Assembly: GCA_012522955.1 (NCBI GenBank) | Contig: JAAYJK010000006.1 | Location: forward strand, 1-40,206 | DNA from: Syntrophomonadaceae bacterium | Lineage (GTDB): Bacteria > Bacillota > Syntrophomonadia > Syntrophomonadales > Syntrophomonadaceae | DNA: 40,206 nt | Reading direction: 5' to 3' | Part shown: positions 1 to 40,206 of the stretch, one piece after another | Layout of the letters: every line of letters begins with the position of its first letter | How positions within the stretch are numbered: position 1 is the stretch's first letter | The notes under the pieces: model-generated | The model's database searches: none | Told to the model about the DNA's origin: nothing | The model's input: the letters and a program-made list of their open reading frames with translations, nothing else | Made by a program: the position numbers and the translations under genes

Positions 1-1
1 G

Positions 2-472
2 ATACACTCGGGCATCAAATGGCCTAATGATGTGCTTATAAAGGGCAGAAACATAGCCGGAATACTGACTGAAGCCATTACCGCTATGGATGGCATCGAG
101 TTTATTGTGACCGGTATTGGCTTAAACGTTAACACTCTTATTGAAGATTTTCCCGAAGAATTGCGCGGTATTACCACATCAGTCCGGGAGGAAGCAGGGC
201 GCATTGTTTCACGAGTTCAGCTTCTTCAAATCCTTTTGCTACAGTTGGAGCAGCGCTACCAGCAGTTAATATCAGGTGGGTTCACTGAAATTTTGGAGAA
301 AGTAAGAAGCTTATCCCTGGTAATAGGTCGTGATATCAAAATCCACCAGGTTAGCGGAATAACTGATGGCCGGGCCATTGATATTGACAACAATGGTTTT
401 CTCCTGGTCAGGGATGGCCTGGGTAATATTCACCATCTCATGTCCGGCGAAGTACTTTTTAAACCCCAGTAA
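2..472 (+). CDS. birA: Biotin-protein ligase / biotin repressor BirA, 3' part
   Basis: The gene is cut by the left window edge and is open from base 2 to the TAA at 470-472. Its first visible residues include KWPNDVLIKGRN and GILTE, the biotin/ATP-binding core of biotin-[acetyl-CoA-carboxylase] ligases, followed by TGIGLNVN and the small C-terminal SH3-like domain. The family transfers biotin to the biotin carboxyl carrier protein. Versions with an N-terminal helix-turn-helix also repress biotin genes, but that end lies outside the window. A BirA-type operator begins 15 bases downstream, in front of bioY, which suggests this copy is a bifunctional regulator. The ATG at 32 is internal and not a real start. 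Confidence 0.93.
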   Translation: MHSGIKWPNDVLIKGRNIAGILTEAITAMDGIEFIVTGIGLNVNTLIEDFPEELRGITTSVREEAGRIVSRVQLLQILLLQLEQRYQQLISGGFTEILEKVRSLSLVIGRDIKIHQVSGITDGRAIDIDNNGFLLVRDGLGNIHHLMSGEVLFKPQ

Positions 473-486
473 GAAAACTCCCATCA

Positions 487-518
487 ACGTTAACCTGGTA
501 TTTAAAATTGGTTGACAA
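487..518 (+). promoter_or_regulatory. BirA-type operator in front of bioY
   Basis: An imperfect dyad lies here: left arm ACGTTAACC (487-495), 14-base spacer, right arm GGTTGACAA (510-518). Seven of nine positions are complementary. Arm sequence and spacing resemble known BirA operators (TTGT-AACC, 14-16 bases, GGTT-ACAA). The right arm contains the -35 hexamer of the bioY promoter, so binding would block RNA polymerase. birA lies immediately upstream and a biotin transporter downstream, which supports the call. Confidence 0.8.
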
Positions 519-540
519 TAGCTCTGGGCATGTATAATAT
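512..540 (+). promoter_or_regulatory. Sigma-A-type promoter of the bioY operon
   Basis: A consensus -35 TTGACA (512-517) is followed by TATAAT (533-538) at 15 bases or TAATAT (535-540) at 17 bases. Transcription would start near 546, giving a leader of about 40 bases before the chosen bioY start. An upstream open frame beginning at the TTG of this -35 box is therefore not the true start of bioY. Confidence 0.75.
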
Positions 541-586
541 AGTTTTAATTGGATTAGATGATATTAGCTGCCTGGAGGTATCCGCC

Positions 587-1135
587 TTGAAGCCATTTAC
601 TTACAGTCCATTGCGCTCCATGGTATACGCATCCTTTTTTGGAGCCTTAACAGCCATTGGTGCATTTATTATTGTTCCAATGCAACCCGTTCCCTTTACT
701 CTGCAGACCTTTTTCACCGCCCTGAGTGGAGTCATATTGGGTGGTAGGACCGGAGCCTTAAGTCAGGTGGTATATGTAATTCTAGGCTGCATGGGTCTGC
801 CTGTTTTTGCTGGGGGCAAGGCAGGTTTGGGCGTACTCTTGGGCCCAACCGGAGGCTATCTCCTGGGCTTTATACTTGGAGCTTATATCATTGGAAAAAT
901 AGTGGAAGCCCAGGCAGAAGAAGGTATAATAGGCATAGCCCTGGCTATATTGGCTGGTGACCTGCTTCTCTATAGCATTGGCACCCTTTGGCTCTCCATC
1001 ATTACCCACTTGTCACTTATAACTGCTATTTTTGTAGGTGTGGTACCCTTTGTTCTGCCTGAATTGGTGAAATTACTGGCTGCTGCGTTTCTGGCTTCCA
1101 GAATAAAAGCCCAATACGCTACGAGGAGAACATGA
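587..1135 (+). CDS. bioY: Biotin ECF transporter substrate-binding subunit BioY
   Basis: This is a membrane protein of 182 residues with about six hydrophobic segments. It carries BioY hallmarks: an early GAFI-VP-QPVPFTLQTFF stretch, then GARTGALSQ-like and GLPVFAGG segments, and GPTGGYLLGF. BioY captures biotin and works with an ECF ATPase and EcfT. The TTG at 587 is chosen as start because GGAGGT (574-579) sits 7 bases before it, the promoter lies just upstream, and the length then matches the family. It overlaps the ATPase start by 4 bases (ATGA), suggesting translational coupling. Regulation by biotin through the BirA operator is likely. Confidence 0.93.
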   Translation: MKPFTYSPLRSMVYASFFGALTAIGAFIIVPMQPVPFTLQTFFTALSGVILGGRTGALSQVVYVILGCMGLPVFAGGKAGLGVLLGPTGGYLLGFILGAYIIGKIVEAQAEEGIIGIALAILAGDLLLYSIGTLWLSIITHLSLITAIFVGVVPFVLPELVKLLAAAFLASRIKAQYATRRT

Positions 1136-1962
1136 TGATTGAGGTCAAAAACTTGAGCTACACTTATCAACCCCACCTCCCACCAGCCCTGCTTAATATT
1201 AACCTGACCATAGGAGAAGGGGAGTATATTGTGTTAATAGGCGCTAAAGGCAGCGGCAAAACCACCCTTATTCGCCACCTAAATGCCTTGCTGCTTCCTA
1301 GCTGTGGAGAGATTGAAATTGATGGCCTGAACACTGAGGAAAGCAAAAATCATATAGAAATAAGGCGTAAGGTGGGTATGGTTTTCCAGAATCCAGACCA
1401 TCAAATAGTGGGCATGAGCGTGGAAGAAGATGTTGCCTTTGGCCCAGGCAACCTTAATTTGCCCAGTGTTGAGGTTGGCCAAAGGGTAAAAAGGGCCCTG
1501 GAAATGGTAGGCCTAAGCGGATTTGAGAAACGAGCCCCTTACACCTTGTCCGGAGGGGAAAAGCAACTTCTGGCATTGGCCGGTTTACTCTCAATGGAGC
1601 CCAAATATATTATTTTGGATGAAGCCACTTCTTCCCTTGATCCGGCCTCCAAAGAGAAAGTGCTGACTATTCTGGACCAACTAAAGACAGGCGGAATATC
1701 CATTATTCACATTACTCATAACATGGAAGAAGCCTTGCGGGCAGACCGAGTGCTGTTAATGGGCAACGGTCAAATTATAGCCGATGGAACTGCCAGAGAT
1801 ATTCTAAACGAGACGGAAAAGCTTAAGGCTCTGGGACTGTCACCGCCCATTATAGTTGAACTTATGAGCCGACTGCATCCTTATTATGATAAGCAAAAAA
1901 GCATTATGACCGTTGACGAAGCCACCGCCGAGATTTACACTTGGCTGGAAAATAATAAATAA
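1132..1962 (+). CDS. ECF transporter ATP-binding protein (BioM/EcfA type)
   Basis: The 276-residue ABC ATPase of the energy-coupling factor class has Walker A GAKGSGKTT (about 37-45), Q-loop FQNPDHQ (85-91), signature LSGGEKQ (139-145), Walker B YIILDEATSSLD (159-170) and switch His in ITHNM (about 195). The family powers vitamin uptake together with EcfT and an S component. Here the S component is BioY, encoded directly upstream with a 4-base overlap. GAGGAG precedes the ATG. The Walker A has AKGSG where PNGSG is usual, a mild deviation. Since the ECF module of the ribosomal cluster (24.7-25.3 kb) is broken, this ATPase may serve other S components too; that is inference. Confidence 0.93.
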   Translation: MMIEVKNLSYTYQPHLPPALLNINLTIGEGEYIVLIGAKGSGKTTLIRHLNALLLPSCGEIEIDGLNTEESKNHIEIRRKVGMVFQNPDHQIVGMSVEEDVAFGPGNLNLPSVEVGQRVKRALEMVGLSGFEKRAPYTLSGGEKQLLALAGLLSMEPKYIILDEATSSLDPASKEKVLTILDQLKTGGISIIHITHNMEEALRADRVLLMGNGQIIADGTARDILNETEKLKALGLSPPIIVELMSRLHPYYDKQKSIMTVDEATAEIYTWLENNK

Positions 1963-1999
1963 AAGGAATTAAATTATACATTCCGGAAAGTAGGCCGCT

Positions 2000-2785
2000 A
2001 TGCCTGAGTTTGGACAGTATATGGACCTAAAATCTCCCATACACAGTTGCGACCCAAGGGTTAAATTACTGGCGGTCTTGGCCTTTAGCTTGATAATACT
2101 GGATCTTAACCCCACTGGTTTGATGCTGGCCAGCGGGGTTGTTTTAGCCATCTCCTGGCTGGCCAAGATCGGTATAGGTTCGCTATTTAAGAGCAGTCGC
2201 CCGGTCTGGCCTCTGCTAACCATGCTTTTCTTCATCTATGTTTTGTTTTCTCCTGTAAACTCCATACCGCTGTTCTCCCTGGCTCCGATTATGATTAGTT
2301 ATGAAGGGCTGTATCTGGGAGTATTTCAGGCGGGAAGATTCCTTCTTTTGATCCTGAGCGCGTCACTGCTAACTATGACTACATCGTTATCAGACCTTAC
2401 CATAGGGGTAGAAGCTTTGTTAAGACCTTTGCGAGTAATCGGTATTTCTTCTCACAATATAGCCTTGATGGTAGGTATGGCTATTCGGTTTATTCCCGCC
2501 CTTAGGATAGAGATGAATAATATTCAAGAAGCACAATTAGCCAGGGGTGCCAATTTACATCCGGGCAGCCTGAAGGGAAATATTAGCAGAATTATTGCTA
2601 TTGCTACTCCTTTGACCATAAACATTCTTCGCCGTTCGGATGATCTGGTAGAAGCCATGGAAGCTCGGGGATACCAAGCTGGAAGCAGAACATATCTACG
2701 CCAACTGGTTTTTAGTAGAAGTGACTATTGGGCATTGGCCATAATTTCATTTCTATTCATAATTTGTTGGATGCTGGGAACCTAA
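2000..2785 (+). CDS. ECF transporter transmembrane subunit (EcfT/BioN)
   Basis: This is a 261-residue integral membrane protein. The EcfT signature, two short Ala-Arg-Gly motifs that couple to the ATPases, is present at about residues 181-183 (QLARGAN) and 222-224 (EARGYQ). The N-terminus SPIHSCDPRVKLLAV is also typical. It forms the third gene of the bioY operon, 37 bases after the ATPase. The ribosome-binding site before the ATG is weak (GGAAAG region). At 261 residues it resembles the shared EcfT type rather than the shorter BioN proteins, so a general role is possible. Confidence 0.92.
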   Translation: MPEFGQYMDLKSPIHSCDPRVKLLAVLAFSLIILDLNPTGLMLASGVVLAISWLAKIGIGSLFKSSRPVWPLLTMLFFIYVLFSPVNSIPLFSLAPIMISYEGLYLGVFQAGRFLLLILSASLLTMTTSLSDLTIGVEALLRPLRVIGISSHNIALMVGMAIRFIPALRIEMNNIQEAQLARGANLHPGSLKGNISRIIAIATPLTINILRRSDDLVEAMEARGYQAGSRTYLRQLVFSRSDYWALAIISFLFIICWMLGT

Positions 2786-2803
2786 AGATACCCGTCCTGT
2801 ATC

Positions 2804-2829
2804 GGGCGACCACAGGTGGCCCCTACGGG
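2804..2829. repeat. Dispersed palindromic repeat, GTAGGGGCGACC family, copy 1
   Basis: It reads GGGCGACCACAGGTGGCC, then CCTACGGG, on the plus strand, close to the reverse complement of the copy at 23841-23863. The two GACC/GGT(C/G) arms form a small hairpin. It is one of three copies in the 190-base non-coding stretch between ecfT and dapL. Confidence 0.7.
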
Positions 2830-2864
2830 CTTACATCGGTGGTTGGGCGCTTGCTCCCGAAGAT

Positions 2865-2887
2865 TGTAGGGGCGGTCTTTGACCGCC
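2865..2887. repeat. Dispersed palindromic repeat, GTAGGGGCG family, copy 2
   Basis: Plus strand TTGTAGGGGCGGTC, then TTTGACCGCCA. The arms GGCGGTC and GACCGCC pair perfectly around TTT. The same core, in opposite orientation, recurs at 23680-23705. Confidence 0.75.
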
Positions 2888-2925
2888 AGTTCGGGCCTAA
2901 AACGATATTTAGGAAGAGGACCGGC

Positions 2926-2950
2926 GGGCCGACCACAGGTGGCCCCTACG
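2926..2950. repeat. Dispersed palindromic repeat, GTAGGGGCGACC family, copy 3
   Basis: The core CCGACCACAGGTGGCCCC is followed by TACG. It shares the segment CGACCACAGGTGGCCCCTAC with copy 1, about 120 bases upstream, in the same orientation. It lies 27 bases beyond the dapL stop codon. Confidence 0.7.
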
Positions 2951-2976
2951 CACTTGGTGGGCTATCACAGACCCGC

Positions 2977-4143
2977 TTAGAATTTACCAAATGCCTTGTG
3001 TATACGATCAAAGGCTTCCGCCAACCTGTCTTTATCCACTGTCAGGGTAATACGGAAATATCCTTCCCCGTGTTCTCCATAGCCCAGACCGGGGGTGATG
3101 ATTACACTGGCCTTTTCCAGGACCTCTTCCGCAAAATCTGAGGAATTATAGCCTTGAGGAACTGGAACCCATAGATAAAAGGTTCCTTTAGGGGGAGTGA
3201 TTATAAGGCCTATCTTTTTAAGCCCTGCCAGGGCAGTGTCCCGGCGCTGTTGGTAGAGTTCCTGCATCTTCTGCAAACTGTCCTGAGAGCCTTCCAGGGC
3301 TTCTATACCCGCGTACTGTATAGCCTGAAAAACGCCGGAATCAACATTGGACTTAAAGCGCCCCAGCACTTCTACCGCTGCCGGATTACCTGCGGCCCAG
3401 CCAATTCTCCAGCCGGTCATATTGTAGGGTTTGGATAATGAGTTGATCTCAATGCCTACCTCTTTAGCTCCAGGGGCTTGCAAGAAGCTGGGGGGCTTAA
3501 ACCCATCATAACAGAGCTCCGTATAGGCAGCGTCATGACAGACCAGGATATCATAATTGCGGGCAAATTCTACCACCTGGGAGAAAAAGGCCAGATCAGC
3601 CACTGCCCCGGTGGGGTTATTGGGGTAATTTAAAAACATTAATTTTGCTTTTTTGGCTACCTGCTCGGGTATATCCTCTAGGACCGGCAAGAAATTATTC
3701 TCAGCCTTCAAAGGCATGATGTGGGATTCTCCTTGGGCTAAAAGGGTGCCAATTCCATATACCGGGTAGCCGGGAGCCGGAACCAGGTTGATATCTCCTG
3801 CATTAAGGTAACAAAAGGATATATGGGCTATACCCTCTTTCGATCCTAATAGTGATACCACCTCGCTTTTAGCATCCAAATCCACGTTAAAGCGTCTCTT
3901 ATACCAGTTGGCCACGGCCTGGCGAAAGGACAACAGCCCTACTGAAGAGGGATATTGATGATTGGCAGCATCGTATATGGCCTCAGCCATTCGGTCTATG
4001 ATATGTTTGGGTGTAGGCTGATCCGGGTCGCCGATACCCAGGTTTATTATGTCCATACCCTTTTCTCGGGCTTCCTCTATCTTCTTCTCTATCCTGGCAA
4101 ACAGGTACGGGGGTAGACTTTGCATAGCATTGTTTTCTATCAT
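2977..4143 (-). CDS. dapL: LL-diaminopimelate aminotransferase
   Basis: This 388-residue fold-type I PLP aminotransferase converts tetrahydrodipicolinate plus glutamate directly to LL-2,6-diaminopimelate, feeding peptidoglycan and lysine synthesis. The sequence shows [13 protein letters not shown] near the N-terminus, NYPNNPTG (about 172-179), HDAAY with the cofactor Asp (about 204) and [15 protein letters not shown] with the PLP lysine near residue 238. The LGSKEGIAH and PGYPVYGIG segments fit DapL rather than a generic aspartate aminotransferase. AAGGAGG lies 7 bases before the ATG. dapF is 198 bases upstream on the same strand and catalyses the next step. Its amino donor, glutamate, comes from the GS/GOGAT genes further upstream. 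Confidence 0.93.
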
Positions 4144-4192
4144 CCTGGTCCTCCTTTAGACTTTTTGATGAATATTACTATTTGATCTCCTG

Positions 4193-4222
4193 CGAAAAAC
4201 CAAGCACAACTGCTTTATGTGC
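4193..4222 (-). terminator. Possible weak terminator between dapF and dapL
   Basis: On the minus strand GCACA-TAAAGCAGT-TGTGC is followed by TTGG and TTTTT. The stem is only 5 bp, so this is a tentative end or attenuation point for the long nitrogen operon before dapL. A perfect 10-base palindrome CCGGCGCCGG at 4289-4298 lies in the same gap; I assign it no role. Confidence 0.35.
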
Positions 4223-4341
4223 ATAAATAGGTAGTAGCCTTTTATGCAGCATGAAGGCAACACCCTGTGATAGGCCATGCCACTCCGGCGCCGGATATTT
4301 ATACATCTGAACCGCGAAATGTAACTTTTCCCAGGGAAATA

Positions 4342-5175
4342 CTATTTTAATTCTATGGTGCCATGAAAAACCTCGATTGCCGCACCGCTCATATAAACAT
4401 GGTTATCTTCTTGGTTCCACTCAATATACAACTCTCCTCCGGGCAGTCTGACGGTAGCCTTGGGTTTGGATTTGCCACTTAGTACCGAAGCAACCAAAAC
4501 GGCACAAGCCCCGGTTCCACAGGCTAGGGTTATTCCGGCTCCCCTTTCCCAGACCACCGCTTCCAGTTCCTCATCATTAAGGACCTGTACAAACTCCACA
4601 TTGGTCTTTTCTGGAAAGCTGGCATGAGTCTCGATTTGCGGTCCCCAATCAGCCAGGGGCACCAGGCTGAGGTCATCCCGGTAAATAATGCAGTGGGGAT
4701 TACCCATGGAAACTGCAGTAATCACAAATTCCTGCCCGGCCGCAGATAAGGGAATGCCGGTATTGCTAGCGCTGCCCCTCACTGGTATACGACTTGTTTC
4801 CAACTCAGGTTCTCCCATGTCCACCCGGACCAACTTCTGTCCATCGCAACTCAATATTTGGGGACAGCGGACACCGGCCTGGGTGCGAACTCGAAAGCTG
4901 TCTTTATCCACCAGACCATTCTGGCGAGCATATAATGCCACACACCTGATCCCATTGCCGCACATCTGGGCCTCGGAGCCATCAGAGTTGTAAATGCGCA
5001 TAAATATATCCTCTTCCTGGTCAGGGCCTAATAATATCAAACCATCGGCTCCAATACCCCAGTGCCGGTCACAGAGTTGCCGGGCATAAGCCTGAAATCT
5101 CTGGGCCTCCTCAAAGGAAGCCACTTCCATGAGAATAAAGTCATTGCCCAGGCCCTGCATTTTGGTAAAATTCAT
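4342..5175 (-). CDS. dapF: Diaminopimelate epimerase
   Basis: The 277-residue enzyme interconverts LL- and meso-diaminopimelate by a two-cysteine, cofactor-free mechanism. Both active-site cysteines are visible: MCGNGIRC (Cys about 72) and ACGTGACA (Cys about 219). The N-terminal FTKMQGLGNDFI and the SMGNPHCI segment are family hallmarks. The start ATG follows AAAGGGGG. It is the last gene of the run that begins at the ANTAR gene, 21 bases after the GXGXG-domain gene, so diaminopimelate synthesis appears coupled to glutamate supply. dapL follows after 198 bases. Confidence 0.95.
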   Translation of the reverse strand: MNFTKMQGLGNDFILMEVASFEEAQRFQAYARQLCDRHWGIGADGLILLGPDQEEDIFMRIYNSDGSEAQMCGNGIRCVALYARQNGLVDKDSFRVRTQAGVRCPQILSCDGQKLVRVDMGEPELETSRIPVRGSASNTGIPLSAAGQEFVITAVSMGNPHCIIYRDDLSLVPLADWGPQIETHASFPEKTNVEFVQVLNDEELEAVVWERGAGITLACGTGACAVLVASVLSGKSKPKATVRLPGGELYIEWNQEDNHVYMSGAAIEVFHGTIELK

Positions 5176-5196
5176 TTTTTACCCCCTTTCCATCTT

Positions 5197-5928
5197 TTAA
5201 CTAACAAAACCCGCATACAGACCCGCAAAAGGCCTGACGTTTTTCACTGATAATTTGGTGAATGGTTTTTCCAGTATTTTTTCCAACGGATAATTAAAAT
5301 ATATAGAATATCTATTGAGGTAGTCAATGATATTATCTAAATCCCTTTCCGAGAGCAGAGTCTTTTCAATATTAGAGGCAATATTTTTGCCCGGGTAATC
5401 TCCTCTTAAATATATCTCTCCTCCATATATACCGGTTCCGCAATAGGCCCCCACCAGGGGGTTATCATCTTTCAGACCCAGGACTATGAGGGTACCTCCG
5501 GCCATGTATTCCCCGGCAAAAGCCCCTACCGAACCCCCTACCACTATCACCGGTTTCAGCTCCCGGTAGGCTTTCATATGGATACCCAGACGATAACCGG
5601 CTTCATCCTTGATAAATAATTCTCCCCCCCGCATACCGTAACCAGCAATGTCTCCTACCCGGCCGTGTACCTGGATATGTCCACTGCTCATAGTATTGGC
5701 TACCCCTTCCTGGGCATTGCCATAGACTGTAATTTGAGGTCCATCAGCAAAAGCGGCCAAATTGTTACCGGGTACTCCGTGTAAAGTCAAGGACTTCCTG
5801 TTCTGCCAACCACAAGCTACATAACGCTGTCCACACAAGCCCTTGACCTCTATGTCCTGATCCTCTATCTGCTTAAGCAGCTGAATTAATTCCTGCTGCC
5901 CGTATTCCTCAGCATTAATCACTGCCAT
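5197..5928 (-). CDS. GXGXG-domain subunit of a split glutamate synthase
   Basis: The 243-residue protein is a right-handed beta-helix built from glycine repeats (for example GVPGNNLAAF, GNAQEGVANTM, GRVGDIAGYGMRGG, GGSVGAFAGEYMAGG). This is the fold of the C-terminal domain of the large GltB subunit and of related FwdC-type proteins. In canonical GltB it scaffolds the ammonia tunnel side; here it is a separate polypeptide. ATG 5928 is preferred because AAGGAGG lies 10 bases upstream; an in-frame TTG at 5937 sits almost on top of that site. It overlaps the upstream FAD gene by 14 bases. The fold assignment is firm; the exact role within the complex is inferred from the operon. Confidence 0.85.
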   Translation of the reverse strand: MAVINAEEYGQQELIQLLKQIEDQDIEVKGLCGQRYVACGWQNRKSLTLHGVPGNNLAAFADGPQITVYGNAQEGVANTMSSGHIQVHGRVGDIAGYGMRGGELFIKDEAGYRLGIHMKAYRELKPVIVVGGSVGAFAGEYMAGGTLIVLGLKDDNPLVGAYCGTGIYGGEIYLRGDYPGKNIASNIEKTLLSERDLDNIIDYLNRYSIYFNYPLEKILEKPFTKLSVKNVRPFAGLYAGFVS

Positions 5929-7165
5929 AGGTCTCAATCCTCCTTAATTCCTGCCAGTAAGTGAGGGGAATATTCTTCAGGGACGGTCCCTGATTTATAA
6001 ATTCCTCCCACCCACCGGCGGGAATACTTATTTTATGGCGGATAGCGTTGGTAAGAGGCCCTACTACTTCCGGTACATTAATGGCCACATATCCCCGCAG
6101 GAAATTATCCTTTATCTTGAGTTCCAACAGCTGCTCTTTGTTACCCCAGCTGAGCAAATCTGCTTCCTGGTCTTCCAAAGCTCCGGCGGAACAGATGTTC
6201 CAACCTAATAATCTAAGGGAGTTCATTAAAATATTGCCGGTATCCGGACTATTATATCCGGCCATGTTGCAACCGGCCAGATAACCTTCCTGGTGGGCAT
6301 GGGGCAGAAGGGCCATTAGCTCAGGCTTACCGCTAGTAATGTTCATGGTTTCAGCCACATCCCCTGCCGCATATATATTATCATCCGAAGTTCTAAAATA
6401 TGAATCTATCACGATACCCCGATTAACTTGCAGTTGGGCCTGCCGGGCCAGTTCAAGCTGAGGCCGGGTACCTGCCGCTATTATTACCAGATCGGCGGGG
6501 ATCAGCCTGTGGCTCTTAAGTTCCACTTTATGGTCAGGATGAATAAGAGTCACTTCCTCCCCCAGAATAATATCCCAGCCCTGTTTACTCAGGTAAGTCT
6601 GTAAAAACCCGGCCGGTCCCGGGCTTAATTGCCTAGGCAGGATGCGGGATTCTTTTTCCAGCAGCTGTACCGAACGACCCCTTTTATACAAAGCTTCGGC
6701 TGCTTTCATACCTATTAAACCGCTACCGACTATCACTGCTTGCTGTACCTTTTCTAACTCATCCTGTATCTCTTCTGCCTCTTGCAGGGTATAAAAGTTT
6801 TTTACCCAGGCCTGTTCTGCCCCTGGGATGGGAAGCTGAACCGGTCTGGATCCGGTGGCTAACAAGAGCTTATCATAGGATAACTGCCGGCCATCATCCA
6901 AAGTGAGCCGCTGAAGAGCAGGGTCAATGTGCAAGGCCTGGGCGGGAACAACCTTAACCTGCTGTTCCCGGAAAAAATTTGGAGAACGGTAATTTATATC
7001 CCGGTAAGCATCGGGATCAGAAAGATAATAGCTGATCAGGGGCCTGGTATAGGCACCTCGCTTTTCCCCATCAATAATGGTAATCTCTCCGTTTTTATCC
7101 TTATTTCTGATTCCTTCCACCGCTCCACAAGCGGCTATACCGTTGCCTACAATAAGGTATTTCAT
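5915..7165 (-). CDS. FAD/NAD(P)-dependent oxidoreductase of the glutamate synthase cluster
   Basis: The 416-residue flavoprotein has an N-terminal FAD-binding GNGIAACGA motif, a central NAD(P)H-binding VGSGLIGMKAAEAL motif (about residue 150), an ATG-RP loop and a C-terminal AAGDVAE motif that contacts FAD. This matches the NADH oxidase / nitrite reductase-like family. In the operon it most likely feeds electrons from NAD(P)H through the adjacent polyferredoxin to the FMN synthase subunit. Electron direction and partner are inferred. It overlaps the polyferredoxin gene by 4 bases and the GXGXG gene by 14, so the genes are tightly coupled. It lacks the Fe-S N-terminal domain of the normal bacterial GltD. 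Confidence 0.85.
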   Translation of the reverse strand: MKYLIVGNGIAACGAVEGIRNKDKNGEITIIDGEKRGAYTRPLISYYLSDPDAYRDINYRSPNFFREQQVKVVPAQALHIDPALQRLTLDDGRQLSYDKLLLATGSRPVQLPIPGAEQAWVKNFYTLQEAEEIQDELEKVQQAVIVGSGLIGMKAAEALYKRGRSVQLLEKESRILPRQLSPGPAGFLQTYLSKQGWDIILGEEVTLIHPDHKVELKSHRLIPADLVIIAAGTRPQLELARQAQLQVNRGIVIDSYFRTSDDNIYAAGDVAETMNITSGKPELMALLPHAHQEGYLAGCNMAGYNSPDTGNILMNSLRLLGWNICSAGALEDQEADLLSWGNKEQLLELKIKDNFLRGYVAINVPEVVGPLTNAIRHKISIPAGGWEEFINQGPSLKNIPLTYWQELRRIETYGSD

Positions 7166-7605
7166 AATTCCTCCCCCCCTGACCAGAGTTTTAAAGCCCC
7201 GTTGGGGCAGTGAATGACACAGGCAGGCAGGCCTTCACTGTCCCGACACAAGTCGCATTTAATGATCCGCCCGCTCCTGCCCGAGGGATGAACATGCCCA
7301 TAGGGGCACACCATCACACAGGTATAACACTGTACACAACGCTGTTCATCAATATATATAATACCTCCTTCATCTCGTTTAATAGCCCCGCTGATACAGG
7401 CGTGGAGGCAGGGTGCATCATCACAATGCCTGCAGGTATTGAGGCTGGATATCGGCCCGTTGACCAGCAATAAGGAGCGGGGATCTGGCTGCCCCCTTTT
7501 ATAGGCTTTTAACACCTTACCCTGATACCCATCGTGCTCAGCCGCACAGTAAATCTCACACAAACCGCAGCCCAGACAGTATTCAGGTATTGCTATAACT
7601 TTCAT
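7162..7605 (-). CDS. Four-cluster ferredoxin-type iron-sulfur protein
   Basis: This 147-residue protein has sixteen cysteines in four groups, at about 10/13/16/20, 58/61/66/70, 90/93/96/100 and 117/120/129/133. That pattern is typical of electron-transfer subunits of the HycB/DmsB/CooF type and predicts four [4Fe-4S] clusters. It has no signal peptide, so it should be cytosolic. It lies between the FMN synthase and FAD reductase genes and probably wires the two together. The start ATG lies 12 bases after the FMN-subunit stop. HycB-like proteins occur in many complexes, so the glutamate synthase role rests on context. Confidence 0.85.
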   Translation of the reverse strand: MKVIAIPEYCLGCGLCEIYCAAEHDGYQGKVLKAYKRGQPDPRSLLLVNGPISSLNTCRHCDDAPCLHACISGAIKRDEGGIIYIDEQRCVQCYTCVMVCPYGHVHPSGRSGRIIKCDLCRDSEGLPACVIHCPNGALKLWSGGEEL

Positions 7606-7617
7606 GCTCTCTCACTC

Positions 7618-9114
7618 CTAATCTCCCACCGACTTGATCCCGAGTAGTTCCAATTCCTGCGGGTTCAAACCTATCCCCCGCAGCATTAACCGGTTGCCCC
7701 TCAGGCTGTCGATGGCATTAATACCCATGCCGCCCATCATTTCCTGAATCTCATGCCCCCAAGCTGATACAAGGTTTTTTGCTCTTTTTCGGCCCCATTC
7801 CGGGTTTAGTCGTTTGCTCAATTCCGGGTTGGTAGTAGCCAATCCCCAATTGCACTTACCCGTAAAGCACATCTGACACATGTGACAGCCCAAGGCGACC
7901 AAGGCCGCAGAGGCAATATAGACTGCATCGGCCCCCAGAGCGATGGCTTTAATTACATCTGCACTGTTTCGTATGCCACCAGCCACCACCAGGGAAGTTT
8001 GCTGCCGAATTCCTTCATCTCTCAAGCGGCTGTCTACCACAGCCAGTGCCATTTCAATAGGTATGCCTACGTTGTCTCTTATTCTCATAGGCGCAGCACC
8101 GGTGGAACCCCGGAATCCATCAATAACCAATATGTCGGCGCCGGCCCTTACGATACCGGAAGCTATGGCCCCAATATTATGAACTGCCGCCACTTTTACT
8201 GCAATGGGTTTGCTATAGCCGCTGGCCACTTTCAAGGTTTCAATCAGCTGATCCAAGTCTTCGATAGAGTAAATATCATGATGGGGGGCTGGAGATATGG
8301 CATCCGACCAGGCCGGAATCATCCGGGTCAGGGAAACTGCTTCACTTACCTTTTCGCCGGGCAGGTGTCCGCCAATGCCTGGTTTGGCCCCTTGACCGAT
8401 CTTTATTTCAATGGCAGCTGAATTTTCCAGGTATCCCGGATGTACTCCAAACCTGCCTGAGGCTACCTGTACTAGGGCACAAGAACCGAATTCCTTCAAA
8501 TCCGGGTGCAGTCCCCCTTCACCGGTATTCCAGAATGTGCCCAGTTCCCGGGCTGCTGCCGACAGGGATTTCTGTACATTTAAACTGACCGAACCAAAGG
8601 ACATGGCTGAAAACATAATAGGCAGCTGCAAATGAAGATAGGGTTTTTCCTCCCCCTCCATATTTGCCCCTTTATTGCCCAGGTAAGTGGTCAATTCCAT
8701 GGGTTCCCGTAAGGGATCAATGGAAGGATTGGTTACCTGACTGGCATTGAGCAGTATATGATCAAAATAACTCTTATAGGGCCTGGGATTACCCATACCG
8801 GTTAATAGAACCCCTCCGCTATCAGCCTGACGGTACAGTTCTCTTAAATTAGCCGATTTCCAGTGGCTATTTTGCCTAAAGATTACCGGAAAATCAGTAA
8901 TGCTTATAGCTCGGGTAGGGCATAAGACCGCACAGCGCTGGCAAGCCACACATTTTTCCTCTTCCACCCACATCCAGCCATCACTTTCCATATGATGAAC
9001 CTCATTGGCGCACTGTCCCACACAAACCCCACACTGTATACATCGATTAAGGTCGCGCTCTACTTTAAATACCGGGGTGCTCATCCCTGGGCCTGTATTT
9101 AATGGAACACCCAT
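7618..9114 (-). CDS. Glutamate synthase FMN subunit with N-terminal ferredoxin domain
   Basis: The 498-residue protein starts with a two-cluster ferredoxin domain (Cys 25/28/31/35 and 55/58/61/65). The FMN-binding glutamate synthase barrel follows: SAMSFGS, NTGEGGLHPD, QGAKPGIGGHLPG, DGFRGSTGAAP, and a [3Fe-4S] region CHMCQMCFTGKC near residue 415. The barrel reduces the 2-iminoglutarate formed from 2-oxoglutarate and ammonia to glutamate. The amidotransferase and GXGXG domains of normal GltB are separate neighbours, which is the archaeal-type arrangement. The gene lies 15 bases after the amidotransferase gene. Confidence 0.92.
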   Translation of the reverse strand: MGVPLNTGPGMSTPVFKVERDLNRCIQCGVCVGQCANEVHHMESDGWMWVEEEKCVACQRCAVLCPTRAISITDFPVIFRQNSHWKSANLRELYRQADSGGVLLTGMGNPRPYKSYFDHILLNASQVTNPSIDPLREPMELTTYLGNKGANMEGEEKPYLHLQLPIMFSAMSFGSVSLNVQKSLSAAARELGTFWNTGEGGLHPDLKEFGSCALVQVASGRFGVHPGYLENSAAIEIKIGQGAKPGIGGHLPGEKVSEAVSLTRMIPAWSDAISPAPHHDIYSIEDLDQLIETLKVASGYSKPIAVKVAAVHNIGAIASGIVRAGADILVIDGFRGSTGAAPMRIRDNVGIPIEMALAVVDSRLRDEGIRQQTSLVVAGGIRNSADVIKAIALGADAVYIASAALVALGCHMCQMCFTGKCNWGLATTNPELSKRLNPEWGRKRAKNLVSAWGHEIQEMMGGMGINAIDSLRGNRLMLRGIGLNPQELELLGIKSVGD

Positions 9115-9129
9115 AAATCTCCCCTCCCT

Positions 9130-10251
9130 TCAGGCCGACTGGGCCTTAATGACTTCCGCTTCAATTAGCTTTTCTTTACCATATAGTAGTCCAATTACCG
9201 GTTCACCTCCGCCCGGAGACCAGATCCGATCCGGTGATGGTTCAACCACCTTGATGGCCCCTTCTTCACTGCTCACGTACAAACAGTCACCTTTCTCAGC
9301 CGCCACCAGGGGCCGCAGTTTAATGCGGTCATTAATGGCCATCATGCCATTTCCGGTAGCAACTATGATGGAGAAGGGACCATTCAGCAAGAGGCTGGCA
9401 TAGGTCCTCCTTAAGCGGCCTTGCTGGCTGTTTTCCATATCCACCCACATAGGGGCTGATATAACATCTACCGTGTCTTCCAAACTCAAAGCATGGCGCC
9501 GCATGAGCAGGTCCACCGCATAAGTGATAACCTCAGTATCTGTCTGCAGAGAACAGGTATAACCATACATCTCCAAAAACCGGCGGTTAGTGCTGTAAGA
9601 AGATATCTCTCCATTATGGACCACCGACCAGTTTAAGAGGGTGAAGGGATGAGCGCCTCCCCACCAACCCGGAGTGTTGGTGGGAAAACGGCCATGAGCA
9701 GTCCACAGGTAAGCTGAATAGTCGTCCAGTCGGAAGAATTCCCCGATGTCTTCCGGATAACCTACTCCCTTAAAAGCCGCCATATTCTGGCCGCTGGAAG
9801 CTACATAGGCTCCGCAGATACAGGAGTTAATATACATTACCGAGCGGAAAATAAATTCGGCCGGGTCTATTTCTTCCTGGTACAGGCGTCCCTCCTTGGG
9901 CTGGGCAAAATAACGCCATATTACGGGAGCATGATGAATTCGGGCCTGTCTTCTTACCGGCACCGGACCCTGCAAAGCTATGTCAAAATTGTGGTTCAGA
10001 TGATATTCACACTCTTCTCTGGCCTTTTCGTGATCATAATATATATGCAAGGCATAGTGCCGGGCGTACTCAGGATAAATCCCATAGGCGGCAAAGCCAC
10101 CTCCCAGCCCGTTGGAGCGCTGATGCATATTAGCTATGCAGGAGATAATAGTTTGGCCATTAAAGCTCTGGCCGGAGCGGTTCAAAATACCGGCAATAGC
10201 GCATCCACTGGGTATTCTTATTTCTCCCTCTCTTAAGCTCATCTGTTCCAC
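9130..10251 (-). CDS. Class II glutamine amidotransferase subunit of glutamate synthase
   Basis: This 373-residue Ntn-type glutaminase corresponds to the first domain of GltB. The nucleophile is the Cys of PSGCAIAGILNRSG (about residue 18), so about 17 residues would have to be removed to expose it; IPSGC extensions are usual in this stand-alone subfamily. Other hallmarks are AHGRFPTNT, WSVVHNGEISSY and QTDTEVITYAVD. It releases ammonia from glutamine for the FMN subunit encoded next. The gene is 12 bases after glnA, so glutamine synthetase and the glutaminase of GOGAT are made from one message. Confidence 0.9.
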   Translation of the reverse strand: MEQMSLREGEIRIPSGCAIAGILNRSGQSFNGQTIISCIANMHQRSNGLGGGFAAYGIYPEYARHYALHIYYDHEKAREECEYHLNHNFDIALQGPVPVRRQARIHHAPVIWRYFAQPKEGRLYQEEIDPAEFIFRSVMYINSCICGAYVASSGQNMAAFKGVGYPEDIGEFFRLDDYSAYLWTAHGRFPTNTPGWWGGAHPFTLLNWSVVHNGEISSYSTNRRFLEMYGYTCSLQTDTEVITYAVDLLMRRHALSLEDTVDVISAPMWVDMENSQQGRLRRTYASLLLNGPFSIIVATGNGMMAINDRIKLRPLVAAEKGDCLYVSSEEGAIKVVEPSPDRIWSPGGGEPVIGLLYGKEKLIEAEVIKAQSA

Positions 10252-10263
10252 TCCTCTCTTGCT

Positions 10264-11610
10264 TTAGTAACGTTTAAGGTACTCCCTGATTTCCCAAGGG
10301 GTGACGCTTAAGCGATAAGAGTCACACTCAGCTTCCTTGGCCGCCATGAATTTAGGCAGAATATGGGGTCCTAAGGCCTTCTTAATCACTTCATCCCCCT
10401 TTAAATCTTCCAGGGCTTCTTCCAGTGATCCGGGCAGACTGGGTATATTCAGCGCTACTCTCTCCTCTTTGCTCATATGATAAATGTTTTGATCAATGGC
10501 AGCCGGGGGTTCGATTTTATTCCTGATTCCATCCAATCCAGCAGCCAGCATTACGGCCATGGCCATATAAGGGTTGCACATGGGATCCGGATGCCGTACT
10601 TCGATACGGGTGGAGGATCCACGCTTGGCCGGAACCCGGACCAGGCAGGAGCGATTTTTCTCGGACCAAGCTATATAAACTGGAGCTTCATAACCAGGCA
10701 CCAGGCGTTTATAGGAGTTGATGCTGGAATTAGTGACAGCGGTAAGACCCCGGGCATGAGCCATGATTCCGCCCATGTACCAGCGGGCAATATCACTTAA
10801 ACCATGGGGGCTGTTGGCATCATAAAAAACATTTACTCCCTCCAAATTGCTCAAGGACTGGTGAGTATGCATGCCGGAACCATTGATGCCGGCAATAGGT
10901 TTGGCCATAAAAGTAGCATGCAAGCCGTGGCGCTCGGCCAGCGATTTTACTACCAGTTTAAAGGTTTGTATATCATCGGCTACTCTTACTGCGGGGCCAT
11001 ACTTAAAGTCAATTTCATGCTGTCCCGGAGCTACCTCGTGATGAGAAGCTTCGATTTCAAAGCCGATATCCTCCAGAGTACAAACCATATCCCGGCGGGC
11101 ATCCTCACCCAGATCGATAGGAGCTATATCAAAATAGGCGGCATCATCCTGGGTGGCCAGGATAGGCTTGCCCTGTTCGTTGACCAGGAACAGGAAAAAC
11201 TCACATTCCGGACCTGCATTCATTATATATCCCATATCCAGGGCTTCCTGGACTATCCGCTTTAGATTGGTGCGGGGATCACCGATAAATGGTTCCATAT
11301 CCGGTGTATATACATCACAGATCAGCCTAGCTACAGCACCGTTGGAAGGCCTCCAGGGGAATATGGCGAAAGTATCCGGGTCGGGAATCAAAAACATATC
11401 TGATTCCTCAATGTTGGCAAACCAGTTGATAGATGAACCATCAAACATTAAATCACCATCCAGGGCTTTCTCCAACTGGGAAACGGGAATGGCGATATTT
11501 TTTAGTATGCCGGCAATATCAGTAAACTGCATTCTTATAAAACGCACCCCATGGGCTTTCACTTTTTCCATAACTTCGATCTTTTTTTCTTTCGGAATGT
11601 TAAAACTCAT
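10264..11610 (-). CDS. glnA: Glutamine synthetase type I
   Basis: The 448-residue enzyme makes glutamine from glutamate, ammonia and ATP. Landmarks are [10 protein letters not shown] (substrate/beta-grasp domain), PECEFFLF, the metal/ATP site [11 protein letters not shown], the glutamate site [18 protein letters not shown] and [19 protein letters not shown]. Length and sequence fit the GSI-alpha group of Gram-positives, which is controlled by feedback and protein partners rather than adenylylation. ATG 11610 is chosen because AAGGAG lies 8 bases upstream; the GTG at 11619 overlaps that site. It overlaps the ANTAR gene by 11 bases, indicating coupled translation with its probable regulator. 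Confidence 0.95.
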
Positions 11611-12196
11611 CTCCATCACTCCTTTTTTCTTTAAGCTCAGTTCCCAATCTATCCAAGATTTCCACCGCCACTTGTCTTAAGGTTACACTTCTTCTCATGG
11701 CCTCTTTTTGAATAAAGCGATGAGCTTCCTGTTCGCTCATATTCAATTTGTCTATCAACTGTCCTTTAGCTTTGTCGGTAATTTTACGGGTCTGTAAAGT
11801 GTCCTCCAGTTTTCTTATCCGTTCTCTAAGGTTATTCTCCCTTCTCCAGTAATAGAGGGCTGCTTCTATGGCTGGTACCAGAGAATTATGATTGACGGGT
11901 CTGATTAAATAATGATAATTCCTGGCCTGGGGGAAAACATCGCTATCAACTAACAATAGTACTGCTGCTAATTGATCCTGGGCTATTATCTCCGCCACCT
12001 TAAAGCCTCTGTTTCCATCCAAAGCACTATCTATGATAACTAGATCGGGAAACAGGGAACGGGTTCTGCGCAAAGTATGAGCAATATCTGCTGTCTCTGC
12101 ACTTAGCGTATGTCCAGCCCAACGCAGGATTTCAGTAATTAGTTTTCTTTCCGCTGCGGCCGAACTGGCAACTAGTATTTTTCCTCCCAATGGCAT
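11600..12196 (-). CDS. ANTAR-domain antiterminator with degenerate receiver domain (NitR-like)
   Basis: The protein has about 198 residues. Residues 1-120 form a CheY-like receiver, and a short coiled coil (about 125-145) leads to an ANTAR RNA-binding three-helix domain ([20 protein letters not shown], then [22 protein letters not shown]). ANTAR proteins bind paired hexaloop hairpins and prevent transcription termination. The receiver keeps an Asp in VIIDSAL (about 56). It lacks the acidic pair after beta-1 (LVASSAA) and has Arg in place of the conserved Lys (LIRPV), so phosphorylation is doubtful. Its own leader carries a matching RNA target. ANTAR regulators beside glnA are known in clostridia (NitR); a signal from glutamine synthetase is possible but inferred. 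Confidence 0.9.
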
Positions 12197-12240
12197 CACC
12201 TGCCTTCATTCTTATCCCTTGGGCAACCGTTAATGGGCGC

Positions 12241-12303
12241 AAAAAAGCGTCCAAGATATGTATTGCAACGCCGTAATAGTGGCCTTTAACATATCTTGGA
12301 CGC
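12241..12303 (-). terminator. Leader attenuator of the ANTAR-glnA-glutamate synthase operon
   Basis: On the minus strand a perfect 15-bp stem (12303-12289 with 12261-12247, arm GCGTCCAAGATATGT) encloses 27 bases and is followed by TTTTTT (12246-12241). This is a strong intrinsic terminator that ends 44 bases before the ANTAR start codon. The 5' arm shares bases with the second ANTAR-type hairpin, so the two structures are mutually exclusive. Confidence 0.85.
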
Positions 12304-12340
12304 CTTTGTCCTTAATGATACTCCGTCTTTGGTTCATCAT
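12293..12340 (-). promoter_or_regulatory. Predicted ANTAR target: tandem hexaloop hairpins P1 and P2
   Basis: Transcript order: P1 (12340-12315) has outer pairs ATGATG/TATCAT, a 2x2 internal loop, CC/GG and hexaloop AAAGAC. P2 (12316-12293) has outer pairs ATT/GAT, a 2x2 internal loop, GGAC/GTCC and hexaloop AAAGGC. Both loops have A at position 1 and G at position 4, the known requirement for ANTAR recognition. The loops are 17 bases apart. The 3' arm of P2 is part of the terminator stem, the classic antitermination layout. The structure was folded by eye. Confidence 0.75.
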
Positions 12341-12357
12341 TTTACATGCCCAGATAT

Positions 12358-12386
12358 ATTTTATATGCTCAGGATGAATCCTGCAA
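12358..12386 (-). promoter_or_regulatory. Probable promoter of the ANTAR-glnA operon
   Basis: On the minus strand, TTGCAG (12386-12381), 17 bases, TAAAAT (12363-12358). Transcription would begin near 12351, about ten bases before hairpin P1, so the whole ANTAR target and terminator would lie in the 5' leader. The match to the sigma-A consensus is moderate. Confidence 0.5.
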
Positions 12387-12603
12387 TGCTTATAAGTCAG
12401 GAATATTGTATACTTCAGCGGCACTGCTTGATTTTTTTCCTCTATTGTCCGATATTGAGTAGGCAGACTAATAGTGGTTCTAAATGCCCTCCAAAATATT
12501 ATGGGGTCTGAACACTATCACCACCGTTCAGGCAAAGCATATCCTTGGTGAACCTGCAGGCACCAAGAAGCGGACTAAAAGGATTGGGAAAGGATTTGAT
12601 GGC

Positions 12604-14277
12604 ATGAAGATTACTCTAGCCCAATTAAATCCCACTGTGGGAGATATCCCAGGCAACATTAATGCTCTGACAGCAGCATTTTATGAGGCTCATAAGGAAG
12701 GGTCCGATCTCCTGGTGCTCCCCGAGCTGTATCTTAGCGGCTATCCCCCTCAGGACTTGCTGGATCGGGCCTGGTTTATCCAAGGCATTATGCAGGGCTT
12801 GGAACGAATCCGGGACCTGTCCCGGGAACTACCCTCACCGGGAATCTTGCTGGGCACTCCCTATCCCGGTCAGCGTCCCGGCAAAGGATTGTATAACTCG
12901 GCCTTGCTCATGGCTGGGGGTGAGATAGTGGCCCTTCGCCATAAATCCTTGCTGCCCAGCTACGATGTTTTTGACGAAGCCCGGTACTTTGATCCAGCCC
13001 CCCTTATCGAACCGGTTTGCTTTAGAAACCAGGTTCTGGGCATCAGTATTTGTGAAGATGCCTGGAATGACCCTGCTTTATGGCCCCAGCAGCGAATGTA
13101 CACTTTAGACCCCATTCAAATTCTGGCCGATAAAGGGGCCCAGCTATTTATAAATATTTCCGCCTCTCCCTTTCATGTGGGCAAGGAAGACCTTCGTTTC
13201 CAAATATTGAAGAGTCATAGCCGCAAACACCAGTCAAGCTTTATCTACTTAAATCAGGTGGGGGGTAATGACGAGTTAATTTTCGATGGCCGCAGCATGG
13301 TTCTTGGCGCCCAAGGCCAGACCTTAAAGGTATTCCCCGGTTTTGAGGAACACCTGGCCACCATTGACACTGCACATCTTTCCAAGCCGGGTTCTTATTA
13401 TCCCAAGGATCCCATCCAGTCCACATACCAGGCCCTGGTATTGGGAATCCGGGACTATATGAAAAAATGCGGTTTTACTAAAGCAGTGCTGGGACTTTCC
13501 GGGGGAATAGATTCGGCTCTAACCGCTTGCCTGGCCTGTACCGCAGTGGGCCCAGCCAATGTCCTGGGCATCTCTATGCCCAGCTCTCATTCCTCCCGGG
13601 GCAGTATTGAAGACTCCCGTCTGCTGGCCGGCAAGCTGGGCATGGAATTTAAGCTTATACCCATTACCAGCCTTTATGAAGCTTATATTGATACCCTGAA
13701 CCCACACTTCAAAAACCGCTCAGCGGATACTGCCGAAGAAAACCTGCAAGCCCGGATACGGGGTAATCTTCTCATGGCTTTTTCCAATAAATACGGCCAC
13801 CTGCTCCTTTCTACCGGCAATAAAAGTGAAATGGCCCTGGGCTATTGCACCCTCTATGGCGACATGAGCGGGGGCCTAAGTGCCTTGGCTGATGTGCCCA
13901 AGACCTTGGTTTATCAACTAAGTCATTACATTAACCGGGAGAGAGAGATTATCCCGAGCCAGATTATTAGCAAACCCCCTTCAGCTGAATTAAGACCCGG
14001 ACAGCTAGATCAGGATGACCTGCCCCCTTATGAGGTACTGGATAGGATACTGCACTACTACATCGAAGAGTCTCTTTCCGTACGGGATTTAATCCATATG
14101 GGCTTTGAACGAGAAATGGTGAAATGGATAGTAAAGAAAGTAGACGGCAATGAATACAAACGCCGCCAGGCTGCACCGGCTCTGAAGGTCACCGGCAAAG
14201 CATTCGGCATGGGCCGCAGAATGCCCATGGCCGCCAAAATTGATAGCGGGGAAGGTTCGGGATTATCACCTTTTTAA
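12604..14277 (+). CDS. nadE: Glutamine-dependent NAD+ synthetase
   Basis: The 557-residue two-domain enzyme amidates nicotinic acid adenine dinucleotide to NAD+. The N-terminal nitrilase-fold glutaminase carries the Glu-Lys-Cys triad at about E41 (VLPELYLSGYPPQDL), K114 (RHKSLLPSYDVFDE) and C150 (ISICEDAW). The C-terminal synthetase has the pyrophosphatase loop LGLSGGIDSALTA (about 297-308) and LLSTGNKSE. ATG 12604 is preferred over an in-frame ATG 40 codons upstream because MKITLAQLNPTVGDIPGN is the usual N-terminus and AAAGGA precedes it. It stands alone on the plus strand, divergent from the ANTAR operon and convergent with amtB. Glutamine use fits its neighbourhood. Confidence 0.95.
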   Translation: MKITLAQLNPTVGDIPGNINALTAAFYEAHKEGSDLLVLPELYLSGYPPQDLLDRAWFIQGIMQGLERIRDLSRELPSPGILLGTPYPGQRPGKGLYNSALLMAGGEIVALRHKSLLPSYDVFDEARYFDPAPLIEPVCFRNQVLGISICEDAWNDPALWPQQRMYTLDPIQILADKGAQLFINISASPFHVGKEDLRFQILKSHSRKHQSSFIYLNQVGGNDELIFDGRSMVLGAQGQTLKVFPGFEEHLATIDTAHLSKPGSYYPKDPIQSTYQALVLGIRDYMKKCGFTKAVLGLSGGIDSALTACLACTAVGPANVLGISMPSSHSSRGSIEDSRLLAGKLGMEFKLIPITSLYEAYIDTLNPHFKNRSADTAEENLQARIRGNLLMAFSNKYGHLLLSTGNKSEMALGYCTLYGDMSGGLSALADVPKTLVYQLSHYINREREIIPSQIISKPPSAELRPGQLDQDDLPPYEVLDRILHYYIEESLSVRDLIHMGFEREMVKWIVKKVDGNEYKRRQAAPALKVTGKAFGMGRRMPMAAKIDSGEGSGLSPF

Positions 14278-14306
14278 GAATGGGAACCCCCCCACTGTCG
14301 TCTAAC

Positions 14307-15665
14307 TCAGGACTGTAATCCCACCAGTCGATCATTGACACTCATATCCTCATAGGCATAGGCATCTTCACCATGCAGTGAAGCATCCAGGCCTACTTCT
14401 TCTTCGGCATCGGAGACCCGCAAGGGTATCACTTTGCTAATTACTTTTAGAAGCAGCAGAGTTATCAAGCCAGCATAGACATAGGTTGCTGCTACTGCCA
14501 GAACCTGTACCCCAAACAGCTCTAGGCCTCCGAACAACAAGCCATCAGCCCCAGCCGGGTTAACCGCAGTGGAAGCAAATATACCGGTGGCCAGAGCTCC
14601 TACAGTACCTCCCACTCCATGGATACCAAAGGCATCCAAGGAATCGTCATATCCCAGGTATTTTTTGATTCTGCTTACAAATAGATAACAGATAGGACCT
14701 ACCATAATTCCCATTACTACTGCGGAGAGAGGGCTGACAAAACCAGCTGCCGGAGTAATGGCCACCAGACCCGCTACTGCACCGCTAACCGCACCGAAAA
14801 CGGTAGGTTTGCCATGGTGTATCCATTCTGTTGCTACCCAGGAAATGGCTCCAGCGGCGGCACAGGTATTGGTTACCAGGAAAGCCAGGCCGGCAATTCC
14901 ATCAGCGGCCAGAGCACTGCCGGCATTAAAGCCAAACCAGCCAAACCACAACAAGGCAGCTCCGAGAACTGTAAAAGGAAGATTATGAGGCACTATAACA
15001 TCCCGGTCTTTGCCCAGGCGTTTGCCAATAAACAAAGCTACTACCAACCCAGATACTCCGGAACTAATATGAACTACCGTACCTCCCGCAAAATCCAGTG
15101 CTCCCAGCTGGCCCAGCCAGCCTCCTCCCCATACCCAGTGGGCTACCGGATCATAAACCAGAGTGGTCCACAAGAGAACGAAGAGTACAAAGGCTGAAAA
15201 CCTCATCCTTTCTGCAAAAGCGCCACTGATTAAGGCGGCGGTAATAATGGCAAACATCAGCTGAAAGGCCACAAAAACATAATGGGGTATGGTATTGGCA
15301 TAATCGGGACTAGGGAAAATACTAACCCCATGCAGCCCCAGGAAATTTAGATTGCCTATGATGCTGCCCAGATCCGGTCCAAAGGCCAGGGTATAACCCA
15401 ACAATACCCATTGCACCGATACCAGAGCCATTACCGCAATGCATTGCATCATAATACTCAAGACATTTTTCTTACGTACCATACCTCCGTAGAAAAAAGC
15501 CAACCCAGGGGTCATAAGCAGGACCAGGGCCGAGCAAATGATGATGAAAGCGGTGTTTCCTGAGTCTACCAGAATTTCCTCGGCAGCCAGTGCCGGCATG
15601 TTGCTGATCAATATGATCAGCAAGGCCAATATTAATATCAGGCCTATCTTTCTCTTTTCTTTCAT
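14307..15665 (-). CDS. amtB: Ammonium transporter Amt
   Basis: The 452-residue membrane protein has an N-terminal signal-like segment (hydrophobic core LILILALLIILI, likely cut after ALA) followed by about eleven transmembrane helices. The twin pore histidines are visible in DFAGGTVVHISSG and GIHGVGGTVGALATG, and the periplasmic ammonium site region in PGLAFFYGGMVRKKN. ATG 15665 is chosen because AAGGAGG precedes it by 7 bases; an in-frame ATG 16 codons earlier lacks one. It lies downstream of glnK on the same strand, the usual pair in which P-II plugs the channel when nitrogen is plentiful. A long hairpin sits between the two genes. Confidence 0.95.
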   Translation of the reverse strand: MKEKRKIGLILILALLIILISNMPALAAEEILVDSGNTAFIIICSALVLLMTPGLAFFYGGMVRKKNVLSIMMQCIAVMALVSVQWVLLGYTLAFGPDLGSIIGNLNFLGLHGVSIFPSPDYANTIPHYVFVAFQLMFAIITAALISGAFAERMRFSAFVLFVLLWTTLVYDPVAHWVWGGGWLGQLGALDFAGGTVVHISSGVSGLVVALFIGKRLGKDRDVIVPHNLPFTVLGAALLWFGWFGFNAGSALAADGIAGLAFLVTNTCAAAGAISWVATEWIHHGKPTVFGAVSGAVAGLVAITPAAGFVSPLSAVVMGIMVGPICYLFVSRIKKYLGYDDSLDAFGIHGVGGTVGALATGIFASTAVNPAGADGLLFGGLELFGVQVLAVAATYVYAGLITLLLLKVISKVIPLRVSDAEEEVGLDASLHGEDAYAYEDMSVNDRLVGLQS

Positions 15666-15686
15666 AAGAAAACCTCCTTTTTTTGG

Positions 15687-15736
15687 GCAAAGGCACCTGT
15701 GAACAAAATCCATTTCCTGTTCACAAAGGCCTTTGC
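15687..15736 (-). other. Long interrupted hairpin between glnK and amtB
   Basis: Paired arms GCAAAGGC (15736-15729) with GCCTTTGC (15694-15687) and TGTGAACA (15725-15718) with TGTTCACA (15705-15698) are separated by a 3x3 internal loop and closed by a 12-base loop. The hairpin ends a few bases before the A-rich ribosome-binding site of amtB and has no T-run on the minus strand. It looks like an mRNA processing, stability or translation-control element rather than a terminator. Confidence 0.55.
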
Positions 15737-15764
15737 TTTATAAACCAATCGTCTATGCTAATCA

Positions 15765-16103
15765 CTATAGAGCCTTTTCTCCCTGCTCCCGGGTACGAAT
15801 TCTTATGATGTTTTCTACCGGATAGATAAATATTTTTCCATCTCCTATCTGCCCCGTACGGCAGACCTCTTGTATCCTCTGCACTATCTTGTCTACCGCG
15901 TCATCTGGGCTTACAATTTCAATTTTCACCTTGGGGAACAAGTCTACCGACACCTCCTGTCCCCGGTAATACTGCTTGATGTCTTTTTGCAGTCCCCGAC
16001 CCATCACATTATAGACAGTCATTCCCCGGACCTCTAATTCATTCAGGGCCGCTTTCAGCTCTTCCAGTTTGATTGGACGTATAATAGCTTCAATCTTTTT
16101 CAT
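15765..16103 (-). CDS. glnK: Nitrogen regulatory P-II protein
   Basis: At 112 residues it has exactly the canonical P-II length when started at ATG 16103 (GGAGG 8 bases upstream). It shows the P-II N-terminus KKIEAIIRPIKLEE, a T-loop (about 37-55), the FPKVKIEIV strand, the ATP-site signature RTGQIGDGKIFIYPVE (about 81-96) and a C-terminal RIRT. P-II trimers read ATP/ADP and 2-oxoglutarate and gate Amt channels. Gln39 is kept, but position 51, the usual uridylylated Tyr, is Val (YRGQEVSVD), so this copy is probably not uridylylated. It is followed by amtB and preceded by an attenuator-like hairpin. Confidence 0.93.
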   Translation of the reverse strand: MKKIEAIIRPIKLEELKAALNELEVRGMTVYNVMGRGLQKDIKQYYRGQEVSVDLFPKVKIEIVSPDDAVDKIVQRIQEVCRTGQIGDGKIFIYPVENIIRIRTREQGEKAL

Positions 16104-16150
16104 CCTAATCACCTCCTCTCATTGATTTAACCTAAGATGCTGTACTTAAA

Positions 16151-16196
16151 AGAGGCCTGAATTCCCAATAATTTTGGAATCCAGGCCTCTTTGCCC
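16151..16196 (-). terminator. Terminator/attenuator before glnK with ANTAR-like hexaloop
   Basis: On the minus strand a 15-bp stem with one G-T pair (16190-16176 with 16165-16151, core AGAGGCCTG/CAGGCCTCT) is followed by a short TTTAAG. It could end carA transcripts or control glnK. Its 5' arm overlaps a smaller alternative hairpin, GGGC-AAAGAG-GCCT (16196-16183), whose hexaloop has A1 and G4 like the ANTAR target at 12.3 kb. AAAGGC also occurs about 20 bases upstream (16217-16212), but no clean stem surrounds it. Confidence 0.6.
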
Positions 16197-16240
16197 TTAA
16201 TTTAACTATTCGCCTTTCTGATCCAGTCTTATCTGCCATC

Positions 16241-17332
16241 CTAAGCACAATGCCTGTTTTCCTTTATCTGTTTGATAAAATCATCTATGATGTAGCAGGT
16301 ATCTGTCGGCCCGGGGGAGGCCTCGGGATGGAATTGCACCGACATAACGGGTAGTTCCCGATGAATTATTCCCTCCAGGCTGCCATCATTAAGATTTTTG
16401 AACAAAATGTCGGCTCCCATCCCCGCCATAGATGCCTCATCTACTACATAACCGTGGTTTTGGGCAGTTATATAAACCCTGCCGTTCCTCATGTCTTTCA
16501 CCGGATGATTACTGCCCCGATGCCCAAATACCATCTTACGGGTAGTTGCTCCCAAAGCTAAGGCCAATATCTGATGTCCCAGGCAAATCCCCAGCATAGG
16601 TATTTTACCTATTAGCTCCTGTACTGTTTGAATGGCATAGTCACATTCAGCTGGGTCTCCAGGACCGTTGGATAGTACCAGACCATGGGGCTGATACTGC
16701 ATAACGGCCTGGGCTGAGCTATCTGCCGGTACACTGATTACCTGGCACCCTCTGGCTACCATACTGCTGATAATACTCTTCTTGGTTCCATAATCAAGCA
16801 GGACTATGCGTTTATCTCCTGCACCCCAGCGTCTTACCTCCTTATGGCTAACCTGCCGGACCAATCCCCCCGGCGGCGATGCTATAGCCCGGGCTTCCCT
16901 GATTAATGCTTCCAGATTATCCAGGGTGGGGCTTATAACTCCACCCATGGTACCTTCCTTTCTTATCAAGCGAGTAAGAGCTCTGGTATCTACTTCAGTT
17001 AAACAACTCATAGCGTACTTCTGTAAAAATTCTTTTAATTCTTCTTCTTTTTCATAATGTTCACCCGGGTTTAGGCCCCTCACAATTAAACCTTGGACCC
17101 AGGGTTGATCTGCTTCCAGCAAGCGATAACTCACCCCGTAATTGCCTATCAGGGGATAGGTCATTACTACCATCTGCCCGGCATAGGAAGGATCACTCAA
17201 TATCTGTTCGTAGCCAAATGCACTGGTATTAAACACCACCTCTCCCCGGCTGGACTTAGATCCTTCCATTAAGCTTCCTTCAAATACATGTCCATCTTCG
17301 AGAACAAGATATCCTTTGTCCAAGCTCCCCAT
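16241..17332 (-). CDS. carA: Carbamoyl-phosphate synthase small (glutaminase) subunit
   Basis: The 363-residue protein hydrolyses glutamine and passes ammonia to CarB to make carbamoyl phosphate for arginine and pyrimidines. The N-terminal CPSase_sm domain shows VVFNTSAFGYEQILSDPSYAG. The C-terminal class I amidotransferase has LSNGPGDP, nucleophile Cys about 250 in LGICLGHQ, and His335/Glu337 in QFHPEAS. ATG 17332 is preferred because GGAGG precedes it by 8 bases; an in-frame ATG five codons earlier is poorly placed. carB is not next to it: glnK and amtB follow. It has its own promoter and a leader terminator. Confidence 0.94.
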   Translation of the reverse strand: MGSLDKGYLVLEDGHVFEGSLMEGSKSSRGEVVFNTSAFGYEQILSDPSYAGQMVVMTYPLIGNYGVSYRLLEADQPWVQGLIVRGLNPGEHYEKEEELKEFLQKYAMSCLTEVDTRALTRLIRKEGTMGGVISPTLDNLEALIREARAIASPPGGLVRQVSHKEVRRWGAGDKRIVLLDYGTKKSIISSMVARGCQVISVPADSSAQAVMQYQPHGLVLSNGPGDPAECDYAIQTVQELIGKIPMLGICLGHQILALALGATTRKMVFGHRGSNHPVKDMRNGRVYITAQNHGYVVDEASMAGMGADILFKNLNDGSLEGIIHRELPVMSVQFHPEASPGPTDTCYIIDDFIKQIKENRHCA

Positions 17333-17395
17333 AACAAATACCTCCATCCCCCTTCTGGCCAGGACTCCTTAGCCAACACGACTTCCTACGGGCAT

Positions 17396-17441
17396 AAAAA
17401 AAGACCCCTGCACTTTGTGAAATCAGTGCGGCGCCTTTGCC
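17396..17441 (-). terminator. Attenuator in the carA leader
   Basis: On the minus strand the stem GCACT/AGTGC (17429-17425 with 17414-17410), extended by a C-C/G-G step, is followed by TTTTTTT (17402-17396). A competing hairpin GGC-AAAGGC-GCC (17441-17430) overlaps its 5' side, with the same hexaloop as P2 of the ANTAR-glnA leader. No upstream P1 partner was found in the roughly 25 bases between it and the predicted transcription start. Confidence 0.6.
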
Positions 17442-17472
17442 TTCAAGTTTTCATTTTCTATTTTCGTGTTTT

Positions 17473-17500
17473 AGTATAACACCATTACAGATAAAAGCAA
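17473..17500 (-). promoter_or_regulatory. Probable carA promoter
   Basis: On the minus strand, TTGCTT (17500-17495), 16 bases, TATACT (17478-17473). Transcription from about 17466 would give a leader of roughly 130 bases holding the attenuator. Confidence 0.55.
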
Positions 17501-17555
17501 TGCTTTTAAGGCACATATACTGTATACCTGTGCGGGCTTTAACCCCTGCATCCCC

Positions 17556-18248
17556 TTAGGCCATAATGTACCCGAGCATTTCCAATTTCTTTAGCTCTTG
17601 CTCAATACGATTAATGGCAAAGGGTCTTCCATGGGCTGGGAAAATGTTAACCGCCCCCTCTTTACAGAGTTTATACCAGCTATAGTAAATCTGCTCCGGC
17701 CTCTCGGCAAAAGGTGGATAAAAGGATAATCCGGTCCAATTAACAGCTAGATCACCTACCAGGGCATTGCCATTGGCCAGCAACACGCTAAGGGAACCGG
17801 TGGTATGGCCTGGTGTAGGCAATACTTTTCCCTCTATACCGTATTCCTCCAGGCCATACTCAGCTTGTACTATTATTTCGCTATCAACGCTTGGGTAGGC
17901 CAGCAGCGGGGCAGCTTTCTGGCCTATGCTGCTTAACATCCGGCCCAGCGGGTTAGTACCAGGGGGAATTACAATTTCCCCCTCCCGCATTATTCTGGCT
18001 TCCAGCGGGTGGGCCAATACCTGACAATCACAAAGCTTTTTTATTTCGGCCAAACTGCCGATATGGTCATAATGGGCGTGAGTCACTATTATTAATTTTA
18101 TGCTCTTCGGTAATATGCCCATTTCTTTTAACAATCTCTGAAAGCACTTCACCTTTCTTAAACTGCCGGCATCAACCATTATATATCCCTGCTCAGCTCT
18201 GAGCAGGTAACAATTGGTTATTCCCAGCTTTAATCTTAAAAGATCCAT
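17556..18248 (-). CDS. Metallo-beta-lactamase-fold hydrolase
   Basis: The 230-residue protein has the metal-binding THAHYDHIG motif (about 56-64), a further ligand in PTPGHTTGS (about 150), the bridging Asp in VGDLAV and a terminal His in FPAHGRPF. This is the glyoxalase II-like branch of the superfamily; the substrate cannot be told from sequence. There is no signal peptide. ATG 18248 is chosen, with GAGG a few bases upstream. It begins 19 bases after the stop of the selenoprotein candidate and is surely cotranscribed. A thiol- or sulfur-related role alongside that redox protein is only a guess. Confidence 0.88.
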   Translation of the reverse strand: MDLLRLKLGITNCYLLRAEQGYIMVDAGSLRKVKCFQRLLKEMGILPKSIKLIIVTHAHYDHIGSLAEIKKLCDCQVLAHPLEARIMREGEIVIPPGTNPLGRMLSSIGQKAAPLLAYPSVDSEIIVQAEYGLEEYGIEGKVLPTPGHTTGSLSVLLANGNALVGDLAVNWTGLSFYPPFAERPEQIYYSWYKLCKEGAVNIFPAHGRPFAINRIEQELKKLEMLGYIMA

Positions 18249-18266
18249 CACCGGCCTCTATATCAG

Positions 18267-18629
18267 CTATTGCTGGACCAACAACTGCTGGTATTTTTCT
18301 TCTTTAAAGCCTGACAGCAGTATTGTTCCATCAGTTAAAAGGGGACGGATTAAAATCCGTGGATCTTCTTGAATCAGAGCGGCTGCCTCTTCGGGAAGCA
18401 GGCTGGATAAATCCGGCTGGAGCTTCTTAAGACTCTGGCTCTTGCGATTGAGCATTTCCTTTACCTCAAGGCCGGCCAATCCGGCTAAGTACTGAAGTTC
18501 CTCCAAGTTGGGGGGAGATTTTAAAAGGTCAATCTCATCAAATTCAAGATGGTTTTGCATAAGCCACGCTTTTGCCTTTTTACAGGTACTTCAGGTTTTT
18601 ACGCAATAAAACTTAAACTTATTTTCCAT
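18267..18629 (-). CDS. ArsC/Spx-family protein with in-frame TGA, probable selenoprotein
   Basis: From ATG 18629, with AAGGAGG 5 bases upstream, the frame runs through one TGA (18593-18591, codon 13) to a TAG at 18267, giving 120 residues. The start reads FYCVKT-U-STCKKAKAWL. ArsC-like thioredoxin-fold proteins have IY(G)xxxC-S/T-TCRKAKxWL here, so the TGA replaces exactly the first Cys of C-x-x-C. The remainder (FDEIDLLKSPPNLEEL, ILIRPLL, GFKEEKYQQL) is the normal C-terminal half of the family. A SECIS-like hairpin follows the TGA. An ATG at 18560 would give only 97 residues, with no ribosome-binding site and no active site. Substrate unknown; arsenate or another redox partner is possible. 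The alternative is a nonsense pseudogene. Confidence 0.82.
18557..18575 (-). promoter_or_regulatory. Predicted bacterial SECIS hairpin
   Basis: Minus strand GCAAAAGC-GTG-GCTTATGC: seven base pairs with one A-A mismatch, loop GTG. The stem starts 15 bases after the TGA and the loop G lies 24 bases after it. Bacterial SECIS elements are coding-region hairpins with G early in the apical loop, roughly 16-37 bases past the UGA, so size, loop and spacing fit. The hairpin was folded by eye. Confidence 0.65.
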
Positions 18630-18955
18630 ATTATCCTCCTTATTCAACTTGTGGCACTAAAAAACATCTTATTGTAACATCTCCTACCATGTATTCATAT
18701 CTTACATTATGGGTATTCTATAAGTATAGCTTTGTGAATAGCTTACCAGATTACTCTGGTAGCTTTCATATAACAAGGGGGGAGCAGAGAATTTTGCTCT
18801 TCCCTTGATTTATTTTATCCTGAAGAAAGCTATGGTAAAACTATTGAATCTTGATTCCCCTGGGAAAATTAATATATCCCGAGTTTGGATGATAAATATA
18901 TTCCAATCGAGGCTGCCCTCCAACCAATGTTTTTTGCCCAAAATGGATACAAATA
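18630..18955. other. Non-coding gap upstream of the selenoprotein operon
   Basis: There is no convincing gene in this 326-base stretch. It contains a hairpin at 18740-18764 (TACCAGA/TCTGGTA around a 4-base loop, extended by AGC/GCT) and a weaker GAGCA/TGCTC hairpin at 18782-18799. A possible minus-strand promoter is TTGTTA (18777-18772), 17 bases, TAATCT (18754-18749), overlapping the first hairpin. It should hold the 5' leader of the selenoprotein-hydrolase operon. Confidence 0.4.
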
Positions 18956-18984
18956 TTGACAGTCAGAACCGTCCCCATTGTCAA
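18956..18984. repeat. Palindrome with GAACCGTCCCC core after the radical SAM gene
   Basis: Arms TTGACA and TGTCAA enclose a core AGAACCGTCCCC. It abuts the stop codon of the minus-strand radical SAM gene (18985-18987). A relative occurs at 23906-23932, again at a stop codon. There is no T-run, so it is a repeat or transcript-end hairpin rather than a standard terminator. Confidence 0.6.
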
Positions 18985-19980
18985 CTAGCTGAGGAGGCAG
19001 GGTAGGTCTTGACCGCAGGCTTTACACCTCCCCTGCTCTAATCCTACTATTTGAGTATAGTAGCCGTCCCTCTTAACCAGAAGTCCTTCACACTCGGGGC
19101 AGTAGCTGTTGTTATCGGGTCCGGGCATATTGCCCACGAAAACATGTTTCAGGTATTCCTGAGCCACCTGCCTGGCTTGTTCCAGGGTACTGGCAGGGGT
19201 GGCTTCCTCCTTGAACTTGTAAGCCGGATGATAGCGGGAGAGATGCAGGGGGATAAAAGGGTTTATCCCGGCCAGCCATTTGCTCATCTCCCTGATTTCC
19301 TCCATATTATCGTTCTCATGGGGTATAATCAAGCTGGTAATCTCCACATGACAACGGCAAGCAGCCTGTTCTACCGTGTTCATTACTGGTTTGAGGCTAC
19401 CCCGGCACAGTTTCTTATAGAAGTCTTCATTAAAGGCTTTTACATCAATATTGATGGCATCAAGGTAGGGTAGTAAATGCTGCAGTGGTTTATCCTCTAT
19501 ATAGCCATTGCTTACCAGTACTAATTTAAGATCCTTTTCTTTAATGAGCCTGGCAGTATCTAAAATATATTCATACCATATTATGGGTTCATTATAGGTA
19601 AAAGCTAGTCCAATGGATTCGTATTGGCGGCTCTTCCAGGCCAAATCCGCCAACTGCTGGGGCTCTATTAACTGAGTATCCGGTTGGCCATGAACTAAAA
19701 TATGGTTCTGACAAAAGCGGCAAGATAGATTGCAACCGAAGGTACCCGCTGACAATATGGTTTTACCCGGATAGAAATGATACAAGGGTTTTTTTTCTAT
19801 GGGGTCCAGGGCCAGGGAAGCCACTTTAGAATAGTTAGCTGCTATCAGCTGACCATTTTTATTGATCCGGCTGCGGCACAAACCGTGCTGACCAGCCTTG
19901 ATCAGACAATGATGAGGACATAACCCGCATTTTACCAGGCCTTCGTCCAGGCTTTCATAAAACTGGGCTTCTTTGACCAT
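18985..19980 (-). CDS. AmmeMemoRadiSam system radical SAM enzyme
   Basis: This 331-residue protein of the PflA-like (COG1180) group has the [4Fe-4S]-binding C-x3-C-x2-C in FGCNLSCRFCQNH (Cys 83/87/90). A cysteine cluster comes before it (CGLCPHHC, then C35) and a zinc-ribbon-like tail with two C-x2-C pairs (YCPEC and CKACG) after it. It is not a standard pyruvate formate-lyase activase: no glycyl radical enzyme is nearby. Its upstream neighbour, a fused MEMO-AMMECR1 protein, marks the AmmeMemoRadiSam system, whose chemistry is still unclear. Conserved co-occurrence suggests the three domains modify a common target. Confidence 0.9.
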   Translation of the reverse strand: MVKEAQFYESLDEGLVKCGLCPHHCLIKAGQHGLCRSRINKNGQLIAANYSKVASLALDPIEKKPLYHFYPGKTILSAGTFGCNLSCRFCQNHILVHGQPDTQLIEPQQLADLAWKSRQYESIGLAFTYNEPIIWYEYILDTARLIKEKDLKLVLVSNGYIEDKPLQHLLPYLDAINIDVKAFNEDFYKKLCRGSLKPVMNTVEQAACRCHVEITSLIIPHENDNMEEIREMSKWLAGINPFIPLHLSRYHPAYKFKEEATPASTLEQARQVAQEYLKHVFVGNMPGPDNNSYCPECEGLLVKRDGYYTQIVGLEQGRCKACGQDLPCLLS

Positions 19981-20026
19981 TTAGTCAAACCTCCTCCCTG
20001 CTCGGGATTCTCCATTTTTTTTGCGT

Positions 20027-20048
20027 GTATCGGGCGACATGCCTCGCC
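20027..20048. repeat. Degenerate dispersed repeat, ATCGGGCGAC type
   Basis: GTATCGGGCGACATGCCTCG, then CC, lies between the two AmmeMemoRadiSam genes. It shares TGTATCGGGCGAC with 2799-2810 next to repeat copy 1, so it is probably a decayed member of the same family. Confidence 0.4.
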
Positions 20049-20109
20049 TAGACTCCTGCCTGCCAAGTTTTATTCAAGCTTAATTCTCCTGGGAAAACAC
20101 TAACTCTCC

Positions 20110-21504
20110 TTAACGATAGCGCTTTACTTCAAAGCGTTCTATCTTATATTTCTCACCCGGTTTAATTCCACCCTTATCCAAAGCTATTTGCAACTGCTCC
20201 TCTACAGTATCTACTCCTTCCAGATCCGGCAACAACAATCCCCGCTTATCCCTGGTACTGACTATAACCCCATATCTAGCGGGATCCAAATCTTCCCGAT
20301 GGCATGCTTCAGCTTGTCCTAAAATATCCACTGAATAGCTTAATTGCTCCAGTTCCTTGTTTTCAACCGGGAAAAATCGGATATCTCGGGTGGCCGAACT
20401 AATAGCATTGGCGGCTATTTCCTGAGCTAGACTCTCATATACGGGTAATATGGTTCCGATACATCCTCTTAACTGATCGTTCTTTTTCAAAGATACGAAG
20501 ACCCCAGCTTTTTGCCGGTTCAGGCTGGCCAATTCAGGGGGTAACTCAGGTATTTTGCCCTCCCCAATATAATTTTCCACTACCATCCGAGCCCATTGGA
20601 CCGGTTCACTTTCAGTGTTACGCTGCTTTTCCAACTCTTGCCGGGCTTCCTGTTTGAGCTCCTCCCATAAAGAGGGGGCGGACTCCCCGGGCTGGAAACC
20701 TGCTATCAAATAACCTACTCCAAATGGCCCTTCATAAGAAAATATTTGGCTCTTAAAATTCATTCCATCCAGAGCCCCCAACATAATTACTATGGAGCGA
20801 TAACCACATTCACCGGCCACTTCCAGCCATCGAGGTGGAATACTGAGTATCCCCCTCACGTCTCCGGCCCACAGTAATTCTTTGATTTTCAAATCATAAG
20901 CTTCTCCTTCAGGATGATAATCATAAGGGCCATCATCTTTTAAGCGATGGGACATATCGCCGGAAGCTATTACTGCTACTCTGCGACCTAATGCCAAGGC
21001 CGCTTCCTGTACGACCCTACCCAGGGTATATAATTCCAGGTTGGATAGAAAGCCAATACTGACCGCCAGCAATTGCACCGGGTAGGGCAGCTCTGCCGCC
21101 AAATAGTGCATGGGAACCAGAACTCCATGATCCAGCTTAGCTTGCAATTGATTATTAAGGGCACAATTATGGTCAACGCTGATAAAATCAATCCCGGCCG
21201 AGGTAGCTCTTTTAGCTATCTCTACTAGCAGCCCCCGGTCATTTTTATAGCTGTATCCTGGCCCCTGACTGCCAAAGGCCTTAAAGTCACCGTAAAGATC
21301 ATTTTCACCTAAACAGCTTATACAGTCCGCAAACACATTGCCATGAGGGGTAAGGACAACCAGGGTTTCGGGAGCGGCATAGGATAATTCCCGGGCCAGA
21401 GCCTTCATTCCCTGTACCGTAGACTCTGCTCCACTAACTCTCCCACCTCCTACGGAAGGGATAATTACCGGGGGATGAGGGGCAAGGGCGGTATAGACAA
21501 TCAT
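20110..21504 (-). CDS. AmmeMemoRadiSam protein: MEMO-like domain fused to AMMECR1
   Basis: In this 464-residue protein, residues 1-270 form a LigB/MEMO-type domain with likely metal-site histidines in APHPPVIIP (H10), TPHG (H54) and SGDMSHR (H185). Residues about 300-464 are an AMMECR1 domain with the invariant LRGCIGT (345-351) and RDIRFFPV. The two are separate proteins in many genomes; fusion supports a joint function. The biochemical role of neither is settled. The radical SAM partner is encoded next on the same strand after about 130 bases. The ATG start is preceded by AAGGAGGGT. Confidence 0.9.
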   Translation of the reverse strand: MIVYTALAPHPPVIIPSVGGGRVSGAESTVQGMKALARELSYAAPETLVVLTPHGNVFADCISCLGENDLYGDFKAFGSQGPGYSYKNDRGLLVEIAKRATSAGIDFISVDHNCALNNQLQAKLDHGVLVPMHYLAAELPYPVQLLAVSIGFLSNLELYTLGRVVQEAALALGRRVAVIASGDMSHRLKDDGPYDYHPEGEAYDLKIKELLWAGDVRGILSIPPRWLEVAGECGYRSIVIMLGALDGMNFKSQIFSYEGPFGVGYLIAGFQPGESAPSLWEELKQEARQELEKQRNTESEPVQWARMVVENYIGEGKIPELPPELASLNRQKAGVFVSLKKNDQLRGCIGTILPVYESLAQEIAANAISSATRDIRFFPVENKELEQLSYSVDILGQAEACHREDLDPARYGVIVSTRDKRGLLLPDLEGVDTVEEQLQIALDKGGIKPGEKYKIERFEVKRYR

Positions 21505-21582
21505 GGGTACCCTCCTTCTTTAGGGACAAGGGGATAAATATTGCAAATCCTCTGCCCGCTGATATAGCATCCAGCGTGATGG

Positions 21583-22332
21583 TTAATAACCAGGGTAATT
21601 TTCTATATCTTCATCATAATCTTGAATCTGAGCTTTGGCAATACCTGAGAAAATGGCATAGGCCACTCGGGATTGGTAATTATCGTCCAGCAAATAGCCG
21701 GCTTCTCGGGGATTAGATATAAAACCTATTTCTACTATTACTGAGGGCATTTGGGTTTGGCTTAAGATATAATAACTACCAGCTTTAGCTTTGCGCTGGG
21801 TGTTTTTCAGCAAGCGGGTCAATTCTTCCTGTATTAATACTGCGTTTACCTTGCTGCGCTCACTGCCGGCATGGTAAAATGTTTGAGCTCCGGACCACTT
21901 GGGACTGGGATCGGCATTGGCATGAATACTGACGTACAGATGAGCTCCGGATTGGTTGGCTATATTAACCCGCTGCTTTAAATCTGCCCGTTTTTTTTCG
22001 GCCAAGGAGCCCTGCTGATCTGGGGCCAGATCTCGGTCATCCTCCCTCAACATAATTACCAATGCTCCTGCTTGACTCAAATAATCAGCCAACTTTTGGC
22101 TAACTGGCAAGGTAATATCCTTTTCCTGATAACTGCCCCTTACGGCACCGGGGTCACTACCTCCGTGACCAGCATCTACTACTATTATCTTGTTGGCTAA
22201 TCCATAAGACATAACCTCTTTTTCACCAGTATCTACTCCCCTGGCTGCTATTATGCATAATCCAGCCAGGAGTATAATCAAAGTACGGTATTTAAGCCAT
22301 CGGCCAGGCTTTACTACCACCCACCTGCTCAT
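21583..22332 (-). CDS. cwlD: Germination-type N-acetylmuramoyl-L-alanine amidase CwlD
   Basis: The 249-residue protein has one N-terminal membrane anchor (about 17-30) and an Amidase_3 zinc hydrolase domain: VDAGHGGSDPGA (zinc His about 56), a zinc Glu in YQEKDIT (about 70), VSIHANAD, and the catalytic Glu in VEIGFISN. CwlD strips peptide side chains so that muramic delta-lactam forms in spore cortex, marking the organism as a spore former. It lies just downstream of rpsI beyond a terminator, as in many Bacilli and Clostridia, so it likely has its own sporulation promoter; none was assigned. Confidence 0.9.
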   Translation of the reverse strand: MSRWVVVKPGRWLKYRTLIILLAGLCIIAARGVDTGEKEVMSYGLANKIIVVDAGHGGSDPGAVRGSYQEKDITLPVSQKLADYLSQAGALVIMLREDDRDLAPDQQGSLAEKKRADLKQRVNIANQSGAHLYVSIHANADPSPKWSGAQTFYHAGSERSKVNAVLIQEELTRLLKNTQRKAKAGSYYILSQTQMPSVIVEIGFISNPREAGYLLDDNYQSRVAYAIFSGIAKAQIQDYDEDIENYPGY

Positions 22333-22426
22333 CAGCTTTCAACCCTCCGCCTAAAACACTGTTGCTTCTTATATATGCCAACTCTCACCCTATTATTAAT
22401 GAGTACAGGCAGGGATACCTGGACGC

Positions 22427-22459
22427 AAAAAGAGCCAAGGACTTGAATCCTTGACTCTT
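22427..22459 (-). terminator. Intrinsic terminator after rpsI
   Basis: The minus-strand stem GAGTCAAGGA/TCCTTGGCTC (22457-22448 with 22441-22432, one G-T pair) with a 6-base loop is followed by TTTTT (22431-22427). It closes the rplM-rpsI transcript 15 bases past the rpsI stop. Confidence 0.85.
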
Positions 22460-22473
22460 TTGAGTTCGTTCTT

Positions 22474-22866
22474 TTAACGTTTGGAATATTGTGGAGCTTT
22501 TCTGGCTTTATGCAACCCGTATTTCTTTCTTTCTGTCATGCGCGGATCCCGAGTGAGAAAACCGCCCCGGCGCAGTACTGATCTCAATTCCGGGTTAGCT
22601 TTTAACAGCGCCCGGGCAATGCCTAACTGAACAGCTCCGGCCTGGCCAGTAACGCCTCCCCCATGTACCCGGCAGATTATATCAAACCTTCCTGCCGTAT
22701 CAGTTAGTCCCAGAGGCTGCTCTACTATTAAGCGGCTGGTTTTATTAGGAAAAAATACCCCAAATTCCCGATCATTAATGGTAATTTGACCATCACCGGG
22801 AACTAACCTTACTCTGGCCACTGCTTTTTTTCTTCTACCAGTTCCCCAATATTGAACCTTTTCCAT
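22474..22866 (-). CDS. rpsI: Ribosomal protein S9 (uS9)
   Basis: The 130-residue protein of the 30S head begins [18 protein letters not shown] and ends in the basic tail [17 protein letters not shown], whose terminal Lys-Arg reaches the P-site t[24 protein letters not shown] is the family core. It follows rplM by 12 bases and is followed by a clear terminator. Confidence 0.97.
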
Positions 22867-22878
22867 ATCTAATCCTCC

Positions 22879-23313
22879 TTAACCTCTGAGCTGTCTGACT
22901 TCAGGTTTTTGGGCCTGATGGGGATGTTCGCTTCCCCGATACACTTTGAGCTTTTTGTACATTCTGTTGCCCAGTCGATTATGTGGAAGCATTCCTTTAA
23001 CTGCTGTTTCTATAGCTTTTTCCGGTTTTTTCTGCAGCAGTGTCTTATAGTCCATTTCTTTTAAGCCTCCGGGATAGCCGGTATAATAACGAAACATTTT
23101 CTGATTCAACTTATCTCCGGTAAGCTTTATCTGTTCAGCGTTTATTACTATTACATAATCTCCAGTGTCTACATGGGGAGTATAATCAGCTTTATGTTTC
23201 CCCCTTAATATGGAGGCTACTTCTGAACTCAATCTTCCCAGTGCTTGACCACTGGCGTCTATAACATACCATTTGCGGTCTACTTCCGCAGGTTTGGCCA
23301 TGTATGTTTTCAC
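22879..23313 (-). CDS. rplM: Ribosomal protein L13 (uL13)
   Basis: This is a 144-residue 50S protein. [36 protein letters not shown] and [19 protein letters not shown] are diagnostic. The GTG start at 23313 has AGGAGG 7 bases upstream. It is the first gene of the rplM-rpsI unit, with its own promoter about 110 bases upstream; truA, usually close by, is 616 bases away here. Confidence 0.97.
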
Positions 23314-23419
23314 GTTGTTCCCTCCTGTATATACTCAACTAATGGTAATCTTAAATAGTCTGATTTCATCATCTGGCAACGGGGCAGAAACCAGTGGGAA
23401 ATAGATAGACTACCTATAA

Positions 23420-23449
23420 ATGATAGCTAACTTACAGCTTGCTTGTCAA
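23420..23449 (-). promoter_or_regulatory. Promoter of rplM-rpsI
   Basis: Minus strand TTGACA (23449-23444), 18 bases, TATCAT (23425-23420). Transcription from about 23413 leaves a leader of about 100 bases before the GTG. Leaders of this size before rplM can be autoregulatory in Firmicutes; I see only a short CTGG/CCAG pairing and cannot assign a known leader class. Confidence 0.65.
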
Positions 23450-23516
23450 GGAATTAGCATCATTTATATGGACTTTATTTAACTATCATATACATTTGAC
23501 TGTTGTATTATGTAAC

Positions 23517-23684
23517 GGGCCAGACTGTCCGACAACTATTGTACAGTTTGCACTCGCCCCACTTGATGCTGCTTATTTGCCATTTTATGGGCTGGAGGCT
23601 GTTATTGGGCCTTGATAATGTGCCCCATCTTCCACTTTGGTGGCCTAGTTGTTGCTTTTTAAGACTTTTCAGACAGTCTGGGGC
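23517..23684. repeat. Possible MITE-like unit with terminal inverted repeats
   Basis: CCAGACTGTC (23520-23529) is inverted as GACAGTCTGG (23672-23681). An inner pair GACAACTA (23531-23538) / TAGTTGTT (23646-23653) matches at 7 of 8 positions. The interior of about 105 bases has no gene. No target-site duplication is evident. It sits in the unusually long 480-base gap between truA and the rplM promoter and directly abuts a dispersed repeat. Confidence 0.35.
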
Positions 23685-23705
23685 GGTCAAAGACCGCCCC
23701 TACAA
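23680..23705. repeat. Dispersed palindromic repeat, GTAGGGGCG family, copy 4
   Basis: GGGGCGGTCAAAGACCGCCC, then CTACAA: perfect arms GGGGCGGTC/GACCGCCCC around AAA. It is the inverted counterpart of copy 2 at 2865-2887, more than 20 kb away. Confidence 0.8.
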
Positions 23706-23840
23706 TTATTCGGCCAATTCAAAGGTTCTATTCTTACATCGCTTGGCTTTCATTATGTCAGAACTCATTTTATAACCACATGAATCCCATGGGCCATCTG
23801 CGTTGACCAGCTCCGATACTTGACTAGTGACTGCATGACC

Positions 23841-23863
23841 CGTAGGGGCGACCTGTGGTCGCC
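23841..23863. repeat. Dispersed palindromic repeat, GTAGGGGCGACC family, copy 5
   Basis: CGTAGGGGCGACCTGTGGTC, then GCC, with arms GGCGACC/GGTCGCC. It is the reverse complement of copies 1 and 3 apart from one base. The rest of 23706-23905 shows no gene or clear signal. Confidence 0.75.
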
Positions 23864-23905
23864 AGCTACGACCAAGGATCAGGCTACCCCCCTGGCATTA
23901 CCATC

Positions 23906-23932
23906 TAACAAGAGAACCGTGTCCCCTTGTTA
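23906..23932. repeat. Palindrome with GAACCGTGTCCCC core at the truA stop
   Basis: Arms TAACAAG/CTTGTTA enclose AGAACCGTGTCCC. On the minus strand its first three bases are the TAA stop of truA, so the palindrome begins at the stop codon. The core resembles 18956-18984. Confidence 0.6.
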
Positions 23933-24670
23933 CATTCCATAGTTAACGGAATGTAAGTATAAACCCTGAGGGGGAGCGGTGGGACCGGCCTGGTTTCGAT
24001 CCTGAGCTTGAATTATCTCTTTTATATACTCCGGTTTGATGCTTGATCGTCCCACTTCCAGCAGGGTTCCTACTATTATTCTAACCATATTATACAAGAA
24101 TCCATCGGCGAGAATTTCCAATTTAATAAAAGGATCTTTCTGGCTCAATTGACATTCCTTGATATGGCGCTCAAAGTTCTTAACCGAAGAGCCGCTGGCA
24201 CAAAAAGATTTATAGTTCTGCCGTCCCAGCAGCTGTTTGCAAGCCTGTTGCATTGCTTGTATATCCAGGTTTTCCAGGTTGCAATAGGCGTAGGGGCCGT
24301 AAAATACTTTTCCCCGTTGCTGACGGTAGATATAGTAGATATATTTTTTATCCAGGGCCTGGAAGCGGGGATGAAAGTCGGACTCCGCTTCACAGCTGGA
24401 TATTACCCGAATATCCGCTGGGAGTATACTGTTGAGAGCAAACTGCCATTTATCCACTGGTATACTGGAATCAGTATCAAAGGCAATAACCTGACCCAAG
24501 GCATGTACTCCTGCATCAGTTCTGCCTGCAGCTATAATAGGCACCCTATGCCCAATCAGTTTTTCAATACTGCTTTCGATGGTCCCTTGTATGCTAAGTG
24601 CATTCTTCTGGATTTGGAAGCCATGATAGCAACTGCCATCGTATTCCAAAACGGCTTTGATTCTCTTCAT
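23930..24670 (-). CDS. truA: tRNA pseudouridine(38-40) synthase TruA
   Basis: The 246-residue enzyme isomerises uridines 38-40 in tRNA anticodon stems. The catalytic Asp is residue 52 in AAGRTDAGVHALGQ. YDGSCYHGFQ, FHPRFQALDKKYIYYIY and FLYNMVRIIVGTLLEVG are family blocks. GGAGG precedes the ATG. In most Firmicutes it follows ecfT and is closely followed by rplM; here a broken ecf module lies upstream and a 616-base repeat-bearing gap downstream. Confidence 0.96.
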   Translation of the reverse strand: MKRIKAVLEYDGSCYHGFQIQKNALSIQGTIESSIEKLIGHRVPIIAAGRTDAGVHALGQVIAFDTDSSIPVDKWQFALNSILPADIRVISSCEAESDFHPRFQALDKKYIYYIYRQQRGKVFYGPYAYCNLENLDIQAMQQACKQLLGRQNYKSFCASGSSVKNFERHIKECQLSQKDPFIKLEILADGFLYNMVRIIVGTLLEVGRSSIKPEYIKEIIQAQDRNQAGPTAPPQGLYLHSVNYGM

Positions 24671-24714
24671 TATTCCTCCCGCATCCTGAGCAGCTGTGCC
24701 ATAGTTCCGAGGGC

Positions 24715-25284
24715 TTAGCTGCCGACCAGTATTATTCCGGCCACAATTATTACCAGTGATAACAGAAAAGATAGTCTACTGGCATCATGTTAAGGGATAT
24801 AGGCCATTCAAATAGGCAGGCTTAATGGCCAGCAGTCCTACTATCCCACTTTTTGCTTTTGCCCAGCGGACAAAAGATAAGGAGGATATTTAGCAAGATC
24901 CTCCATGGATAATAGTTTAAGAGCATTATCAACTCTAACTCGTATTTCATTGGCTGGCAAATTTAAGTTTTCAGAACCAAATGCCACATCTTCTTCTACG
25001 GTGCCGGATATGAATTGTTTTTCCGCTTCTGGAAACAAGAGCTTTACTTTCTGCTTAATCAAAGGTCGGTACTGGGGTAGATGGCTATCGATGCCATCAA
25101 CCACCACCCGGCCTGCGTCAGGCAGATAAAGGCCATTTAAAAGTTTGGCCAGGGTGCTCTTGCCGGAGCCGTTAGGTCCGATAATGGCTATAATTCCATG
25201 TTCAGCAATTTCCAGGTTTATGTCCTTAAGTATACTGGGACCGTTAGGACTATAGGAAAAGCCAAGCTTCTCCGCCTTTATCAT
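24715..25284 (-). pseudogene. Remnant of the ecfA1-ecfA2-ecfT module
   Basis: From ATG 25284 an ECF ATPase runs 147 codons: Walker A GPNGSGKST (36-44), a deviant Q-loop (LFPEAEKQ), and the signature as LSAGQKQK. It then stops (TAG 24843-24841) before Walker B. Two frames over, the sequence continues as IVGLLAIKPAYL (24844-24809), exactly what should follow LSAGQKQKVA, so a one-base deletion is likely. Next, 24786-24715 encodes DASRLSFLLSLVIIVAGII, then LVGS and a stop: a hydrophobic tail like the EcfT C-terminus. The rest of ecfA1, all of ecfA2 and most of ecfT are gone. No ribosome-binding site precedes the ATG. Position between rplQ and truA is that of the intact module in Firmicutes. Confidence 0.88.
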
Positions 25285-25293
25285 GCTTAAGCT

Positions 25294-25635
25294 TTAATCC
25301 ACCAGTTCCAATATTACCATAGGAGCCCCATCACCTTTGCGATAACCGGTTTTAATCATCCGGGTATATCCCCCCTGCCTCTCATTAAAGCGAGAAGCCA
25401 GGTCGGTAAATACCTTATGCACTACGGCGTCGGTCATCACATAAGAGTCCACCTGTCTTCTGGCATGCAGGTCACCTCTTTTGCCCAGAGTAATCATTTT
25501 CTCGGCAATACGGCTGATATCCTTGGCCCTGGTTTCGGTGGTGGTTATTTTTTCTTTATCCAATAAAGAAGTAACCGAATTTCTCAACATAGATCTTCTA
25601 TGACTGCTTAAGAGACCAAATCTACGATAACTCAC
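25294..25635 (-). CDS. rplQ: Ribosomal protein L17 (bL17)
   Basis: The 113-residue 50S protein has the family start [20 protein letters not shown], the [24 protein letters not shown] block, and the C-terminal [19 protein letters not shown]. The GTG at 25635 is preferred to the TTG one codon earlier, with GGAGGAG upstream. It follows rpoA by 17 bases, the end of the alpha operon. Confidence 0.96.
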
Positions 25636-25652
25636 CAAAGGTCTCCTCCTTT

Positions 25653-26603
25653 CTAATCTTCGGGTTTCTTAAAACCGAGCTCCAGCTCTTTAAGCTTTCT
25701 CTCGATTTCTTCCAGGGATTTCTGTCCCAGGTTTCTAATTTTGCTCATTTCTTCCCGGGTCTTTTCAATTAAATCTCCTACCGTGTTGATGTTGGCCCGC
25801 TTCAAGCCATTGGAAGCCCGAACTGACAGTTCCAATTCTTCAATGGACATTTCCAAAACCTTATCTTTCTTCTCTTCCTCTTTTTCTACCAGTATTTCAA
25901 CTTCAGCATAAGTATCATCTATCTGAGTAAAGAGTTTTAAGTACTCAATAAGTATTTGAGCCGATAAGCTGATAGCCTCTTCCGGACTAATGCTGCCATT
26001 GGTCCACACTTCCAGGGTGAGACTATCGTAGTCAGTTCTTTTCCCGACTCGGGCATTGTCAATAGTATAGTTTACCCGATTAACCGGGGTAAATATGGAA
26101 TCAATAGGAACCAGTCCAACTATTTCTTCATTTTTTATAGACTGCTGGTCAGCCGTTACATAACCCCGGCCTCTCTCTACCGTCAATTCCATTTCCAGCT
26201 TGGCCCCCTGGTCCATGGAAACTATATGCAAGTCTGGATTCAGTATTTCTACTTCGGCATCCTGTTCAATATCTCCGGCTTTGACATCCTTTTTACCCTG
26301 CTGGGATATACGAATATACTTGCGTTCATTGCCTTCGTATTTCAATACCATTCTCTTGATATTGAGTATCATCTCGGTAGTATCTTCTACTACATTGGGA
26401 ATGGTAGAAAATTCATGCAATACCCCGTCTATTTTTACGGAAGTTACTGCTGCTCCAGGCAAGGATGACAATAGAACCCGGCGCAGGGAATTACCCAAGG
26501 TAGTTCCATATCCACGCTCCAACGGCTCAATGACAAACTTGCCATAGTTTTTTTCTGCATCTTTATCAACACACTCAATACGTGGTTTTTCCATCTCTAG
26601 CAT
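25653..26603 (-). CDS. rpoA: RNA polymerase alpha subunit
   Basis: The 316-residue protein has an N-terminal assembly domain ([55 protein letters not shown]) and a C-terminal DNA/activator-binding domain ([22 protein letters not shown], then [15 protein letters not shown]). The linker near residue 240 is rich in Glu and Lys. AAGGAGG precedes ATG 26603 by about 9 bases. It lies between rpsD and rplQ. Confidence 0.97.
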
Positions 26604-26633
26604 ATATTTATCCCCTCCTTATTTTTAGAGGTG

Positions 26634-27263
26634 TTATCTAGAGTACAATTCTATAATCAACTGCTCATTGACAGTGGTGTCTATCTGTTCTCTAAGCGGA
26701 TAGGCCAATACACTGCCAGACAGGTTTTCTACATCAACGCTAAGCCATTCGGGCGGGGTTTTGTAGGCAGCCTGTTCTTTAATTTCTTGAAATTTATTCG
26801 AGTCTCTGCTGGCTTCTTTAACCTGGATTATATCCCCTACTTTAACCATCATAGATGGAATAGTAGCTTTCCCGCCGTTAATGGTAAAATGGCCATGGTT
26901 AACCAGTTGCCGAGCTTCAGCCCGAGAGGAGGCAAAACCCAGGCGATAGACTATATTGTCCAACCTTCTCTCTAATAGAACCAGCAAATTGGTACCGGTT
27001 ATGCCTTGTTGCCTATCAGCCTTCTTGAAATAGTTCCGGAATTGTTTTTCCAGTACTCCGTATATTTTACGGGTTTTTTGTTTTTCTCTCAGCTGCAGCC
27101 CATATTCGCTCTGCTTTTGTCTGCGTTTGCGGGCATTGGCTCCAGGTGGATATGGTTTTCTTTCCACTGCACATTTTTCTGAATAACAGCGATCTCCCTT
27201 GAGGAAGAGTTTTTCTCCTTCTCTTCTACACTGGCGGCAGACCGAATCAGTATATCTTCCCAC
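26634..27263 (-). CDS. rpsD: Ribosomal protein S4 (uS4)
   Basis: The 209-residue primary 30S assembly protein has a zinc-type N-terminus with four cysteines ([11 protein letters not shown], then CYSEKC) and an S4 RNA-binding domain, [20 protein letters not shown], then [13 protein letters not shown]. Start is GTG with AGGAGG upstream. Located between rpsK and rpoA, it is a common translational repressor of the alpha operon. Confidence 0.97.
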
Positions 27264-27279
27264 TTATCTATATACCTCC

Positions 27280-27672
27280 TTAAACTCTTCTTCTTTTGGG
27301 CGGTCTACATCCATTGTGCGGAATAGGTGTGACATCTTTAATCACACTGACTTCCAGCCCTGCAGCTTGTAAAGAGCGGATAGCTGCCTCCCGGCCTGCA
27401 CCCGGCCCTTTCACATAACATTCAACTTCTTTTAAACCATGCTCCATAGCAGCCCGGGCAGCGCTTTCGGCAGCTTGCTGCGCTGCATAAGGAGTGCTCT
27501 TTCTAGACCCCTTGAACCCTGCTGTTCCTGCACTGGCCCAAGATATAGCATTGCCTTTTTTATCGGTAATAGAAATCATGGTATTATTAAAAGTAGACTT
27601 TATATGCGCAATTCCAGATTCTATATTCTTTTTTTCGCGCCTTTTAACTCTTGTGGAAGTTCTTCGTGCCAC
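27280..27672 (-). CDS. rpsK: Ribosomal protein S11 (uS11)
   Basis: The 130-residue platform protein of the 30S subunit shows [35 protein letters not shown] and the C-terminal [16 protein letters not shown]. The GTG start at 27672 has AGGAGG 8 bases upstream. Spacing to rpsM is 21 bases. Confidence 0.97.
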
Positions 27673-27693
27673 TCATTTTTCCTCCTTAATATG

Positions 27694-28062
27694 CTATTTC
27701 TTCCTTCCGCCGGCAGTGCGTTTGGGTCCTTTCCGGGTACGGGCGTTGGTTTTAGTTTTTTGACCGCGTACGGGCAGACCACGACGATGCCGTAAACCTC
27801 TATAGCAGCCTAAGTCCATTAGTCGCTTTATATCCATGCTGATCTGCCTGCGCAGATCTCCTTCAACCTGATATTGCTTCTCTATCACTTCTCTTAGTTT
27901 GCTTACTTCTTCCTCTGTTAGATCTTTCACCCGGGTATCCGGATTTATACCGGTTATAGCTAGTATTTCTCGAGCTGCGGACCTGCCCAGGCCATAGATA
28001 TATGTTAATGAAACTTCAATCCGTTTATCCCTGGGTAAATCAACCCCTGCTATTCTTGCCAT
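27694..28062 (-). CDS. rpsM: Ribosomal protein S13 (uS13)
   Basis: This is a 122-residue protein of the 30S head contacting L5 and P-site tRNA. Blocks: [26 protein letters not shown], shown here in part as [12 protein letters not shown], then [17 protein letters not shown] and the basic [19 protein letters not shown] tail. It follows rpmJ by about 20 bases. Confidence 0.97.
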
Positions 28063-28082
28063 TTTTCTTCACCTCCCGTTAA

Positions 28083-28196
28083 TCAGCCCTGAACTTGCTT
28101 GTGTTTGGGATTTTGACATATTACCATTACTTTTCCATGTCTCTTTATTATTTTACATTTCTCACACATGGGTTTAACTGAGGGTTTCACCTTCAA
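28083..28196 (-). CDS. rpmJ: Ribosomal protein L36 (bL36), zinc type
   Basis: A 37-residue gene lies between infA and rpsM. Translation gives [20 protein letters not shown], then [16 protein letters not shown]. The zinc site is C-x2-C, a later Cys and a His. Start is TTG 28196 with AGGAGG 8 bases upstream. The zinc form agrees with the zinc-type S14 and S4 in this cluster. Confidence 0.93.
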
Positions 28197-28229
28197 TTTA
28201 CTTACCTCCTTAATTGACCTGTCGGGTAC

Positions 28230-28451
28230 CTATTTAAAACGATATACTATTCTGCCACGATTGAGATCATATGGTGATAATTCTACCATTACCCGATCTC
28301 CGGGTAGTATTCTTATAAAATTCATCCGCATTTTACCAGATATATGGGCGAGGACCTTATGGCCGTTTTCTAGCTCCACCCTGAACATGGCATTTGGCAA
28401 TGGTTCTATTACTTTCCCCTCGACCTCAATAACATCGTCCTTGTTAGCCAT
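28230..28451 (-). CDS. infA: Translation initiation factor IF-1
   Basis: The 73-residue OB-fold protein occupies the ribosomal A site during initiation. [48 protein letters not shown] and [10 protein letters not shown] are nearly invariant. It begins just after the KOW-domain gene (3 bases) and precedes rpmJ. Confidence 0.97.
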
Positions 28452-28454
28452 TTA

Positions 28455-28778
28455 TCAGCCCTCCTTCCCTACCATTTCTCCAGTCCCTTTCAATGCATCA
28501 AGATAGTTTCTTATTACATGATTTTTCGGCAATTCTCCTCTAGCCAGACTCTCTGCAATCGAATCTGCTTTTATTCTGGTGAGCTGCAGGTGTTTGATGT
28601 TCTTCATCTTGAGCTTTTCCACCTTACGCAGGTCTCCATCTGCCACCATGCAATATTGACCATTTATTTGATCAATTATCACCATTATTCGGCCCTTATC
28701 GCGACCTGATTTGGAATAAACAACTCGACCTATTAAATCATTTAGGATTTTATGACACCCCCATAACCCGGTGCGCAA
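28455..28778 (-). CDS. KOW-domain RNA-binding protein (L14e-like)
   Basis: The frame gives up to 107 residues. The part from LIGRVVYSKSGRDKGRIMVI onward is the small KOW-domain protein found between map and infA in many Clostridia. It probably binds ribosome or RNA. The start is uncertain: the TTG at 28778 adds about 15 residues unlike the family and lacks a ribosome-binding site. The only purine-rich site (GGGGGTG) would favour initiation near 28745, where no standard start codon is in frame. map, its usual upstream neighbour, is absent. Confidence 0.75.
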   Translation of the reverse strand: MRTGLWGCHKILNDLIGRVVYSKSGRDKGRIMVIIDQINGQYCMVADGDLRKVEKLKMKNIKHLQLTRIKADSIAESLARGELPKNHVIRNYLDALKGTGEMVGKEG

Positions 28779-28879
28779 TAGTTGACCATAGGAATTTTTG
28801 GAACCACTTGAAGCGATTTAGCTCTGCACCTTTAATCATATTCCGACTTAGTCTATTGATAAGCTGGATACGGACTGCT

Positions 28880-29527
28880 TTAAGCTTCATCTAAAATTAC
28901 TTCGATATCTGAACCTACTGCCTTAAGATCCCGATTACCATCTACATTTTTTAACAGACCTTGATCCTGGTAGTAATCCAATAGCGGACTGGTTTGTTCA
29001 TTATACACCTGCAAGCGGTTGGCCGCCGTTTCAGCATTATCATCACTGCGTTGAATAAGCTCACCACTACATTCATCACACTTACCTTGAGCAGCGGGTG
29101 GACTAAACACCAGATGATACACTTTACCGCATTCTTTACAGCTTACTCTTCCTGACATCCTTTGAATTAATATATTGTCTGGAACTGCAATATTGATGGC
29201 GGCATCAAGTTTCCGGTCCGTTTTTTCCAGTACCTCATCCAGGGCCTTAGCCTGGACAATGGTCCGGGGAAACCCATCCAATAGGAAACCCGCCTGGCAA
29301 TCAGCTTCTGCCAGTCGATCTTGAACTATGCCTATGGTAACTTGGTCAGGAACCAGTTTCCCTGCGTTCATATACTTTTGGGCTTCTTTCCCCATGGGGG
29401 TTCCCTTTTTTACTGCTTCCCTAAACATATCTCCGGTAGATATGTGGGGTATTTTATATTTATTTTTGATAAATTCTGCCTGAGTTCCTTTTCCGGCTCC
29501 TGGAGGTCCCATAATTACTATGTTCAT
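28880..29527 (-). CDS. adk: Adenylate kinase
   Basis: The 215-residue enzyme equilibrates AMP, ADP and ATP. It shows P-loop GPPGAGKGTQ (7-16), AMP-site ISTGDMFREA, GFLLDGFPRT, and a LID domain with a zinc-type Cys4 site (CKECGKVYH, then CDECSG). The position after secY is standard. The next usual gene, map, is missing; 101 bases without a convincing gene separate adk from the KOW gene. Confidence 0.97.
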   Translation of the reverse strand: MNIVIMGPPGAGKGTQAEFIKNKYKIPHISTGDMFREAVKKGTPMGKEAQKYMNAGKLVPDQVTIGIVQDRLAEADCQAGFLLDGFPRTIVQAKALDEVLEKTDRKLDAAINIAVPDNILIQRMSGRVSCKECGKVYHLVFSPPAAQGKCDECSGELIQRSDDNAETAANRLQVYNEQTSPLLDYYQDQGLLKNVDGNRDLKAVGSDIEVILDEA

Positions 29528-29538
29528 AATATCATCTC

Positions 29539-30804
29539 CTATTTAACAAAACCTTCATAACTTCGGAGCAGTAAGTGTGATTCTATCTGCTTCATGGTAT
29601 CAAGTGCAACACCTACTACGATCAACAACGAGGTTCCTCCAAACCATAAGCTGGTTATTCCCGTTAAGGCTATTACGAAATTAGGCAGTACGGCGATCAA
29701 TCCCAGGAATATACCTCCAGCCAGAGTCAAGCGGGATAAAATCCGATCTATGTACTCGGCGGTAGGCCTTCCGGGTCTGATACCAGGTACAAAACCTCCA
29801 TACTTCTTGATATTGTCTGCCACATCAGCCGGGTTAAAGATTATGGCTACATAAAAATACGTAAAAAACACAATCAACAGGAAGTATAGAATATTATAAG
29901 CTGGACTACCAAAATTAAAATAGGTATTTAAAAACTCATTGAACCCCCCGCCCTGATTCATAAACGATCCTATGGTAGCAGGGAACATCATCAAAGACAT
30001 AGCAAAGATTATAGGGATAACACCGGCAGCGTTTACTTTTAGGGGCAGGAAAGTACTCTGTCCCCCATACATTTTGCGTCCTACCATTCTTTTTGCGTAT
30101 TGTACCGGCAGTCTTCTCTGTCCTTCGTTTACTGCTATAATGGCTACTATTATGGCCAGAGCCAAAATAATAAATAGCAATATATTGAAATATCCAATTA
30201 TCCCACCCGAAAGCTCCTGCACAACACCGCCTATCTGGCTGGGCATTCTGGATACTATACCGGCAAAAATGATCAATGATATACCATTTCCTATTCCATG
30301 TTCGGTAATCATTTCTCCGATCCACATCAAGATAGCTGTTCCCGCAGTTAGCGATATAGCGATTATCATGTAGCTTACTACTCCGGGATCAACCACGGCA
30401 TTATTTTTACCAAGAGCTACGGCCATTCCTATAGCCTGTATAAAGGCTAATACCACGGTTCCATAACGGGTATATTGGGCCAGTATTTTTTTTCCTTCTT
30501 CCCCTTCTTTGGCCAGCTCTTCCAGCCGGGGAACAACAACTTGCAGCAAATTCATGATTATTGATGCATTAATGTAGGGAGTGATGCTCATAGCAAATAT
30601 ACTAAAGCGCTTGAAGGCCCCACCGGATACTACATCAAAAAAGCTAAACAGTTGTCCGCTCAAGAACTGCTGTATCGCATCGGCATTTATGTTGGGAACT
30701 GGAATATGAGCTCCCAATCTAAATACCAACAACATCATTAAGGTAAATAATAGCTTGGTCCTTAGATCCCCGACTTTAAACGCTTTCTGCATGGATCCCA
30801 GCAT
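29539..30804 (-). CDS. secY: Preprotein translocase subunit SecY
   Basis: The 421-residue ten-helix channel of the Sec translocon has the start FKVGDLRTKLLFTLMMLLVF, the plug/TM2 block SGGAFKRFSIFAMSITPYIN, GIGNGISLIIFAGI, and cytosolic loops with GRKMYGGQSTFLPLKVN and GFVPGIRPGRPT. Start ATG overlaps the rplO stop (TAATG), with GAGGTG 5 bases upstream. SecE and SecG are encoded elsewhere. Confidence 0.97.
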   Translation of the reverse strand: MLGSMQKAFKVGDLRTKLLFTLMMLLVFRLGAHIPVPNINADAIQQFLSGQLFSFFDVVSGGAFKRFSIFAMSITPYINASIIMNLLQVVVPRLEELAKEGEEGKKILAQYTRYGTVVLAFIQAIGMAVALGKNNAVVDPGVVSYMIIAISLTAGTAILMWIGEMITEHGIGNGISLIIFAGIVSRMPSQIGGVVQELSGGIIGYFNILLFIILALAIIVAIIAVNEGQRRLPVQYAKRMVGRKMYGGQSTFLPLKVNAAGVIPIIFAMSLMMFPATIGSFMNQGGGFNEFLNTYFNFGSPAYNILYFLLIVFFTYFYVAIIFNPADVADNIKKYGGFVPGIRPGRPTAEYIDRILSRLTLAGGIFLGLIAVLPNFVIALTGITSLWFGGTSLLIVVGVALDTMKQIESHLLLRSYEGFVK

Positions 30805-31247
30805 TAAATCACCTCTATCTGCCCACCCAGGTCAATAATTTTTTGAGCCGCTGATTTACTGATTTTATTGGCCTTAACGGTCAATTTTTTCTGCAGTTCA
30901 CCCTGACCCAATATTTTAACTCCACCATTTTCTGCTTTTTTAATTATACCCTGATTTAATAACAATTCTGGAGTAATTATGCTTCCATCCTCGAATATAT
31001 TCAGTGACCCTACGTTTACAATGGCATATTTGGTCTTGAATATATTAGTAAAACCTCTTTTGGGTATTCTTCTTTGTAACGGCATTTGACCGCCTTCAAA
31101 ACCAGGTCTAACTCCACCACCAGATCTGGATTTCTGGCCTTTATGTCCCCGGGTCGAAGTTTTGCCATGCCCGGATCCAATGCCGCGCCCAACTCTTTTT
31201 ATAGGATGGGTGCTGCCTGGCGGAGATTTTAATTCATCAAGTTTCAC
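30804..31247 (-). CDS. rplO: Ribosomal protein L15 (uL15)
   Basis: The 147-residue 50S protein has the glycine/arginine-rich N-terminus [21 protein letters not shown] and [17 protein letters not shown]. The GTG start follows GGAGG. It shares its last stop base with the start of secY, coupling the two. Confidence 0.97.
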
Positions 31248-31265
31248 AATAAAACCTCCCTGAAT

Positions 31266-31451
31266 TTACTCTACTTCTTCTATCGTAACCAGATGTTGTA
31301 CTTTGTTAACCTGTCCCCTGATTTCAGGACAGTCTTCTTTTATTACACTGTGCTGCAATTTCCTTAAGCCCAAGCTTTTTATGGTAGATTTTTGGGTTTC
31401 GGGGCAGCCGATATAACTTTTGGTCCAGGTAATTTTAATCTGCTTAGCCAA
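31266..31451 (-). CDS. rpmD: Ribosomal protein L30 (uL30)
   Basis: The 61-residue short bacterial form has IKITWTKSYIGCPETQKSTI, then KSLGLRKLQHSVIKED. The start is TTG 31451, with GGAGGG 7 bases upstream; an ATG nearby is out of frame. It lies between rpsE and rplO. Confidence 0.96.
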   Translation of the reverse strand: MAKQIKITWTKSYIGCPETQKSTIKSLGLRKLQHSVIKEDCPEIRGQVNKVQHLVTIEEVE

Positions 31452-31463
31452 GTCATATCCCTC

Positions 31464-31967
31464 CTAATTAGTCAACTCATCTATGCTTTTGCCCCTCAAT
31501 TTAGCCACCTGTTCAGCTCTCTTAAGACTTTTCAGTCCTTGCATAGTAGCATGAACCACATTATTGGAATTAGAAGATCCCAGGGATTTGGTGAGTATAT
31601 CTTTAATCCCGGCTGCTTCTAAAACAGCACGAACGGGTCCACCCGCAATAACTCCAGTACCGGGTGAGGCAGGCTTAAGTAACACCCTGCCGGCACCAAA
31701 ACGGCCAGTTATTTGATGGGGAATGGTTCTTTCTTCAATTAAGGGTATCTCTATCATATTTTTCTTAGCATTCTCTACCGCTTTTCTGATGGCTTCCGGC
31801 ACTTCATTGGCTTTACCTTTTCCGGTACCTACTTTGCCAGCTCCGTCACCGACCACCACCTGAGCGCTAAAACTGAATCTGCGGCCACCCTTGACAACTT
31901 TGGCCACTCTTCTGATATTAACAATGGTTTCTATTAATTCCGGAGCAGCCAGATCTCTGTCCTTCAT
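31464..31967 (-). CDS. rpsE: Ribosomal protein S5 (uS5)
   Basis: The 167-residue 30S protein for accuracy and translocation has the double-stranded RNA-binding fold: [39 protein letters not shown], and [23 protein letters not shown] 31967 is chosen because GGAGGG sits just upstream; an earlier in-frame start 10 codons up lies inside the rplR end region. Confidence 0.96.
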
Positions 31968-31996
31968 CTTGTCCCTCCTTACTAATGGGTCCTGCA

Positions 31997-32362
31997 CTAA
32001 AATTGCAATCCTTTTTCTCTGGCAGCATCAGCTAGACTCTTTACACAACCATGGTACTTATACCCGTTCCGGTCAAAGACTACCTGAGTTATACCCTGGG
32101 CTTGAGCTTTATCAGCAATGGCACTGCCGACTAATTGTGCGGCTTCCTGGTTAGACTTGGATTTCAGCCCTGTAAAATCCTTCTCCAGGGTCGAAGCAGC
32201 TACCAGGGTTTGGCCCTTTTCATCATCGATAATCTGGGCATATATATGCTTCAGGCTTTTGTAAACACAGAGCCTGGGTACTTGGGCAGTGCCGGATATT
32301 TTCTTGCGAACTCTTTTATGCTTGAGCTGCCTAAGCGCTGTACTGCTGATTTTCTTAAACAA
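31997..32362 (-). CDS. rplR: Ribosomal protein L18 (uL18)
   Basis: The 121-residue 5S rRNA-binding protein has [19 protein letters not shown], then [16 protein letters not shown], and the C-terminal [23 protein letters not shown] 32362 is chosen as start: AAAGGAG lies 8 bases upstream and the N-terminus FKKIS then matches the family. A GTG three codons earlier overlaps the binding site. Confidence 0.95.
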
Positions 32363-32383
32363 TACCGCCACTCCTTTCCTAGT

Positions 32384-32923
32384 TTATTTTATCCCTGACT
32401 TACCAGCCTTGCGTCTGATTACTTCATTTTCATACTTAATGCCTTTGCCTTTGTAAGGTTCCGGTTTTCTAATGGCCCTAATATGAGCCGCAGTATTTCC
32501 TACCAGCTGTTTATCGATTCCTTTTACGGTGATCCTGGTCACGGCTGGTACTTCAAATTCTATCCCTTCGGGAGCATCAATCAAGACCGGATGTGAGAAA
32601 CCTATGTTTAGCTGCAGTTTACTGCCTTGCATCTGAGCCCTATATCCCACTCCAACCAGTTCCAGTTTCTTTTCAAAACCATTGGTGACCCCTTCTACCA
32701 TATTGGCCAGCAGTGCACGGCTGAGTCCATGATACGCTCGGTGCTTTTTAGCATCACTGGGACGGCTTACCAGGATCTCTTCCTCGTTTATGCTTAGGCC
32801 AATATCGGCAGGAAACTGCTGAGTCAACACACCCCGGGGGCCTTTTACAGTAACTATATTATCCTCTATTTTCACTTCTACCCCTTTGGGCAGATTAATA
32901 GGCTTTTTTCCTATTCTGGACAC
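32384..32923 (-). CDS. rplF: Ribosomal protein L6 (uL6)
   Basis: The 179-residue protein has two repeated domains near the GTPase centre: [20 protein letters not shown] at the start, and the signature [20 protein letters not shown] at the end. The GTG start has AGGAGG 8 bases upstream. Sits between rpsH and rplR. Confidence 0.97.
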
Positions 32924-32939
32924 TGTTCACCCCTCCTTG

Positions 32940-33338
32940 CTACCAGATATAGCATACTACTTCTCCGCCAAGTCCGGTTTTGCGTGCCGTTTTATCCGTC
33001 ATCAATCCTTTAGAGGTGGAAATCACTGCGGTTCCCAGCCCCCCTAAAACCTTTGGTATCTCGTCTTTCTTAACATATACTCTCAAACCGGGTTTGCTGA
33101 TTCTCTTAATTCCTGTGATAACCTTTTCTTTATTTGGGCCGTATTTGAGATATACTCTTATGATCCCTTGCTTACCGTCCTGGATATATTCATAATCCTT
33201 GATGTACCCTTCTTCTTTCATGATTTCAGCTATTGAAACTTTTATCTTAGATGAGGGTGCTTCAACGGTCTCATGCATGACCATATTACCGTTCCTGATT
33301 CTGGTCAGGAAATCAGCTACTGGATCAGTCATGACCAT
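32940..33338 (-). CDS. rpsH: Ribosomal protein S8 (uS8)
   Basis: The 132-residue 16S rRNA-binding protein has [37 protein letters not shown], and the C-terminal signature [19 protein letters not shown] with [12 protein letters not shown] 33338 follows AGGAGG by 8 bases. S8 often represses the spc operon. Confidence 0.97.
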
Positions 33339-33368
33339 ATCCTAAACCTCCTTTTATTTAAAGCTAGC

Positions 33369-33554
33369 TTACCAACTCGACTTGGTAACACCTGGGAGTT
33401 CGCCTTTGTGGGCCAATTCCCGGAAACATATTCTGCACATGCCAAATTTACGCATATATGCTCTGGGTCGTCCGCATATTTTACAGCGGTTATATTGACG
33501 AACCTTGAATCTTGGTTCCTTTTTTTGCTTTTCGATCATAGCCTTCTTAGCCAT
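33369..33554 (-). CDS. rpsN: Ribosomal protein S14 type Z (uS14)
   Basis: The 61-residue zinc-binding form of S14 has cysteines in CKICGRP and [10 protein letters not shown] (two C-x2-C pairs) and the conserved end [11 protein letters not shown]. Located between rplE and rpsH, it is the primary copy in Firmicutes; zinc-free copies, if any, lie elsewhere. Confidence 0.97.
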
Positions 33555-33569
33555 CTGATAATTTACCTC

Positions 33570-34106
33570 CTATCTAAATGGCATCCCTAAGCCTTTTAAT
33601 AGTTCTCGACCCTCTTCATCAGTTTTAGCGGTGGTAACTATGACTACTTCCATTCCTCGAATTTTATCGATCTTGTCATACTCGATTTCCGGGAAGATAG
33701 TTTGTTCTTTAATACCTAGAGAGTAATTACCCCTGCCATCAAAAGCCTGGGGAGATACGCCTCTAAAATCTCGTACTCGGGGTAATGATAAGTTTATCAA
33801 GCGATCTAAAAACTGATACATTCTTTCGCCCCTCAGAGTTACTTTACATCCAATGGGCATTCCTTCTCTTAACTTGAAGCCTGCAATAGACTTTTTAGCC
33901 TTGGTGATTACCGGTTTTTGTCCCGATATGGTTGATAAATCATTTACTGCACCATCAAGTGCCTTGGCATTCTGTATTGCTTCTCCTACACCGATATTAA
34001 TTATCACCCGGTCTACTTTAGGAGCTTCCATGACGTTTTTGTATTTAAATTTATCCATCAACCTAGGAACTATTTCTTGCTTGTATAGGTCTTGCAGCCT
34101 GGCCAT
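33570..34106 (-). CDS. rplE: Ribosomal protein L5 (uL5)
   Basis: The 178-residue 5S rRNA and P-site tRNA contact protein has [60 protein letters not shown] and KGLGMPF. AGGAGG precedes the ATG. Spacing to rplX is 28 bases. Confidence 0.97.
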
Positions 34107-34134
34107 TTAAGCTGGCCTCCTTTCCTAGATTTAC

Positions 34135-34446
34135 TTAGTCTGCAATTTCTCCGCATCTTTTACAGAACCGAACCTTTTCATTGTTTTCCAAGATCTTTTT
34201 GCCCAGGCGGGTAGGTTTATTGCACTTCTTGCATACGTACATTACATTGCTGGCACTGATAGGTGCCTCTATCTGTAAAATGCCGCCCTGGGGAATGGCT
34301 CGACTTGGTCTTTGATGTTTCTTCATCTTGTTTATGCCTTCAAGCACTACCTTGTTCTGATCCGGCAGTGATCTTAAGATTTTACCTTTTTTGCCTTTAT
34401 CCTTGCCGCTGGTTACTACCACAATATCGCCTTTTTTTATATACAC
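34135..34446 (-). CDS. rplX: Ribosomal protein L24 (uL24)
   Basis: The 103-residue KOW-domain assembly-initiator protein has KKGDIVVVTSGKDKGKKGKI, and EGINKMKKHQRPS. Its C-terminus carries CKKCNKPTRLG and FCKRCGE, a Cys4 zinc-ribbon-like pair. The start codon is GTG, with GGGAGG upstream. Confidence 0.96.
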   Translation of the reverse strand: MYIKKGDIVVVTSGKDKGKKGKILRSLPDQNKVVLEGINKMKKHQRPSRAIPQGGILQIEAPISASNVMYVCKKCNKPTRLGKKILENNEKVRFCKRCGEIAD

Positions 34447-34465
34447 CCTAAAACACCTCCCTCGT

Positions 34466-34834
34466 TTATAGAACCTCAGGAGCTAGAGATACAATCTTCA
34501 TGAAGTTCTTTTCCCTTAATTCCCTGGCTACTGGTCCAAATATTCGAGTCCCTTTAGGATTACGGTTGTCATCTATGATTACGGCAGCATTTTCAGAGAA
34601 AGCTATATAAGAACCGTCTTTGCGTCTGATTTCTTTTTTGGTTCTTACTACTACAGCTTTGACCACATCACCCTTTTTGACCACTCCACCTGGCGCTGCT
34701 TCTTTAATGGCAACCAGTATGATATCTCCCACAGAAGCGTATTTCCTGGTTGATCCGCCCAGAACCTTGATACAAAGGGCTTTCTTAGCGCCGGTGTTAT
34801 CGCCAACCTGGAGCATTGTCTCTTGCTGAATCAC
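34466..34834 (-). CDS. rplN: Ribosomal protein L14 (uL14)
   Basis: The 122-residue interface protein of the 50S subunit has [40 protein letters not shown] and [20 protein letters not shown]. The GTG start follows GGGAGG. It lies between rpsQ and rplX. Confidence 0.97.
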
Positions 34835-34865
34835 TGCTAATCCTCCCTTCTAGTTTCCTACCCAT

Positions 34866-35135
34866 CTACTGCAATGTCTTGGCTTTTTGTATTATTTCTA
34901 CTAATTGCCATCTCTTGTCTTTACTAATAGGCTTGGTCTCTATAATTTTTACTATATCACCTGCACTGGCTTCATTGTTTTCGTCGTGAGCTTTATATTT
35001 TTTACTAGTCTTAATAGTTTTTTTGTACAGGGGATGTTGTTTAACCGTTTCGATACTAACAGTTATGGTTTTATCCATTTTGCTGCTGCTGACAGTACCG
35101 ATCATAACCTTTCTATTTTTGGGTTTATCTGCCAC
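34866..35135 (-). CDS. rpsQ: Ribosomal protein S17 (uS17)
   Basis: The 89-residue OB-fold 16S-binding protein has [40 protein letters not shown] and [22 protein letters not shown] 35135 is chosen, with AAAGGAGG 7 bases upstream. The open frame extends 29 codons further 5' through rpmC in another frame; that extension is not real. Confidence 0.95.
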
Positions 35136-35148
35136 CCTTAGACCTCCT

Positions 35149-35355
35149 TTATGCTTTCTGATGCTGAGCGATTTCTCTTTCGCGTAATACGGTCTTGCAT
35201 CTAGCAATGTTCTTTTTGACATCCCGGATTCTCAAAGGATTGTCGAGCTGCCCGGTAGCCATCTGAAATCTTAAATTAAACAGTTCTTCTTTATAGCCTG
35301 ATACCCTCTGTCTTAATTCCGCATCGGTTAGTTCCCTCATGTTGCTAGCCTTCAC
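35149..35355 (-). CDS. rpmC: Ribosomal protein L29 (uL29)
   Basis: The 68-residue helical protein at the tunnel exit has [17 protein letters not shown], then [18 protein letters not shown] and [15 protein letters not shown] 35355 gives the usual N-terminus (KA-x2-RELT). It overlaps the rplP end by 11 bases; an ATG five codons later is an alternative start. Confidence 0.93.
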
Positions 35356-35779
35356 TAACCTCACCACCTATTTCTTCTCTTTTTACGAACTTGCACTTGA
35401 CTGGTAGCTTGTGAGAGGCCAATCTCATTGCTTCTCGTGCAACTTCTTCGCTAACCCCGGATAATTCAAACATGACGCGCCCTGGCTTTATTACTGCTAT
35501 CCAGTGTTCGGGAGAACCTTTTCCTTTTCCCATCCGAGTTTCGGCTGGTTTAACAGTAATGGGACGATCCGGGAATATCTTGATCCATAATTTACCGCCT
35601 CTTTTTATATAGCGGTTAATGGCTATACGAGCGGCCTCTATTTGCCGGTTGGTTATCCAAGCCGGTTCCATAGCCTGCAGTGCGTAATCACCATAAGTAA
35701 TTTCATTGCCTTTATTGGCCTTGCCCTTTATTCCGGGCCGATGTTGCTTCCTATATTTTATTCTTTTAGGGGTAAGCAT
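35345..35779 (-). CDS. rplP: Ribosomal protein L16 (uL16)
   Basis: The 144-residue protein near the peptidyl-transferase centre has [40 protein letters not shown] and [20 protein letters not shown]. Start ATG overlaps the rpsC stop (TAATG), indicating coupling. Confidence 0.97.
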
Positions 35780-36450
35780 TACTTATCTGCCTCCTCCTTA
35801 TAGTTCTTTGGTCTCTGTTTAGCTGCGGGCATTATTTCGCCCCGATTAATCCATACTTTGATGCCTATCTTGCCATAAGTAGTATTGGCCTCGGCAAATC
35901 CATAATCTACGTCTGCTCTTAAGGTATGCAGGGGCACCTTGCCTTCAGAATACCATTCGGTTCTGGCTATTTCTGCTCCGCCCAATCTACCTGCTATGGC
36001 TACCTTAATACCTACTCCATTAGCCCGCATGGTTCTGCCTACGGTCTGCTTCATGGCTCGACGAAAGGCAATTCTTTTTTCCAGCTGCTGGGCTATATTT
36101 TCAGCTACTATTTGAGCATCCAATTCCGGCCTTTTAATTTCCTGGATATTTATATTAATATTTTTACCGGTCATCTTGGTCAAATCTACTTTTAGCTGTT
36201 CTACTTCAGTACCTCCGCGACCAATAATTATACCTGGTTTGGCAGTATGAATGGTAATTCTAACTTTATTGCCAGTTCTTCCAATCTGTATTCTGGATAC
36301 TCCGGCCATATAAAAGCGCTCTTTGATATGAGCTCTAATCTTATGGTCCTCGTGCAACAATTCGGTGTATTCCCGATCTGCATACCAGTTTGAATCCCAG
36401 TCTCGGATAATTCCTATTCTAAAGCCCTTAGGATGAACCTTTTGACCCAC
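35779..36450 (-). CDS. rpsC: Ribosomal protein S3 (uS3)
   Basis: The 223-residue mRNA-entry-site protein has an N-terminal domain, a KH domain with [13 protein letters not shown], and a C-terminal domain with [20 protein letters not shown] and [23 protein letters not shown] 36450 overlaps the rplV stop by one base. Confidence 0.97.
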
Positions 36451-36791
36451 TATTTAGCCTCCCTTTCCTTTAATATCACCGTAATATGGCTGGTTCTATG
36501 CTTTCTCACATCTGCCCTTCCATATGCCCGGGGCCTCATTCTCTTCAACATGGGGCCTTCATCGACGAAAATTTCCGCAACAAACAACTCGTCAACATCC
36601 ATATCATAATTATGTTCGGCATTGGCAATAGCAGATTTTACCACTTTACTGATTAAGGGAGCTGACTTTTTATTGGTATATCTTAACAAGGCAACTGCCT
36701 CATTGGCATCCTTACCCCGAACCAGATCCGCCACTTGACGGGCTTTAAAAGGAGATACTCTAAGATAACGACCTATTGATTTAGCTTCCAT
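36450..36791 (-). CDS. rplV: Ribosomal protein L22 (uL22)
   Basis: The 113-residue protein has a long hairpin lining the exit tunnel: [20 protein letters not shown] at the start, [18 protein letters not shown] in the middle, and [20 protein letters not shown] near the end. Lies between rpsS and rpsC. Confidence 0.97.
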
Positions 36792-36812
36792 CTTACTTAT
36801 TGCTCCTCCTTT

Positions 36813-37097
36813 CTATCTTGATCTGCTGGATTTTTCAGACTTTCCTGCATGACCCCGGTAAGTTCTGGTTGGGGCAAATTCACCTAACTTCATTCCCACC
36901 ATATCTTCCGTTATATAAACAGGTATATGTCTTCTGCCATCGTGAACTGCGAAAGTAAATCCGATCATCTGCGGCATGATAGTAGAACGTCTTGACCATG
37001 TCTTAATCACGCTCTTCTGACCTGATTGGATCATAGCCTCTACTTTTTTCAGCAATTTTTCATCGCAATAAGGTCCCTTTTTCAATGACCTTGACAT
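36813..37097 (-). CDS. rpsS: Ribosomal protein S19 (uS19)
   Basis: The 94-residue protein of the 30S head has [20 protein letters not shown], then [20 protein letters not shown] and the tail [17 protein letters not shown]. It follows rplB by 15 bases. Confidence 0.97.
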
Positions 37098-37112
37098 CTA
37101 TTTAGACCTCCT

Positions 37113-37937
37113 TTATTTCCTTTTCCTGACTATCATCTTGTCAGAAGCTTTCTTCTTCCTGGTCTTGCCCCCGATAGCGATCTTGCCCCAAGGTGATACG
37201 GGGTACTTTCTTCCGATAGGGGCTCGTCCTTCTCCACCACCATGGGGATGATCGGTGGGGTTCATAACCGAACCTCTAACTGTGGGCCTAATTCCCATCC
37301 ACCGAGACCTACCGGCTTTACCTATGGTCTGGTTTTCATAATCCAGATTACCTACCTGCCCTATGGTAGCACGACAGGTAACATGTACTAATCTGACTTC
37401 TCCTGATGGCAACCGGACATGAGCATAGTTGCCTTCCCGTGCCATCAGTTGGGCTACGGTTCCGGCTGAGCGAGCCAGCTGCCCACCTTTACCTGGCCTC
37501 AGTTCCACGTTATGAATCAGGGAACCCACTGGAATGTCTTTCAGAGCCAAAGTATTGCCGACTTTAATATCCGCTTTCGGACCCGAAACTACGGTATCTC
37601 CCACTTTCAATCCATGTGGAGCCAGTATATAGGTCTTGGTGCCATCTGCATAATGTAGCAAAGCTATATTGGCCGAGCGATTGGGATCGTACTCTATGGC
37701 TGCTACCTTTGCCGGCACCTGGTCTTTTCTTCTCTTAAAATCTATAATCCGATATAGCCGCTTGTGGCGACCACCAATATGCCTGACCGTAAGACGGCCC
37801 TTGCTATTACGTCCCCCCGTTTTTTTCAAGGGCACAGTAAGACTTTTTTCCGGTTTGCTTTTGCTTATCTCGTCAAAAGTCAATACTGTCATTTGTCTTC
37901 TACTCGGTGTAGTAGGCCTGAATTTTTTTATGCCCAT
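37113..37937 (-). CDS. rplB: Ribosomal protein L2 (uL2)
   Basis: The 274-residue primary 23S-binding protein is needed for subunit joining and peptidyl transfer. It shows [39 protein letters not shown] and the functional block [20 protein letters not shown] with the key His. It follows rplW by 36 bases. Confidence 0.97.
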
Positions 37938-37973
37938 CTTATAATTACCTCCTTAAAACAAGAGCAGCAGGAC

Positions 37974-38261
37974 TTATATTCCTTCAAATAATGGTATTTT
38001 TTGTCCGGGTTTAAGGGCTACAATAGCTTTTTTCCTATTGGGGGTTCTGCCCACTGACTTACCCATCCGCTTGGGTTTCCCTTTTACATTCATGGTGTAT
38101 ACTTTCTCTACCTTGACATTAAAAATACTCTCAATGGCGTTTTTAATCTCTGTTTTATTGGCCTTTTTGTCCACAATAAAAGTGTATTTGTTATCGACCA
38201 GTAAATTCATGGTTTTTTCAGTTACAACCGGCCTGATGATAATGTCTCTGTATTCCCGCAT
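37974..38261 (-). CDS. rplW: Ribosomal protein L23 (uL23)
   Basis: The 95-residue tunnel-exit protein, docking site for SRP and trigger factor, has [20 protein letters not shown], then [18 protein letters not shown] and [21 protein letters not shown] overlaps the rplD stop (TAATG). Confidence 0.97.
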
Positions 38262-38884
38262 TATGCAAACACCTCCTCGATTCTAGCGACTGCATCTCTA
38301 GTAATGAGCAAGGTATCGTATTTTAACAGATCGTAGACATTGATAGAATCTACTTTAAGCGGTTTTACCCCGGGTATATTGCGAGCCGATTTGTCCACAT
38401 TGGGATTGCTATCAGCAGTTATTACCAAGGTATCCTTATCTATCTTGAGTGAATCCAAAATCTTGATAAAATCTTTGGTTTTGGGCTCATCCAGGTTCAA
38501 CTGATCCAGTATAACCATACTGTTTTCAATTACTTTGCTGGACAGGGCTGATTTCATAGCCAGTCTTCTGACTTTTTTGGGCAACCGGTAGGAATAATCT
38601 CTGGGCTTTGGTCCAAAGACAATTCCGCCCCCTTTCCAGATTGGATTGCGGGAACTGCCAACCCGGGCGCGTCCCGTACCTTTCTGTCTCCAGGGTTTCT
38701 TGCCTCCGCCTCTGACTTCAGCTCTAGTTTTACTTGATGCGGTTCCCACCCTTTTGTTCGCCAGCTGCATCTTCACAAAATCATATAGTACAGCCTGGTT
38801 GGGCTCGATACCAAAGATATTATCGTTTAATTCTAGCTCTCCAATTTGGGCCCCGCTAACGTCATACAGTGCAACTTTAGGCAT
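38261..38884 (-). CDS. rplD: Ribosomal protein L4 (uL4)
   Basis: The 207-residue protein's extended loop reaches the exit tunnel: [40 protein letters not shown]. The globular part resembles family members to the end. Starts 23 bases after rplC. Confidence 0.97.
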
Positions 38885-38907
38885 TTTCTAACCTCCTTCA
38901 AATTCAG

Positions 38908-39543
38908 TTATGCCTTTACTGAACCTTTTATCATGACCAGACCTCTTCTGGGCCCTGGAATTGAACCTTTGATTAATATCAGGTTTCTTTCAGGGTATAT
39001 CTTGGCTATTTCCAAGCCCTGTACAGTTACTCTTTCCCCACCTAAGCGGCCGGGTAACTTTCTTCCTTTAAAAACTCGAGCTGGACCTTTAGCGGCCAGT
39101 GAACCTGGACGCCGGTGATATTTGGAACCGTGACCCATGGACCCCCGGGCAAAGTTGTGTCTCTTTACTCCCCCAGCAAATCCTTTGCCTTTGGAAGTCC
39201 CTACCACATCAACTTTATTACCGGCCTCGAATATATCGGCTTTTATTTCTTGGCCTACTTCATAGGCATCCGCATTTTCTACCAGGAATTCCTTGATATA
39301 GCGCAAGGGTTTCAAATTGGCTTTTTGAAAATGCCCTTTGGCCGGTTTATTCACTCGATTTTCCTTAACATCACCAAAACCCACCTGTATGGCCCCGTAA
39401 CCATCATTTTCCTGGGTTTTTTTCTGCACTACTTTACATGGACCAGCTTCAACTACTGTTACAGGAATGGCTTTACCATCATTATCGAATATTTGCGACA
39501 TGCCAATTTTTATACCCAAAATAGCCTGAGTATTGTTGGACAT
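38908..39543 (-). CDS. rplC: Ribosomal protein L3 (uL3)
   Basis: The 211-residue early-assembly protein has [20 protein letters not shown], the long internal loop [20 protein letters not shown] and [23 protein letters not shown] precedes the ATG. In the 115 bases upstream, towards rpsJ, there is a GTTGGT/ACCAAC hairpin around 39572-39592 of unknown role. Confidence 0.97.
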
Positions 39544-39658
39544 TTTTAGTTTCCTCCTTTTTCTCAGTGATAGGTTGGTAGTGGGTAACCAACGTCACTT
39601 CTTTAATTCAAGGCCTCGAAATCTTTTTTTTCCCACTGATTCCTCAGCTTATAAGGTT

Positions 39659-39970
39659 CTATAGTTTAATTTCAATGTCTACCCCGGAAGGCAAATCCAG
39701 ATGCATGAGGGCATCTATGGCTTTAGGAGTAGGATCTAGTATATCTATTAACCTTTTGTGAGTTCTCATTTCAAACTGCTCCCGTGAATCTTTGTTCACA
39801 TGGGGCGATCTCAATATTGTATATATATTTTTTTCCGTAGGTAGGGGTATGGGTCCAGATACATTTGCACCATTCTTTTTAGCTGTTTCTACAATTTTCT
39901 GAGAAGATTGATCCAATAGTTTATGGTCAAATGCTTTTAGTCTAATCCTTACTTTCTGCTGGACATTCAC
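39659..39970 (-). CDS. rpsJ: Ribosomal protein S10 (uS10)
   Basis: The 103-residue protein also acts as the transcription antitermination factor NusE. It shows [20 protein letters not shown], then [20 protein letters not shown] and [22 protein letters not shown] 39970 is chosen because AAGGAGG lies about 11 bases upstream and the length then fits; the longer open frame adds 22 non-family residues. It is the first gene of the S10 operon, following tuf. Confidence 0.95.
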
Positions 39971-40066
39971 TCGAACAAAAACCTCCTTAGTCGCTTGCTT
40001 AATACACGCTGCCAGGTGTGCTGCAGTGAAGGACACTATTTATCCTTCACTGCTTTTCCTTATCCC

Positions 40067-40206
40067 CTATTCGATAGAGGTAACTACACCGGCGCCAACG
40101 GTTCTGCCGCCTTCTCTGATAGCAAATCTCAGTCCCTCTTCTATGGCTATCGGGGTTATCAATTCTATTTTCATCTGTATATTATCTCCCGGCATTACCA
40201 TCTCTA
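40067..40206 (-). CDS. tuf: Elongation factor Tu, C-terminal end (partial)
   Basis: The gene is cut by the right window edge. The visible 46 codons encode [20 protein letters not shown], then [20 protein letters not shown] and VTSIE followed by TAG. This is the third beta-barrel domain of EF-Tu, which delivers aminoacyl-tRNA. Location immediately upstream of rpsJ is the usual link between the str and S10 operons. Confidence 0.96.

Follow-up and report, generated by a model that had tools for sequence, protein, structure and literature searches.

The question raised by this locus is what a single in-frame TGA means near the start of a small ArsC-like gene. The gene lies in a 40,206-nucleotide stretch of Syntrophomonadaceae DNA (hereafter the window), on the minus strand, and is read from 18629 to 18267. 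The earlier note on this DNA had given these coordinates correctly, leaving the strand unstated. As it had also reported, the visible open reading frame is truncated at its N-terminus, being the 97-residue C-terminal part of a 120-residue frame, and our reading of the sequence agrees that the longer frame opens at an ATG preceded by AAGGAGG. The sole interruption of this frame is the TGA at codon 13, the site of the family's first redox cysteine (Y-C-V-K-T-U-S-T-C). That placement was upheld both by alignment with the C-x-x-C of Spx and by the relatives described below. The read-through product has 120 residues and begins MENKFKFYCVKTUSTCKKAKAWLMQNHLEFDE...; without read-through, an internal ATG opens the 97-residue C-terminal frame, which is without the whole active site. 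No other ArsC-family gene was found in the same genome, the selenoprotein gene being the only one. The features of the gene, all on the minus strand, are the following.

18267-18629, minus strand: gene for a putative Spx/ArsC-like selenoprotein of 120 amino acids with Sec13 (PF03960, TIGR01617), from translation with TGA read as U, Pfam and TIGR01617 scores and an AlphaFold model
18635-18641, minus strand: ribosome-binding site AAGGAGG, 5 nt 5' of the ATG, from sequence reading
18629-18627, minus strand: start codon ATG of the selenoprotein, from sequence reading
18603-18605, minus strand: Cys9, an additional cysteine four residues N-terminal of Sec, invariant in the alignment of 19 Sec members
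18591-18593, minus strand: UGA codon 13, putative Sec, with TGA in 41/41 clade members and aligned with the first Cys of the Spx C-x-x-C
18582-18584, minus strand: Cys16, putative resolving cysteine of U-x-x-C, invariant in the alignment of 19 Sec members
18557-18575, minus strand: SECIS-like hairpin GCAAAAGC-GUG-GCUUAUGC with its loop at 18567-18565, from folding; its position and a mostly G-first loop are conserved in the clade
18269-18267, minus strand: stop codon TAG of the selenoprotein, from sequence reading

Comparative sequence evidence indicates that UGA-13 is almost certainly decoded as selenocysteine. We put the probability that the gene product is a Sec-decoded Spx/ArsC-like redox protein at roughly 0.9, a figure that concerns its identity and not its catalytic role.

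The distribution of the TGA among relatives was investigated, since the gene could instead be a pseudogene whose TGA arose by nonsense mutation or sequencing error, or translation could be limited to the 97-residue frame. The internal ATG would allow the latter, and the window's hairpin taken alone is unremarkable, as described below. A match was found in 27 of the 61 related genomes in a close sample, and the best 19 of these 27 matches (the window's own included) had one stop each, always TGA and always at the identical codon. Class and phylum searches brought the set to 41 genes, each from a different genome and together spanning at least 13 families, with TGA at that codon in every one. 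Among these 41 members, drawn from the close, class and phylum searches, we found neither a Cys form nor any further internal stop. In the alignment of 19 Sec members, conservation at the protein level extended to either side of the TGA, including the 12 codons before it. Third codon positions were the most changed in most close pairs of Sec genes, and purine-rich sites equivalent to AAGGAGG were present in most relatives. The same TGA in 41 genes from independent assemblies rules out a pseudogene, and the earlier note was right that a random nonsense mutation was improbable here. The conserved codons ahead of the TGA also argue against production of the 97-residue form alone, as does the missing active site of that form, and we give either version a negligible chance.

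A second way of explaining the codon, TGA reassigned as a sense codon (for example for Trp), was prompted by the absence of TGA stops in 31 hand-listed genes of the window. Against this, 46 of the 234 longer ORFs in 319 kb of the genome (a mechanical ORF list) stop at TGA, and release factor 2 is intact; the genome therefore uses the standard code, and reassignment was ruled out with next to no remaining probability.

The source genome (2.53 Mb, 99.9% complete) was searched for the Sec machinery, as had been suggested, and selA, selB, selC (tRNA-Sec, anticodon UCA) and selD were found together on contig C57, all above curated cut-offs. The selD gene has an in-frame TGA of its own (C57:6186-7109, L044) and thus encodes a Sec-containing selenophosphate synthetase, a protein also listed for Syntrophomonas wolfei (PMC1794560). 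In the phylum sample, SelB scored above its cut-off in 17 of 17 clade genomes and in all 35 genomes that carried a TGA form of any kind, compared with 263 of 398 overall (hypergeometric p = 7e-4 and 2e-7, respectively, with genomes treated as independent). In the close sample, one draft genome (G013, 92% complete) contained the gene with no SelB above cut-off. Among the named genomes scanned, the sole clade member was L038, from a Syntrophomonadaceae MAG.

Bacterial selenocysteine insertion is guided by a hairpin 3' of the codon, and the earlier note had described one here with a G in its loop. Such a hairpin is present, with its loop 23 nt past the TGA and G as the first loop base, but it is weak. 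Its stem consists of 4 bp, an A·A mismatch and 3 bp, its energy is −4.6 kcal/mol in isolation and −6.0 kcal/mol in a 56-nt context, and when folded on its own it does not outperform dinucleotide shuffles (z = +0.84). The published bacterial SECIS model requires that the minimum free energy not exceed −7.5 kcal/mol (PMC13188914). The window hairpin satisfies the rules of this model for loop (GUG), stem (4 bp upper) and spacing (23 nt) but misses the energy, which 27 of 54 tested Sec genes reach. Because −7.5 kcal/mol is the threshold of a prediction model and not a functional one, missing it leaves the wider class of bacterial selenoproteins open to the window gene. The window's copy is among the weaker ones of the clade; the closest relative (L011) has a perfect 8 bp hairpin at −10.4 kcal/mol.

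Across the clade, the hairpin gave a clearer signal. In 19 Sec genes, hairpins scored higher than synonymous-codon shuffles (combined p about 3e-9, a value inflated by relatedness), and no such excess was found in eight Cys homologues (p = 0.2). Triloop hairpins with at least 5 contiguous bp had their loop at +24 in 18 genes (for example GCGAAAGC-GUG-GCUUUCGC) and at +21 in 13 (for example GGCCAA-GGC-UUGGCU), with few elsewhere. The arms co-vary, as in the pairs GCAAAAGC/GCUUUUGC, GCGAAAGC/GCUUUCGC and CACAAGC/GCUUGUG. The selD gene of the same genome has a hairpin with the loop GGC at +21 and served as an internal control. Given the TGA at the same codon in all 41 members, and a set of hairpins that beats synonymous-codon shuffles, we consider the window hairpin to be above chance. 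The hairpin is conserved across the clade, although in two registers and with a weak copy in the window. The earlier note had named missing Sec machinery, close relatives with a sense codon or further stops, and an unconserved SECIS fold as grounds for rejecting its reading; all three were checked, none was borne out, and the selenoprotein reading is supported. The register shifts by exactly one codon, to a loop at +21 or +24, between relatives in which the UGA is fixed (L010-L028, L058-L085).

The family of the protein was assigned with profile models and a predicted structure. The read-through protein scored 60 bits with Pfam ArsC (PF03960, cut-off 24) and 91.7 bits with TIGR01617, the model for Spx/MgsR RNA polymerase-binding regulatory proteins (cut-off 75). 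It missed the Spx equivalog models (67 bits vs. 123, 60.9 vs. 152 and 50.5 vs. 159) and the equivalog of true ArsC, TIGR00014 (26.3 bits vs. 106). NCBI's model for known ArsC-like selenoproteins, NF041106 (ArsC_rel_Se_1), was also missed, with 23.3 bits where the cut-off is 85. L080, L085 and L082, three further clade members that were individually scored, reached 22–39 bits, so this model does not cover the clade. Over 117 residues, the AlphaFold model (pLDDT 92.7) matched the ArsC-related structure 3gkx with Z 17.6 and rmsd 2.2, and Spx (3gfk) with Z 17.4 and rmsd 1.8. By sequence profile, the nearest solved protein was Spx at 103.7 bits, with the nearest ArsC-type entries lower. The ArsC/Spx fold that had been named from the letters was therefore confirmed, with the refinement that TIGR01617, profile and fold place the protein nearer to Spx than to true ArsC.

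Invariant positions in the alignment of 19 Sec members include Cys9, Sec13, Thr15, Cys16, Lys18, Ala19, Trp22, Leu23, Pro90, Arg91 and Arg95. The clade motif is C-x3-U-x2-C, with a third invariant cysteine beside U-x-x-C; this Cys9 has no counterpart in Spx, and FxCYPKC-type Cys homologues have it. Where the Spx switch has C-x-x-C and R-P-I, the Sec proteins have U-x-x-C and R-P-L/I/V. The equivalent of Spx Gly52 is Glu55 in the window protein and T, E, D, Q or others in the clade, with Gly in a single one of 19 members. The positions of Spx V71 and M74 hold mostly hydrophobic residues, that of L76 is mostly acidic, and the protein ends short of the Spx C-terminal tail.

These features suggest a mechanism. 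SelB and Sec-tRNA would insert selenocysteine at UGA-13, guided by the hairpin just 3' of the codon. Judging from fold and motif, Sec13, which opens the first helix in a thioredoxin-like fold, would as a selenolate attack a substrate in oxidised form, whether disulfide, sulfenate or peroxide. Cys16 would then resolve the adduct as an Se-S bond and thioredoxin would reduce that bond, with Arg95-Pro96 (the R-P motif of Spx) predicted to tune the reactivity of Sec13. Cys9 may perhaps act as a backup or third redox residue. A thioredoxin-coupled selenol oxidoreductase is the most likely form of the protein, and a catalytic oxidoreductase role is the better bet once Sec decoding is granted. This role is favoured because the Gly52 site is variable, the Spx tail is missing and a true ArsC is unlikely (26 bits vs. 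106).

Detoxification of arsenate by a selenium arsenate reductase was considered as well, since the protein shares the fold and Pfam family of these enzymes and retains the equivalents of two arsenate-site arginines, K/R63 and R95. The third arginine is seemingly replaced by Gly107 in an alignment made by eye on ArsC numbering. Sec forms annotated as arsenate reductases do exist (PMC2398784). However, the score lies far below the TIGR00014 cut-off, and no arsenic gene was recognised beside the selenoprotein gene in the window. We consider this function improbable, also when Sec decoding is taken as given.

The selenoprotein could also be a redox-sensing regulator, in which an oxidised Sec13-Cys16 Se-S bond would alter contact with RNA polymerase or another partner, in the manner of the C-x-x-C in Spx. 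Spx is the best solved match by sequence, TIGR01617 was passed, the R-P motif is common to both proteins, and the V71 and M74 equivalents are mostly hydrophobic. Against a regulator stand the failed Spx equivalogs, the mostly acidic L76 equivalent, the absent C-terminal tail and the variable Gly52 site. To our knowledge, almost every Sec residue characterised so far acts in catalysis, which also weighs against it. Gly52 is required in Spx for contact with the alpha-CTD of RNA polymerase (PMC4180751), yet OseR of C. difficile, a YusI-type Spx-like protein without Gly52, controls genes of the O2 response in this obligate anaerobe (PMC11481553). Overall, we regard a regulator as the main rival of the enzyme, possible but doubtful, and only slightly less doubtful if Sec decoding is granted. 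A broader version, in which the clade and the Sec-containing proteins of the YusI/OseR branch would be a selenium redox sensor of strict anaerobes with a U-x-x-C switch controlling transcription, seems rather unlikely. If it were true, it would be a Spx-type switch running on selenium; we are aware of no characterised transcription regulator in bacteria that senses through a selenocysteine.

The gene neighbourhood was compared among the Sec loci, with the two genes flanking the selenoprotein gene in the window as follows.

17556-18251, minus strand: metallo-beta-lactamase-fold hydrolase, an ORF named from sequence reading, 15 nt past the selenoprotein stop
18985-19980, minus strand: AmrS-type radical SAM gene, upstream, an ORF named from sequence reading

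The metallo-beta-lactamase-fold gene of the window is probably in the same operon as the selenoprotein gene. In about ten Sec loci, a homologue of it directly follows the selenoprotein gene, and an AmrS homologue lies upstream in 18. These kept neighbours point to a stably retained gene. They gave no clear clue to the substrate. Both are conserved within the family; outside it, other neighbours are found, and these point to no substrate either. Elsewhere in the window, a 147-aa ECF-transporter ATP-binding ORF (24841-25284, minus strand) ends soon after the ABC signature region and looks truncated, unless an assembly break or frameshift is responsible. Another locus (L037, near 1513-1668 of G050:C12) contains a short ORF resembling glutaredoxin, with an in-frame TGA close to its redox site, which is probably a further small selenoprotein.

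A tree was built from the 41 clade members, 21 Cys sequences and 13 other Sec sequences. The 41 members formed a single group (support 92/51), and 94% of bootstrap trees gave them one origin. By score, Spx/MgsR were the nearest Cys proteins, and the other Cys and Sec forms were mostly YusI-like (F-x-C-Y-P-K-C). A second, more distant set of TGA genes (SecB, L099-L111; 13 loci in other Bacillota) was also mostly YusI-like, with U-x-x-C, U-x-x-V, U-x-x-A and U-x-x-S motifs, and was scattered among Cys forms with eight changes on the tree. Its U-x-x-V forms resemble the C-x-x-V reported for OseR, the O2-responsive regulator of C. difficile.

Selenium-containing members of this superfamily have been described before, and the earlier note understated them in calling Sec forms of ArsC-like proteins rare. 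U-x-x-C and U-x-x-S forms were reported in 2005–2008 (PMC1088965, PMC1794560, PMC2398784), and more turn up across Bacillota. The 2008 Global Ocean Sampling selenoproteome included an "Arsenate reductase 2" (cd03032, U-x-x-C; PMC2398784), which was later listed as "arsenate reductase-like protein" with the model NF041106 (PMC13188914). It shares with the window protein the Pfam family, Sec at the first redox Cys, U-x-x-C and a bacterial SECIS, and the clade is set apart from it by its score on the model (23.3 bits vs. 85 for the window), not by comparison with the 2008 sequences. We take cd03032 to be the Spx-type ArsC subfamily. Our literature searches found no paper on an Spx selenoprotein. 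What appears new from the sequences, ArsC-like U-x-x-C selenoproteins having been known since 2008, is a distinct Spx-like clade that is Sec only and has a third invariant cysteine. Read with translation table 11, its genes become truncated ORFs without an active site, and with NF041106 scores far too low as well, the clade has probably been missed in many genomes of syntrophic and other anaerobic Bacillota.

Among characterised systems, the R773-type ArsC and the Sargasso Sea U-x-x-S selenoprotein belong to the same superfamily, and the latter has Sec at the same catalytic position; the window protein differs in its U-x-x-C and in scoring far below the TIGR00014 cut-off. Spx and MgsR, redox regulators of Bacillus, are the closest solved proteins, with the same fold, the R-P motif and C-x-x-C where the clade has U-x-x-C, whereas the clade has Sec for Cys, the extra Cys9, no Gly52, a shorter C-terminus and scores below the equivalog cut-offs. 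This raises the question of whether Spx-type redox switches can use selenium. YusI/OseR-type proteins, found in anaerobic Clostridia, likewise have an Spx-like fold without Gly52 (PMC11481553), although they apparently form a separate branch (the root is weak, 52/65, and OseR itself is absent from the tree). The YusI-like part of the tree mixes Sec with Cys forms, whereas the window clade is Sec only. The clade offers a clean setting in which to ask why one branch of the fold never swaps Sec for Cys when another interchanges the two freely.
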